A DNA stretch of 64,000 nt. Source: Thiobacillus denitrificans. Lineage in GTDB: Bacteria; Pseudomonadota; Gammaproteobacteria; Burkholderiales; Thiobacillaceae. Below are positions 1-64,000 of this stretch, in pieces. The stretch lies in assembly GCA_020723405.1 (NCBI GenBank), contig DYIY01000007.1, positions 124,001-188,000 of the forward strand, written 5' to 3'. Numbering within the stretch: position 1 is the stretch's first letter; each line of letters starts with the position of its first letter. Under the pieces are notes generated by a model. The model ran no database searches. It was not told the DNA's origin and worked only from the letters and a program-made list of their open reading frames with translations. The translations under genes were made by a program, and so were the position numbers.

Positions 1-66
1 CCGCGAACCGGACTGCCCGCCCCCGTGCTGGCGTGCCCCACAGGCCGCACCCGGATGGGCCCCGGC

Positions 67-1857
67 TCAGGCCCCCGGGGTGCCCGCCGGGTTGCGCAGG
101 CGGATGTGCAGTTCCCGCAACTGTTTCTCGTCCACGGCGTTGGGGGCGTCGGTCATCAGGCAGGAAGCCCGCTGGGTCTTGGGGAAGGCGATGACGTCGC
201 GGATGGATTCGGCGCCGGTCATGAGGGTCACCAGCCGGTCCAGGCCGAAGGCCAGGCCGCCGTGGGGCGGGGCGCCGTACTTGAGGGCGTCCAGCAGGAA
301 GCCGAACTTGTTGCGCCGTTCCGCTTCGCCGATGTTCAGGGCGGCGAAGACTTTTTCCTGGACTTCTTCCTTGTGGATACGCACGGAGCCGCCGCCCACT
401 TCCCAGCCGTTGAGCACCATGTCGTAGGCCTTGGACAGGGCCTTGCCCGGGTCGCTGGTCAGGTAGTCATCATGGCCGTCCTTGGGACTGGTGAAGGGGT
501 GGTGCAGGGCGTCCCAGCGGTTTTCGTCCTCGTTGTACTCGAACATGGGGAAGTCCACCACCCACAGGGGGGCCCAGGCGCGGCCGTCCACGTGGCCCTT
601 CTCGTGGCCCACCTTGAGGCGCAGGGCGCCCAGGGCGTCGTTCACCACCTTGGCCTTGTCGGCGCCGAAGAAGATGAGGTCGCCGTTCTTGGCGCCGGTG
701 CGCTCCATGACCGCCTGAAGGGCGGCTGCGTTCAGGTTCTTGACGATGGGGGATTGCAGGCCGGTTTCGTTGAGCTGGCTCACGTCGTTGACCTTGATGT
801 AGGCCAGGCCCTTGGCGCCGTAGATCTTCACGAACTCGGTGTAGCCGTCGATCTCGCCCCGGGACAGGCTGGCGCCGCCGGGAATGCGCAGGGCGGCCAC
901 TCGGCCCTTGGGGTCGTTGGCCGGGCCGGAGAAGACCTTGAAGGCCACGTCCTTCATGGCATCGGTGACTTCGGTGATCTCCAGGGTCACCCGCATGTCC
1001 GGCTTGTCGGAGCCGTAGCGGCCCATGGCTTCGGCGAAGGTCATGCGCGGGAAGGGGTCCGGCAGGTCGATGTCCTGGGCCTTCTTGAACATGTCCCGGA
1101 TCATGCCTTCCACCAGGGTCATGATCTCTTCCTCGCCGAGGAAGGAGGTCTCCAGGTCCACCTGGGTGAATTCGGGCTGGCGGTCGGCGCGCAGGTCTTC
1201 GTCGCGGAAGCACTTGGTGATCTGGAAGTAGCGGTCGTAGCCGGCCACCATCAGCAACTGCTTGAAAAGCTGGGGTGACTGGGGCAAGGCGTAGAACATG
1301 CCGTCGTGGACCCGGGAGGGAACCAGGTAGTCCCGGGCGCCTTCCGGGGTGGAACGGGTCAGCATGGGGGTTTCCACTTCGATGAAGCCGTTCTGGTCCA
1401 GGTAGTCGCGCATCAGCTTGGACACCCGGTAACGCAGGCGCATGTTGGCCTGCATGGCCGGCCGGCGCAGGTCCAGGTAGCGGTATTGCAGGCGGATGTT
1501 CTCGTTGATGGTGTCGTCATCCATCTGGAAAGGGGGGGTCAGGCTGGCGTTGAGGATTTCCAGTTCCTGGGTGAGCACCTCGATCATGCCGGTGGGCAGG
1601 TTGGGGTTTTCGGTGCCGGCGGGACGGGGGCGCACCTTGCCCACCACCCGCAGGACGAATTCGGAGCGGGTCTCCTCGGCCAGCTTGAAGGCTTCCGGGG
1701 TATCCGGGTCGATCACCACCTGCACCGTGCCCTCCCGGTCGCGCAGGTCGATGAAGATGACGCCGCCGTGGTCACGCCGGCGGTGGGCCCAGCCGCACAG
1801 GTTGACGATCTGGCCGATGTGGTCGGCGTTGACGGCGCCGCAGTAGTGGGTACGCAT
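67..1857 (-). CDS. aspS: Aspartyl-tRNA synthetase
   Basis: Charges tRNA-Asp with aspartate in the cytoplasm (class II synthetase). The 596-residue length fits the bacterial type: an N-terminal OB-fold anticodon-binding domain (residues 1-105, with the typical MRTHYCG start and [13 protein letters not shown]), then the catalytic domain with class II motif 2 ([16 protein letters not shown], about residue 217), the GAD insertion, and motif 3 (GLAFGLDRL) near the C-terminus. The ATG start is 21 bases after the stop of the DUF502 gene, so fmdB, DUF502 and aspS probably form one transcription unit, a usual betaproteobacterial order. Whether it also charges tRNA-Asn cannot be judged here, because no gatCAB or asnS lies in the window. 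Nothing is odd in the sequence. Confidence 0.97.
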
Positions 1858-1878
1858 GCTGTTTTCCTAGTGTGTGAC

Positions 1879-2505
1879 TCAGTCGCCCGGGTAGGTGGCG
1901 CTGGCGGTTTTGACGGGGGAGGCCACCACGCCCATGGAGACGATGGCCTTGAAGGCGGCGTCCACGCTCATGTCCAGTTCGATGACCTCATCGCGCCGGA
2001 CGTAGAAGTAGAAGCCGTTGACCGGACTGGGGGTGGTGGGGATGAACACGCCCACGTGTTCGGCATCCAGGTGTCCGGCCACTTCCTCGGGCACGTTGGT
2101 CTGGAAGGCCAGGGACCAGGCCTGGGGATGGGGATAGCGCACCAGCAGCACCTTCTTGAAGGCCATGCCGGAGCCGGACAGCAGGCTGTCGGACACCTGC
2201 TTGACGCTGCCGTAGATGGACTTCACCACCGGGATGCGGTTGAGCAGGCTTTCCCAGAAGGCCACCAGGCGCTGGCCGATGAGGTTGGTGGCCAGCAGGC
2301 CGGTGACCACGATGACCAGGCCGGTCAGGATCAGGCCCAGGCCGGGCACGCTGACCCCCAGCCAGGCCTCGGGCCGCCAGGTTTCCGGCAGCAGCAGCAG
2401 ACTCTGGTCCATGAAGCCGAACAGGGCGGTGAGCACCCAGAAGGTGATGCCCAGGGGCACCAGGATCAGGAGGCCGGTGAGGAAGTAGCGCTTGAGGGCA
2501 GCCAT
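1879..2505 (-). CDS. DUF502 family inner-membrane protein
   Basis: A 208-residue membrane protein of the DUF502 family, whose biochemical function is unknown. Two hydrophobic segments near the N-terminus (about residues 7-32 and 58-85) would anchor it. The remainder is a soluble domain with the family signatures NRIPVVKSIYGSVKQV and FIPTTPSPVNGFYFYV. It lies between fmdB and aspS, an order kept in many betaproteobacteria. The ATG is only 10 bases after the U-tract of a strong terminator-like hairpin, and no convincing Shine-Dalgarno sequence is visible, so its expression may be set by readthrough. The family call is secure; no function is claimed. Confidence 0.9.
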   Translation of the reverse strand: MAALKRYFLTGLLILVPLGITFWVLTALFGFMDQSLLLLPETWRPEAWLGVSVPGLGLILTGLVIVVTGLLATNLIGQRLVAFWESLLNRIPVVKSIYGSVKQVSDSLLSGSGMAFKKVLLVRYPHPQAWSLAFQTNVPEEVAGHLDAEHVGVFIPTTPSPVNGFYFYVRRDEVIELDMSVDAAFKAIVSMGVVASPVKTASATYPGD

Positions 2506-2515
2506 GGGGGCTCGC

Positions 2516-2552
2516 TAAACAAATCGGGCAAACGCCTTGGCGTTTGCCCGAT
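2516..2552 (-). terminator. Intrinsic terminator or attenuator between fmdB and DUF502
   Basis: A perfect inverted repeat with 12-bp arms (ATCGGGCAAACG and its complement, 2523-2534 and 2541-2552) has a very short loop. On the minus strand it is followed by TTTGTTT. It lies after the fmdB stop and directly before the DUF502 start, so it either ends a short fmdB transcript or attenuates fmdB-DUF502-aspS readthrough. Confidence 0.7.
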
Positions 2553-2569
2553 CGGCAGGGTGGGGCGCT

Positions 2570-2815
2570 TCAGCTTGCGCAGGCGGGACAGGCGCCGGTG
2601 CCGCAGGCGGGGGACGGGGCCGGCTTGGCGCCGCTGTTCTTGAAGTCGGTGGCGTAGTAGCCGTTGCCCTTCAGTTGGAATCCGGCGGCGGACAACTGCT
2701 TGGCGAAGGCGGATTTGCCGCAGGACGGGCAGACGCTGATGGGCGCGTCGCTCATCTTCTGCATGACGTCCTGTTCAAAGCCGCACTCGGCACACTTGTA
2801 GGCGTAGATCGGCAT
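2570..2815 (-). CDS. FmdB family zinc-ribbon regulatory protein
   Basis: An 81-residue protein starting MPIYAYKCAECGFEQ, the hallmark of the FmdB/CxxC_CxxC_SSSS family. Cys8, Cys11, Cys29 and Cys32 form the predicted zinc ribbon. The C-terminal tail holds three further cysteines (CGTGACPACA), which is common in this family. Members are called putative regulatory proteins after FmdB of Methylophilus, but their role is largely undefined. It heads the fmdB-DUF502-aspS group, with a likely extended -10 promoter about 30 bases upstream. The ATG is preceded by GGAGCAGG-type purines (CAGGAGCAGGCC). Confidence 0.92.
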   Translation of the reverse strand: MPIYAYKCAECGFEQDVMQKMSDAPISVCPSCGKSAFAKQLSAAGFQLKGNGYYATDFKNSGAKPAPSPACGTGACPACAS

Positions 2816-2844
2816 GGCCTGCTCCTGGAAGGTGAATGGCGGGA

Positions 2845-2853
2845 ATTATATCA
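2845..2853 (-). promoter_or_regulatory. Extended -10 promoter for fmdB
   Basis: The minus strand reads TGATATAAT: a perfect -10 hexamer TATAAT (2845-2850) with an upstream TGN extension (2851-2853). The expected -35 position (GGCTAA) is poor, which is normal for extended -10 promoters. The fmdB ATG is 30 bases downstream. Confidence 0.6.
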
Positions 2854-2929
2854 ACGTTATCTGATATTTAGCCGCACCCTGCGGATTTCAAGGGGTACAC
2901 GGCGGAAGGAGCGTGGCGGACCGGTCCCG

Positions 2930-4516
2930 TCAGCCCAGGTGGGCGTGCTGCTTGAGGCGAACGTAATCCACCTTGCCGGAGCCCAGCAGAGGCAGGTTGT
3001 CCACCACCCGGATGCGCCGGGGCAGGGCGATTTCCGGATAGCCCAGGCCCTTGGCGGCGGCGGCCAGTTGCTCCCGGGTGAGCTCGGAATCGGTGGTGAA
3101 GAGGATGATGACCTCCCCCCGCCCTTCGTCGGAGATACAGGTGGCGGCGTGCATGGCTTCTCCGGACACGCTGCGGGCGATGGCCTCCACCACCTCCAGG
3201 GAGACCATCTCCCCGGCCACCTTGGCGAAGCGCTTGAGACGGCCCTGGATGGACAGGTAGCCGTCGGCGTCCAGGTCCACCACGTCACCGGTGTTGTACC
3301 AGCCCGCCCCGGCCTCGGAGTTGGGCGGCTCCAGCAGGCCCGGAGTGTCGAAGCGGTAGTAGCCGGACATGAGGTTGGGGCCGCGCACGTGCAACTCGCC
3401 GCCATGCTCGATGCCGGGCACGGGGATGATCTGGGCTTCCACCCCGGGCAACAGGGGCCCCACGGTGCCGGGCCGGTTCTTGCCGGGATGGTTCACCGAG
3501 AGGATGGGGGCGGTTTCCGTGGCCCCGTAGCCTTCCAGGATGTCGATGCCGAACTTCTCCCGCCAGGTCTGGCGGACGCCTTCGGCCAGTTTCTCGGCAC
3601 CGGCCACCACGAACTTCAGGGAGCCCAGGTCACCCGGTTCGGCGTTGCGCGCGTAGTGGTTGAAGAAGGTGCCGGTGCCGAACATGACCGTGCAGCGCTT
3701 TTCCCGCACCAACTGGGGGATGACCTTGAAATGCAGGGGGCTGGTGTAGAGCATCAGCCGAGCCCCGGAAACCAGGGGCAGCAGGGTGCCGGCGGTGAGG
3801 CCGAAGGAGTGGAAGATGGGCAGGGCGTTGATGAACACTTCCGGCGGCCCCAGGTCGAAATTGGCCAGCACCTGGGCCACGTTGGCCAGCAGGGCCCGGT
3901 GGGACAACACCACCCCCTTGGGCTTGCCTTCCGAACCGGAGGTGAACAGCACCACCGCAGGGGCTTCCGGGTCGCCTTTGGGCACGGCCCGCAAGGGGAA
4001 CCACAGGGCAAAGCCCATGAGCCAGGCCTTGTCCGCCAGGCTGAATTCCTTGCGCAGATCTTCCAGATAGCGCAGTTCCACCCCTTCCAGAGCCTGGGCC
4101 TGCTCGGTCAGGGCGGCCTTTTCCAGGAACACCCGGGAAGTAAACACCGTACGCACCCGGGCCGCCTGGCAGGCGCTTTGCATGCCCTCGGTGCCGGCGG
4201 TGTAGTTGAGCATGCAGGGGACCCGGCGGAAGGCGGACAGGCCGATCATGAGCCCCATGGTGGCGGCCATGTTGGGCATGAGCACCCCCACGTGCTCGCC
4301 TTCCCGGGTGAATTTGCCGGCCAGACGCCCCAGGGCCAGGGTCATCTTGAGCAGGTCGCCGTAGGTGTAGGAACCGGGCTTCTGGTCCTCCCACTGGTCC
4401 GGCTTGTTACGGCCGATACGCCCCATGGCCGCCACCAGGGCGGTGAACAAGGTATCTCCCGGCTGGTGCCGGAAGGGCCGGGCGGGCACCACCCGGCCAT
4501 GGCTTGGCCTGCTCAT
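2930..4516 (-). CDS. AMP-binding acyl-CoA/acyl-ACP synthetase (Aas-like)
   Basis: A 528-residue ANL-superfamily enzyme that adenylates a fatty acid and transfers it to a thiol acceptor (CoA or ACP). Visible motifs are the phosphate-binding loop TSGSEGKPKGVV (about 172-183), YGATETAPILS (A5), YNTGDVVDLD (A7), GRLKRFAKVAGEMVSL (A8) and the C-terminal LGSGKVDYVRL with the adenylation lysine. The sequence resembles the synthetase half of Aas (2-acylglycerophosphoethanolamine acyltransferase/acyl-ACP synthetase) more than FadD, and there is no acyltransferase domain in front. It starts 17 bases after the stop of a FadL-type channel gene, so the two look like a channel plus an activating enzyme for exogenous fatty or aromatic acids. 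The exact acyl substrate and acceptor cannot be told from sequence. Confidence 0.88.
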   Translation of the reverse strand: MSRPSHGRVVPARPFRHQPGDTLFTALVAAMGRIGRNKPDQWEDQKPGSYTYGDLLKMTLALGRLAGKFTREGEHVGVLMPNMAATMGLMIGLSAFRRVPCMLNYTAGTEGMQSACQAARVRTVFTSRVFLEKAALTEQAQALEGVELRYLEDLRKEFSLADKAWLMGFALWFPLRAVPKGDPEAPAVVLFTSGSEGKPKGVVLSHRALLANVAQVLANFDLGPPEVFINALPIFHSFGLTAGTLLPLVSGARLMLYTSPLHFKVIPQLVREKRCTVMFGTGTFFNHYARNAEPGDLGSLKFVVAGAEKLAEGVRQTWREKFGIDILEGYGATETAPILSVNHPGKNRPGTVGPLLPGVEAQIIPVPGIEHGGELHVRGPNLMSGYYRFDTPGLLEPPNSEAGAGWYNTGDVVDLDADGYLSIQGRLKRFAKVAGEMVSLEVVEAIARSVSGEAMHAATCISDEGRGEVIILFTTDSELTREQLAAAAKGLGYPEIALPRRIRVVDNLPLLGSGKVDYVRLKQHAHLG

Positions 4517-4533
4517 GGCTCGCCTCCTGGCGG

Positions 4534-5844
4534 TCAGAACCGCCGGGTGTACTGCACGCTGAGGATGTCCACACTGTTATCGTAGCTGCCCAGCAAGGTG
4601 CCCGCACCCGCAGCCGTCTGGTTGATGCCGGCTTCCTTGACGAAGATATGGGCGTAGCCGAAGTCCAGGATGGAATTCTCCTTGTAGCGGTACTGGCCGC
4701 CCACGGCCAGCCAGGTGCGGTCCTCGTCCGGAATGCGGGCGGTGCGGTTGGCGTTGGGCACGGGGGATTGGTCGTAGGCCAGGCCGAAGCGCCAGGTCAG
4801 GTTGCGGTTGGCGTGGTAGTTGGCGCCGAGGGAATAGCGCCAGGTGTCGTCCCAATTCTCGGGGGTGGCGGTCAGGGGCGTACCGTTGCTGCGGTTCACC
4901 GCCAGGGTGTCGAACACCGACCAGTTGGTCCAGGTGGCATCGGCCAGCAGATCCCAGGTACTGTTGACGCGCTTGAACAGGCTCAGGGCCAGGGTGTCGG
5001 GCATGGTCACCTTGGCGGTCACCCCGCCGTTGGCGAACTGGGCAGCCAGGGCTGCGTCAACCCCGGCATTGAGGGTGGTGGGCACGCCGGCGAAACGGAC
5101 ATCCCCTTCCAGGGTGTAATTGATCCGGGACCGGTAGCCGGCACCCAGGCGCAGATCGGGGCTGGGCGAGAACATCAGTCCCAGGTTGCCGCCCCAACCC
5201 CAGTCATCGCCCTCAACCGTCGCCAGCCCCTCGGAGCCAGGCAGAAAGATGGTATTGCCGCTGGCTACGGCGACGAAGGCGGCGTAGTTGGCCATGTTGC
5301 TGAGGGTGGCCTGGATGCGTTGCAGGTTGAGACCGCCCCCCACCGACCAGGCATCGTTCAGCTTGTAGGCCAGGGTGGGATTGACGTTCAGGGTCTTCAG
5401 ATCAGACTCCACCGCCTGGAAACGCCCGATCCAGGTGGCGTCGTATTCCGTCTTGAGGCCAAACGGGGCGCTGACCCCAAGACCCAGGCGTACCTTGGGC
5501 GACAGGTCCATGGCCAGGAACAGGTTGGGCACCGGCGCCAGGCTGCCGGCATCGCCGCCTTCGCCGCCCAGGGCGTTCAGGCCGGAAGCGGCAGCGCTCC
5601 CTCCATCGCTGAACTCCGCCGTGGGCTTGATGGCATGGAGCACCACCACCGCTTCCTTGCCCGACTGGTAGGTCAGGCCGGCCGGGTTGAAGTAGATGGT
5701 GCTGGCGTCTTCCGCCACGGCAGCCTGGCCGGCGTAGGCGTTGCCCAGGCCGCTGGCGTTCTGTTCGATGAGGGCGAAGCCGGCGGCCTGGACGGCGCCG
5801 GTGGCCAGGCCCGCCAGGGCCAGGGCAAGTCGTGCTCGCTGCAT
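4534..5844 (-). CDS. FadL/OmpP1/TodX-family outer-membrane transporter
   Basis: An outer-membrane beta-barrel that lets hydrophobic substrates (long-chain fatty acids or aromatics) cross the outer membrane. I chose the ATG at 5844 because it begins a normal signal peptide (MQRARLALALAGLATGAVQA, then cleavage before AGF). The longer upstream frame is unlike the family. The mature N-terminus AGFALIEQNASGLGNAYAG and the following EDASTIYFNPAGL are the FadL hallmark (hatch and NPA region). The rest alternates polar and hydrophobic residues as in a 14-strand barrel and ends in a phenylalanine (YTRRF), as outer-membrane proteins do. Length is 436 residues. It is followed at 17 bases by an acyl-activating enzyme. 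The substrate is not determinable. Confidence 0.92.
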   Translation of the reverse strand: MQRARLALALAGLATGAVQAAGFALIEQNASGLGNAYAGQAAVAEDASTIYFNPAGLTYQSGKEAVVVLHAIKPTAEFSDGGSAAASGLNALGGEGGDAGSLAPVPNLFLAMDLSPKVRLGLGVSAPFGLKTEYDATWIGRFQAVESDLKTLNVNPTLAYKLNDAWSVGGGLNLQRIQATLSNMANYAAFVAVASGNTIFLPGSEGLATVEGDDWGWGGNLGLMFSPSPDLRLGAGYRSRINYTLEGDVRFAGVPTTLNAGVDAALAAQFANGGVTAKVTMPDTLALSLFKRVNSTWDLLADATWTNWSVFDTLAVNRSNGTPLTATPENWDDTWRYSLGANYHANRNLTWRFGLAYDQSPVPNANRTARIPDEDRTWLAVGGQYRYKENSILDFGYAHIFVKEAGINQTAAGAGTLLGSYDNSVDILSVQYTRRF

Positions 5845-5881
5845 TGTTGTTTTCCCCCTTGGGTGTCGTAACGGGTGATTG

Positions 5882-6352
5882 TCAGAACGGAATGTCGTCG
5901 TCCAGGCCGTCGAAGCCCCCGCCTCCGCCCGAACCGCCGCCCGCCGGCTTGCCCCGGGGGGCACCCGCGCTGTCCGGAGGGGGAGAATCGAAGTCGGCCA
6001 TGCCGCCACCCCCGCCGCCGCCCCGGCTACCCAGCATCTGCATGCGGTCGCCGCGGATTTCCGTGGTGTAGCGGTCCTGGCCTTCCTTGTCCTGCCACTT
6101 GCGGGTGCGCAGGCTGCCTTCCACGTAGATCTGGCTGCCCTTCTTCAGGTATTGGCCGCAGACCTCCGCCTGCTTGCCGAAGAAGGTCACCCGGTGCCAC
6201 TCCGTGGATTCCTGTTTGTTGCCGTCCCGATCCTTCCAGGTATCGGTGGTGGCCAGATTCAGCGTCACCATGGCGTCGCCGCTGGGCATGTAGCGCATTT
6301 CCGGATCCCGGCCCAGGTTGCCGATGAGAATGACCTTGTTGACCGAAGCCAT
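5882..6352 (-). CDS. ssb: Single-stranded DNA-binding protein
   Basis: Coats single-stranded DNA in replication, recombination and repair, and recruits partners through its tail. At 156 residues it has an N-terminal OB fold ([57 protein letters not shown]), a glycine-rich linker (about 110-148) and the acidic tip DDDIPF that binds partner proteins. The start is 2 bases after the stop of the MFS gene, with AAGGGGG as ribosome-binding site inside the end of that gene, so the two are co-transcribed. In many betaproteobacteria ssb, this MFS gene and uvrA are neighbours; here uvrA lies 6 kb away. Confidence 0.97.
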
Positions 6353-6354
6353 GA

Positions 6355-7743
6355 CTAACCCCCTTCAGAGATTTGCGATAACAGATGCCGAACACCTTCC
6401 TCGTCCCAGCCGGTCTGGGCCACCTTGAGCAGCACGGCCCCCTCTTCCGGCAGCACGGTGACCGCTTCCACCCCGACGAACACCGGCAGCCTGGCCAGCA
6501 GACTGGCCACGCCTTGCTCAGACAGCCTCCCGACATGGAACATCTGGGTCTTGACCCGGGGCGGCGACGCCATGCCGGCCGCCAGCACCAGCCAGACGGC
6601 CATGAGACCGGCACAGAACAGGAACACGGAACCGAACCCCTGGTGCTGGGCCAGCCATCCCCCGGCCGCGCCGCCGAAGAATAACCCAATCGCCTGGGCG
6701 GTGTTATAGACCCCCATGGCGGTGCCCTTGGCCTCGGGGGGCGCGATCTTGGATATGAGGGACGGCAGGGTGGCCTCCAAGACGTTGAAGGCCACGAAAT
6801 AGACGAACAGGGCGGCCACCACGCCCCAGAAGAGCTCCATGGTCAGGGCCAGGCCCACCTGGGCGGCCAGCATGGCGGCCACGGCGGCCACGAACACCCG
6901 CTTGAGTTCGCCCCGCTTCTCGCCGTAGATGATGGCCGGCACCATGAGGGCAAAGGAAAGCAGCAGGACGGGCAGATAGACCTGCCAGTGGTGTTCGCCG
7001 TCCAGGCCGCCGGCTTGCACCAGGGCGAAAGGCACCACGGTGAACATGGCCATCTGGGCGGCGTGGAGGGCGAAGATGCCCCAGTTGAGGCGCAACAGTT
7101 CGCCGTGGCGCAGCACGTCCTTGAGCCGGGCGGGGTTGGCCTGGGCGTCGGAATGGAAGGCGGTGCGCCCGGGGTCGGGGGTGACGTACTTCACCACCAG
7201 GATGGCCAGCAGGGCCAGCACCCCGGTCATGGCGAAGATGCCGGGCACGCCGATCCAGCGGTAGAACAGGGGGCCGGCCGCCAGGGAGGCGGCGAAGGTG
7301 AGGCCGATGCTGGCGCCGATGGTGGCCATGGCCTGGGTGCGCTTCTCCTCCCGGGTCAGATCGGCCAGCAGGGCGGTGACCGCTGCCGAGATGGCGCCGG
7401 CCCCCTGGATGGCCCGCCCCAGCATCACCCCCAAGAGGCTGTCGGCGTAAGCGGCGATGAAACTGCCCAGGGCGAAGAGGACCAGGCCGGCGACGATGAC
7501 GGGCTTGCGCCCCAGCCGATCGGAGGCCATGCCGAAGGGGATCATCAATACGGCCTGGGTCAGGCCGTACATGCCCAGGGCCAGGCCCACCAGGGTGTGG
7601 TCGTCGCCCCCCGGCAGGGTCTTCGCGTAGAGGGCGAACACCGGCAGGATGAGGAACATGCCCAGCATGCGCAGGGCGAAAATGGCCGCCAGGGACGTGG
7701 CGGCCCGGCGTTCGTGCCGGGTCAGGGGATCGGGGGTGGACAA
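6355..7743 (-). CDS. MFS transporter with C-terminal YajR-like domain
   Basis: A 462-residue major facilitator with 12 predicted membrane helices (residues about 15-395). The loop 2-3 signature is [13 protein letters not shown] and motif C-like glycines appear in helix 5 ([12 protein letters not shown]). After the last helix comes a soluble tail of about 65 residues ([31 protein letters not shown]...) resembling the small ferredoxin-like domain of YajR-type exporters. Proton-driven drug or metabolite efflux is likely, but no substrate can be assigned. It is the first gene of an MFS-ssb-FadL-acyl synthetase run. The 182-base gap upstream, after the GGDEF-EAL gene, contains a CCCCTG/CAGGGG stem with only a weak U tail. 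Confidence 0.88.
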
Positions 7744-7925
7744 GGGAGGCGCGCGGGGGACGACAAACAGCCCGGCATTCTACCGGCCGGATCCGGCAAA
7801 GCCCAAAATCCCTTGCCCCTGACGTCAGCAGGGGATGGCCGCCGGGTGCCTGGCGGACTGTGCGCCGCAAGCGGAAAGCGTCCCCGTCACGGATGCATTG
7901 GACGATTTCGCCGGGCAACAGCCCC

Positions 7926-10025
7926 TCACCCCCGGTCCCGGGCCAGTTCCCCCACTGCCTCGGCGGGTACCGGCCGCCCGAACAGGTAACCCTGATACAC
8001 GTGGCAGCCCTGGCCGGCCAGGAAATCCCGCTGGGCCTGGGACTCCACCCCTTCCGCCACCACTTTGAGATCCAGGCTGCGGCCCAGGGCGATGATGGCC
8101 ATGGCGATGGCGCAGTCATCGGCGCTGTGGGGAATGTCCCGGACGAAGCCCTGGTCGATCTTGAGCTCCTCCAGGGGCAGACGCTTCAGATAGGCCAGGG
8201 AGGAGTACCCGGTACCGAAGTCGTCCATGGCGAAGGTGACGCCCAGTTCCTTGAGCCGGCCCATGGTCTGGATGGCCTGCTCCACGTCGCTCACCACCAG
8301 GCTTTCGGTGAGTTCCAGCTTGAGGCGGACCGGATCCGCGCCGGTCTCGGCCAGGATGGCGGCCACGTCGCTGACGAAGTCGGGCTGATTGAACTGGCGG
8401 GCGCTGATGTTCACCGCCACGGTCAGGTGCCGGGTGGCCGGGTCGCCGGCCCAGGCCGCCAGTTGCCGGCAGGCGGTTTCCAGCACCCAGCGGCCCATGG
8501 GCAGGATCAGGCCGCTTTCCTCGGCCACCGGAATGAAGGTGGCCGGTGAGACGCTGCCGTCATCCGGGGCATGCCAGCGCAACAGGGCCTCAACGCCCAC
8601 CAGCGCGCCGCTCCCGTCCACCTGGGGCTGGTAGAGCAGACGCAGATGCTGCTCGGCCAGGGCCCGGCGCAGGCCCTCTTCGATGCGGGCATGGGCGTCG
8701 ATGGCGGCCTGCATGGCCGGGTTGAAGAAACGGATGGTGTTGCGGCCCGCCGCCTTGGATTGGTACAGCGCCAGGTCCGCCTGTTTGAGCAGGCTTTCCG
8801 TGCCCTGGACGTGCCCCTGGAAGAGGGTGATGCCGATGCTCACGGAACTGTAGCGGGTGCGGCCATGGATTTCGTAGGGCAGGCACAGGGCCTGGCGGAG
8901 CTTTTCCGCGACGGCCTCGGCATGATTGCCGGCGGTCAGTTCGTCGCTGTCCAGATTCTCCAGGAGGATCACGAACTCGTCCCCCCCCAGGCGGGCGGCC
9001 GTGTCGCTCAGGCGCAGCACCCGTCCCAGGCGACGGGCCACTTCCACCAACAACTGATCGCCCACGTCGTGGCCATCCGTGTCGTTGAGGGTCTTGAAGT
9101 TGTCCAGATCCAGGAACATGAGGGCGCAGTAAGCCGTGCCCCGGGCGCAGCCGGCCACCGCCTGGCCCAGCCGATCCTGGAGAAGGCGCCGGTTGGGCAG
9201 GCCGGTGAGGGGATCGTAGAAGGCCAGTTGCATGATCTTGCTCCTGGCTTCCCGGGGTTCGCTGATGTCGGAGAACACGCCCAGGTAGTGGGCAACCTGC
9301 CCCGACTCGTCACGGATGGCGGTGACGGACAGCCATTCGGCGTACACGGCCCCATCCTTGCGCCGGTTCCACACCACGCCCTCCCAATGGCCCTCCCGCC
9401 CGATGGCGTCCCACATGGCCCGGTAGAAGGCCGGGGACTGGCGGCCCGACTTGAGCATGGCCGGCGTGTTGCCCACCGCTTCCGCCGCGGCATAGCCGGT
9501 GACCCGGGTGAAGGCTTCGTTGACCCGCAGGATGACCTTGTTCGCGTCGGTGACGATGATGCCTTCGTGGGATTGGAAGGCCACGGCGGCGATACGCAGT
9601 TCCGCCTCCATCCGCTTCAATTCGGTGATGTCCCGGGCAATGCCGTAGAGCCCCAGTATCTCGCCCCCGGAATCCCGCAGGGGCCCCTTGGCGGTCAGGA
9701 AGATCCGCTCGCCATCGGCGGTTGTCAGGCTTTCCACGTAGCTGACCTGACGCTGCCCGGTGAGCACCAGGCTGTCGTGGCGGGCGATGTTGTCCGCCTC
9801 CCCCGTCGAGAAGAGCAGACGGTCGTCCTGCTGGAGCACCTCATCCGCCTCGCGCCCCGCCTGACGGCAGGATTCCCGGTTGTAGAACAGATAGCGGCCC
9901 GCCCGGTCCTTGGCGAATATGGCATCGGGCGCATCGTTGACGATGGCCGCGAACAGGCATGTGGAACACGCCTCGCCGGTGGGCTCGGGCGGCGTCGCCG
10001 GGGGTAGGAAGCCGATTCTCACCAT
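7926..10025 (-). CDS. PAS-PAS-GGDEF-EAL cyclic-di-GMP signalling protein
   Basis: A 699-residue cytosolic protein able in principle to make and degrade cyclic di-GMP. Domain order: PAS 1 (about 25-140), PAS 2 (about 145-262), GGDEF (about 265-430) and EAL (about 440-695). The diguanylate cyclase site is intact (ARLGGDEFVILLE). The phosphodiesterase residues are also present: VEALLRW (EAL), KLELTESLV, MDDFGTGYSSLAYL and AEGVES. No membrane segments are seen, so it senses an internal cue, perhaps redox or a small ligand through PAS. A Cys-rich CSTC lies just before PAS 1. The start ATG has GGAGGAG nine bases upstream. It lies 27 bases downstream of a PAS-containing chemoreceptor gene and may be co-transcribed with it. 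Which activity dominates cannot be read from sequence. Confidence 0.95.
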   Translation of the reverse strand: MVRIGFLPPATPPEPTGEACSTCLFAAIVNDAPDAIFAKDRAGRYLFYNRESCRQAGREADEVLQQDDRLLFSTGEADNIARHDSLVLTGQRQVSYVESLTTADGERIFLTAKGPLRDSGGEILGLYGIARDITELKRMEAELRIAAVAFQSHEGIIVTDANKVILRVNEAFTRVTGYAAAEAVGNTPAMLKSGRQSPAFYRAMWDAIGREGHWEGVVWNRRKDGAVYAEWLSVTAIRDESGQVAHYLGVFSDISEPREARSKIMQLAFYDPLTGLPNRRLLQDRLGQAVAGCARGTAYCALMFLDLDNFKTLNDTDGHDVGDQLLVEVARRLGRVLRLSDTAARLGGDEFVILLENLDSDELTAGNHAEAVAEKLRQALCLPYEIHGRTRYSSVSIGITLFQGHVQGTESLLKQADLALYQSKAAGRNTIRFFNPAMQAAIDAHARIEEGLRRALAEQHLRLLYQPQVDGSGALVGVEALLRWHAPDDGSVSPATFIPVAEESGLILPMGRWVLETACRQLAAWAGDPATRHLTVAVNISARQFNQPDFVSDVAAILAETGADPVRLKLELTESLVVSDVEQAIQTMGRLKELGVTFAMDDFGTGYSSLAYLKRLPLEELKIDQGFVRDIPHSADDCAIAMAIIALGRSLDLKVVAEGVESQAQRDFLAGQGCHVYQGYLFGRPVPAEAVGELARDRG

Positions 10026-10052
10026 GATGTCCGCGCTCCTCCCGGGTGAGTG

Positions 10053-11693
10053 TCAGACCTTGAAGCGGGCCGCATCGCCTTGCAGACGGCCCGCCATTTC
10101 CGCCAGGCCCCGGGCCGCCTGGGAGGTTTGTCCGGCGGCGGCGCTGTTGGCCTCGCTGCGCTGGGCGATCTGCTCCACGCTGCGGGCGATCTCCTGCATG
10201 GCCGCACCCTGTTCCTTCAGAGCCAGGGCGATGTCGTCGATGGCCCGGCCCACCCTGCCCGCCCCGTCCTGGATGCGGGCAATGGAATCGCCGGCCGCGT
10301 GGGCGGACTGCACCCCCGTGCCCACCCGTTCCACGCTGGCCCGCATCTCCGCCGTGGCCCGGCGGGCGCCGTCCTGGATGCGGCCGATCATCTCGCCGAT
10401 CTGACTGGTGGAATTGGCGGTGCGTTCAGCCAGTTTGCGCACCTCGTCGGCCACCACGGCGAAGCCCCGGCCCTGCTCCCCGGCCCGGGCGGCTTCGATG
10501 GCCGCGTTCAAGGCCAACAGGTTGGTCTGGTCGGCGATGTCCCGGATCACGCTGACGATGGTGCTGATTTCCGCCGAGTAGGATTCGAGTTCCTGGATGG
10601 CCGAGGCGGAACCACTGACCGCTTCGGCAATGTGCTGCATCTCCCCGGCGGCCTGGTGGACCACTTCACCGCCCTGGCGGGAGGCGTCGCCGGATTCCAG
10701 GGCGATGCGCTGGGCCGTGTCGGCGTGCTGGCCCACCTGGTCGATGGAGACCGACATTTCCTCCACCGTGGCCGCCATGGATGACGCCGCGTTGGACTGG
10801 TCCTGGGCGGAGCGGGCGGTCTGCTCGGCGGACTGATTGAGTTCGGCCGACGCCACGGCCACCCCCCGGGCGTTCTGGCGGATGGAATAGACGATCTCGA
10901 ACAGGTTGTCCCGGGTGCGGGTGAGTTCGGTCACCAGGGCGCCCATCTCGTCCCGGGTGGCCAGGGGCAGGGCCCGGGTCAGATCGCCCCGGGCCATGTC
11001 CCGGGCCGCCTCGGTCACCTGGGCCAGGGGGGTAAGCACACTGTGGCTGAGCCAGGCGGCCATGGCCAGGAACAATGCGCTGCCTGACAGGACCAGACCG
11101 GGCAGCAGGTTGGCGTCCATCTGGCCCGTCAGGGCCATCAGTTGGGCCTTGGCCCCGATTCCGGCCAGGATCGCGATGCCCAGGCCGGCCGTCGCCCACA
11201 TGCGCCGGCGGATGGACAGGTTCGCCAGCCAGCGGCGCAGGCTGCCCGGCAGCCCCGGCCGGATCAGTTGCCCATCAAGCAAGCGGTAGGGGCTGCGTTT
11301 TTCCCGCATTTCCCGGTACAGGGCTTCGGCCGCCTGGGTCTCCTGGGCGGAGGGCCGCTGCCGGACCGACATGTAGCCCCCGTCGGCCTGGGGCGTGACA
11401 CTGGCCCGCACCCAGTAATGGTCGCCGTTCCTGCGCCGGTTCTTCACCAGTCCGCTCCAGGGCCGGCCGGCCTGGATGGTGGCCCACAGGTCGCGGAAGG
11501 CTTCTTCCGGCATATCCGGATGACGGACGATGTTGTGGGCCTTGCCCAGCAATTCTTCCTCCGGGAAGCCGCTGGATTCGATGAAATCCGCATTGACCCA
11601 GGTGATGCGCCCCTTGGCGTCGGTCTTGGAAATGATGGCGACCCCCTCCTTCAATACGTATTCCTGCTGGGTGACCGGCTGGTTGTTCTTCAC
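10053..11693 (-). CDS. Aer-like methyl-accepting chemotaxis protein with N-terminal PAS domain
   Basis: A 546-residue chemoreceptor. An Aer-type PAS domain occupies about residues 10-120 ([55 protein letters not shown]). Two adjacent membrane segments (about 165-215) have almost no periplasmic loop. HAMP follows, then the methyl-accepting signalling hairpin with the tip [29 protein letters not shown]. This layout signals oxygen or energy state from inside the cell to CheA/CheW. I place the start at GTG 11693 because AGGAG lies ideally upstream; a TTG five codons earlier overlaps that site. A sigma-28 promoter is readable upstream, as expected for a flagellar-regulon receptor. A PAS-GGDEF-EAL gene follows. 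Confidence 0.94.
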
Positions 11694-11761
11694 GCTGAGT
11701 CTCCTCAATTGGCTGGGTTGCAGGTCCGTGGACCTTATTTATGCGTTCTGTTCAGGGTTAT

Positions 11762-11788
11762 TTATCGGACTAAATTAGTAGGACTTTA
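11762..11788 (-). promoter_or_regulatory. Sigma-28 (FliA) promoter of the chemoreceptor gene
   Basis: On the minus strand TAAAGTCC (11781-11788), exactly 11 bases, then TCCGATAA (11762-11769). The enterobacterial FliA consensus is TAAAGTTT-N11-GCCGATAA, so 13 of 16 positions match with the exact spacing. Transcription would start near 11755, leaving a leader of about 60 bases before the GTG. Confidence 0.75.
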
Positions 11789-11864
11789 ATGTCCGTTTTG
11801 CTTAGGGGTATTTCCCGCCAATTCAGGGGTTTGCCTTGTCCCGATGCCCGGGATCTGGCTCTGC

Positions 11865-12830
11865 TCAACGGACTTCGATCAAATTCCCGAAGTAGCCCAG
11901 CACCCGTTCGGGCAGCCAGGCGAAACCACCGGGGAAGGGCCCGCTGACGAATCCCACGTGGCCGCCGCTATCCGGGAACTCCAGTTGCACCCGGTCCGAT
12001 ACCTGGGCCTGGGTGGGCAGCACGTCCCCCGGCATGAAGGGATCATTGCGCGCGTTGATGAGCAGGGTGGGCACCCGGATGGCGCCCAGCACCGGCTTGC
12101 TGGCCGCCCGGGCCCAGTAATCGTCCGCGTCCCGGTAGCCATGCAGGGGGGCGGTCACCAGGGTGTCGAAGTCCTTGATGCTGTCCAGGGCCTCCACCGC
12201 AGCCCGGTCGTAGAGCAGGGGATACCGGTCCAGCTTGTCCAGGGCCTTGCGTTTCAGGGTCTTCAGGAAGCGGGCGGTATAGACCCGGCTGAATCCCTGG
12301 TCCAGGGTGGCGCCGGCCACGGGCAGGTCCAGGGGGGCCGAAACGGCGGCCGCGCCGGAAAGCAGCCCTGTCGCCGCCTCGCCGTTTTCCCCCAGCCAGC
12401 GCAGCAGGGCATTGCCGCCCAGGGAGAAGCCCAGGGCGTACAGGGGACCACCCGCCTCCCGGGCCAGACGGCGCAGGATCATGTCCACCTCGGCGCTGTC
12501 CCCGGAGTGGTAGGCCCGGGGCAGACGGTTCATCTCTCCGGAACAGCCGCGGAAATGGGGCACCACGCCACGCCAGCCGCGCCGCTGCACTTCCGCCATG
12601 AAGTAGCGGGCATAGTGGCTGTCGGAACTGCCCTCCAGGCCATGGAACAGCACCAGCAAGGGGGCATCGGGGGCGCCATCGATCCAGTCCAGATCCAGGA
12701 AGTCCCCGTCGTGCAGTTCCCAGCGCTGGCGCCGGTAATCCACCCGGGGCCGGGCCAGGGTGACGGCCCAGAGGGTTTGCAGGTCGCCACCGGGCAGCCA
12801 GAGTGGAGCTTGATAGTTCGAGGCTTGCAT
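11865..12830 (-). CDS. YheT-family alpha/beta hydrolase
   Basis: A 321-residue alpha/beta hydrolase of the YheT/ABHD1-3-like group (putative carboxylesterase). Starting at ATG 12830, the protein opens with the family pattern YQAPLWLPGGDLQTLW. The oxyanion region LLVLFHGLEGSSDSHY is at about 58-73, the nucleophile elbow GFSLGG has Ser136, a later NARNDPFMPGD supplies the acid, and SGGHVGFVSG supplies the histidine. Substrates of this family are poorly known; some relatives act on esters or polyhydroxybutyrate-related compounds. The upstream in-frame extension to 12908 lacks family similarity and was not used. It is divergent from the cytochrome-globin gene across 212 bases in which I find no convincing promoter or operator. 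Confidence 0.9.
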   Translation of the reverse strand: MQASNYQAPLWLPGGDLQTLWAVTLARPRVDYRRQRWELHDGDFLDLDWIDGAPDAPLLVLFHGLEGSSDSHYARYFMAEVQRRGWRGVVPHFRGCSGEMNRLPRAYHSGDSAEVDMILRRLAREAGGPLYALGFSLGGNALLRWLGENGEAATGLLSGAAAVSAPLDLPVAGATLDQGFSRVYTARFLKTLKRKALDKLDRYPLLYDRAAVEALDSIKDFDTLVTAPLHGYRDADDYWARAASKPVLGAIRVPTLLINARNDPFMPGDVLPTQAQVSDRVQLEFPDSGGHVGFVSGPFPGGFAWLPERVLGYFGNLIEVR

Positions 12831-13042
12831 GGGGATTGGCTGTTGGGTCTGCAGATCGACGAAGTCCACGCCATTATCAGCCACCGGCCAGGCAGCCAGG
12901 AAAACCATAAATAGATTGTTTTGCCTAGTTGTTTTCCTTAGATGCTATGAATGAAGTAGTCATGGACAGCGCATTCTTCATAGTGGTTGCATGTCCCCTT
13001 CATTGCGGTGCCGCGCTGCCCTCTCCACGCAAGGAGCGCATC

Positions 13043-13714
13043 ATGAAAGCGAAAAGACTGCTCACCGGCGCCGTGCTTGGCGCCCTGGCCCTGCTGGCCG
13101 CCACCGCAGCGTCCGCCACCGGCAACGCCCAGGCCGGATCGGCAAAATCCATGTTCTGCGCCGGCTGCCACGGCGTGGACGGCAACGTGGCCTACATCAG
13201 CGCCCGGCTGGCCGGGCAATCCACCCAGCGATTCCATGACGGGCTGCTGGCCTTCAAGGCCGGCCGGCGCTTCCACCCGGTGATGAACATCCTGTCGGTA
13301 GGCCTCACCGAACAGGATACCCAGGACATGGCCATGTTCTACGCCGGGCAAAAGCCCCTGGAATTGAAGGATGCCAGCCTGTTCTGGCGTCTGGGCGGCC
13401 ATGACGCCATCGGCGCAGCGGTGGATGAAACCATCAAGCTGTCCAGGGCCGACCCGCGTCTGGCCGGCCGTCTGTCGGGGGGCTGCGCGACCAAGCTCAA
13501 GGAACAGCTCTGCGCCGCCACCGGCGGACCCTGCAATTACACGGGCCGGGACATGAAGAGCGCCCACGCCGGCCTGGCCGTCACCGAGGCCGAGTTCGGC
13601 GCCGTGGGAGAGAACCTGGTGAAGGTGTTGGATGCCTTCAAGGTGCCGGACCGGGAGAAAAGCGAGTTGCTGGGGCTGATCATGCCCTTCAAGGGGCAGA
13701 TCGTCGGCCAGTGA
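13043..13714 (+). CDS. Secreted cytochrome c-truncated hemoglobin fusion protein
   Basis: A 223-residue two-domain haem protein. Residues 1-26 form a signal peptide ([25 protein letters not shown]). Residues 27-106 are a class I cytochrome c with covalent haem motif CAGCH (Cys39, Cys42, His43) and a likely axial Met81 ([11 protein letters not shown]). Residues about 112-223 match group 1 truncated hemoglobins: [17 protein letters not shown], then [19 protein letters not shown] with proximal His175, then [23 protein letters not shown]. The B9-B10 positions, usually Phe-Tyr, read Thr-Ile (130-131), and the E-helix start is about four residues short, so the distal pocket is unusual. A periplasmic electron-transfer partner fused to an O2/NO-binding globin suggests NO or O2 chemistry or sensing; that role is inference. 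ATG 13043 has AAGGAG at 13031-13036. Confidence 0.88.
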
Positions 13715-13763
13715 TCCGGCCTGATTCCGATGGGGGTGCCGCCGGGGAGGGGGTGGCGCGGGT

Positions 13764-13792
13764 TTGGGCAGCCCGGGTGAGTTGCGTATAGT
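13764..13792 (+). promoter_or_regulatory. Sigma-70 promoter of uvrA
   Basis: TTGGGC (13764-13769), 17 bases, TATAGT (13787-13792), placing the transcription start near 13799, about 22 bases before the uvrA ATG. No CTGT-N8-ACAG LexA box is seen in the 106-base gap, so SOS control is not supported here. Confidence 0.55.
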
Positions 13793-13820
13793 TGGCCGTT
13801 TTCCGGTTCTGCCTGCCATC

Positions 13821-16637
<2,817 letters not shown>

Positions 16638-16639
16638 GG

Positions 16640-16804
16640 ATGCCCAAGAGCATCATCATCGCGGGACCGAATGGCGCGAAAAAAGCCACCTTCGCCCGGA
16701 TGCGGCTGCGGCGCGGGCGGGACGCCCTAAGCACCAAGATGTCCCGCCAACTCCCCACACCGACCAATTACCGGCCTGGAATGACGGGCATCGCCGGGTT
16801 ATAG
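16640..16804 (+). pseudogene. Zeta-toxin-like P-loop ATPase, N-terminal remnant A
   Basis: The ATG lies two bases after the uvrA stop and opens a 54-codon frame beginning MPKSIIIAGPNGAKKATFAR. Intact zeta-like kinases/ATPases commonly begin MPKxIIIAGPNGAGKTTFAR, so the P-loop Gly is replaced by Lys and the Thr by Ala, and similarity ends after about 20 residues. The remaining codons look random. I read this as the decayed start of a lost P-loop gene; a similar scrap follows the second uvrA copy. Confidence 0.6.
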
Positions 16805-16813
16805 AGACACCAG

Positions 16814-17101
16814 CTATTCAGATTTGTTCGGCCAGTTACGGGCGGTATGAATGACGGCAAAAACATCTATTGCGGCTTCCTTCACACGATAAGCCGCGTA
16901 GTAGGGAAGCCGAGGAATGACCATCTCACGCGTACCCTCCAGATGACCCCGACGTCCCATTTCCGGGTTGTCTCGCAGTTGTTCCACGCTATTTCGGATG
17001 GCCTGGATGACCCGTTTGGCCGCTTCCCGGTTGTCCTTGGCGATGTAGTCGCCAATCTCGGTCAGATGCGCAAGCGCGGCGGGGGTGTAGCGCACCCGCA
17101 T
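16814..17101 (-). CDS. ParE/RelE-superfamily toxin
   Basis: A 95-residue small basic protein with the RelE/ParE fold pattern: MRVRYTPAALAHLTEIGDYIA at the N-terminus, the central PEMGRRGHLEGTREMVIPRLPYYAAYRV, and the C-terminal VFAVIHTARNWP. The sequence is nearer to ParE (gyrase-poisoning) than to ribosome-dependent RelE, but the target cannot be proven. It starts three bases after the antitoxin stop, so the pair is translationally coupled with the antitoxin first, as in parDE. The pair runs against uvrA and lies between two copies of the uvrA 3' end. Local base composition is less GC-rich than the neighbours, which suggests acquisition. Confidence 0.88.
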   Translation of the reverse strand: MRVRYTPAALAHLTEIGDYIAKDNREAAKRVIQAIRNSVEQLRDNPEMGRRGHLEGTREMVIPRLPYYAAYRVKEAAIDVFAVIHTARNWPNKSE

Positions 17102-17104
17102 GGT

Positions 17105-17335
17105 TCAGTCGGCGTAACGCGCGAAGAAAGCTTCCATTTCTTCATCCGGGACAAATTCGCCCCTGTCCGCCTGAGCCAAACCCTCACGCAGCCGGGCGAT
17201 GGCCCAGCGTTCGTGGGTCAGATATGCGGCCAGCGCTTCGTTCAGCATGTCCGCTTCGCGCCTCTGAGTCTCGATCGCCAAGTCGTGGAGACCTGCGCGA
17301 ATCTCGGGGCGGATTTCCAGTGAGTCGGTTCGCAT
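17105..17335 (-). CDS. ParD/CopG-like antitoxin
   Basis: A 76-residue protein starting MRTDSLEIRPEIRAGL. The short beta-strand followed by two helices (EIRAGLHDLAIETQRREADMLNEALAAYL) fits a ribbon-helix-helix DNA-binding domain, and the acidic C-terminal tail (DRGEFVPDEEMEAFFARYAD) would wrap the toxin. ATG 17335 has GAGGAAC upstream and is preferred over the longer frame, which would run back into the uvrA repeat. As in other ParDE systems it should neutralise the toxin and repress its own promoter; a candidate -35/-10 (TTGTTC-N16-TATCAA) lies just upstream. Confidence 0.82.
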   Translation of the reverse strand: MRTDSLEIRPEIRAGLHDLAIETQRREADMLNEALAAYLTHERWAIARLREGLAQADRGEFVPDEEMEAFFARYAD

Positions 17336-17426
17336 ACCAAGTTCCTCATATTTGATAGGCGATGTTACCGCCAGAACAATGGCATCTGTAACCCAGATTA
17401 CCTGACCAACAAGATGACTAGCCAGC

Positions 17427-18224
<798 letters not shown>

Positions 18225-18226
18225 GC

Positions 18227-18288
18227 ATGGAGAAGATCATCATCGGGGCCCGAACGGCGCCGGGCGCTGCGGGTATCCCAAACTGTGA
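18227..18288 (+). pseudogene. Zeta-toxin-like P-loop ATPase, N-terminal remnant B
   Basis: ATG GAG AAG then three ATC codons (MEKIII) starts two bases after the stop of the second uvrA copy. A frameshift then puts GPNGAG in the +2 frame (18247-18264), followed by a stop at 18286. It is the same P-loop gene start as in remnant A but a differently decayed or differently derived copy. The rest of the gap up to 18408 holds nothing recognisable. Confidence 0.5.
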
Positions 18289-18408
18289 GCGCAACTGCCG
18301 CCCCTTGGTCCATGCCTGGGCGATGGAAGACAAGCCTCCCAGTCGTGGGCTGACCGGAATGCGGCTTCTGCCCCTCCCAAGCCCGCAGATTGGCGCTATG
18401 CTTCCCCC

Positions 18409-19299
18409 ATGATTCCAACGAGCATCCGCATGAGCGCCCAGCAACTGGTCCAGGAAGTCGAGCATCTGTTCAGCCTGCCGGACGTGGCCATCCGGCTCAA
18501 CGAACTCATCGAGCAGCCGGACACCTCCACCCAGGATCTGGTCAATGTGGTCCAACTGGACGCCAACATCGCCGCCACCGTGCTGCGCCTGGCCAACAGT
18601 GCCTGGTACGGGCTGCCTTCCCGGGTGGACACCATCTCCCGGGCCATCACCCTGATCGGCCTCCAGGCCCTGCGCGACCTGGTGCTGTCCACCTCGGTGA
18701 TTACCACCTTCAAGGGCATCTCCTCCGAGTTCGTGGACATGATGGATTTCTGGGACAACAGCGTCACCGCCGGGGTGGTGGCGCGCAACCTGGCCCAGCG
18801 TTGCGGCATCCGTTCCACGGAACGCATGTTCCTGGCCGGCCTGCTGCACAAGATCGGCCGTCTGGTTTTCTACACGGCCCGGCCCCTGCAATACCGCCAG
18901 GTACTGGCCGACAAGGACATGGGCGAGGCCGCCGTGCTGGAAGCGGAGCGCCAGGTGTTCGGCTTCACCTATGCGGAGCTGGGTGGTGCCCTGCTGCGGG
19001 CCTGGCGGGTGCCGGCGGCCCTGGACGAGATGGTGGCCAACCAGCTCGACCCCCTCAACGCCCCCAACTACGCCAGGGAATCGGCCATCGTGCATATGGC
19101 CCGGGACATGGCCTTCCACATGGCGCCGGACCTGAAGGCCCGCTATCAACTGGGCGAGTTCAACCTGAATTTCGACGAAGCCGTGTGGACCTCCCTGGAA
19201 CAGCCCCGGGAGATCCTGGCGGAAATCATGCAGGTGTCCCTGATCCAGTCCTTCGAACTCCTGGAGATCGTCAACCCCAAGGGCGCCTCGGTGGCCTGA
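18409..19299 (+). CDS. HDOD-domain protein
   Basis: A 296-residue protein made almost entirely of an HDOD domain (a non-catalytic HD-related output domain found in bacterial signalling). The family pattern is clear: LPDVAIRLNELIEQPDTSTQDLVNVVQLDANIAATVLRLANSAWYG, then VDTISRAITLIGLQALRDLVLSTSV, then FLAGLLHKIGRLVFY. HDOD proteins act in chemotaxis, cyclic-di-GMP or stress signalling, usually by protein contacts. No sensor domain is attached. The start is either ATG 18409 or the ATG seven codons later (MSAQQLVQEVEHLF); neither has a strong ribosome-binding site. It lies directly downstream of the uvrA duplication. Confidence 0.88.
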   Translation: MIPTSIRMSAQQLVQEVEHLFSLPDVAIRLNELIEQPDTSTQDLVNVVQLDANIAATVLRLANSAWYGLPSRVDTISRAITLIGLQALRDLVLSTSVITTFKGISSEFVDMMDFWDNSVTAGVVARNLAQRCGIRSTERMFLAGLLHKIGRLVFYTARPLQYRQVLADKDMGEAAVLEAERQVFGFTYAELGGALLRAWRVPAALDEMVANQLDPLNAPNYARESAIVHMARDMAFHMAPDLKARYQLGEFNLNFDEAVWTSLEQPREILAEIMQVSLIQSFELLEIVNPKGASVA

Positions 19300-19382
19300 T
19301 TGGCCATGTTGCAGCGCCAAGTGCGCCTGGACACGGTCTAATGCGACAATACGCGGCGTAATCAACCCCGCCTGGTCTCCCC

Positions 19383-22300
19383 ATGAAAGACGATCTCCCC
19401 CGCGCCGCCCTGCCGGCGCGTCGCCCCGTCGCGCCCGAGCGCCTGCGCGCCATCCGCCAGATCAACCTGCAACTGGCCGCCCTCAACCAGCCCGGCTGGC
19501 AGGGGGACGCGGACGACTGGCTGGACATCGCCGACGACCTGCTGCGCAACTACCGCCAGCACCGCCGCCTGCTCAAGGGCTATCGCTGCCCGGCGGACCG
19601 GCGCATCCAGGACTTTCTCAATGCCTACCTGGCCCGCAACGGGGTGGCCGAGGGCCTGGAACTCCCGGCCACCAGCTTCGTGCTGGACCGGCCCGGCCTG
19701 GCCGCCGAACTGTCCCTGCCGGTGGACGGGGACCGTTTCGAATCCCCCTGGCTCACCTCCTACCGGGTCAGGCAGGGGGTGCTGCACAATCCCCAGAAGG
19801 ACCGCCGCACCACGGAAGGCGTGTTCCACGTGGCCGAAGGCGGCCTGCCCATTCCCTGGGACAAGAAGGCCGTCCCGGCCGCCACCTTCGCCGCCCTGTT
19901 CAAGGCGGCCCTGAACCCGCCCGCCGAGTTGCTGCGCCTGCCCTTCACCGCCAGCCAGGAGAAGCAGGCCCACCTGTGGGTGTCCCTGCTGCTGCGCCCC
20001 CTGGTATCCCCGGAGATCCCCGGATCGGCCCCGGAAAAGCGCATGGAAACCCGCTTCTTTGCTCCCGGCGGACTGGTGTCCAACCTGGACTTCGTGGAGC
20101 GCATCTTCGGCAACGGCGGCGACCCCTACCTGCCCCTGAACGATGCGGGCATCGACGTGGCGCACTGGTCCGGCCACAGCGGTTGCGTGATCCTGGCGCC
20201 CCACCTGATCACCCTGGGCAAGAAGGAGCTGGGCCTGCCCCACTGGGACCAGGCCAGCGAGCGCCAGCGCCGGGACGGCATGTGCTGGAAGGACGAGGCG
20301 GAGCGCTACAACGACGGTTCCGCCTTCAAGGTGGTGTGCCGGGACATGGACGGGGTGGTCGTGACCCTCATCGCCGACAACTACTTCGGCTACAGCAAGA
20401 AGGAGATCAAGTCCCAGATCAGCTATGCCGCCAACCTCTACGGCGGCAGCGAAGAGGAACACTCCGGCGGCGCCCTGGCCTTCCCCAGCTTCAACCTGGG
20501 GGACAGCTACAGCCTGGATTCACGCTATCTGGCCGGGGGCCACACCATGGCGGAACTGCGGGCCCGCTATGGCGCCCTCATCGACTTCCAGCCCGAGGGC
20601 CACGGCATCGACCGGCACCACGCCGACATCCTCTACCTGCCCGAGGACGCCCACCTGGACCTGCTGGAACAGGAGGCCACCTGGAGCTGGGAAGGCCAGA
20701 CCCGCAAGCTCAAGCTGCTGGCCGGCCATGAATACGTCTATCCCTGCGGCTTCAAGGTCCATCTGGAGAAGCATCCCCACGCCCCCAGTTGGCGCCTGGT
20801 GGGTAGCGAGGCGGAAGGCACTTTCTGCTACAAGCCCTGCACGGTATCCGGCGGCGGCAAGTCGGAAATCTCCAAGGCCCTGGAATCCGCCCTCCTCTCC
20901 GGCCCCTACTATGTGCAGGACCTGTGGACCGACTTCAACTGGGTGGAGCTCATCGTCAACCGGGACTATGCCGACCGTTTCCGCGTCACCCCGGCCAACG
21001 GCCCCGACACCCGGCCCCTGCTGTCGCCCAACCGCACCGTGGGTTCGGTGATCCGCCTGCTCACGCCCTCCGAGGAATACACCCCGGAATACAACACCTG
21101 GCTGGCCACCATCCCCCACCACGTGCTGGCCCTGGTGTTCGTCATCAAGCGCTTCTACCGGCCCGAGTGGGGCGACAACTGGCGGGAGCACTTCAACGTG
21201 GACCAGGTGAACGGCCGGCCCGGCCACGAGCTCAAGTTCCACCGGCGCAAGCTGGAAGCCAGCTACCTGCGCGTCGGTCGCCTGGACGACGGCGCCTGGC
21301 GGGTCTACAAGGTGCGCCAGGACTTCGTCGGCGCCCGCAAGGTGCAACTGGCCGACGACATCGCCGTGTCGGCCACCGTGCCCCTGACGGCCCTGGGCGA
21401 GGCTGCCCCCAGGCTGAAGCACCCCGCCGTGAAGCTGGTGGCCAACTGCGAGGCCCGCCTGTTCCAGCGTCCCGACGATGCCCGGCACCGGGGCCTGGAC
21501 GCCCAGACCGAACGGGACCTGACCCTGCCCGACAACTTCATCTCCAACTTCGAGCCCCTGGCCCGGGCCGACGCCCGGGAACTGCTGGAAGACGTAGTGG
21601 GCTTCCACCACTACACCGAGCCCATGCGCCGCCTCATCGAGGCCGCCGCCGGGGAGGAGGGCTACTTCGTCTCCTCCGCCCATCCCCGCCTGGTGAACGG
21701 CAGGCCCAGTCCCAACGTGCGCTATCTCCAGGCCCGGCCCGACCTGGTGAATCCCCGGGAATCCTACCTGGCGGAGATGGGCACCCGCCTGGCCCGCCGC
21801 CTGCCCGCCGGCCTGCCGGTGCACTTCCCGGTGGACGCCATGCTGCCCGGCCGGCGCAACAACCCGCCGGCCCCGGGCATCCCGCCCCTGGCCGTGTATG
21901 GCCCCATCCATTACCAGGAACTGCCGGAACTGTTCATGGACTTCATCGCCAGCCTGTCCGGCAAGTCCCCCTCCACCACCGGGGCCGGCTCGGAGGGCGC
22001 CCTGACCAAGGGGCCCTTCAACGCCCTCACCCCCACGGCGGACCTGAACAACGCCCTGGTGTCCTTCATCCTCTGCGGCCACGACGGCTTTTCCACCGCC
22101 GCCGGCCACATCGGCGCCAGCCGCCGGGTGGACCACGACATCAGCTTCCTCATGCCCGAGATCTGGTGCCGGCTGGCGCCCCACGAGCGGGAAGCCGGCT
22201 GGCTCATCGAGCGGGGCTACCTGGAGCCGGTCCAGGACTTCGACCACCAGGGCCGCAAGGTGCTGGCCAGCCGCCTGGGCTACCGCATCTCGCCGCGTTT

Positions 22301-22829
22301 CCTGCACGCCTTTCTGGGCAAGATCTTCGACGACCCGGTGGGGGTGTTCGACGATGCCATGCTGCGCCCGGAAACCCAGGACCTGGAGGCCTTCGTGGCC
22401 GGGGTGGAGCACATCGTGGCGGCCCAGCAGAAGGTGGCCCGGGGCTACTTCGCCGACGGCTCGGTGGAAGACGCCTGCCCGCCCCTCAAGGCCCTGCTGC
22501 ACATCATGGCCGAGGGCCACTACCAGGGCCGGGACCTGGCCGCCCCGGACATCCGCCGCCTGTTCAGCCGGGAAGCCCTGCTGGACAGCGACTGGTACCG
22601 GGAGCGGCTGGCCATCAAGCAGGCCCGGGACGCGGCCCTGTGCCGGCGCCAGGTGGCTTACCTGGAGGCCTTCCTGGCCGAGGCCGACACCCGCTGCGAA
22701 CCGGAAGGCCTGGCCCGCTGCCAGGCCGCCCTGGGCCAGGCCCGGGCCCGGCTGGCCCTGGTGGAATCGCCGGCCTACCTGGACAGCCTGCGCGGCGGCC
22801 TGGGGGCGGACTGGGTGCACCGGCACTGA
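19383..22829 (+). CDS. PPi-type phosphoenolpyruvate carboxykinase homologue
   Basis: A 1,148-residue protein with no signal peptide or membrane segments. Its length and motif order match the pyrophosphate-dependent PEP carboxykinases described from Propionibacterium freudenreichii and Entamoeba (PEP + CO2 + Pi to oxaloacetate + PPi). Matching stretches as I remember that family: [20 protein letters not shown] (228-247), [12 protein letters not shown] (264-275), [18 protein letters not shown] (331-348), [11 protein letters not shown] (354-364), [13 protein letters not shown] (488-500) and [20 protein letters not shown] (about 861-880). Such proteins were long annotated as hypothetical. It would link glycolysis and the TCA cycle while recycling biosynthetic PPi. 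It is followed by a pseudouridine synthase gene five bases after its stop. I am confident of the family, less so of the direction of the reaction in vivo. Confidence 0.82.
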
Positions 22830-22834
22830 AGCCC

Positions 22835-23566
22835 GTGGCCGAGCCGATCCGCCTGTCCAAGCTCATGTCCGAGCGGGGCATCTGCTCCCGCCGGGAAGCG
22901 GACGCCTACATCGAACAGGGCCTGGTGTTCGTCAATGGCCAGCGCATCTCGGAACTGGGCACCCGGGTGGACCCGGACTGCAAGATCGACCTGGCCCAGC
23001 GGGCCCGGACCCAGCAGGAGCAACGGGTCACCATCCTGCTGCACAAGCCGGTGGGCTACGTGTCCGGCCAGCCGGAACCCGGCTTCCAGCCCGCCGTCAC
23101 CCTGATCAAGGCCGAGTCCCAGTGGCCGGGCAGCGGCGGCCCGGCCTTCAGGCCGGTGATGCTCAAGGGCCTGGCCCCGGCCGGGCGCCTGGACATCGAT
23201 TCCACCGGCCTGCTGGTGCTCACCCAGGACGGGCGCATCGCCAAGCAGCTCATCGGCGACGACTCGGACATCGAGAAGGAATACCTGGTGCGGGTCCAGG
23301 GCCAGCTCACCGAGCCGGGCCTGAAGCTCCTCAACCACGGCCTGGAACTGGACGGCCGCAAGCTGCGCCCGGCCCGGGTGGCCTGGCAGAACGCCGACCA
23401 GTTGCGCTTCATCCTCAAGGAAGGGCGCAAGCGGCAGATCCGCCGCATGTGCGAGCTGGTGGGCCTCAAGGTGGTGGGCCTCAAGCGGGTGCGCATCGGC
23501 CAGGTGCGCCTGGGGGACCTGCCCCTGGGCCAGTGGCGCTATCTCCGGGACGGCGAACGCTTCTGA
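22835..23566 (+). CDS. RsuA/RluF-type rRNA pseudouridine synthase
   Basis: Isomerises a uridine in rRNA to pseudouridine. Starting at GTG 22835 gives 243 residues. An S4 RNA-binding domain ([30 protein letters not shown], residues 6-35) precedes the catalytic domain with [11 protein letters not shown] (68-78) and [13 protein letters not shown], where Asp120 is the predicted nucleophile. Near the end, [27 protein letters not shown] is typical. The sequence is closer to RluF/RluE/RluB than to RsuA, but the target position cannot be assigned. I chose the GTG because the only ATG in frame cuts into the S4 domain. It is five bases after the PEPCK gene and probably co-transcribed. Confidence 0.92.
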
Positions 23567-23603
23567 ACCCCCGCCGGGGTCGTCCGAAGGGCGCGGCGGC
23601 CCT

Positions 23604-24617
23604 TCAGGAGCCGGCCAGGCGTCCGGCGGCCCGGGCCCGCAACTGGCCGCATCCCCCGTCCACATCCTGGCCCGCCGAATGGCGCAACTTGGTCAGCACG
23701 CCCCGGCGATGCAGGCCCCGGGCCAGTTCCGCCGCCTTCTCCCAGGCCGGCCGGCGGAACGCCAGGCCGGGAATCGTATTGAAGGGAATCAGGTTCATCA
23801 GGGCGTACTTGCCCTTGAGCAGGCGGACGATGCCGTCCATCTCGGCCTCCCCGTCGTTGACGCCCTCGATCAGGGTCCACTGGTACTGGATGGGATAGCC
23901 GGTGGCCCGGGCGTAGCGCTCCCCTTCGGCCACCAGTTCCTCCGGGTCCAGGCGGGGCGCCCTGGGCAGCAGGCGGGCGCGCAGATCAGCATCGGTGCTG
24001 TGCAGGGACAAGGCCAGGGCCGGCTTCACCGGCCCCCGGGGCAGGCGTTCGAACACCCGCCGGTCGCCCACCGTGGAGAACACCAGGCTCTTGTGGCCCA
24101 TGCCGGCCACCGTGCCCAGGAAGTCGATGGCTTCCAGCACGTTGTCCAGGTTGTGGGCCGGCTCCCCCATGCCCATGAACACCACCTTGTCCACCGCCCG
24201 CAGGCGGCGGGCCAGCACCACCTGGGCCACGATCTCGGCGGAGCCCAGCTGGCGCAGCAGGCCCTCCCGGCCGGTCATGCAGAACAGGCACCCCACGGCA
24301 CAGCCCACCTGGCTGGACACGCAGAGCCCCCCCCGGGGCAGCAGGACGCTTTCCACCGCCTGGCCGTCCTCCAGGGTCACCAGCAGGCGGCTGGCCCCGT
24401 CCTCGCCGGGATGGGCGGAATCCAGCCGGGCGAGCCGGCCCAGCTCGGCCTCCAGCCCGGGCAGGGCTTGTCGCAAGGCGGCCGGGAAATACCCCTCGGG
24501 GCGCCGGTGTCCCTGTTCCATGGGCAAACCCCGGGCCCAGGCCGCCAGGAGACGGCGCAGGTGATCCGGCTTGGCGCCCAGTTCAGCAAGGCGCTGGCGT
24601 AGGTGATCGATGCGCAT
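23604..24617 (-). CDS. RlmN/Cfr-family radical SAM RNA methyltransferase paralogue
   Basis: A 337-residue radical SAM enzyme. The cluster motif CxxxCxxC is Cys106, Cys110, Cys113 (GCAVGCLFCMTG), followed by MGMGEPAHNLDNVLEAI and LALSLHSTDADLRARLLP, both typical of RlmN and Cfr, which methylate adenine in 23S rRNA or tRNA. The C-terminal cysteine that forms the covalent RNA intermediate is present (Cys323 in GGCGQL). It is shorter and more divergent than housekeeping RlmN, which is usually encoded near ndk/hisS, so this is likely a second copy with an altered target. It converges with the pseudouridine synthase gene (37 bases apart) and diverges from the PEP-CTERM gene. Confidence 0.85.
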   Translation of the reverse strand: MRIDHLRQRLAELGAKPDHLRRLLAAWARGLPMEQGHRRPEGYFPAALRQALPGLEAELGRLARLDSAHPGEDGASRLLVTLEDGQAVESVLLPRGGLCVSSQVGCAVGCLFCMTGREGLLRQLGSAEIVAQVVLARRLRAVDKVVFMGMGEPAHNLDNVLEAIDFLGTVAGMGHKSLVFSTVGDRRVFERLPRGPVKPALALSLHSTDADLRARLLPRAPRLDPEELVAEGERYARATGYPIQYQWTLIEGVNDGEAEMDGIVRLLKGKYALMNLIPFNTIPGLAFRRPAWEKAAELARGLHRRGVLTKLRHSAGQDVDGGCGQLRARAAGRLAGS

Positions 24618-24696
24618 GGGGCGGGGATGCTAACACCGGCCCGGCAGCCCCTGCCATGTGGCAGTGGCACATAACCCTATTGCCTTTGTGTCCATA

Positions 24697-24717
24697 GCGT
24701 GTGCATACTTTACACGC
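24697..24717. promoter_or_regulatory. Dyad in the rlmN-like/PEP-CTERM divergent gap
   Basis: GCGTGT and ACACGC (6-bp arms, 9-base spacer) flank CATACTTT, which could serve as a -10 (TACTTT with TGCA in front) for the PEP-CTERM gene. It may be an operator, but the arms are short. Confidence 0.3.
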
Positions 24718-24770
24718 GCATGATTCAAGGCGACACACCACACACTGTGCAATCAATCCGGGAGACCCCC

Positions 24771-25370
24771 ATGCGTTCCATCCTGCCGGCCGCCCTGCTC
24801 GGCCTTTGCCTTTCCTTTCCCATGGCCACCCAGGCCGAGGTGCTGACTTTCGACGATCTGGTCTACGACACCCCCTATGGCGGTCCCGCCATGCCCCAGG
24901 GCTACGGCGGCCTCTACTGGATCGGCTGGAACTACTACAGTTGGGACAATCCGCCCTACAACGCCCACTCGGGGGAGACCCGGCTCTTCCACATGACCTA
25001 TTACCCCCCGACCACGCCCAGCCCCAACGCGGTGTACAGCGACAACCCGGTCCGTGATTTCGTCTTCGACGGGGCCTGGTTCGCCGGCTACAGCAGCTTC
25101 TACTTCCCAAAAAGCGTGAGCTTCGCCCTGTACAACGACGGCGTTCTGGTGCACCAGTCCGACTGGCTCACGCCCACCGACACCTCCGCCTTTCTGGCCA
25201 GCGGTTACGCAGGCGCCGTGGACCGGGTGGAACTGCTCGGGGACGCGTCCTTCGTGGCCATGGACGACTTCCAGTTCCATTTCATCACCAGTGTTCCCGA
25301 ACCGGAAACCTATGCCATGATGCTCGCCGGTATCGCCCTCCTCGCCACCCGGACACGGCGTCGACGCTGA
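24771..25370 (+). CDS. PEP-CTERM sorting-domain exported protein
   Basis: A 199-residue exported protein. ATG 24771 follows GGGAGA and opens a signal peptide (MRSILPAALLGLCLSFPMATQA). The mature part begins EVLTFDDLVYDTPYGG, rich in Tyr, Asp and Gly, as in PEP-CTERM cargo with a jelly-roll-like fold. The C-terminus is a textbook PEP-CTERM tripartite signal: VPEPETYAMMLAG, a hydrophobic helix (IALLA) and an Arg-rich end (RTRRRR). Exosortase (EpsH/XrtA) would cut at the PEP motif and process the protein at the cell surface. No exosortase gene lies in this window. The surface function is unknown; these proteins usually accompany exopolysaccharide production. Confidence 0.93.
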   Translation: MRSILPAALLGLCLSFPMATQAEVLTFDDLVYDTPYGGPAMPQGYGGLYWIGWNYYSWDNPPYNAHSGETRLFHMTYYPPTTPSPNAVYSDNPVRDFVFDGAWFAGYSSFYFPKSVSFALYNDGVLVHQSDWLTPTDTSAFLASGYAGAVDRVELLGDASFVAMDDFQFHFITSVPEPETYAMMLAGIALLATRTRRRR

Positions 25371-25405
25371 TTCCCCGGCGGGGGCCCTGGAAGGAGAATC
25401 CTGAC

Positions 25406-26674
25406 ATCGATCCCCGTAACCTGCTCCTGGAGGCGTTCCAGGCCGGCCTGGCCGCCGTGTCCGCCGAACGCCTGCTCCCCGCCCTGCCCCCGCCACCCGA
25501 GGGGCCTACCTGGGTAGTCGGCGCCGGCAAGGCGGCGGCGGCGTTTGCGGCCGCCCTGGAGCGACGCTGGCCGCCGACACGGCCCCTGGACGGTCTGGTC
25601 ATCACCCGCCACGGCCACGGGGAGGCCACCCGTCGCATCCGCGTTCGGGAAGCGGGCCACCCCCTGCCCGACGCCGCCGGCCAGGAAGCCGCCCGGGAAC
25701 TGCTGGCCATAGTGGCATCCGCCGAGCCCCGGGACCGGCTCATCGCCCTCATTTCCGGCGGCGGTTCCAGCCTGCTGTCCCTGCCCGCCCCGGAGCTGAC
25801 CCTGGGGGACCTGGCCGCCACCGCGGCGGCGCTCCTGGCCAGCGGCGCTCCAATCCAGGACATCAACACGGTGCGCAAGCACCTGTCCCTGACCCTGGGC
25901 GGCCGGCTCGCCACCCACTGCCGGGCACCCGTCGAGGTGTGGCTCCTGTCCGACGTGGCCGGCGACGATCCGGCCATCATCGCCTCCGGCCCCTTCGCCC
26001 CGGATTCCACCACCTGGGCCGACGCACTGGAGGTCATCGACCGTTGGCGCGCGACCGTTCCCCCGGTGGTCCGGGCCTACCTGGAACTAGGGGCGACGGG
26101 CGCCCGTGCGGACACGCCCAAGCAGGGTCATCCCTGTTTCACCCGGGTCCACCATCGCCTGCTGGGTGGTGGACGCACCGCCCTCCAGGGGGCCGTGGAG
26201 CACTTTGCGACGTGGAACATTCCCAGCATCATCCTCGGTGATACGGTGAGCGGCGAAGCCCGGGATGTGGGCCAGGTCTATGGGGCCCTGGTCCGGGAAA
26301 TCCGCCGCTACGGTTCACCCTGGACCCCCCCAGTGGCGCTCTTGAGCGGTGGGGAGACCAGCGTGACGGTGCGTGGCCGGGGATGCGGCGGCCGGAACAT
26401 GGAATTCCTGCTCGCCCTGGCTCTGGCCCTGGAAGGAATGCCGGGCGTCCACGCCCTGGCGGCGGACACCGACGGCATCGACGGCCAGAGCGAAGCGGCC
26501 GGCGCCGTGCTGGCCCCGGACAGCCTTTCCCGGGCCAGGGCCCTGGGCCTGGCGCCACGCCGCTGCCTGGACGATAACGACGGGGATCGTTTCTTCGCGG
26601 CGCTGGAAGACCGGATCGTTACCGGACCAACCCGGACTAATGTGAACGACTTCCGGGCGATCCTGATAACGTGA
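25406..26674 (+). CDS. Glycerate 2-kinase (MOFRL family)
   Basis: Phosphorylates D-glycerate to 2-phosphoglycerate in glyoxylate, tartrate or serine-type metabolism. Family motifs: VVGAGKAAAAFAAALE, VITRHGHGE, EAGHPLPDAAGQEAA, LIALISGGGSSLL, NTVRKHLS, LLSDVAGDDPAIIASGP, and the MOFRL domain with LLSGGETSVTVRGRGCGGRNMEFLLALAL and DTDGIDG. The first usual start codon in frame (GTG 25457) would remove the conserved N-terminal helix IDPRNLLLEAFQAGLAAV, and no ATG, GTG or TTG exists upstream in frame. AAGGAG (25391-25396) sits nine bases before ATC 25406, so I place the start there. That is a rare start codon or a sequence error. The 3' end overlaps the convergent SAM hydrolase gene by 38 bases. 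Confidence 0.85.
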   Translation: MDPRNLLLEAFQAGLAAVSAERLLPALPPPPEGPTWVVGAGKAAAAFAAALERRWPPTRPLDGLVITRHGHGEATRRIRVREAGHPLPDAAGQEAARELLAIVASAEPRDRLIALISGGGSSLLSLPAPELTLGDLAATAAALLASGAPIQDINTVRKHLSLTLGGRLATHCRAPVEVWLLSDVAGDDPAIIASGPFAPDSTTWADALEVIDRWRATVPPVVRAYLELGATGARADTPKQGHPCFTRVHHRLLGGGRTALQGAVEHFATWNIPSIILGDTVSGEARDVGQVYGALVREIRRYGSPWTPPVALLSGGETSVTVRGRGCGGRNMEFLLALALALEGMPGVHALAADTDGIDGQSEAAGAVLAPDSLSRARALGLAPRRCLDDNDGDRFFAALEDRIVTGPTRTNVNDFRAILIT

Positions 26675-27386
26675 CACGATCCCCCACCTTCAAGCCGAGC
26701 AGACCGGCGGCATGGCCCCGGTTGGCAGAGATTTCCACCAGGCCGTTGCTGTTCACGTGCCAGAACGGCTCGCCCTTGGCCGCGTCGGCGAAAATCCGCC
26801 GCCAGGGAAGCCGTTGCCCCGCTGCCTCCAGGTAGTCCTCCGGCCCCGCCAGCCCGCCCCGGATGCCGGTCCAGGCATTGCCGTAATGGTCGATGTAGAG
26901 GACCCGGGGCAGGTCCGCCAGGTCGAACTGGACCTGGGGCGCGGGGATGGTCTCCAACCACGAATCCATGCTCTCCCGGGTCGCAAGCCGAGCCGCTACC
27001 GGGGCAAACAGGTCCCGCCCGTGGAAGGTGTCGGAAAGCCCCTCGGGCCGCCAGCGGATGTGCCAATACCTGGCCGCCCTTCCCCGTCCCGCGACGATGG
27101 ACAACAGGCCGTTGTCGGGCCCGACGAACCAGTGTCCATCCACCTCGGCCACCAGAGCTTCCCTCGCGCTGCCCACGCCTGGGTCCACGACGCATACAAA
27201 CACCGCTCCCTCGGGGAACGTCGGGCATAGCGCATCGAGCAACTGGGCGCCGGAATGGGCGTTGAAATCCGGCACGTCATGGAACAGGTCCACCACGGGC
27301 ATGCCGGGCGCCCGTGTATGCAGTACTGCCTTCATCTGCCCGACGTAGGGGTCCGACCAACCGTAGTCTGTGAACAGGACAAGCAT
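26637..27386 (-). CDS. S-adenosyl-L-methionine hydrolase (adenosine-forming), DUF62 family
   Basis: A 249-residue enzyme of the SAM hydroxide adenosyltransferase/fluorinase-like family. Most members hydrolyse SAM to adenosine and methionine; a few use halide. It begins MLVLFTDYGWSDPYVGQMKA, the family N-terminus. The Asp-Arg-His set of the hydroxide-using members is visible as VVDPGVGSAREALV (Asp, Arg) and FHGRDLFAPVAA (His). The C-terminal small barrel includes YIDHYGNAWTGIRG and NSNGLVEISANRGHAAGLLGL. The ATG at 27386 follows TTGGAGACA. It lies just after the alpha-operon terminator and converges with glycerate kinase. Hydrolase activity is the likeliest; halogenase activity is unlikely given the hydroxide triad. 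Confidence 0.9.
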   Translation of the reverse strand: MLVLFTDYGWSDPYVGQMKAVLHTRAPGMPVVDLFHDVPDFNAHSGAQLLDALCPTFPEGAVFVCVVDPGVGSAREALVAEVDGHWFVGPDNGLLSIVAGRGRAARYWHIRWRPEGLSDTFHGRDLFAPVAARLATRESMDSWLETIPAPQVQFDLADLPRVLYIDHYGNAWTGIRGGLAGPEDYLEAAGQRLPWRRIFADAAKGEPFWHVNSNGLVEISANRGHAAGLLGLKVGDRVTLSGSPGSRSH

Positions 27387-27439
27387 GCAGATGTCTCCAA
27401 GGGGATGGCCAAGCGCGTTCCCCAAGGATAGCCGGAATG

Positions 27440-27463
27440 AAAAAAGCCGGCCTCAGCCGGCTT
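27440..27463 (-). terminator. Intrinsic terminator of the alpha operon (after rplQ)
   Basis: Arms AAGCCGGC (27444-27451) and GCCGGCTT (27456-27463) with a 4-base loop, then TTTTTT on the minus strand. It lies 19 bases past the rplQ stop. Confidence 0.92.
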
Positions 27464-27482
27464 CTTCCGGATGCCCGCGGAT

Positions 27483-27872
27483 TTACTCGGCGGCGACGGG
27501 CTCGCCGGCGTCGGCGGCGCGGTCCACCAGTTCCACATAGGCCATGGGCGCATTGTCACCCTGGCGGAAGCCGAACTTGAGAATACGCAGGTAGCCGCCG
27601 GGTCGCTGCATGAAGCGGGGACCCAGCTCGTCAAACAGTTTGACCACCATGTCCCGGTCACGCAGACGGGAAAAGGCCAGGCGACGGTTGGCCAGGGTCG
27701 GGGTCTTGCCCAGAGTGATCAGAGGCTCCACCACCCGGCGCAGTTCCTTGGCCTTGGGCAGGGTGGTCTTGATGGCCTCGTGCTTGAGCAGGGCGTTGGA
27801 CAGGTTGCGCAACAGGGCGGCACGGTGGCTGCTGGTGCGGTTCAGTTTGCGATTGGACAGGCGGTGGCGCAT
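27483..27872 (-). CDS. rplQ: 50S ribosomal protein L17
   Basis: Large-subunit protein near the exit tunnel. The 129 residues begin [20 protein letters not shown], the L17 signature, and include [19 protein letters not shown] and [10 protein letters not shown]. Last gene of the alpha operon, 17 bases after rpoA and followed by a strong terminator. Confidence 0.98.
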
Positions 27873-27889
27873 TTTCTTCTACCTCTTGA

Positions 27890-28885
27890 TCAGGGCTTGT
27901 CGAGGCCGGCGGGAGGCCAGTTCTCAAGCTTCATGCCCAGGGTCAAACCACGGGCGGCAAGCACGTCCTTGATTTCGTTCAGGGACTTGCGACCCAGGTT
28001 GGGGGTCTTGAGCAGTTCGGTTTCGGTGCGCTGGATCAGATCACCGATGTAATAGATGTTCTCGGCCTTCAGGCAGTTGGCGGAGCGTACCGTCAGTTCC
28101 AGTTCGTCCACGGGACGCAGCAGGATCGGATCGATCTGGGGCGAAGCGGACTTCATCATGGGCATGTCTCCGCCCATGGGCACCACGCCTTGTAGGTCGG
28201 CGAAGGACGCCAGTTGCTCGATGAGGATGCGGGCAGCAGCACGCACAGCCTCGGCGGGTTCGATGACGCCGTTGGTCTCGATCTCCAGGATCAGCTTGTC
28301 CAGGTCGGTACGCTGCTCGACGCGGGCGGCCTCGACGCTGAAAGCCACCTTCTTGACGGGGCTGTAAAGGGCATCAACAGGAATGACACCCACCGGACGG
28401 GTTTCCTCGTTCTGGGCACGGGTGCTGGCAGGCACGTAGCCGCGTCCGCTTTCCACCTTGATTTCCATCTCCAGCTTGCCACCCTTGGTCAGGTTGGCGA
28501 TGACATGGTCGCTGTTGATGATCTCGACGTCATGGCCGGCCTGAATGTCGGCCGCGGTGACGGGGCCTTCACCACTCTTGCTGATGGACAGCAGTGCTTC
28601 ACCACGGCTGTTCAGTTTGACGGCCAGACCCTTCAGGTTCAGCAGGATGTCGACCACGTCCTCCTGAACGCCATCCAGGGCGGAATATTCGTGCACGACG
28701 CCGGCAATGCGCACCTCGGTAGGTGCGTAGCCCTGCATGGAGGACAGCAGGATGCGGCGCAAGGCGTTACCCAGGGTGTGGCCATAGCCACGCTCGAAAG
28801 GCTCCAGCGTGATGCGGGCCTGGCGAGGGGAAATGCTGTTGACCTCGACGATGCGCGGTTTCAGCAGTTCACCGGTGTTGGACAT
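27890..28885 (-). CDS. rpoA: DNA-directed RNA polymerase alpha subunit
   Basis: Scaffold of the RNA polymerase core; its C-terminal domain contacts activators and UP elements. The 331 residues hold the N-terminal dimerisation domain ([20 protein letters not shown]-type stretch, residues about 25-45; [20 protein letters not shown]) and the alpha-CTD ([45 protein letters not shown]). Preceded, after rpsD, by a 55-base spacer with a perfect 7-bp GC hairpin (28911-28928). Confidence 0.98.
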
Positions 28886-28910
28886 AATGGGTTCCCTTTA
28901 CTGTGCCTGG

Positions 28911-28928
28911 CGCGCCCTGGAGGGCGCG
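28911..28928. other. GC hairpin in the rpsD-rpoA spacer
   Basis: CGCGCCC and GGGCGCG flank TGGA. There is no U tract, so it is not a terminator; it may protect or separate the rpsD and rpoA parts of the message. Confidence 0.5.
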
Positions 28929-28940
28929 TCCGCGATGCGA

Positions 28941-29567
28941 TTACTTGGAATAGAGTTCGACCACCAGAGATTCATTGATGGTGGCGGGCAGTTCGGCGCG
29001 CTGGGGCAGGGCCTTGAAGGTACCCTTCATGGCCTTGGCGTCAACTTCCACCCATTCGGGGAAACCTCGCCCTTCGGCAGCTTCCACGGAACCCTTCAGA
29101 CGCAACTGGCCCTTCGCCTTGTCAGCCACTTCCACCACGTCACCGGGCTTCACCTGGTAGGAGGGGATGTTGACCCGACGGCCGTTCACCTTGATGCCGT
29201 TGTGCCGCACGATCTGCCGGGATTCGGTACGGGAGGCACCGAAACCCATGCGGTAGGCCACGGAATCCAGACGGGACTCCAGGATCTGCAATAGGTTTTC
29301 ACCGGTAACGCCTTTGCGCCGATCGGCTTCCTTGTATGTCAGACGGAACTGGGCTTCCAGAACGCCGTAGATGCGGCGGACTTTCTGCTTTTCGCGCAGG
29401 TGGACGCCATAATCGGACAGACGGGCCTGTTTGGCGCCATGCTGGCCAGGAACCTGGTTGCGCCGCTCGATGGCGCATTTTTCAGTGAAGCACTTCTCGC
29501 CCTTGAGGAACAGCTTTTCGCCCTCACGGCGGCACTGACGGCATTTGGGATCAAGATTGCGAGCCAC
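28941..29567 (-). CDS. rpsD: 30S ribosomal protein S4
   Basis: 16S rRNA-binding assembly initiator and, in many bacteria, translational repressor of the alpha operon. The 208 residues include the N-terminal Cys-containing [18 protein letters not shown] region and the S4 domain ([30 protein letters not shown]-type, 100-135). The N-terminal four cysteines suggest the zinc-binding form. Lies 11 bases after rpsK. Confidence 0.98.
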
Positions 29568-29578
29568 TTGTGTTCTCC

Positions 29579-29971
29579 TTAGATGCGGCGCTTCTTGGGC
29601 GGACGGCAGCCGTTATGGGGCATGGGCGTCACGTCGGAAATGCTGGTGATCTTGTAACCCAGGGAATTCAGGGCACGCACGGTGGAATCGCGGCCGGGGC
29701 CGGGGCCCTTGATGCGCACTTCCAGGTTCTTCACACCGTATTCCAGGGCCATCTTGCCGGCATTCTCGGCTGCCACCTGGGCGGCGAAGGGGGTACTCTT
29801 GCGGGAGCCTTTGAAGCCGGCTCCACCAGCGGTCGCCCAAGCCAGCGCATTGCCCTGACGATCGGTGATGGTCACGATGGTGTTATTGAAAGAAGCGTGG
29901 ATGTGGGCGACCCCATCGGCCACGCTCTTTTTGACTTTCTTCCGCGCACGGGCGGCAGTTGCCTTGGCCAT
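29579..29971 (-). CDS. rpsK: 30S ribosomal protein S11
   Basis: Platform protein of the small subunit that contacts the E-site mRNA. The 130 residues include [40 protein letters not shown] and the C-terminal [18 protein letters not shown], all invariant in S11. Twelve bases downstream of rpsM in the alpha operon. Confidence 0.98.
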
Positions 29972-29983
29972 GTCGTTGTCCTG

Positions 29984-30346
29984 TTACTTCTTGACTTGCA
30001 TTTGTTTACGGGGGCCCTTGCGGGTACGCGCGTTGGTACGGGTGCGCTGGCCCCGGCAGGGCAGACCCTTGCGGTGACGGGTACCGCGGTAGCAGCCCAG
30101 GTCCATCAGGCGCTTGATGTTCATGGTGATTTCACGGCGCAGATCACCTTCCACCGCGAATTTGCCCACGCCCTCGCGCAGCTTGTCCACCTCGGCGTCG
30201 GACAGATCCTTCATCTTCGCGGCGGGATTGACGCCCGCTTCCACGCAGATCTGCAACGCACGAGTACGACCGATGCCATAGATCGCGGTCAGCGCGATCA
30301 CAGCATGCTTATGGTTCGGGATGTTTACCCCAGCAATCCGGGCCAT
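29984..30346 (-). CDS. rpsM: 30S ribosomal protein S13
   Basis: Head protein that contacts P-site tRNA and bridges to L5. The 120 residues start [20 protein letters not shown] and end in the conserved basic tail [22 protein letters not shown]. First gene of the alpha operon. Its promoter lies just upstream and would give a leader of only about 23 bases, too short for the S4-binding pseudoknot known in Escherichia coli. Confidence 0.98.
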
Positions 30347-30375
30347 GAACTAACCCCCAGCAACAAAAACGGAAA

Positions 30376-30404
30376 ATTATATTGAAACAAGACGGTTCAT
30401 ACAA
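30376..30404 (-). promoter_or_regulatory. Alpha-operon promoter upstream of rpsM
   Basis: On the minus strand TTGTAT (30399-30404), 17 bases, TATAAT (30376-30381). The -10 is perfect. Expected transcription start is near 30369. Confidence 0.7.
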
Positions 30405-30414
30405 GGTATGAACC
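30394..30414. terminator. Perfect palindrome over the alpha promoter -35; possible spc terminator
   Basis: GGTTCATAC and GTATGAACC (9-bp arms, 3-base loop). It lies 12 bases past the rpmJ stop and overlaps the -35 of the rpsM promoter. On the minus strand it is followed by GTCTTGTTTC, a poor U tract, so it may be a weak terminator, an operator or both. Confidence 0.45.
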
Positions 30415-30425
30415 CATCAACTCGC

Positions 30426-30539
30426 TCAACCCTGGCGCTGCTTGTGGCGGGCTTCGCTACAGATCACGCGAACCACACCCTTGCGGCGGACAATCTTGCA
30501 CTTGCGGCAAATCTTCTTGACGGAGGCCTGAACACGCAT
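30426..30539 (-). CDS. rpmJ: 50S ribosomal protein L36
   Basis: A 37-residue zinc-ribbon protein beginning [20 protein letters not shown], with Cys11, Cys14, Cys27 and His32 as zinc ligands (the C+ form). Last gene of the spc cluster, 26 bases after infA. An AAAGGAAACGAAC ribosome-binding region precedes the ATG. Confidence 0.97.
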
Positions 30540-30565
30540 GTTCGTTTCCTTTTCTCAACTATCTT

Positions 30566-30784
30566 TCACTTGGCGCGGTAAACGATGCGCGCCCGAGACA
30601 AATCGTAAGGGGTGAGTTCCACGGTCACCTTGTCGCCGGGCAGGATGCGGATGTAATGCATGCGCATCTTGCCGGAGATGTGGGACAGAACCACGTGGCC
30701 ATTTTCCAGTTTGACCCGGAAAGTGGCATTGGGGAGGTTTTCCACCACCTCACCCTGCATCTGGATGACGTCATCTTTCGCCAT
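30566..30784 (-). CDS. infA: Translation initiation factor IF-1
   Basis: Binds the ribosomal A site during initiation. The 72-residue OB fold ([55 protein letters not shown]) is typical. It lies between secY and rpmJ, the usual betaproteobacterial position within the spc operon, five bases after the secY stop. Confidence 0.98.
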
Positions 30785-30789
30785 GGTGT

Positions 30790-32115
30790 CTATCGGGCGA
30801 TGAAGTTGCCGCCCTTGAAATTGGCTTTCTTGAGCAGGCTTTCATATTGATGGGTCATGATGTAGGCCTGCACCTGGGACATGAAGTCCATGGTGACGAC
30901 CACCAGGATCAGCAGGGAAGTACCACCGAAATAAAAGGGCACATTCCATTGCACGATGAGGAATTCGGGGATGAGGCAGACGATGGTGATGTAGGCGGCA
31001 CCGATCAAGGTCAGCCGGGTCATCACCTTGTCGATGTAACGGGCCGTCTGTTCGCCGGGCCGGTAACCCGGAATGAACGCGCCGCTCTTCTTCAGGTTGT
31101 CGGCGGTTTCCTTGGGGTTGAACACCAGGGCCGTGTAGAAGAAACAGAAGAAGATGATCATCAGCGCATAGAGCAGCACATAGATCGGTTGACCGGGAGA
31201 CAGGGCGCCCTGGATATCTCGCAGCCAGGTCATGGATTCATGGCTGCCGAACCACCCTGCCAGGGTGGCGGGGAACAGGATGATGGAACTGGCGAAGATG
31301 GGCGGAATGACGCCGGCCATGTTGAGTTTCAGAGGCAGATGGGAACTCTGGCCGCCATAGACCTTGTTACCTACCTGACGTTTGGCGTAATTCACCAGGA
31401 TCTTGCGCTGGCCGCGTTCCACGAATACCACCAGGGCAGTCACCAGCAGTGCACCGATGAACAGCATCAGGACCAGAGGGATGGAGAAGGCACCCGTGCG
31501 GGTCAACTCCAAAGTCCCGCCGATGGCGCTGGGCAGACCGGCAGCGATACCGGCGAAGATAATGATGGAGATGCCGTTGCCCAGACCCCGCTCTGTGATC
31601 TGCTCGCCGAGCCACATGAGGAACATGGTGCCGGCCACCAGGGTGACGACGGCGGTCACGCGGAACATGAAACCGGGATCCAGCACCAGGCCTGCCTGGC
31701 TTTCCAGGGCAATGGAGATGCCGATGGCCTGGAAGGCGGCCAAAGCCACAGTGCCATAACGCGTGTATTGGGTGATCTTGCGCCGACCCGCTTCACCTTC
31801 CTTCTTGAGAGCCTCAAGTTGGGGTGAAACCACCGTCATCAACTGCATGATGATGGAGGCGGAAATGTAAGGCATGATCCCCAGGGCGAAGACAGAGAAG
31901 CGCGACAGGGCGCCGCCGGAGAACATGTTGAACATGCCCAGAATACCGCCTTGCTGGCTGTTGAACAGATCTTCCAGGACCACGGGGTCGATACCCGGCA
32001 CCGGAATGAAGGTGCCGATGCGATAGACCACGAGGGCGCCCAGGAGGAACCACAGGCGACGCTTTAGGTCGCCCATCTTTCCCGACATCTGGAGCAGGTT
32101 GGCAGCGCCGGACAA
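30790..32115 (-). CDS. secY: Preprotein translocase subunit SecY
   Basis: Channel subunit of the inner-membrane SecYEG translocon. The 441 residues form ten predicted membrane helices. Signatures include the plug region [36 protein letters not shown] (helix 2) and the cytosolic loop [24 protein letters not shown]. The partner secE is encoded in this window (57520-57867). Located after rplO, as usual. Confidence 0.98.
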
Positions 32116-32129
32116 GTGCGTGTCTCCGA

Positions 32130-32570
32130 TCAGGCCGCAGCTTCGACGCTACCACCGGCAGCTTCGATGGCGGCCTTGGCGCCCTTGGTGGCATTCACGC
32201 CGACCAGCTTGACCGCTTTGTCGATGGAACCAGCCAGGATCACCTTGGCGCTTTTGGCCATTTGCGGCACCAGACCGGCCTGCTTGAGGACCAGCAGGTC
32301 CACACTATCAACGGGAAGGGCAGCCAGATCATCCAGGCGAACCTCAACCTTGAAGGCACGGTCCAGGGAAATGAAGCCACGCTTCGGCAGACGGCGGGCC
32401 ATAGGCATCTGACCGCCTTCAAAACCCACCTTGTGGAAACCGCCGGCCCGGGACTTCTGGCCCTTGTGGCCACGCCCGGCCGTCTTGCCGAGGCCGGAAC
32501 CGATGCCGCGACCGACGCGCTTGGAAGCATGGGTGCTGCCCGCAGCGGGCTTGATGGTGTTCAGCTTCAT
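32130..32570 (-). CDS. rplO: 50S ribosomal protein L15
   Basis: Late-assembly large-subunit protein. The 146 residues include the glycine/arginine-rich N-terminus ([20 protein letters not shown]) and the L15 signature in the second half. Overlaps rpmD by four bases (ATGA), indicating translational coupling. Confidence 0.98.
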
Positions 32571-32752
32571 TGGGCCACCTCAGCCTTCACCAGGAAGGAG
32601 ACTTTGTTGATCATGCCGCGCACCGCCGGGGTGTCTTCCAGGACACGGGACTGATGCATCTTCTTCAGGCCCAGGCCGCGCACGCAGGCACGATGGCTTT
32701 CCAGTGCGCCGATGGGGCTTTTGACCAGGGTCACTTTGACTTTGCCGGACAT
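32567..32752 (-). CDS. rpmD: 50S ribosomal protein L30
   Basis: A 61-residue protein ([40 protein letters not shown]) matching bacterial L30. Lies three bases after rpsE and overlaps rplO. Confidence 0.97.
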
Positions 32753-32755
32753 GGC

Positions 32756-33268
32756 TTACTCCAGGATTTCCGCCACGGTCTTGCCGCGCTTGGCAGCCAC
32801 GTCACTGGGGGTCATCATTTGCTGCAGACCGTTCAGAGTGGCGCGGACCACGTTGTAGGGGTTGGTGGAACCCAGGCACTTGGCCAGGACGTTGTGCACG
32901 CCCATGACTTCGAAGACGGCGCGCATGGCACCGCCGGCGATGATGCCTGTACCTTCGGAAGCGGGCTGGATCAGCACCACGGAGGACCCGTGCTTACCCA
33001 CCACTGCGTGATGGAAAGTGCCGTTCTTCAAAGGCACCTTGATCATCTTGCGCCGGGCTTCCTCCATGGCCTTGGTCACGGCAACGGGCACTTCTCGGGA
33101 CTTGCCCTTGCCCATGCCGATGCCACCATCGTTGTCACCGACCACGGTCAGGGCCGCGAAGCCGAGGATCCGGCCACCCTTCACCACCTTGGTGACGCGG
33201 TTGACCGAGATCATCTTCTCCTTCAGGCCGTCGCCCTGCTCTTCCTGCTGCTGTACGGGTCTCGCCAT
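32756..33268 (-). CDS. rpsE: 30S ribosomal protein S5
   Basis: Small-subunit protein involved in decoding accuracy and mRNA unwinding. The 170 residues contain the S5 double-stranded RNA-binding domain ([20 protein letters not shown]) and the C-terminal domain ([20 protein letters not shown]). Lies between rplR and rpmD. Confidence 0.98.
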
Positions 33269-33280
33269 GATCTTCCTCGC

Positions 33281-33634
33281 TTAGAACTGCAAACCGTTTT
33301 CACGCGCCGCATCAGCCAGGGCCTTGACCCGACCGTGGAAGGCGAAGCCGGAGCGGTCGAAGGAAACCTTCTCAACGCCCATTTGCTTGGCCTTCTCGGC
33401 GATACGCTGGCCTACCAGCTTGGCCGCTTCCACATTGCCGCCGTTCTTGATCTGTCCTTGCAGATCCTTCTCGGCGGTGGAAGCGGAGGTCAGCACGCGG
33501 CCACCGGTTGCATCGATGAGTTGCGCATAAATGTGAGAGTTGCTGCGATGCACGCACAGACGGATCGCGCCAAGCTCCGCGATTTTGGCGCGGGTTTTGC
33601 GCGCCCTGCGCAGACGCCGGATTTTCTTGTCCAT
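33281..33634 (-). CDS. rplR: 50S ribosomal protein L18
   Basis: 5S rRNA-binding protein. The 117 residues include the basic N-terminus ([20 protein letters not shown]), [20 protein letters not shown] and [20 protein letters not shown], all typical. Twelve bases upstream of rpsE. Confidence 0.98.
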
Positions 33635-33649
33635 TGCATTCGCTCCAGG

Positions 33650-34186
33650 TTATTTCTTCTTGGTCTCTTTGATGACCACGACTTCGTCGGCGTAGCGCAC
33701 GCCCTTGCCCTTATAAGGCTCGGGTTTGCGGTAGGCGCGCACGTCGGCGGCCACCTGGCCGACCTTCTGCTTGTCCATGCCCTTGATCAGGATTTCGGTC
33801 TGAGTCGGGGTTTCGACTTTGATGCCTTCAGGCATCACGTGCTCAACGGGATGGGAGAAACCCAGGGTCAGGTTCAGCTTGTTCCCCTGGGCTTGGGCAC
33901 GATAGCCCACACCCACCAGGTTCAGCTTCTTCTCAAAACCCTTGGATACGCCTTGCACCATGTTGGCCAGGAGAGCACGGGTGGTGCCGGACATGGCCTG
34001 GGCCTCACGGGTTGTGCCAGTGGCAGCCACCTGCAGCACGCCGTTGTCCAGGGTGACGCTCACCAGACCGCCAGCCAGGCTCTGGCTGAGGGCCCCCATG
34101 GGCCCCTTGACGGTAATGGCTGCCGGGTCGATCTTGACTTCGACGCCGGCCGGCACGGTGATGGGATTCTTAGCAACGCGGGACAT
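33650..34186 (-). CDS. rplF: 50S ribosomal protein L6
   Basis: Binds domain VI of 23S rRNA near the factor-binding site. The 178 residues start [19 protein letters not shown] and end [24 protein letters not shown], the L6 signature. Between rpsH and rplR in the spc operon. Confidence 0.98.
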
Positions 34187-34194
34187 GTCTCACC

Positions 34195-34590
34195 TCAAGC
34201 CACGATACACAGGACTTCACCGCCCACACCCAGTGAACGGGCCTTGCGGTCGGTCATGACGCCGCGGGAGGTGGAGACGATGGCAACGCCCAAACCATTC
34301 ATCACGCGGGGCAGATCATCGCGACCTTTGTAGATGCGCAGACCGGGCTTGCTGATACGCTCGATCCTCTCGATGACCGGGCGGCCGGCGTAGTACTTCA
34401 GCGCCACTTCCATCTCGGGCAGTCCGGCGTTTTCCCGGACCACATAACCGTCGATGTAACCCTCGTCCTGCAAGACCTGGGCGATGGCTTTTTTCAGCTT
34501 GGACGCGGGCATGCGCACAGAGACCTTCTCGGTCATTTGCGCGTTGCGGATGCGCGTCAGCATGTCGGAAATGGGATCACTCATGCTCAT
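34195..34590 (-). CDS. rpsH: 30S ribosomal protein S8
   Basis: Central-domain 16S rRNA-binding protein, and in Escherichia coli the repressor of the spc operon. The 131 residues have [15 protein letters not shown] at the start and the C-terminal [20 protein letters not shown] signature. The start is ATG 34590 or the ATG two codons later. Twelve bases after rpsN. Confidence 0.97.
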
Positions 34591-34602
34591 TTTCGTTCTC
34601 CC

Positions 34603-34908
34603 TTACCAGCTGGCCTTGACGACACCGGGGATCTCGCCCTTCATGGCGATCTCACGGATCTTGTTGCGGCACAGACCGAACTTGCGGAACACACCACGGG
34701 GCCGACCGGTCAACTGGCAGCGGTTGCGGGTCCGGCATTCGCTGGCGTCGCGGGGCATGGCTTGCAGCTTTTGCTGGGCTTCCATGCGTTCGGCGTCGTC
34801 GCGCTTCATGTCTTTGATGATCGCCTTCAGGGCGGCCCGCTTGGTGGCGTACTTCTTCACCAGCTTGCGCCGCTTGTCTTCACGGTTGATCAGTGCGAGC
34901 TTGGCCAT
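34603..34908 (-). CDS. rpsN: 30S ribosomal protein S14
   Basis: Head protein of the small subunit. Starting at ATG 34908 ([20 protein letters not shown]) gives 101 residues, the long zinc-free (C-) type; the C-terminal [20 protein letters not shown] lacks paired CxxC motifs. The upstream in-frame extension belongs to the rplE end. Lies seven bases after rplE. Confidence 0.97.
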
Positions 34909-34915
34909 CGCAACC

Positions 34916-35455
34916 TCAATTCTTGAAAGGGAACTTGAACGCCGCCAGAAGGGCCTTGGCCTCTTCATCGGAGCCGGCGGTCGTGGTGATGGTGATGTTC
35001 ATGCCGCGCAGAGCATCGATCTTCTCGTATTCGATCTCCGGGAAGATGATCTGTTCGCGCACGCCCATGTTGTAGTTGCCACGGCCATCGAACCCCTTGC
35101 CACCGATGCCACGGAAGTCGCGGATGCGGGGAATGGCGATGGTGATCAGGCGATCCAGGAATTCGTACATCTGCTCCCGGCGCAGGGTGACCATGCAGCC
35201 CACGGGGTAGTGATCACGAATCTTGAAACCGGCGATGGATTTGCGGGACAGAGTCACCACGGGTTTCTGACCGGCTATTTTGGTCATGTCGCCCACAGCG
35301 TGTTCCATCACCTTCTTGTCGCCCACCGCCTCACCGACACCCATGTTGAGGGTAATCTTGGTGATCCGGGGGACTTCCATCGGAGACTTGTATCCGAACC
35401 GATCAGTCAATTGCTTGACCACGGTATCCTTGTAGAAATCATGCATACGCGCCAT
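34916..35455 (-). CDS. rplE: 50S ribosomal protein L5
   Basis: Binds 5S rRNA and contacts S13 in the intersubunit bridge. ATG 35455 ([20 protein letters not shown]) gives the normal 179 residues, with [20 protein letters not shown] and [19 protein letters not shown]-type stretches. Ten bases after rplX. Confidence 0.98.
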
Positions 35456-35465
35456 GGTCAGCCCC

Positions 35466-35780
35466 TCACGCATCCACCACTTCGCCATTGGACTTGAAGA
35501 AGCGCACTTTGCGCCCGTCCTCCAGCGTTTTGATGCCCACCCGGTCACCCTTGCCCGTGGCGGGATTGAACAGCGCCACGTTGGAGAGGTCGATAGGCAT
35601 ATCCTTGTCCATGAAACCACCGGTGGTGCCGCGCATGGGGTTGGGTTTGACCGCCTTCTTGACGCGGTTCACACCCTCCACCACCAGGCTGGCATCGAGA
35701 ACACGCAGAACGGTTCCCCGCTTGCCTTTGTCCTTGCCGGTCGTCACGATCACTTCGTCGCCCTTGCGGATCTTGCGCAT
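35466..35780 (-). CDS. rplX: 50S ribosomal protein L24
   Basis: Assembly initiator protein of the large subunit. The 104 residues begin [20 protein letters not shown], the KOW motif, followed by [20 protein letters not shown]. Ten bases after rplN. Confidence 0.98.
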
Positions 35781-35790
35781 GGTGAACTCC

Positions 35791-36159
35791 TTACAGCACT
35801 TCAGGCGCCAGCGAGACGATCTTCATGAATCGCTCGGTGCGCAGTTCGCGGGTGACAGGCCCGAAGATGCGGGTACCGATGGGCTCAAGCTTGTTGTTGA
35901 GCAGCACGGCCGCGTTCTTGTCGAACCGGATCAGGGAACCGTCGGCGCGGCGGACGCCCTTGGCGGTTCGCACCACGACGGCGTTGTATACATCGCCCTT
36001 CTTGACGCGGCCCCGGGGGGCGGCATCCTTGATACTGACCTTGATGATGTCGCCAACGCCGGCATAACGGCGCTTGGAACCACCCAACACCTTGATGCAC
36101 ATGACAGTGCGAGCGCCGGTGTTGTCGGCCACGTCCAACATGGATTGCATCTGGATCAT
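35791..36159 (-). CDS. rplN: 50S ribosomal protein L14
   Basis: Large-subunit protein at an intersubunit bridge. ATG 36159 ([20 protein letters not shown]) gives the standard 122 residues ending [18 protein letters not shown]. It is the first spc gene after a 157-base spacer that holds a promoter and a strong terminator. AGAGAAAAC precedes the start. Confidence 0.98.
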
Positions 36160-36217
36160 GTTTTCTCTCCAACTTGCCAGCTCTGGAGCCGGCAGTTTTG
36201 GATCCCGTTCGGGTTGA

Positions 36218-36233
36218 GCGCGCCGGAGCGCGC
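36218..36233. other. GC-rich hairpin downstream of the spc terminator
   Basis: GCGCGC, CGGA, GCGCGC lies a few bases past the U tract of the terminator at 36239-36265 on the minus strand. It could compete with or stabilise that terminator; there is no U tail of its own. Confidence 0.4.
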
Positions 36234-36238
36234 CATTC

Positions 36239-36265
36239 AAAAAAACCGATCGGGAAACCCGATCG
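36239..36265 (-). terminator. Strong intrinsic terminator between rpsQ and rplN
   Basis: Arms CGATCGGG (36247-36254) and CCCGATCG (36258-36265), 3-base loop, followed on the minus strand by G and TTTTTTT. It splits the ribosomal protein cluster between the S10 part and the spc part, so downstream genes need readthrough, antitermination or another promoter. Confidence 0.88.
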
Positions 36266-36279
36266 CTGAAAAGCTGGAG

Positions 36280-36309
36280 ATTATGCCAGCCCTTACATCA
36301 ACTGCGCAA
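36280..36309 (-). promoter_or_regulatory. Candidate promoter in the rpsQ-rplN spacer
   Basis: On the minus strand TTGCGC (36304-36309), 18 bases, CATAAT (36280-36285). The predicted start (about 36273) is immediately before the terminator hairpin. Confidence 0.5.
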
Positions 36310-36316
36310 GTCTTTT

Positions 36317-36601
36317 TTAGACCAGGCGAGCCTTTTCCACCAGTCGGGTCACCTTCCAGGTCTTGGTCCGGGAAAGGGGCCGGCATTCCTCGATCACCAC
36401 AACGTCGCCGGGATGGAATTCGTTGTTCTCATCGTGGGCGTGGTATTTCTTGGACAGGCGGATGATCTTGCCGTAAAGGGGGTGCTTGACCTTGCGTTCC
36501 ACCAGCACGGTGACGGTCTTGTTCATCTTGTCGCTGACCACGGTGCCGGTCAGGGCGCGGACGATCTTTTCGCTTTGCATTTCGCTCATGATGCTGCTCA
36601 T
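36317..36601 (-). CDS. rpsQ: 30S ribosomal protein S17
   Basis: 16S rRNA-binding primary assembly protein. The 94 residues include [20 protein letters not shown] and [20 protein letters not shown]. Its ATG overlaps the rpmC stop by one base (TGATG); an internal ATG seven codons later is a possible alternative start. Last gene before the terminator-containing spacer. Confidence 0.97.
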
Positions 36602-36801
36602 CAGTTGCCGGCCTGGGACTTCGTAGCGTGCATCACGGTGCGCACACGGGCGATGTCACGACGAACCTTGCGGATTTCGTGGGTCTTGTTGGTCTGCTGG
36701 GTGGACAGTTGCATGCGCAGGCTGAACTGGGCACGCAGCAATTCCTTCAGCTCGTTCTTGAGCTCGGCGACGCTCTTGGTCTTAAGTTCGCTGGCTTTCA
36801 T
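36601..36801 (-). CDS. rpmC: 50S ribosomal protein L29
   Basis: Small helical protein near the exit tunnel. ATG 36801 ([20 protein letters not shown]) gives 66 residues with the typical [15 protein letters not shown] end. One base separates it from the rplP stop, and it overlaps rpsQ by one base. Confidence 0.97.
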
Positions 36802-36802
36802 G

Positions 36803-37219
36803 TCACATCCCAAAATGACGAGTCACAAAGGTGGTGGCGATGGGCAGCTTGGCGGCAGCCAGGCGGAACGCCTCCCGGGCGATGGTTTCATCCACGCCTT
36901 CCATTTCATAGAGCACCTTACCGGGCTGGATCTCGGCGACCCAATATTCAGGGTTGCCCTTGCCGTTACCCATCCGGACTTCAGCGGGTTTCTGGGAAAT
37001 GGGCTTGTCAGGGAAGATGCGGATCCAGATGCGGCCACCCCGTTTGATGTGCCGGGTCATGGCACGACGGGCGGCTTCAATTTGCCGGGCGGTGATGCGG
37101 CCCCGGGCGATGGCCTTCAAACCATATTCACCGAAGCTGACCTTGGCGCCACGGGTGGCCAGACCGGTATTCCGGCCCTTCTGTTCCTTGCGGTATTTTC
37201 TGCGTGCGGGTTGCAGCAT
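36803..37219 (-). CDS. rplP: 50S ribosomal protein L16
   Basis: Large-subunit protein that positions A-site tRNA. The 138 residues begin [20 protein letters not shown] and include [20 protein letters not shown] and [17 protein letters not shown]. Five bases after rpsC. Confidence 0.98.
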
Positions 37220-37224
37220 GACGA

Positions 37225-37929
37225 TTACTCCTTGGCGGCGCCCCGGGCGGGACGACGGGGCTTGCGCTCGGGCTCGGGGGCGGCCACGGGCTTGTCGCCC
37301 CGACCCAGGTTCTCACCCTTGTAGACCCAGACCTTGATACCGATCACACCGTAAGTGGTGTTGGCTTCGGACGTGCCGTAGTCGATGTCGGCGCGCAGGG
37401 TGTGCAGGGGCACGCGACCTTCACGATACCACTCGGTACGGGCGATTTCTGCACCGTTCAGACGGCCGGCAGACATGATCTTGATGCCCTGGGCGCCGAA
37501 GCGCATGGCGTTCTGCATGGCCCGTTTCATGGCACGGCGGAACATGATCCGCTTTTCCAGTTGGTTGGCGATGGAATCGGCGATCAACTGGGCATCGGTT
37601 TCCGGCTTGCGCACTTCCTCGATGTTCAGGGTGACGGGCACAGACATGAGGTTGTTGAGCTGCTTGCGCAGGGATTCGATGTCCTCGCCCTTCTTGCCGA
37701 TGACCACACCGGGACGGCTGGAGAACAGGGTGATGCGGGCGTTCTTGGCCGGACGTTCGATGACGATCTTGCTGATGGAGGCGTGCGCCAGCTTCTTCTT
37801 CAGGAACTGGCGAACCTTGATGTCCTCATTCAGGGTGCCGGCGAAGTTCTTGCTGTTGGCGAACCACTTGGAGGTCCAGCCCTTATTGACGCTCAACCGG
37901 AAGCCGGTCGGATGAATCTTCTGTCCCAT
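37225..37929 (-). CDS. rpsC: 30S ribosomal protein S3
   Basis: mRNA-entry protein with helicase function. The 234 residues have [20 protein letters not shown], the KH domain ([20 protein letters not shown]) and the C-terminal domain ([20 protein letters not shown]). A basic Pro/Arg tail follows. Ten bases after rplV. Confidence 0.98.
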
Positions 37930-37939
37930 GTGCCTTCCT

Positions 37940-38269
37940 TCAGTCGCCGACCGTCACGGTGATGTGACAGGTGGGTTTGCTAATGCGGTTGCCACGGCCC
38001 TTGGCACGGGCAGTGAAGCGCTTCAGGGTGGGGCCCTGGTCCACGTAGATGGTCTTGACCTTCAGCTCGTCAATGTCGGCACCTTCGTTGTGCTCGGCAT
38101 TGGCGATGGCGGACTCCAGCACCTTCTTGATGGTGAAGGCGGCCTTCTGGGGAGAGAAGGTGAGGATGTTGAGGGCCTGGTCCACGGGCTTGCCGCGGAC
38201 CAGATCGGCGACCAGGCGGGCCTTCTGGGAGGAAAGCCGCGTGCCGCGCAGAATGGCAGAAACTTGCAT
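37940..38269 (-). CDS. rplV: 50S ribosomal protein L22
   Basis: Its loop lines the exit tunnel, a macrolide-related site. The 109 residues include [40 protein letters not shown] and [13 protein letters not shown]. Eleven bases after rpsS. Confidence 0.98.
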
Positions 38270-38280
38270 CGCTGCTCTCC

Positions 38281-38559
38281 TTATTTCTTCTTGGCCTTCT
38301 TGTCGGCGGCGTGACCCTTGAACGTCCGGGTCAGCGAGAATTCGCCGAGCTTGTGGCCCACCATGTTTTCCGTGACGAACACGGGGATATGCTGCTTACC
38401 GTTATGCACGGCCAGGGTCAGCCCGATGAAGTCGGGCAGGACGGTGGAACGCCGGGACCAGGTCTTGACCGGCTTCTTATCGCCGGTGGCCAGGGCCGTT
38501 TGCACCTTCTTCAGCAGATGCCCGTCCACGAACGGGCCTTTCTTGACGGAACGCGCCAT
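38281..38559 (-). CDS. rpsS: 30S ribosomal protein S19
   Basis: Head protein near A/P-site tRNA. The 92 residues start [20 protein letters not shown] and include [20 protein letters not shown] and [20 protein letters not shown]. Twelve bases after rplB. Confidence 0.98.
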
Positions 38560-38571
38560 TCAGATCACCTC

Positions 38572-39396
38572 TTACGCTTTGTGCCGGCGACGCACGATCA
38601 TGGCGTCGGTCCGCTTGTTGTTGCGGGTGCGATAACCCTTGGTGGGCTGTCCCCAGGGAGAAACCGGCACGCGGCCCTCGCCGGTCTTGCCCTCGCCACC
38701 GCCATGGGGGTGGTCGATGGGGTTCATCGCGGTGCCGCGCACGGTCGGGCGGATGCCGCGCCAGCGGTTGGCGCCGGCTTTGCCGATGGAGCGCAGGCTG
38801 TGCTCTTCGTTGCCCACTTCGCCCAGGGTGGCACGGCAGTCGATGTGCACCTTGCGGATTTCACCGGAACGCAGACGGAGCTGGGCGTAGCTGCCTTCCC
38901 GGGCCAGCAGTTGGACGCTGGCGCCAGCGGAGCGGGCGATCTGGGCGCCCTTCTTCGGCAGCATTTCCACGCAATGCACGGTGGAACCCACAGGGATGTT
39001 GCGCAGGGGCAGGCAATTGCCCGGCTTGATGGGCGCCTCGGAGCCGTTCATCAGGGTGGCGCCCACTTCAACGTTACGCGGGGCAATGATGTAGCGACGC
39101 TCGCCGTCGGCATAGCACAGCAGGGCGATGTGGGCACTGCGGTTGGGATCGTATTCGATGCGCTCCACTTTGGCGGCGATGCCATCCTTGTCACGCTTGA
39201 AATCCACCATCCGGTAGTGCTGCTTGTGACCACCGCCCTTATGGCGGGTGGTCACGTGACCGTTGTTGTTGCGGCCGGACTTGCGATTCTGCTTTTCGAC
39301 CAGGGAGGCCTCGGGCTTGCCCTTGTGCAAGCCGGGGGTGACCACCTTGACCAGGGAGCGACGGCCGGCGGAGGTCGGTTTGACTTTGACCAGCAT
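38572..39396 (-). CDS. rplB: 50S ribosomal protein L2
   Basis: Essential for subunit association and peptidyl transferase structure. The 274 residues contain the conserved C-terminal region [20 protein letters not shown] with the histidine-rich loop and [20 protein letters not shown] at the end. Three bases after rplW. Confidence 0.98.
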
Positions 39397-39399
39397 GGC

Positions 39400-39711
39400 T
39401 TATTCTCCTGCCGCGAAGTTGAGTTCCTGACCCGGCTTCAGGCAGACGAAGGCCTTTTTCCAGTCGGAACGGCGGCCGTTGAAGCGGCCAAAACGCTTGT
39501 TCTTGCCCTTGACGTTGGTGACCTGTACGGCCTCCACCTGGACCTTGAACAGCAACTCGACAGCGGCCTTGATCTCCGGTTTGGTGGCGTTGGTGGCCAC
39601 GCGGAAGATCACTTGCTCGCGCTTGTCGGCCAGCATGGTGGCCTTTTCGGAGATGACCGGCGCCAGGATGACCTGGAGCAGCCGCTCCTCTTTCATCGGG
39701 GTGGCGTTCAT
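39400..39711 (-). CDS. rplW: 50S ribosomal protein L23
   Basis: Exit-tunnel rim protein that docks trigger factor and SRP. The 103 residues include [20 protein letters not shown] and [20 protein letters not shown]. Its start overlaps the rplD stop by four bases. Confidence 0.97.
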
Positions 39712-40334
39712 GCGTACATCTCCTCGAAGGACTTGACCGCTTCCTTGGTCATCAACACCCGGTCGAAACGGATGAGGCTGACCGGATCGGCCTGCTGGGG
39801 CTCAAGAACCAGGACGTTCTGGAGGTTGCGGGCGGACAGCCACAGGTTGTCATCGACCACGGGGGAAATGATCAGCACGCGATCGGTGATGCCCATGCCC
39901 TTGAGTTTCCCGGCCAGGATCTTGGTCTTGGGGGAATCCACGGCCAGATTGTCCACCACGGTCAAACGGCCGTCCTGAACCAGACGGGACAGGATGGCGG
40001 CGATACCGGCGCGGAACATCTTCCGGTTGACCTTCTGGCTGAAGTTCTCGTCAGGCTTGTTCGGGAAGATCCGACCACCACCTCGCCACAAGGGGCTGGA
40101 GGACATACCGGCACGAGCGCGGCCGGTGCCCTTCTGTTTGAAGGGCTTGTGGGTGGTGTGGCGCACCTCGGCACGGGTAAGCTGGGCGCGATTGCCGCTA
40201 CGGCCGTTGGCCATGTAGGCAGTGACCAGTTGATGCACCAGGGCTTCGTTGTATTCGCGACCGAAAAGGCTGTCGGAAGCAGCCACGGCGCCGACGTCCC
40301 CGCCTTGATCATTGATGAGCTTGAGATCCATCAC
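39708..40334 (-). CDS. rplD: 50S ribosomal protein L4
   Basis: Tunnel-lining protein and, in Escherichia coli, autogenous regulator of the S10 operon. The 208 residues include the extended loop [20 protein letters not shown] and LDNLAVDS-like stretches ([20 protein letters not shown]). Overlaps rplC and rplW by four bases each. Confidence 0.98.
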
Positions 40335-40975
40335 GCGGCTCCCTTCACGGCGGGCAGGACGACCACGTCACCACCCTTGGAACCGGGCACGGCGCCCTTG
40401 ATGAGCAGCAATTGCCGCTCGGTGTCGACGCGCACGACCTCCAGGTTCTGGACGGTGCGATTCACCGCACCCAGGTGACCGGACATGCGCTTGCCGGGGA
40501 AAATCCGGCCAGGATCCTGGGCCTGGCCGATGGAGCCGGGCACATTGTGGGAACGGGAGTTACCGTGGGTGGCACGCTGGGAACCAAAGTTATGGCGCTT
40601 GATGGTGCCGGCAAAGCCCTTGCCCTGGGTGACGCCGGAAACGTCCACCTTCTGTCCAGCCTGGAAGATCTCCACGCTGACCGCTGTTCCGGGCTGATAT
40701 TGGGCCAGCAGATCCTCGGCAACGAGGAACTCGGTCATGCCGGCTGCGGCGTCCACACCCGCCTTGGCGAGGTGACCGGCGACGGGCTTGCTGACGCGGC
40801 TGGGTTTGCGCTTGCCATAGGCGACCTGGAGGGCGGTGTAGCCGTCCGTGGCGGTCGTCTTGACTTGACTGACGCGGTTGTTCGACACATCCAGCACAGT
40901 CACCGGGATGGACGCACCATCTTCGGCGAAAATGCGGGTCATGCCGATCTTCCGACCGACAAGGCCTAGACTCAT
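40331..40975 (-). CDS. rplC: 50S ribosomal protein L3
   Basis: Early assembly protein near the peptidyl transferase centre. The 214 residues start [20 protein letters not shown] and contain [20 protein letters not shown] and [20 protein letters not shown]. The 96-base spacer to rpsJ shows no clear hairpin or promoter. Confidence 0.98.
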
Positions 40976-41071
40976 CTTCTAGTTTCCTTCACATAAGGCG
41001 CCGACTTCAATTGGCCGGCAGGTTCATGGTTCGGGGACTCGGGCCGCCCCCTGGGCCTTCAATCCAACTCG

Positions 41072-41383
41072 TTACTGCAGCTTGATCTCGACATCCACGC
41101 CGGCAGGCAGATCCAGTTTCATCAGCGCGTCCACGGTCTTGTCGGTGGGGTCGATGATGTCCATCAAGCGCTTGTGGGTGCGGATCTCCAACTGGTCCCG
41201 GGAGGTCTTGTTCACATGGGGAGAGCGGAGGATGTCAAAACGCTCGATGGCGGTGGGCAGGGGCACGGGGCCCTTGACCACGGCACCGGTCCGTTTGGCG
41301 GTGTCCACGATCTCCATGGCCGACTGGTCGATCAGTTTGTAATCGTAGGCCTTCAGTCGGATGCGGATTTTTTGGCTTTGCAT
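41072..41383 (-). CDS. rpsJ: 30S ribosomal protein S10 (NusE)
   Basis: Head protein that also links ribosome and RNA polymerase through NusG/NusB. The 103 residues begin [20 protein letters not shown] and include [20 protein letters not shown]. First gene of the S10 operon, with its own promoter in the spacer after tuf. Confidence 0.98.
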
Positions 41384-41400
41384 TGCTGTTCCCGAAACAG

Positions 41401-41428
41401 GAAAGGGCGGGATTATACCCGCCCTTTC
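41401..41428. terminator. Hairpin between tuf and rpsJ with a promoter -10 as loop
   Basis: An 11-bp perfect stem (GAAAGGGCGGG and its complement) encloses ATTATA. On the minus strand the tail is CTGTTTC, so termination would be partial. It separates the str transcript from rpsJ. Confidence 0.5.
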
Positions 41429-41441
41429 AAAAATTAATCAA
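41412..41441 (-). promoter_or_regulatory. S10 operon promoter
   Basis: On the minus strand TTGATT (41436-41441), 18 bases, TATAAT (41412-41417). The -10 is perfect and lies exactly in the hairpin loop. The transcript would start in the descending stem arm near 41405, about 22 bases before the rpsJ ATG. Confidence 0.65.
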
Positions 41442-41445
41442 GCGT

Positions 41446-42636
<1,191 letters not shown>

Positions 42637-42651
42637 TTCGATTACCTCAAA

Positions 42652-44745
<2,094 letters not shown>

Positions 44746-44760
44746 TTTGTCTTTTCCTTG

Positions 44761-45231
44761 TTAGAAGCGGAAATGCGAGAAGGCCTTGTTGGCCTCGGCC
44801 ATGCGGTGCACTTCCTCGCGCTTCTTCATGGCGCCGCCGCGACCTTCGGCGGCATCCAGCAGTTCACCGGCCAGACGCTGGCCCATGGATTTTTCGCCGC
44901 GCTTGCGGGCGGCTTCCTTGATCCAGCGCATGGCCAGGGCGGCGCGACGGGCGGGACGCACTTCCACGGGAACCTGGTAGTTGGCGCCACCGACCCGGCG
45001 GGATTTGACTTCCACCACGGGACGCACGTTGGACATGGCCTGGCCGAAGATCTCGACCGGGTCCTTGCCGCTCTTCTTGCCGATCTGCTCGAAGGCACCA
45101 TAGACGATGCGCTCGGCCACGGACTTCTTGCCGCTGTTCATGATCACGTTCATGAACTTGGCCACTTCCACATTGCCGAACTTGGGATCCGGCAGGACGA
45201 TACGTTTGGGAACTTCACGACGACGGGGCAT
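44761..45231 (-). CDS. rpsG: 30S ribosomal protein S7
   Basis: Nucleates assembly of the 30S head; in Escherichia coli it represses the str operon. The 156 residues start [20 protein letters not shown] and include [20 protein letters not shown]. Eighteen bases after rpsL. Confidence 0.98.
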
Positions 45232-45249
45232 GCTGAAACTCCTTTATCC

Positions 45250-45630
45250 TTACTTGCCGGCCTTGGCCCGCTTGGCACCGTACTTGGACCGGGATTGCTT
45301 GCGGTCCTTCACGCCGGCGGTATCCAGGCTGCCGCGCACGATGTGGTAACGCACACCGGGAAGGTCCTTCACCCGGCCGCCCCGCACCAGCACCACGGAG
45401 TGCTCTTGCAGGTTGTGGCCTTCGCCGCCGATGTAGCCAATGATCTCGAAGCCGTTGGACAGCCTGACCTTGGCCACCTTCCGCAGGGCGGAGTTCGGCT
45501 TCTTCGGCGTGGTGGTGTAGACCCGGGTGCACACGCCACGCTTCTGCGGGCAGGCTTCCATGGCCGGTACCTTGCTTTTGTCGATCGGAGCCTGACGGGG
45601 CTTCCGCACCAGTTGGTTGATGGTCGGCAT
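45250..45630 (-). CDS. rpsL: 30S ribosomal protein S12
   Basis: Decoding-centre protein. The 126 residues contain [20 protein letters not shown] with Lys43 and [12 protein letters not shown] with Lys88, the wild-type residues at the streptomycin-resistance positions. First gene of the str operon; a consensus promoter lies 83-112 bases upstream. Confidence 0.98.
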
Positions 45631-45669
45631 TTAACGCTTTCCCAGCTTAATCATTGACTTGAAGAAATT

Positions 45670-45694
45670 GGCCCGCGTATACGCCACGCGGGCC
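45670..45694 (-). other. Hairpin in the rpsL leader
   Basis: GGCCCGCGT and ACGCGGGCC (9-bp arms, 7-base loop) lie downstream of the str promoter start point and 40 bases before rpsL. On the minus strand the tail is AATTTCTTC, weak for termination, so a leader control element is as likely. Confidence 0.5.
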
Positions 45695-45699
45695 ACCTT

Positions 45700-45735
45700 A
45701 AAAAAGACTGCGGATTCTATGAGTGACAGGCAGTC
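45700..45735 (-). terminator. Possible rpoC terminator overlapping the str promoter
   Basis: GACTGC and GCAGTC (45706-45711, 45730-45735) with an 18-base loop, followed on the minus strand by TTTTTT (45700-45705). The stem is short, so confidence is modest. Confidence 0.4.
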
Positions 45736-45738
45736 CTG

Positions 45739-45742
<4 letters not shown>
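45714..45742 (-). promoter_or_regulatory. str operon promoter
   Basis: On the minus strand a perfect -35 TTGACA (45737-45742), 17 bases, then TAGAAT (45714-45719). The TGA inside the -35 hexamer is the rpoC stop codon. Confidence 0.8.
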
Positions 45743-49935
<4,193 letters not shown>

Positions 49936-49950
49936 GTCTTCTCCTGAGCT

Positions 49951-50042
49951 GGAAGTCGGTAGTTGGTAGTTGGTAGCTTTTTTCCGCGCCTGGGCGCGCA
50001 AATACTCGCTACTGGCAACTCACTACCAGCTACCCGCTATCA
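49951..50042. repeat. Heptad repeat island in the rpoB-rpoC spacer
   Basis: Left array on the plus strand: GGAAGTC GGTAGTT GGTAGTT GGTAGCT (49951-49978). Right array: GCTACTG GCAACTC ACTACCA GCTACCC GCTATCA (50008-50042), roughly the reverse complement of the left array. A GC hairpin (CGCGC/GCGCG) lies between. The RNA would fold into a long imperfect hairpin just before the rpoC ribosome-binding site. The right array includes the rpoB stop codon. Confidence 0.75.
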
Positions 50043-53000
50043 ATAACGTTCCAGATCGATGTCGATGGCCAGAGACCGGATTTCCTTCACCAGCACGTTG
50101 AACGACTCGGGCATGCCGGCGTCGATCCTGTGCTCGCCCTTGACGATGTTCTCGTAGACCTTGGTGCGGCCCGTGACGTCGTCGGACTTGACGGTGAGCA
50201 TCTCCTGCAGGGTGTAGGAAGCCCCGTAGGCTTCCAGGGCCCACACCTCCATTTCGCCGAAACGCTGCCCGCCGAACTGGGCCTTGCCGCCCAGAGGCTG
50301 CTGGGTGACCAGGCTGTAGGGGCCGGTGGAGCGGGCGTGCATCTTGTCGTCCACCAGGTGGTGCAGTTTCAGCACGTGCATGATGCCCACGGTGGTGGTG
50401 CGATCAAAGGCGTCGCCGGAACGGCCGTCGTAGAGCTGCACCTGGGTCTTGGCCGGGGTGAAGCCGTTGCGCTGGGTGCGCGTGTCGCCGTCGGGATAGG
50501 CCAGGTCCAGCATGGCCTTGATCTCGCTTTCGTGGGCGCCGTCGAACACCGGGGTGGCAAAGGGCACGCCCTTGGCCAGGTTGCCGGCCATTTCCATGAT
50601 CTCGGCATCGGTCAGGCCCTGGATGTCTTCGGCTTTGCCGGAAGCGTTGTAGATCTTGTCCAGGAACCCCCGCACCTCGGCAGCCTGGGTCTCCGCGGCC
50701 AGCATTTCGTTGATGCGTACGCCCAGGCCCCGGGCGGCCCAGCCCAGGTGGGTTTCCAGGATCTGGCCCACGTTCATCCGGGACGGCACGCCCAGGGGGT
50801 TGAGCACGATGTCCACGGGATTGCCGTCGGCCATGAAGGGCATGTCTTCCACGGGCACGATCTTGGACACCACACCCTTGTTGCCGTGCCGGCCGGCCAT
50901 CTTGTCGCCGGGTTGCAGGCGGCGCTTCACGGCCAGGTAGACCTTGACCATCTTGATGACACCCGGGGGCAACTCGTCACCCTGGGTGAGCTTCTTCTTC
51001 TTGTTCTCCTTCATGCGGTCGAACTCGAGACGCTGCTTGTCCAAGGCATCCTTGATGCCTTCCATCTGCCGGGCCAGGTCCTCGTCGGCCACGCGGATGT
51101 CGAACCAGTCGTGGGGATCCAGGCCGTCCAGGTAGTCATCGCTGACCTCGGCGCCCTTGGCCAGCTTCTTGGGCCCGCCCTTGACGGGCTTGCCCACCAG
51201 CATGCGGCGCATCCGGGCGAAAGCGTCCTCTTCCACGATGCGCATCTGGTCGGCCAGGTCCTTCTGATACTTGCGCAGCATCTCGTCGATGATCTGGTTG
51301 GCCCGGGTATCCCGCTCGATGCCTTCCCGGGTGAAAACCTGCACGTCGATGACGGTGCCGCTCATGCCGGTGGGCACCCGCAGGGAGGTGTCCTTCACGT
51401 CGGAGGCCTTCTCGCCGAAGATGGCACGCAGGAGTTTTTCTTCCGGCGTGAGCTGGGTTTCGCCCTTGGGGGTGACCTTGCCCACCAGCACGTCGCCGGC
51501 AGTCACTTCGGCCCCCACGTAGACGATGCCCGCCTCGTCCAGACGGCCCATCTGGACCTGGGACAGGCTGGAGATGTCGCGGGTGATCTCCTCGGGGCCC
51601 AGCTTGGTGTCCCGGGCCACCACCGAGAGTTCCTCGATGTGGATGGAGGTGTAGCGGTCCTCGGCCACCACCCGCTCGGAGATGAGGATGGAGTCCTCGA
51701 AGTTGTAGCCGTTCCAGGGCATGAAGGCCACCAGCATGTTCTGCCCCAGGGCCAGTTCACCCTTGTCGGTGGAGGCGCCGTCGGCCACCACGTCACCCCT
51801 GGCGATCTTGTCGCCCAGGCGCACCAGGGGACGCTGGTTGATGTTGGTGTTCTGGTTGGAACGCTGGTACTTGGTCAGGGTATAGATGTCCACGCCCACT
51901 TCGCCGCTCAGGGCCTCGTCGTCGTTGACCCGAACCACCACCCGGCTGGCGTCCACGTAGTCCACCACGCCGCCGCGGCGGGCGGTGACCACGGTGCCGG
52001 AGTTGACGGCGGCGGTGCGCTCGATGCCGGTACCCACCAGGGGTTTGTCCGGCCGCAGGCAAGGCACGGCCTGGCGCTGCATGTTGGATCCCATCAGGGC
52101 CCGGTTGGCGTCGTCATGCTCCAGGAAGGGGATCAGGGACGCCGCCACGGAGACGATTTGGGACGGGGCCACGTCCATATACTGGATGCGGTCCGGGGTG
52201 GCCAGGGTGAATTCGTTGCGGTTCCGGCAGGACACCAGCTCGCCGGTGAAATGGCCGGCTTCGTCCAGCTCGGCATTGGCCTGGGCGATGACGTACTGGC
52301 TTTCCTCGATGGCCGACAGGTACTCGATCTGGTCCGTCACCTTGTTGTCCACCACCTTGCGGTAGGGGGTCTCGATGAAGCCGTACTCATTGGTCCGGGC
52401 GTACAGAGCCAGGGAGTTGATCAGGCCGATGTTCGGGCCTTCCGGGGTTTCGATGGGGCAGACCCGGCCGTAGTGGGTGGGGTGCACGTCGCGCACTTCG
52501 AAGCCGGCCCGCTCCCGGGTCAGACCGCCGGGGCCCAGGGCGGAGATGCGCCGCTTGTGGGTGATCTCGGACAGGGGGTTGGTCTGGTCCATGAACTGGG
52601 ACAGCTGGCTGGAGCCGAAGAACTCCTTGATGGCGGCGCTGATGGGCTTGGCGTTGATCAGGTCGTGGGGCATCAGGTTGTCGGACTCGGCCTGGTTGAG
52701 GCGTTCCTTCACGGCCCGCTCGACGCGCACCAGACCGGCGCGGAACTGGTTCTCCGCCAGTTCGCCCACGGACCGCACCCGGCGGTTGCCCAGGTGGTCG
52801 ATGTCGTCGATCTCGCCCCGGCCGTTGCGCAGTTCCACCAGGATCTTGATGACTTCCACGATATCCCGGGGGCTCAGGGTGTAACGCTCCTCGACGTGGG
52901 CGTTGAGGGCCTTGGGGTCGAAGCCGGCGGACTTCAGGTACTTGTTCAGATCGGCCAGGCGGGCTTCCGCTTCCTCGCGGCTGGTGATGTCCTCCAGGCT

Positions 53001-54362
53001 GGCCTTGGACAGGCTGGCCTCGGGGCAAACACCATAGAAGTCGCGCAGGGCGGCACCCAGCTTGTTCTCCCGGTGGTGGGGGGGGAAGACGATCTGCCAG
53101 CTCACCTTGCCGGGCGCATTGATGCGCCGGTTGAACTTCATGCGGCCCACCTTGGACAGGTCGTAGCTCTCGTCGCTGAAGAACAGCCGGTTGAACAGGG
53201 CTTCCACGGCATCTTCCGTGGGCGGCTCGCCGGGACGCATCATGCGGTAGATGGCCACCCGGGCGGTCCACTGATCCACCGTCTCGTCAGTGCGCAGGGT
53301 CTGGGACACGAAGGCACCGTGGTCCAGTTCGTTGGTGTACAGGGTGATCAGGGTGTCCACCTTGGACTCCAGGATCTTGGCCAGCAAGGTCTCGGTGATC
53401 TCGTCGTTGGCCCGGGCCAGCAACTCGCCCGTTTCTCCGTCCACCAGGTTGCGGGCCAGGATGCGGCCCAGCACGTAATCGTTGTCCACCAGCAGCTTCT
53501 TCACGCCGGCCGTTTCCAGATCGCGGATGTGCTTGGCGGTGATGCGCTTGTCCTTGGCGACGATGACCTTGCCATCCTTGCCATGGATGTCGAACTTGGC
53601 GGTCTCGCCCTTCAGACGCTCGGGACGCAGTTCGAACTCGATGCCCTTCTTGCCCAGGTGGAAGGTATCGGTCTCGAAGAACATCTCCAGGATCTGTTCC
53701 ACGTTGTAGCCCAGGGCCTTGAGCAGGATGGACACCGGCAGCTTGCGGCGCCGGTCCACGCGGAAATAGACGAAGTCCTTGGGATCGAACTCGAAGTCCA
53801 GCCAGGATCCCCGGTAGGGAATGATGCGGGCGGAGAAGAGCAGCTTGCCGGAGGAGTGGGTCTTGCCCCGGTCATGCTCGAAGAACACCCCCGGGCTGCG
53901 GTGCAGTTGGGAGACGATGACCCGTTCGGTACCGTTGATGACGAAGGAGCCGTTGGGGGTCATCAGGGGCATCTCGCCCATGTAGACCTCCTGCTCCTTC
54001 ACTTCCTTGATCTTTTCCTTGACGCTTTCCCGGTCCAGGATCACCAGGCGCACCCGGGCCCGCACGCTGGCCGCGTAGGTCAGGCCCCGCTGCTGGCATT
54101 CGACGATGTCGAACACCGGCGTACCCAGGGTGTAGCTGACGAACTCCAGCCGGGCGTTGCCGCTGTGGCTGATGATGGGAAAGATGGAGGTGAACGCCGC
54201 TTGCAGACCCACATCCTGGCGCGCCTCCATGAGCACGTCTTCCTGCAGGAATTCCCGGAACGATTCGATCTGGGTGGTCAACATGTAAGGCACGGGCAGG
54301 ACGCTGACGCGCTTGGCGAAGCTCTTGCGGATGCGCTTTTTCTCGGCGAAGGTATAGGTCAT
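50040..54362 (-). CDS. rpoB: DNA-directed RNA polymerase beta subunit
   Basis: Catalytic-core subunit of RNA polymerase, 1,440 residues. The rifampicin-pocket region reads [20 protein letters not shown] and [20 protein letters not shown], with all usual wild-type residues, so the polymerase is predicted rifampicin-sensitive. Other landmarks are [20 protein letters not shown] and the C-terminal [20 protein letters not shown]. Follows rplL after a 181-base spacer with an attenuator and a heptad repeat island. Confidence 0.99.
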
Positions 54363-54377
54363 GACGGCTCCGAGTCG

Positions 54378-54475
54378 GTGACAGGGATCAGGGATCAGAA
54401 ATCAGGCGGCGAGTTCCGCACGGGCGGTGCCCACGAACTGATGTCTGAAGCCTGCGAAACTACGAACTACGACAG
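54378..54475. repeat. Heptad repeat island in the rplL-rpoB spacer
   Basis: Plus strand GTGACAG GGATCAG GGATCAG AAATCAG (54378-54405), a 28-base interruption, then CGAACTG ATGTCTG AAGCCTG CGAAACT ACGAACT ACGACAG (54434-54475). The 7-base period is clear though units are degenerate. Same architecture as the islands before rpoC and after tuf copy 2. Confidence 0.65.
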
Positions 54476-54481
54476 CAACGC

Positions 54482-54513
54482 AAAAAGGCCGGCGACCCGA
54501 GGCCGCCAGCCTT
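54482..54513 (-). terminator. Attenuator between rplL and rpoB
   Basis: On the minus strand AAGGCTGGCG, a 9-base loop, CGCCGGCCTT (one G-T pair), then TTTTT. A partial terminator between rplL and rpoB is a known feature of this operon in Escherichia coli, where it lowers polymerase subunits relative to ribosomal proteins. Confidence 0.75.
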
Positions 54514-54543
54514 CCCAGGGCGAAAGCCCTTGCCACGTCTTGT

Positions 54544-54918
54544 TTACTTGATCTCGACGGTGGCGCCGGCTTCGGTGAGCTGCTTCTTGATGTCCTCGGC
54601 CTCGGCCTTGGGGCAGCCTTCCTTGACGGCCTTGGGAGCGCCGTCCACCAGGTCCTTGGCTTCCTTCAGGCCCAGGCCGGTGATGGCGCGGACGGCCTTG
54701 ATGACGTTGACCTTGTTGGCGCCGGCGGCGGCCAGGATCACGTCAAACTCGGTCTTCTCCTCGGCGGCCGGGGCAGCGGCACCGGCAGCGGGGCCGGCCA
54801 CGGCCATGGAGGCGGCGGACACGCCGAATTTCTCTTCGAACGCCTTCACCAGGTCGTTCAGTTCCATCACCGTCATGGCGCCGACGGCTTCCAGGATGTC
54901 TTCTTTGCTGATAGCCAT
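54544..54918 (-). CDS. rplL: 50S ribosomal protein L7/L12
   Basis: Stalk protein that recruits translation GTPases, present in several copies per ribosome. ATG 54918 ([20 protein letters not shown]) gives 124 residues: dimerisation domain, Ala/Gly/Pro hinge and C-terminal domain ([34 protein letters not shown]). Lies 46 bases after rplJ. Confidence 0.98.
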
Positions 54919-54964
54919 TTCAAATACTCCTAATTCGATAGCGTGAGAATGCGTGGGTAAACGA

Positions 54965-55489
54965 TCAAGCGGCGGCTTCGGCAGGGGCTGCTTCGGCAGC
55001 ACCTTCTTCGCGCTTCTTGGCGAGGGCGGCCACGGCGGCGGCGAAACCGGTCAACGGGGCCTGCATGACGCCCATCAACATGGCGATGAGTTCATCGCGG
55101 CTCGGGATGGTGGCCAGGGCTTGCACCCCCGCCTTGTCCAGCACCTTGCCGGCGTAGGAACCCGCCTTCAGCACCAGCTTGTCATTGGTCTTGGCGAAGT
55201 CGTTCAACACCCGGGCGGCGGCAACGGGATCGGCGGACATGCTGTAGATCAGCGGTCCCACCATGTGCTCGCCCAGGCCTTCGAACGGGGTGCCCACCAC
55301 GGCGCGACGCACCAGGGTGTTCTTCAGCACGCGCAGATACACGCCAGATTCGCGGGCCTTCTTGCGCAGCACGGTGAGATCAGCCACCTTCACGCTGCGG
55401 TACTCGGCCACCACGATGGTCTGGGCGCTGGCTACCTGTGCCGACACCTCCGCCACTACGGCTTTCTTGTCATCGAGATTCAGACTCAA
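54965..55489 (-). CDS. rplJ: 50S ribosomal protein L10
   Basis: Anchors L7/L12 dimers to the 23S rRNA and represses its own operon. The start is TTG 55489: the protein then begins with the family sequence (M)[19 protein letters not shown], and GAGGAAAG lies at the right distance; no ATG fits. Length is 174 residues. [20 protein letters not shown] and [11 protein letters not shown] are typical, with a low-complexity Ala/Glu tail that binds L7/L12. Confidence 0.95.
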
Positions 55490-55751
55490 GGTCTTTCCTC
55501 CTTTCAAGTCAACATGCGGCGGAAAATCCGCCGCGCCCACGGCGACCTGAATCAGGAGCATTGCCGTCCGGCCAGGGCCGGACGACCTTCCATCCTGTTC
55601 GGGCAACACCGTCTGCGCAGGCCTTCCGATTAAGCCGGTGGACCGACTGCTTCCCCGGCGCCTGCGGTCTTTGACGATCCGCCGCCCTGCCCCGAAGGAT
55701 CGGACGACGGCCCAAAGCACTGCACGCCGCCAACCGGCGGCGCTTCAATCC
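55490..55751 (-). promoter_or_regulatory. rplJ leader (L10 autoregulatory leader)
   Basis: The 262-base rplA-rplJ spacer. On the minus strand it carries paired segments GACCGCAGGCGCC and CCTGCGCAGACGGTG, which I recognise from proteobacterial L10 leaders bound by the L10-L12 complex. It also carries compact hairpins at 55565-55584 (CGTCCGGC arms) and 55516-55534 (GCGGCGGA arms, AAA loop) just before the ribosome-binding site. None has a U tract. Repression of rplJ translation by excess L10 is the expected role. Confidence 0.7.
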
Positions 55752-56447
55752 TTATTGCGTCTGGGTCAGGCTGGCCTGATCCACGCGCACGCCGATCCCC
55801 ATGGTGCTGGAGACCGACACCTTCTTCATGTACACGCCCTTGCTGGCAGCGGGCTTGGCCTTGTTCAGGGCCTCCACCAGGGCAGCCAGGTTTTCCTTCA
55901 GGGCTTCCACTTCGAAGGAAGCACGACCGATGGTGGCGTGGATGATGCCGGCCTTGTCGGTGCGGTACTGGACCTGACCGGCCTTGGCATTCTTCACTGC
56001 CTCCGCCACGTTGGGGGTCACGGTGCCCACCTTGGGGTTGGGCATCAAACCCCGGGGACCCAGGATCTGGCCCAACTGGCCCACCACGCGCATGGCGTCG
56101 GGGGTGGCGATGACCACGTCGAAGTCCATTTTGCCGCCCTTCACCTCAGCAGCCAGATCGTCGAAGCCGACGATGTCGGCGCCGGCAGCCTTGGCGGCCT
56201 CGGCGTTGGCACCCTGGGCGAACACGGCGACCCGCACGGTCTTGCCGATGCCCCGGGGCAGCACCACGGAACCGCGTACCACCTGGTCGGATTTACGGGG
56301 ATCGACGCCCAGATTGATGGCGGCATCGACAGCTTCGTCGAACTTGGCGGTGGCGGCCTGCTTCACCAGACCCAGGGCCTCGTCGACGGGATAGTTCTTG
56401 GTGCGTTCCACCTTGGCCTTCAGGGCCGCGATACGCTTGGAAGCCAT
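55752..56447 (-). CDS. rplA: 50S ribosomal protein L1
   Basis: L1-stalk protein that moves deacylated tRNA from the E site. ATG 56447 ([20 protein letters not shown]) gives 231 residues with the L1 signature around [27 protein letters not shown] (first 20 residues [20 protein letters not shown]). Starts one base after the rplK stop, so the pair is coupled. Confidence 0.98.
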
Positions 56448-56448
56448 G

Positions 56449-56880
56449 TCACACGCCCTCCACGTTGAGACCCATGCTGCGGGCGCTGCCGGCGATGGTG
56501 CGCACGGCGGCGTCCATATCGGCGGCGGTGAGGTCCGGCATCTTGGTCTTGGCGATTTCTTCGAGCTGGGCACGGGTGATCTTGCCCACCTTGTCGGTAT
56601 GGGGCTTGGCGGAGCCCTTCTGGATGCCCGCAGCCTTCTTGATGAGCACCGTGGCGGGCGGCGTCTTCATGATGAAGGTGAAGGACTTGTCCGCGTAGGC
56701 GGTGATCACCACGGGAATCGGCAGGCCCGGCTCCAGACCCTGGGTCTGGGCGTTGAACGCCTTGCAGAATTCCATGATGTTCAGGCCGCGCTGGCCCAGG
56801 GCGGGGCCGATGGGCGGCGAGGGATTGGCTTTGCCAGCCGGCACTTGCAGCTTGACGTAGCCGACGATCTTCTTGGCCAT
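56449..56880 (-). CDS. rplK: 50S ribosomal protein L11
   Basis: GTPase-centre protein, needed for RelA activation in the stringent response. ATG 56880 ([20 protein letters not shown]) gives 143 residues with the Pro-rich N-domain ([20 protein letters not shown]) and the RNA-binding C-domain. AGGAG lies nine bases upstream. Follows nusG after 106 bases without a visible promoter. Confidence 0.98.
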
Positions 56881-56986
56881 GTTCAATAACTCCTAAAAGT
56901 GAGTCCAATCGCACCGGCGCTCATTCGCCCGGCGCTCCTCGTGCCGGGCCATCCCGGCGCAGATCCAGCAGACGCACCCCCCAGGG

Positions 56987-57520
56987 TTACGCCTTCTCGA
57001 CCTGGGAAAAATCCAGTTCAACAGGGGTGGCGCGACCAAAGATGGTCACCGACACGCGCACCTTGTTCTTCTCGTAGTTCACGTCTTCCACGGCGCCGTT
57101 GAATTCGTTGAACGGACCGTCGATGACGCGGACCACCTCGCCGATCTCAAAGGTGATCTTGTGCTTGGGCTTCTCCACCCCTTCCTGCATCTGGGTGAGG
57201 ATGGCCTGCACTTCCTTCTCGCTGATGGGGGCCGGCTTGTTGGCCGTGCCGCCGACGAAGCCGGTGACCTTGGCGGTGCTCTTCACCAGGTGCCAAGTGT
57301 CGTCGTCCATCTCCATCTGCACCAGCACGTAGCCGGGGAAGAACTTGCGTTCGGTGGTCCGCTTCTGGCCACCCTTCATTTCCACGACCTCTTCCACGGG
57401 CACCAGGATCTCGCCGAACTTTTCCTGCATGCCGGACCGCTCCACCCGCTCCTTGAGGGCGCGCATGACGCTCTTCTCGAAGCCGGAATAGGCGTGGACC
57501 ACGTACCAATTCATCGCCAT
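56987..57520 (-). CDS. nusG: Transcription termination/antitermination protein NusG
   Basis: Binds RNA polymerase and links it to Rho or the ribosome. ATG 57520 ([20 protein letters not shown]) is six bases after AGGAG and overlaps the secE stop by one base. The 177 residues comprise the NGN domain ([20 protein letters not shown]) and the C-terminal KOW domain ([20 protein letters not shown]). Confidence 0.98.
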
Positions 57521-57867
57521 CACTCGCTCCTGCCCATGAGCAACTGCACCAGCCAGGTCAGTGAGCCGTCCACGATCCAGAGGAACAGCGCCATGACGAC
57601 GGCGAACAGGATCACCACCCCGGTCATCTGCAAGGTTTCCTTGCGGGTGGGCCATACCACCTTGCGCGCCTCCACCACGGATTCGCGGCTGAAGACGAAG
57701 AAGCGCTGCCCGGGTTCGGTGAACCAGGCCGCACCGGTGGCCGCAGCCAGACCGGCGAGAACAGACAGGACCCGCACCACGGTGGGCATGTCCGCCAAAA
57801 GGTAAAACCCGGCGATGCCGGCCGCGATCAGCAAGCCAGCAGCCAGAAGTTTGATGTTGTCCGCCAT
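57520..57867 (-). CDS. secE: Preprotein translocase subunit SecE
   Basis: Clamps the SecY channel. The 115-residue form has three membrane segments (about 5-25, 30-48, 82-105) and the conserved amphipathic stretch [20 protein letters not shown] before the last helix. Located between tRNA-Trp and nusG, the classical order. Confidence 0.96.
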
Positions 57868-57913
57868 CTGGGGATTCGTTACCCGGCCTAACCCGTAGAG
57901 TCTTTCTGTTGTG

Positions 57914-57989
57914 TGGCAGGCCAGGAGGGTCTCGAACCCCCAACCTTCGGTTTTGGAGACCGACGCTCTGCCAATTGAGCTACTGGCCT
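57914..57989 (-). tRNA. tRNA-Trp (CCA)
   Basis: A 76-base cloverleaf with acceptor pair AGGCCAG/CTGGCCT, anticodon loop CTCCAAA (anticodon CCA), T-loop GGTTCGAGACC and encoded CCA. Lies between tuf copy 2 and secE. Confidence 0.97.
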
Positions 57990-57990
57990 A

Positions 57991-58060
57991 GTTCAGCTTG
58001 GAGCCGGTAGCCGGTAGCCGGTAGCCTCGCGCTACTGACCACCAGCCACAAGCCACACGC
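57991..58060. repeat. Heptad repeat island between tuf copy 2 and tRNA-Trp
   Basis: Ten consecutive 7-base units on the plus strand: GTTCAGC TTGGAGC CGGTAGC CGGTAGC CGGTAGC CTCGCGC TACTGAC CACCAGC CACAAGC CACACGC. The first half and second half are imperfect inverted copies, so the RNA folds into a long hairpin around CTCGC. Confidence 0.75.
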
Positions 58061-58064
58061 TGTC

Positions 58065-59255
<1,191 letters not shown>

Positions 59256-59311
59256 CGTCTTTCCCCTAGCAAAAACGGATGAACATCACACCCGGTCAAC
59301 ATTAAAAAAAC

Positions 59312-59386
59312 TGGTGCCCATGGCCCGGATTGAACGGGCGACCTCTCCCTTACCAAGGGAGTGCTCTGCCACTGAGCTACATGGGC
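59312..59386 (-). tRNA. tRNA-Thr (GGU)
   Basis: A 75-base cloverleaf, acceptor GCCCATG/CATGGGC, anticodon GGT in CTTGGTAAG, T-loop GTTCAATCC, CCA encoded. Between tRNA-Gly and tuf. Confidence 0.97.
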
Positions 59387-59421
59387 GAAAACCTTTACAA
59401 CTGCAACCACTACTCCGCATC

Positions 59422-59495
<74 letters not shown>

Positions 59496-59567
59496 CTGGA
59501 CCACATTCCCGTTCTCGGGGCCGCTCAATGGCGCGGCAATCCAACTCAAAATCGCAAACAGCAAATC

Positions 59568-59652
59568 TGGTGGTGGGGGAAGGATTCGAACCTTCGAAGG
59601 CAGTGCCGTCAGATTTACAGTCTGATCCCTTTGACCGCTCGGGAACCCCACC
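59568..59652 (-). tRNA. tRNA-Tyr (GUA)
   Basis: An 85-base class II tRNA with a long variable arm, acceptor GGTGGGG/CCCCACC, anticodon GTA in CTGTAAA, CCA encoded. First gene of the tRNA-tuf operon. Confidence 0.97.
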
Positions 59653-59665
59653 GGGAAAGCGCGGC

Positions 59666-59694
59666 ATTATTCCGGGCTTCAGTTTTCTTGTCAA
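59666..59694 (-). promoter_or_regulatory. Promoter of the tRNA-Tyr-Gly-Thr-tuf-Trp operon
   Basis: On the minus strand a perfect TTGACA (59689-59694), 17 bases, AATAAT (59666-59671), then a GC-rich discriminator (GCCGCGC) as in stringently controlled stable-RNA promoters. tRNA-Tyr begins 13 bases past the -10. Confidence 0.85.
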
Positions 59695-59738
59695 TCACAA
59701 AGCGGGGTTATTTTGCGCTGCGCCAAGGCCCCCGCGCC

Positions 59739-60830
59739 TCAGACGTTGAACAGGAAGTTCATCACGTCCCCATCACGGACCACGTATTCCTTGCCCTCCG
59801 AGCGCATCTTGCCGGCTTCCTTGGCACCCTGTTCACCGCCACAGGCAATGAAATCCTCGAAGGCGATGGTCTGGGCGCGGATGAATCCCCGCTCGAAATC
59901 AGTGTGGATGACCCCGGCGGCCTGGGGGGCGGTGTCGCCCTTGTGGATGGTCCAGGCCCGCACTTCCTTCACCCCGGCGGTGAAGTAGGTCTGCAGACCG
60001 AGCAGGTCGTAGCCGGCGCGGATCAGGCGGTTGAGGCCCGGTTCGTGGAGCCCCATGGACTCCAGGAAATCCACCTTGTCGGCATCCTCCAGGGTGGCGA
60101 TCTCGGCCTCGATGGCGGCACACAGGGCCACCACCGGCGCACCTTCCCTCTGGGCCAGGGCTTGCAGACGATCCAGGTGGGGGTTGTTCTCGAAGCCATC
60201 CTCGGCCACGTTAGCCACGTACATGGCCGGCTTGATGGTCATCAGGCACAAGGGGGCCAGCAGGGCCTTTTCCTCGGCGGAAAGCCCCAGGCTGCGGGCC
60301 GGCCGGGCTTCGTTGAGGTGGGGCAGCAACCGGTCGTAGACGGCGATGAGCTTCTGGGCCTCCTTGTCGCCGGCCCGGGCCTTCTTCGCGTCCCGGGCGT
60401 GGGCCTTCTCCACGGTGGCCAGGTCGGCCAGGGCCAGTTCGGTGCCGATCACCTCGATGTCGGAGAGGGGATCCACCCGTCCGGCCACATGGACTACGTT
60501 CTCATCCTCGAAGCAGCGCACCACGTTGACGATGGCGTCGGTCTCCCGGATGTTGGCCAGGAACTGGTTACCCAGGCCTTCACCCTTGGAGGCACCAGCC
60601 ACCAGGCCGGCGATGTCGACGAATTCCACGATGGCCGGCACCACCCGCTGGGGTTTGACGATGTCGGCCAGTTGCTGCATGCGCGGATCCGGCACTTCCA
60701 CGATGCCCACGTTGGGCTCGATGGTGCAGAAGGGGTAGTTCTCCGCCGCGATGCCGGCCTTGGTGAGGGCGTTGAACAGGGTGGACTTGCCCACGTTGGG
60801 CAGGCCGACGATGCCGCATTTGAGGCTCAT
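59739..60830 (-). CDS. ychF: Redox-regulated ATPase YchF (Obg family)
   Basis: P-loop protein of the Obg family that prefers ATP and binds ribosomes. ATG 60830 ([20 protein letters not shown]) gives 363 residues: G1 GLPNVGKST, switch and G3 region [20 protein letters not shown], a coiled-coil insertion, and the C-terminal TGS-like domain ending [14 protein letters not shown]. Its start overlaps the pth stop by four bases. Confidence 0.97.
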
Positions 60831-61450
60831 GATTTTTCCGCTGAGGTGTTGGGGGTGGAAGGTGACGGGGGCTTGGTGTTGGCGCGCTTGACGGCGGCAT
60901 TCCAGTCGGCTTTGGCGATGAGGGGCCACAGATCCAGGGCCCGATCCAGGGACTGGTCGATGTCGGCCTGCTCTTCCCGGCGAGGGGGCTTGAGCACGTA
61001 GCCGACCACCTCGTTGCGGTCACCGGGATGGCCGATGCCGACACGCAACCGCCAGTAGTCCTGGGTGCCCAGGTGGGCGGTGATGTCCTTGAGGCCGTTG
61101 TGGCCGCCCAGGCCGCCGCCGAACTTGAGGCGCAACTGGCCCGGCGGGATGTCCAGTTCATCGTGGACCACCAGGATTTCCGCCGGGGTGATGCGGTGGA
61201 AGCGGGCCAGGGCGCCGACGGCCTGGCCGGAGCGGTTCATGAAGGTCTGGGGCAGCAGCAGCCACAGCCCCTGGGGCCTGGCCAGTCCGGCCAGGCCATG
61301 GAATCGGGACTCCACGGAAAGCGAAACGCCCAGCTTTGCAGCCAGGCGTTCGCAAAACCAGAACCCGGCGTTATGCCGGGTGTCGGCATATTCCCGACCC
61401 GGATTGCCGAGGCCCACGACGAGGCGGACGGCGGCCTGCATCGTCGTCAC
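60827..61450 (-). CDS. pth: Peptidyl-tRNA hydrolase
   Basis: Releases peptidyl-tRNA that drops off ribosomes. The 207 residues contain [20 protein letters not shown] with the catalytic His, then [20 protein letters not shown] and [20 protein letters not shown], and [21 protein letters not shown] longer than usual C-terminal tail is low in complexity. Lies between rplY and ychF, the usual order. Confidence 0.97.
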
Positions 61451-61476
61451 GGCATCCGGTCAGGATGGGGACGGCC

Positions 61477-62082
61477 TCAGGCCGCCTCGCCGCCCTCGCC
61501 TTCGGCGCTGGCGGTCTTGCCGGCCAGGATGTTGACCACCACCTGGTCGTCACCGCGATGCAGGGCGGTGAGTTCCACGCCGGCGGGCAGGCTGAGCTGG
61601 GACAGGTGCAGACCCTGGCCGGCTTCCAGCTTGGACAGATCCACGGTGAGGAACTCGGGCAGGGCGTCGGGCAGACAGGTCACGTCCACTTCGGTGAGGA
61701 TGTGGTTGACCACGCCGCCGCCCAGTTTCACGCCGGGGGCCACGTCGGCGTTGACGAAGTGCAGGGGCACCTTGAGGTGGACCTTGTGGGTGGCATCGAC
61801 GCGCTGGAAGTCCACGTGCAGCACCAGGGGCTTGTAGGGGTGCATCTGGAAGTCGCGCAGCAGCACGTTTTCCTTGGCACCGTCCACGTTCATGGCCAGC
61901 ACGGAGGAATGGAAGGCCTCGTTCTTCAGGGCGAAGTAGAGTTCCTTGTGGTCGAAGTCCACGGCCTGGGCGTCCTTGCCGCCCCCATAGACGATGCCGG
62001 GAACCCGGCCGGCGCGACGCAGGCGGCGGCTCGCTCCGGTGCCCTGCGCTTCGCGCTTGCTTGCATTGATTTCGATGTGCAT
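61477..62082 (-). CDS. rplY: 50S ribosomal protein L25 (general stress protein CTC form)
   Basis: 5S rRNA-binding protein. The 201 residues have the N-terminal L25 domain ([34 protein letters not shown]) and the extra C-terminal CTC/TL5 beta domain ([40 protein letters not shown]), ending in a Gly/Glu tail. Sixty-four bases after prs. Confidence 0.96.
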
Positions 62083-62101
62083 GACTAAACTCCTTGGGGT
62101 T

Positions 62102-62131
62102 GAAGAAGGGCCGCCCGCGACCAGGCGGCCC
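62102..62131 (-). terminator. Hairpin between prs and rplY
   Basis: GGGCCGCC and GGCGGCCC (8-bp arms, 8-base loop) followed on the minus strand by TTCTTC. The U content is low, so partial termination or an attenuator is likelier than a full stop. Confidence 0.4.
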
Positions 62132-62146
62132 GGTTGGGCGAGTCCG

Positions 62147-63097
<951 letters not shown>

Positions 63098-63187
63098 TTT
63101 CGAGCCCCGCCTCCTCGCCACGCCGAATGCCCCCCCATCGGCGCGTCGATCGCAAAGTGCAATTAACGCAAAAAACAACACAAAAAC

Positions 63188-63216
63188 AAAAAAGCGTGCA
63201 GCACCAGCGGCACGCT
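63188..63216 (-). terminator. Intrinsic terminator after tRNA-Gln
   Basis: AGCGTGC, 10-base loop, GCACGCT, then TTTTTTGTTTTTG on the minus strand. It ends the ispE-tRNA-Gln transcript, so prs needs its own promoter; I see no clear one in the 90 bases before prs. A second hairpin (CCCGCC/GGCGGG, 63223-63239) lies between tRNA and terminator. Confidence 0.85.
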
Positions 63217-63248
63217 CTTCGTCCCGCCACAAAGGCGGGCGCCTTATC

Positions 63249-63323
63249 TGGCTGGGGAGGTAGGGATCGAACCTACGAATGCCGGAATCAAAATCCGGTG
63301 CCTTACCACTTGGCGACTCCCCA
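63249..63323 (-). tRNA. tRNA-Gln (UUG)
   Basis: A 75-base cloverleaf, acceptor TGGGGAG/CTCCCCA, anticodon TTG in ATTTTGATT, T-loop GGTTCGATCCC, CCA encoded. Between ispE and prs, as in many betaproteobacteria. Confidence 0.97.
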
Positions 63324-63340
63324 AGTACTGCCCGACCGCT

Positions 63341-64000
63341 TCAATCGGCAAACCCGTGCAGGGGATGCAGATCGACGCCATCGGCAACAAAACCCCTCAT
63401 CGAATCCGGCAGGGCGGCCAACACCCGCTCCGCCTGGCGCCGCTCCGGAAAGGCCGCGAACACACAGGCCCCCGAACCGGTCATGCGCGCCTCACCCCAT
63501 TGCCCCAGCCAGTGCAGATGCTCGGCCACCGGGGGGTTCAGCGCGCAGGCCACGGGCTGCAAATCATTGTGCCCGAAGCCATCCGAGAGGGCCGAGATTG
63601 TGACTTCCGGCGTATTCCGTGTCAATCCCGGATGGGAAAAGATGGCCGGCGTGGACACCTGGACGGGTGGCGTCAGCACCACATAGCTGGCCGGCGCAGG
63701 CGCCCAGGGCGTGAGCACTTCCCCTACCCCCTGGGCGAAGGCTGACCGGCCGAAGACGAACACCGGCACGTCAGCCCCCAGGGCCAGGGCCAGGGCCTGC
63801 AATTCCTTGCGGGGCAGGTGCAAGCCCCACAACCGGTTGAGGGCCAGCAGGACGGTGGCCGCGTCGGAACTCCCGCCCCCCAGGCCGCCCCCCAGGGGCA
63901 GCCGTTTTTCCAGGCGGATGTCGGCTCCCAGACGACAGCCGGTGTGTTGCTGGAGCAGGCGGGCGGCCCGCCAGCAGAGGTCTGCTTCCACGGGCACCCC
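63341..64000 (-). CDS. ispE: 4-diphosphocytidyl-2-C-methyl-D-erythritol kinase, 5' end outside the window
   Basis: GHMP-family kinase of the non-mevalonate isoprenoid pathway. About 220 C-terminal codons are present. The ATP-binding motif LPLGGGLGGGSSDAATVLLA is intact, followed by LGADVPVFVFGRSAFAQGVG and the C-terminal MTGSGACVFAAF. The true start lies beyond base 64000; the first start-like codon inside the window is not the real one. The 3' end is 18 bases from tRNA-Gln. Confidence 0.95.
   Translation of the reverse strand, partial: GVPVEADLCWRAARLLQQHTGCRLGADIRLEKRLPLGGGLGGGSSDAATVLLALNRLWGLHLPRKELQALALALGADVPVFVFGRSAFAQGVGEVLTPWAPAPASYVVLTPPVQVSTPAIFSHPGLTRNTPEVTISALSDGFGHNDLQPVACALNPPVAEHLHWLGQWGEARMTGSGACVFAAFPERRQAERVLAALPDSMRGFVADGVDLHPLHGFAD

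Follow-up and report, generated by a model that had tools for sequence, protein, structure and literature searches.

The locus at 13043–13714 of the window, the 64,000-nucleotide stretch of Thiobacillus denitrificans DNA analysed here, raises the question of what a small exported protein does with a cytochrome c and a truncated globin joined in one chain. A preliminary description of this DNA had proposed a 223-residue reading frame with an export signal, a c-type cytochrome with Cys39, Cys42, His43 and Met81, and a group 1 truncated globin with the proximal His175. The frame was confirmed and encodes 223 residues plus stop, running on the + strand from ATG 13043 to the end of the stop codon at 13714; the upstream sequence contains a probable ribosome-binding site, AAGGAG, at 13030–13036 (+). 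Residues 1 to ~25 (13043–13117, +) form a putative signal peptide with an inferred cleavage site, which appears as a low-confidence helix in the structure model and has its equal in all orthologues. The protein is therefore predicted to be exported by Sec and to be periplasmic.

The signal peptide is followed by a cytochrome c domain of the c4/c552 type (residues 26–101, 13118–13345, +), with the CxxCH motif at residues 39–43 (13157–13171, +) and the axial Met81 at 13283–13285 (+). A short interdomain linker (residues 102–111, 13346–13375, +), recognised from the model and the orthologue sequences, leads to the group 1 truncated globin domain (residues 112–223, 13376–13711, +), in which His175 (13565–13567, +) aligns with the proximal F8 haem ligand. 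Both domains were assigned from profiles, phmmer, the model and Foldseek. In Pfam, residues 113–220 matched Bac_globin (PF01152) with an E-value of 5.9e-7, above the curated cut-off, while residues 37–97 matched Cytochrom_C (PF00034) with an E-value of 0.0098, below the cut-off of that profile; no NCBIfam model matches the fusion protein. Despite the weak Cytochrom_C score, the identity of the cytochrome is secured by phmmer, AlphaFold2 and Foldseek together. Among PDB chains, phmmer related the N-terminal part to cytochromes c4/c552 (E 8e-11 to 1e-8) and the globin part to group 1 truncated haemoglobins (E 3.9e-15). The AlphaFold2 model of the fusion, built from 14 orthologues, had a mean pLDDT of 85 and a pTM of 0.78, with values >90 across most of both domains and low confidence only at the signal peptide. 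It shows a globin fold around His175, which Foldseek superposed on trHbN of S. benthica (8tls) with a TM of 0.89 and on that of M. tuberculosis with a TM of 0.80–0.81, whereas the cytochrome part matched 4o1w with a TM of 0.90. The two outcomes that would have spoken against the preliminary description, a missing globin hit and a missing globin fold around His175, thus did not occur. The haem-site residues Cys39, Cys42, His43, Met81 and His175 are unchanged in 14/14 orthologues, and the Gly-Gly motifs of the AB and EF turns (G118–G119 and G161–G162) are present and invariant as well. With a CxxCH motif and a distal Met in a class I fold, the N-terminal domain is a class I cytochrome c; the profile match above cut-off, the best structural match and the F8 His place the C-terminal domain among the group 1 truncated haemoglobins. 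Combined, it is almost certain that one chain holds two haem domains, a His/Met class I cytochrome c and a group 1 truncated globin, as originally described.

Of 23 genomes in the genus of the window, 12 gave a full-length orthologue by tblastn; two further genera of the same family contributed one genome each, for a total of 14 distinct sequences. A family profile retrieved no further full-length fusion outside the genus from 399 order-level, 369 class-level and 398 phylum-level genomes (~1,100 together; the samples partly overlap and are not exhaustive), and a plasmid collection of 72,556 records yielded only single globins, none spanning 80% of the query. The proposed architecture is thus real and conserved, but among the genomes searched it is restricted to 14 orthologues from one family. 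All 14 fusions cluster together in the globin tree (bootstrap 89, SH-aLRT 61), which is consistent with a single gene-fusion event. The dN/dS values between close pairs are ~0.07–0.24, alike in both domains, and the fusion is therefore no product of chance; it is a rare orthologous family under purifying selection. Two loci considered as possible precursors with adjacent separate genes were rejected: in G048 (L098) the globin is cytosolic and no cytochrome gene was detected beside the cross-stop match, and in G250 (L099) a cytochrome lies at the cross-stop match but no globin was detected.

The preliminary description had also placed the gene among PAS-based sensors. This holds for the window, but not beyond it. 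In the closest orthologous locus (L076), the fusion and uvrA come immediately after the MFS and SSB genes; the window has PAS-GGDEF-EAL, PAS-MCP and hydrolase genes between MFS/SSB and the fusion, and these are missing from L076. The other orthologues adjoin ruvC/yebC, restriction-modification or glycyl-tRNA synthetase genes. As these neighbours are not conserved, the PAS genes offer no clue to function, and a functional link to them was rejected. No conserved gene partner was found across the orthologue neighbourhoods, and the function of the fusion should therefore be self-contained. In the same region of the window, a partial duplication of uvrA around a toxin-antitoxin module was noticed at 16814–18224, downstream of the complete uvrA: a second copy of the uvrA 3′ end (17427–18224) follows the complete gene, and between the copies lie a ParE-type toxin gene (PF05016; 16814–17101, −) and an adjoining antitoxin-like frame (17105–17500, −).

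By sequence comparison, the fused globin is most closely related to exported single-domain group 1 globins, most of them lipoproteins. The remark in the preliminary description that truncated globins are usually cytosolic is therefore misleading in this case: single-domain forms with a signal peptide, in most cases one that includes a lipobox, are found widely among Gammaproteobacteria as defined by GTDB and also occur in Alphaproteobacteria, Bacteroidota and Acidobacteriota. The exported forms of Betaproteobacteria and other groups are 45–57% identical to the fused globin and share with it the signal peptide, a pair of cysteines and the lack of Tyr B10. In contrast to the fusion, they have no cytochrome domain, carry Leu or Phe instead of Cys at E7 and mostly keep Phe CD1. 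The globin alignment combined 14 fusions and the two solved trHbNs with 31 globins classed as exported and 11 classed as cytosolic; two of the latter (L091 and L042) were reassigned as lipoproteins from their N-termini, and the sample, collected with a fusion-globin profile, is biased towards kin of the fusion. After this reassignment, a Cys at E16 together with a Cys directly after Gly-Gly-Pro was present in 46 of 47 exported globins, fusions included, and in 0 of 9 cytosolic ones (uncorrected Fisher p 7e-8, with related sequences that are not independent). In the window protein these are Cys157 (13511–13513, +) and Cys164 (13532–13534, +), identified by alignment as the two halves of a predicted disulfide. 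This pair probably forms a disulfide with a structural role in the periplasmic globins, and it provides a simple sequence signature for the widespread exported group 1 globins (e.g., L031, L047, L089–L097).

The distal pocket sets the fusions apart from these relatives. E-helix positions were numbered by anchoring on the trHbN numbering and on Cys51 of S. benthica, which is E16 (PMC11904497). By this alignment, position E7, opposite His F8, is occupied by Cys in all 14 fusions but in 0/42 other globins compared; in the window protein it is Cys148 (13484–13486, +). Its placement in the distal pocket relies on the alignment and on the E helix predicted at residues 146–159. Every mature orthologue has exactly five cysteines (39, 42, 148, 157 and 164), namely two for the c haem, one at E7, one at E16 and one after Gly-Gly-Pro. 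Since the E16 and post-GGP cysteines are predicted to be paired as in the single-domain kin, we infer that Cys E7 carries a free thiol that points towards the globin iron. The preliminary description had mentioned neither the E7 Cys nor the predicted disulfide. The remaining pocket is non-polar: the fusions have Ile or Leu at B10, Leu or Ile at CD1, Leu at E11 and Leu at E15, with Ile, Leu, Leu and Leu, respectively, in the window protein. Instead of the classic trHbN combination of Tyr B10, Gln E11 and Phe CD1, the pocket thus contains Ile, Leu and Leu, and E14 Phe is replaced by Gln. Since the exported kin, too, deviate from the classic residues at B10 and E11, these substitutions limit the possible functions rather than the membership of group 1. 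The alignment bears out the earlier reading of B9-B10 as Thr-Ile and supports a distal pocket altered from that of classic globins. However, the loss of Tyr B10 is general to the exported group 1 subfamily and is no trait of the fusion, and the shortened segment before the E helix, although present, is a 4-residue deletion confined to the genus of the window and missing from the two outgroup fusions.

Among described proteins, the closest in kind are the lPHCtX proteins of cable bacteria (Kjeldsen 2019, via PMC11976967), in which periplasmic pentahaem cytochromes are fused to truncated haemoglobins, electron-linked O2 chemistry is proposed and the composition is called unique to cable bacteria. 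In broad terms the fusion belongs with these proteins, but its cytochrome type, size, phylum and E7 Cys set it apart. The lPHCtX proteins combine a five-haem cytochrome, an Ig-like domain and a globin at either end and belong to Desulfobulbaceae, whereas the betaproteobacterial protein has 223 residues, one c4/c552-type domain with a single CxxCH, no Ig domain and the E7 Cys. The trHbNs of M. tuberculosis and S. benthica (1IDR and 8UGZ) resemble the globin part in fold (TM 0.80–0.89) and proximal His, but they are cytosolic, single-domain proteins with Tyr B10/Gln E11 or Phe B10/Tyr CD1 and no E7 Cys. Cytochromes c4, c552 and c554 (4o1w, 1cno, 2zzs) share the fold and the His/Met class I haem site of the cytochrome part, but are mono- or dihaem proteins without a globin. 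Truncated haemoglobins of freshwater iron oxidisers are listed, with no mention of a fusion in the available part of that source (PMC3770913), and no description of a monohaem c4-type cytochrome–trHbN fusion or of a truncated globin with an E7 Cys was found in the open-access literature searched.

A His/Met-type cytochrome is expected to have a high potential; electron transfer would then be downhill if the globin haem reduced the c haem, or if the c haem reduced a ferryl globin. As a first choice, which we regard as possible rather than probable, we propose that the fusion is a stand-alone periplasmic two-haem oxidoreductase with Cys E7 at its globin haem, oxidising a sulfur compound or thiol. 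Such a self-contained enzyme would use the globin haem as its reaction centre, with Cys E7 as a reversible ligand or catalytic thiol; the globin haem would hand electrons to the c haem, which would exchange them one at a time with the soluble cytochrome c pool. It would work like the pairs of a Cys/His haem and an electron-relaying haem in periplasmic SoxAX and TsdA. In TsdA, a Cys/His haem lies beside an electron-relaying haem and a cysteine-bound intermediate is formed, and SoxA belongs to the same family (PMC4423706, PMC9562282). This likeness is a working analogy: all haems of TsdA and SoxAX are covalently bound c haems in cytochrome folds and not a b haem in a globin, these proteins are not homologous to the globin part, and the SoxA-TsdA cytochrome domain has no Pfam match in the fusion protein. 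Sulfur chemistry would fit the lifestyle of the genus, in which SoxA/TsdA-type cytochrome domains occur in 22 of 23 genomes. However, this near-universal co-occurrence is non-discriminating; as the domains are present with or without the fusion, they establish no tie between it and sulfur, and none of its neighbours was recognised as a sulfur gene. Further points against the sulfur reading are the loss of the otherwise conserved CD1 Phe, the putative nature of the globin haem and a pocket analysis based on alignment. The more specific proposal that a His(F8)/Cys(E7) globin hard-wired to a cytochrome c oxidises periplasmic sulfur species, and that one fusion and a gained E7 Cys thereby produced a globin-based functional counterpart of SoxAX/TsdA, appears unlikely to hold in full.

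Other chemistries would make use of the same two haems. A periplasmic peroxidase or O2-reducing protein, in which the c haem supplies the globin haem with electrons for the reduction of H2O2 or O2, would follow the model of dihaem cytochrome c peroxidases or of the multihaem cytochrome–truncated globin fusions of cable bacteria. Bacterial cytochrome c peroxidases combine a high-potential c haem with a low-potential five-coordinate haem, and the c haem plus five-coordinate haem of the fusion would resemble this layout. The cable-bacteria lPHCtX proteins are proposed to be periplasmic terminal oxidases (PMC11976967), and a trHbN in a terminal oxidase is suggested for Sideroxydans ES-1 (PMC3770913). 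The trHbN of S. benthica is reactive with peroxides, but this reactivity involves Tyr CD1 (PMC11904497), which is Leu in the fusion. Moreover, a distal acid-base residue is absent, and MauG/CCP-type peroxidases show no complementarity with the fusion, being present in 9/12 genomes with it and 9/11 without it. Taken together, we consider this route rather doubtful. The preliminary description had suggested NO detoxification, by dioxygenation or reduction, with the cytochrome as a built-in electron donor. M. tuberculosis trHbN is an NO dioxygenase (PMC3493545), but its O2-stabilising TyrB10-GlnE11 network is absent from the fusion. A cd1 nitrite reductase gene (nirS) occurs in 8/12 fusion-bearing genomes, which might suit a role in NO removal; however, it also occurs in 7/11 genomes without the fusion, and thus does not track it, and it is missing from the genome of the window itself. 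No FNR- or NsrR-type site was found in the 14 upstream regions, and the reduction of a ferric globin haem by a c4-type haem would be expected to run uphill. The missing O2 network and the untracked nirS weaken the classic NO-dioxygenase reading in particular, and NO detoxification as a whole is unlikely, even though two genomes have a cytochrome P460 gene in the vicinity of single-domain exported globins, a further point in its favour.

Readings without catalysis fare worse. The gas-binding globin fold and the PAS sensors nearby in the window could suggest a periplasmic gas or redox sensor, or a ligand carrier, but the protein has no transducer domain and no conserved partner gene, the PAS neighbours are found in the window only, and the attached cytochrome suggests turnover; this role is thus very improbable. 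The same holds for a globin domain that has ceased to bind haem and serves as a structural or interaction module of the cytochrome c. While the lost CD1 Phe, the segment before the E helix that is 4 residues shorter and the exchange of E14 Phe for Gln would agree with such a loss, the F8 His, the Gly-Gly motifs and the EF Tyr show little or no variation, and dN/dS of the globin is as low as that of the cytochrome. The invariant, fusion-only E7 Cys offers a direct mutational test of Cys-haem redox chemistry in a globin. Bacteria commonly have truncated globins, but the electron donors or acceptors of these haem proteins are seldom known; with the redox partner fused on, electron flow becomes measurable in one small soluble protein.

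Several observations concern other globins. Cytochrome P460 genes (PF16694) directly adjoin a single-domain exported truncated globin at L106:2533–3651 and lie ~1.6 kb from another at L108:524–1024. These two cases, each from a different family, hint that exported globins may take part in nitrogen-oxide or hydroxylamine chemistry. In the genome of the window (C35), a cytosolic group 1 globin gene at L002:1489–2085 is located between AlkB-like membrane hydroxylase and ferredoxin/reductase genes, as if it were part of an alkane hydroxylase operon. Finally, a Bacteroidetes genome contains two exported truncated globin genes in tandem (L011:5833–6913).

Follow-up and report, generated by a model that had tools for sequence, protein, structure and literature searches.

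A candidate S8 operator in the rplN leader, downstream of a terminator-like hairpin, at the S10–spc junction of Thiobacillus denitrificans

The junction between the S10 and spc genes

The stretch of DNA analysed here (hereafter the window, 64,000 nt of a Thiobacillus denitrificans contig) contains a cluster of ribosomal protein genes on its minus strand. Two of them, rpsQ (uS17; 36317..36601, an open reading frame also used as tblastn query) and rplN (uL14; 35791..36159), are the closing gene of the S10 group and the opening gene of the spc group, respectively. They are separated by 157 nt, as judged from the sequence, the list of open reading frames and tblastn with rpsQ, with the end of rpsQ at 36317 and the ATG of rplN at 36159. 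Further along lie rplE (uL5; 34916..35455) and rpsH (uS8; 34195..34590), the latter in the same gene run as rplN and encoding a regular uS8, with matches to uS8 chains at E values down to 3.7e-49. The junction is best explained as the point where the S10 group gives way to the spc group.

Directly behind rpsQ the minus strand carries a −35-like TTGCGC (36304..36309; alternatively TGCGCA with a spacer of 17) and, after 18 nt, a −10-like CATAAT (36280..36285), the two boxes that an earlier note on this DNA had pointed out; the −10 is extended by TGG upstream. Transcription from this pair would start near 36273. By itself the promoter is weak, with 8 of 12 matches, and it is unlisted in a scan with a threshold of 9; it is accepted because similar pairs are conserved behind rpsQ in betaproteobacteria. 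At least 9 of 12 matches were found in 89 of 144 distinct betaproteobacterial junctions, compared with about 10% of shuffled controls, the −35 element begins with TTG in 86%, and the −10 element lies a median of 70 nt upstream of the leader motif described below. This conservation supports the earlier proposal of a separate promoter for the spc genes, and the element is most likely the sigma-70-type promoter of the spc operon.

The −10 element also sits inside the loop of an inverted repeat, AAGGGCTGG / CCAGCTTTT (36269..36294, minus strand; −10.4 kcal/mol in a fold of 36262-36296), whose arms AAGGGCUGG/CCAGCUUUU can pair only in RNA that reads through from rpsQ. Inverted repeats around the −10 element with a score of at least 8 occur in 29 of 141 relatives against 6% of controls. 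Being enriched and not universal, they led us to reject the idea of a universal design with the promoter inside a terminator. Three junctions (L099, L131 and L137) have TATAAT as the exact loop of a strong hairpin that is followed by a T-run (GAAGCCGG-TATAAT-CCGGCTTC-TTTTTT), and in these the putative promoter is inside the predicted S10 terminator. Elsewhere in the window, a promoter match TTGATT-N18-TATAAT (41412-41441, minus strand) is located between an EF-Tu-like reading frame of 396 amino acids (41446-42636) and rpsJ.

Downstream of the promoter there is a terminator-like hairpin with eight pairs and a loop of 3 nt, followed by a G and seven T (36239..36265, minus strand). The hairpin, CGATCGGG-TTT-CCCGATCG, occupies 36265-36247 and the T-run 36245-36239, again as the earlier note had read them. 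It combines the G + C-rich stem and the U-run of a rho-independent terminator, and may stop transcription in the cell. The fold has a free energy of −13.4 kcal/mol (z −4.4), and none of 5000 dinucleotide shuffles of the 157-nt junction yielded a stem of at least eight pairs with at least six GC pairs and at least seven T in eight. In the stricter of two scans this hairpin is the best terminator site of the window; the sole other hairpin in that scan with at least six T in eight (6 T; 27444-27463, minus strand) lies downstream of rpoA. The looser scan found 19 terminator-like sites in the region against 18.7 expected, that is, no excess. With the promoter so close upstream, an RNA of 35-40 bases is a possible product. 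The rpsL group is preceded by a strong promoter match (TTGACA-N17-TAGAAT; window 45669-45742, minus strand), and here too a hairpin, of 11 pairs, follows directly, so 5′ hairpins may be common behind promoters of ribosomal protein genes in this DNA.

The idea that the junction of rpsQ and rplN normally has no punctuation needs correction. The earlier note held that ribosomal protein clusters usually run through this point without a terminator; in E. coli K-12, however, a T-run hairpin in this gap is followed by a TATAAT promoter, which we take to be the mapped Pspc, and by a second short hairpin after that. Both junctions combine a promoter with a terminator-like hairpin in the rpsQ-rplN gap. 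This likeness, together with the inverted repeat around the −10 element that forms in read-through RNA alone, here and in the relatives counted above, favours ordinary punctuation, in which the S10 transcript ends rho-independently at the hairpin and transcription from the upstream promoter passes it often enough to supply the spc genes. We give this explanation about an even chance. The order differs, however. The E. coli terminator lies ahead of the promoter, and the leader there lacks the S8 core described below; in the window the terminator follows the promoter and would cut spc transcripts too. Punctuation also accounts for the terminator and not for the conserved leader, and it is therefore compatible with the explanation preferred here for the leader. 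The most likely role of the hairpin and its T7 is that of a partial stop for S10 read-through which also takes a toll of early spc transcripts.

Conservation in relatives, a check proposed in the earlier note, gave different answers for the two elements. The promoter is conserved, but the hairpin with T7 is not. A terminator-like hairpin between promoter and leader is present in 16 of the 144 betaproteobacterial junctions (15 besides the window), at least six T follow it in five, and seven T in the window alone. At the corresponding position, the relatives L003 and L005 carry a hairpin with T in only five of eight places. The hairpin with T7 thus looks like a private, lineage-specific addition, separate from the leader. 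The five T of these two relatives, along with the draft state of the assembly (42 contigs, in which the 16S gene was not detected), would also fit a homopolymer error of sequencing or assembly in the T7, or neutral drift of a stabilizing 5′ hairpin. We consider this unlikely, and with one or two T changed the site would still be a good terminator-like sequence.

The earlier note had also suggested that the terminator might be regulated by antitermination. In such an attenuator, some factor would decide the passage of spc transcripts. A strong hairpin and U-tract 8-34 nt past the expected start are what an attenuator would need, and the weaker hairpins after the promoter in the 15 other junctions point the same way. 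Against it, the long T-run is not common to the genus; the single minimum free energy (MFE) fold of 36180-36316 (137 nt) retains the terminator hairpin with no competing antiterminator seen in it; and the conserved element lies downstream of the hairpin. A protein bound at that conserved site cannot act on the terminator, because the terminator has already been passed, which also rules out a terminator controlled by S8. We regard regulated attenuation as improbable. The broader notion that the spc genes have their own switch survives in spirit, with a different element as its likely seat: an S8-type site at 36168-36202 in place of the terminator.

A candidate S8 operator at the start of rplN

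The proposed uS8 operator (36168..36202, minus strand) begins 36 nt beyond the T7, outside the interval flagged at first (36239-36309), and lies at the translation start of rplN. It was recognized from its motif, alignment and folds, using the definition of the S8 core in the available text of PMC4176348: A595-(A596-U644) and (G597-C643)-N641, with A642 invariant. When junctions are compared side by side, the leader adjoining rplN reads CCCGAACGGG-ATCCAA-N-ACTG...AAGTTGGAG. In the window, A197 A196 C195 U194 face A175 A174 G173, corresponding to N641 A642 C643 U644 and A595 A596 G597, with position 641 free. The core is flanked by an outer helix, UCCAA/UUGGA, and an inner helix, GCCGGCU/AGCUGGC, and the MFE fold has a 3/2 internal loop between helices of five and eight pairs. 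In the MFE folds U644 pairs with A595, and C643 and G597 remain unpaired; the core pairing given here is therefore drawn from S8 structures and not predicted. The Shine-Dalgarno sequence of rplN, GGAG (36167..36170, minus strand), overlaps the 3′ strand of the outer helix. A small conserved hairpin, CCC-GAAC-GGG (36204..36213, minus strand), lies just upstream; 90.5% of its cells in the alignment are paired, and it is absent in some lineages. Judged by its letters and helices, the rplN leader looks like a candidate docking site for S8.

Two known S8 sites provide comparisons. In helix 21 of 16S rRNA, A595 A596 G597 likewise stand opposite N641 A642 C643 U644 with helices on both sides (the letters of E. 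coli helix 21 were checked, 5375/5426 genomes), but the site in the window mRNA is circularly permuted, with the ACU strand first. The order does agree with that of the E. coli operator at rplE, which we located by hand from the numbering of PMC4176348. E. coli K-12 rplE starts with ATGGCGAAACTGCATGA and later has TCATGCAAGTCC, placing U at +11 and A at +80 and +81 in agreement with that numbering; its operator has AACUGC at +8..+13 and GCAAGU at +78..+83. The leader in the window has AACUGC...GGCAAGU (CCAAAACTGCCGGCT...AGCTGGCAAGTTGG) in the same order and register. The two sites also share an inner helix adjoining the core and a place within the operon that encodes S8. The outer helix of the E. 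coli site has just two pairs, and scoring that demands at least three outer pairs misses it.

The position within the operon is different. In E. coli the operator falls within the early coding sequence of the third gene, rplE. The site in the window belongs to the leader of rplN, the first gene, and its 3′ strand includes the Shine-Dalgarno sequence. The window's own rplE starts with ATGGCGCGTATGCATGA, lacking ACU and so the AACUG half of the E. coli operator; an E. coli-type S8 site is absent there. Among betaproteobacterial rplE starts, 173 of 179 lack the E. coli ACT/AAG letter pair (letters only, duplicates included). An S8-like core before rplE in one family (f168: L261, L262 and L272) was rejected, being within the end of rplX; it is taken for coding sequence for that reason, and a further member of the family (L264) shows a repeated coding pattern.

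The leader might instead be an autoregulatory site for uL14, uL24, uL5 or a complex, with a coincidental likeness to the S8 core. Its location before rplN would fit, since leaders of ribosomal protein operons often serve the first gene. Set against this, every specific letter of the S8 core occurs on the right strand, position 641 is as free as it is in S8 sites, and S8 is established as the repressor of the spc operon in E. coli (PMC10931766, in its available text). We regard control by another ribosomal protein as rather improbable, and continue with S8 as the preferred ligand.

No family of Rfam 15 reached its gathering score at the junction or at that of ten relatives. In general kind the leader resembles the ribosomal leaders in Rfam 15 and PMC7247131, structured 5′ leaders of ribosomal protein operons; in the accessible text of PMC7247131, 'S8' and 'spc operon' appear in the reference list only and 'uL14' is absent. 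A resemblance to the small RNA ncS54 (RF02871) was discarded, with 18.2 bits against a gathering score of 43 bits and a location elsewhere in Burkholderia (chr1 1179680 in B. cenocepacia, according to the available part of PMC5688073). A literature search of limited coverage found no S8 site before rplN.

Distribution and covariation of the leader motif

The strict motif CAA-N-ACT...AAGTTG is present in 174 of 178 distinct betaproteobacterial rplN leaders, compared with 5 of 8900 mononucleotide shuffles. It is found in none of 88 non-beta proteobacterial leaders (8 from the first set, 40 of the same class and 40 of the same phylum), many of which have gaps below 50 nt, too short to hold it. 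Of the four betaproteobacterial exceptions, L028 has the motif further upstream, beyond the 250-nt limit, and L145, L166 and L167, from the same order (families f16 and f41), have rplN without an S8 motif. A script check of leaders with CCAA and AAGTTG found ACT rightly placed after a CCAA in 173 of 173. Position 641 is A in 100, G in 54 and T in 13 of 167 leaders, as the free N641 permits.

These counts depend on how the genomes were drawn. From 240 matching genomes we read those with loci, along with 30 hand-picked families of weak matches; for family f4 we read 32 of 60 matching genomes. Five loci in which no rplN was found (L037, L047, L058, L072 and L108), the two copies of the window (L001 and L002) and leaders sharing an identical last 90 nt were excluded. 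The label 'beta' denotes assignment to the same order together with record titles; one locus titled Streptomycetaceae (L104) was kept on sequence grounds. The eight first-set loci counted as non-beta are titled alpha- or gammaproteobacteria, the 40 class regions comprise 39 from the class draw and one from the phylum draw, and the 40 phylum regions come from 86 matching genomes of the same phylum.

A structure descriptor with penalties scored at least 6 in 143 of the 178 betaproteobacterial leaders (35 fell below) and in 5.3% of shuffles; at a score of at least 9 the figures were 82 of 178 and 0.8%. Covariation in the inner helix follows two registers, contiguous in 68 leaders and offset in 99 (94 of the latter long enough to count). 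In the contiguous register, pairs 2-6 are paired in 53-63 of 68 leaders with up to seven letter pairs, a level reached by none of 500 shuffles; these counts are inflated because the register was picked per sequence for best pairing. When a single register is imposed, only 69.6% of the cells of the inner helix are paired; shifting by one column (+1) then gives an equally good score (0.154 vs 0.147), because the two registers are mixed. The outer helix CCAA/UUGG is near-invariant (167, 167, 167 and 165 of 167 identical) and, being hardly variable, gains almost no support from covariation. Searched with model R1, the own genome gave a single strong match (E 9.1e-15; next best E 2.2).

The motif also stays with rplN where the gene order differs. 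In families f4 and f49 it still precedes rplN, and in most of these loci a search of about 1500 nt upstream revealed no rpsQ; the motif is therefore part of the spc operon and not of the end of S10. In seven loci from sphingomonads and their kin (L093, L100, L101, L102, L109, L275 and L276), rplN is preceded by a variant S8 core, GGAACTGCCGG...CCGGCAAGCC, with another outer helix. This variant is missing from L251, which belongs with L275 and L276 to one family.

A model for S8 control of the spc operon

Taken with the computed core, its flanking helices, its conservation among betaproteobacteria, its uniqueness in the own genome and the absence of an E. coli-type site at rplE here, the comparisons above point to the following scheme. 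A sigma-70-type promoter behind rpsQ would start spc transcription, and the spc leader would end in an S8 operator with an internal loop that mimics the S8-recognition core of helix 21 of 16S rRNA. S8, made from rpsH, the fifth gene of the operon, would bind this hairpin once in excess of free 16S rRNA and hold the Shine-Dalgarno sequence of rplN shut, so that rplN translation stops. Through coupling and mRNA decay, this stop would then lower the whole operon. We are fairly confident in the overall arrangement, namely an spc promoter and an S8 operator in the rplN leader through which S8 represses spc at rplN, with the T7 hairpin separate and beyond S8 control. The binding, repression and mRNA decay at the rplN leader are inferred steps of this scheme. 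S8 autoregulation is already known; what appears to be new here is the place, the rplN leader, and the spread through the clade.

This arrangement may shed light on a published regulatory mutation. The available text of PMC7742992 describes a Bordetella pertussis strain, JN1, in which a G located 18 nt before rplN has spontaneously mutated to T. In JN1 the mRNA from rplN to rpsD was raised 2.1-3.2 fold for ribosomal protein genes, the rise in L14 protein was not significant, and proteins S4, S5, S11, S13 and L18 fell; its authors state that the mechanism remains to be determined. The operon is the same as that in the window, but the available part of PMC7742992 proposes neither a leader structure nor S8.

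Among our loci, G597 lies at −18 from rplN in 25 of 32 leaders of family f4, a family of many genera with 0.8-Mb genomes among them and presumably Alcaligenaceae, and in 6 of 8 loci of family f8. The same 25 f4 leaders, and no others of the 32, have G at −18; the remaining seven have T or A. By extension from these relatives, the base changed in JN1 would be G597 of the rplN-leader motif. Breaking the G597-C643 pair should weaken S8 binding and so derepress the operon; the protein levels in JN1 given above speak against this reading.

It seems reasonably likely that control of spc by S8 is older and wider than the site at rplE, with a clade-wide rplN operator in betaproteobacteria, one with different helices in sphingomonads, an operator that moved or arose anew between lineages, and JN1 as a natural operator-constitutive mutant at G597. 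If so, the rplN operator would answer, for betaproteobacteria, a question that the available text of PMC10931766 calls unknown and phylogenetically not advanced. It would also supply a mechanism for a published mutation whose effect extends to rpoA and thereby to global expression, and the single base G597 would be a testable point. A predicted B. pertussis small RNA (3,838,293-3,838,561) ends about 120 nt before rplN, according to the same part of PMC7742992.
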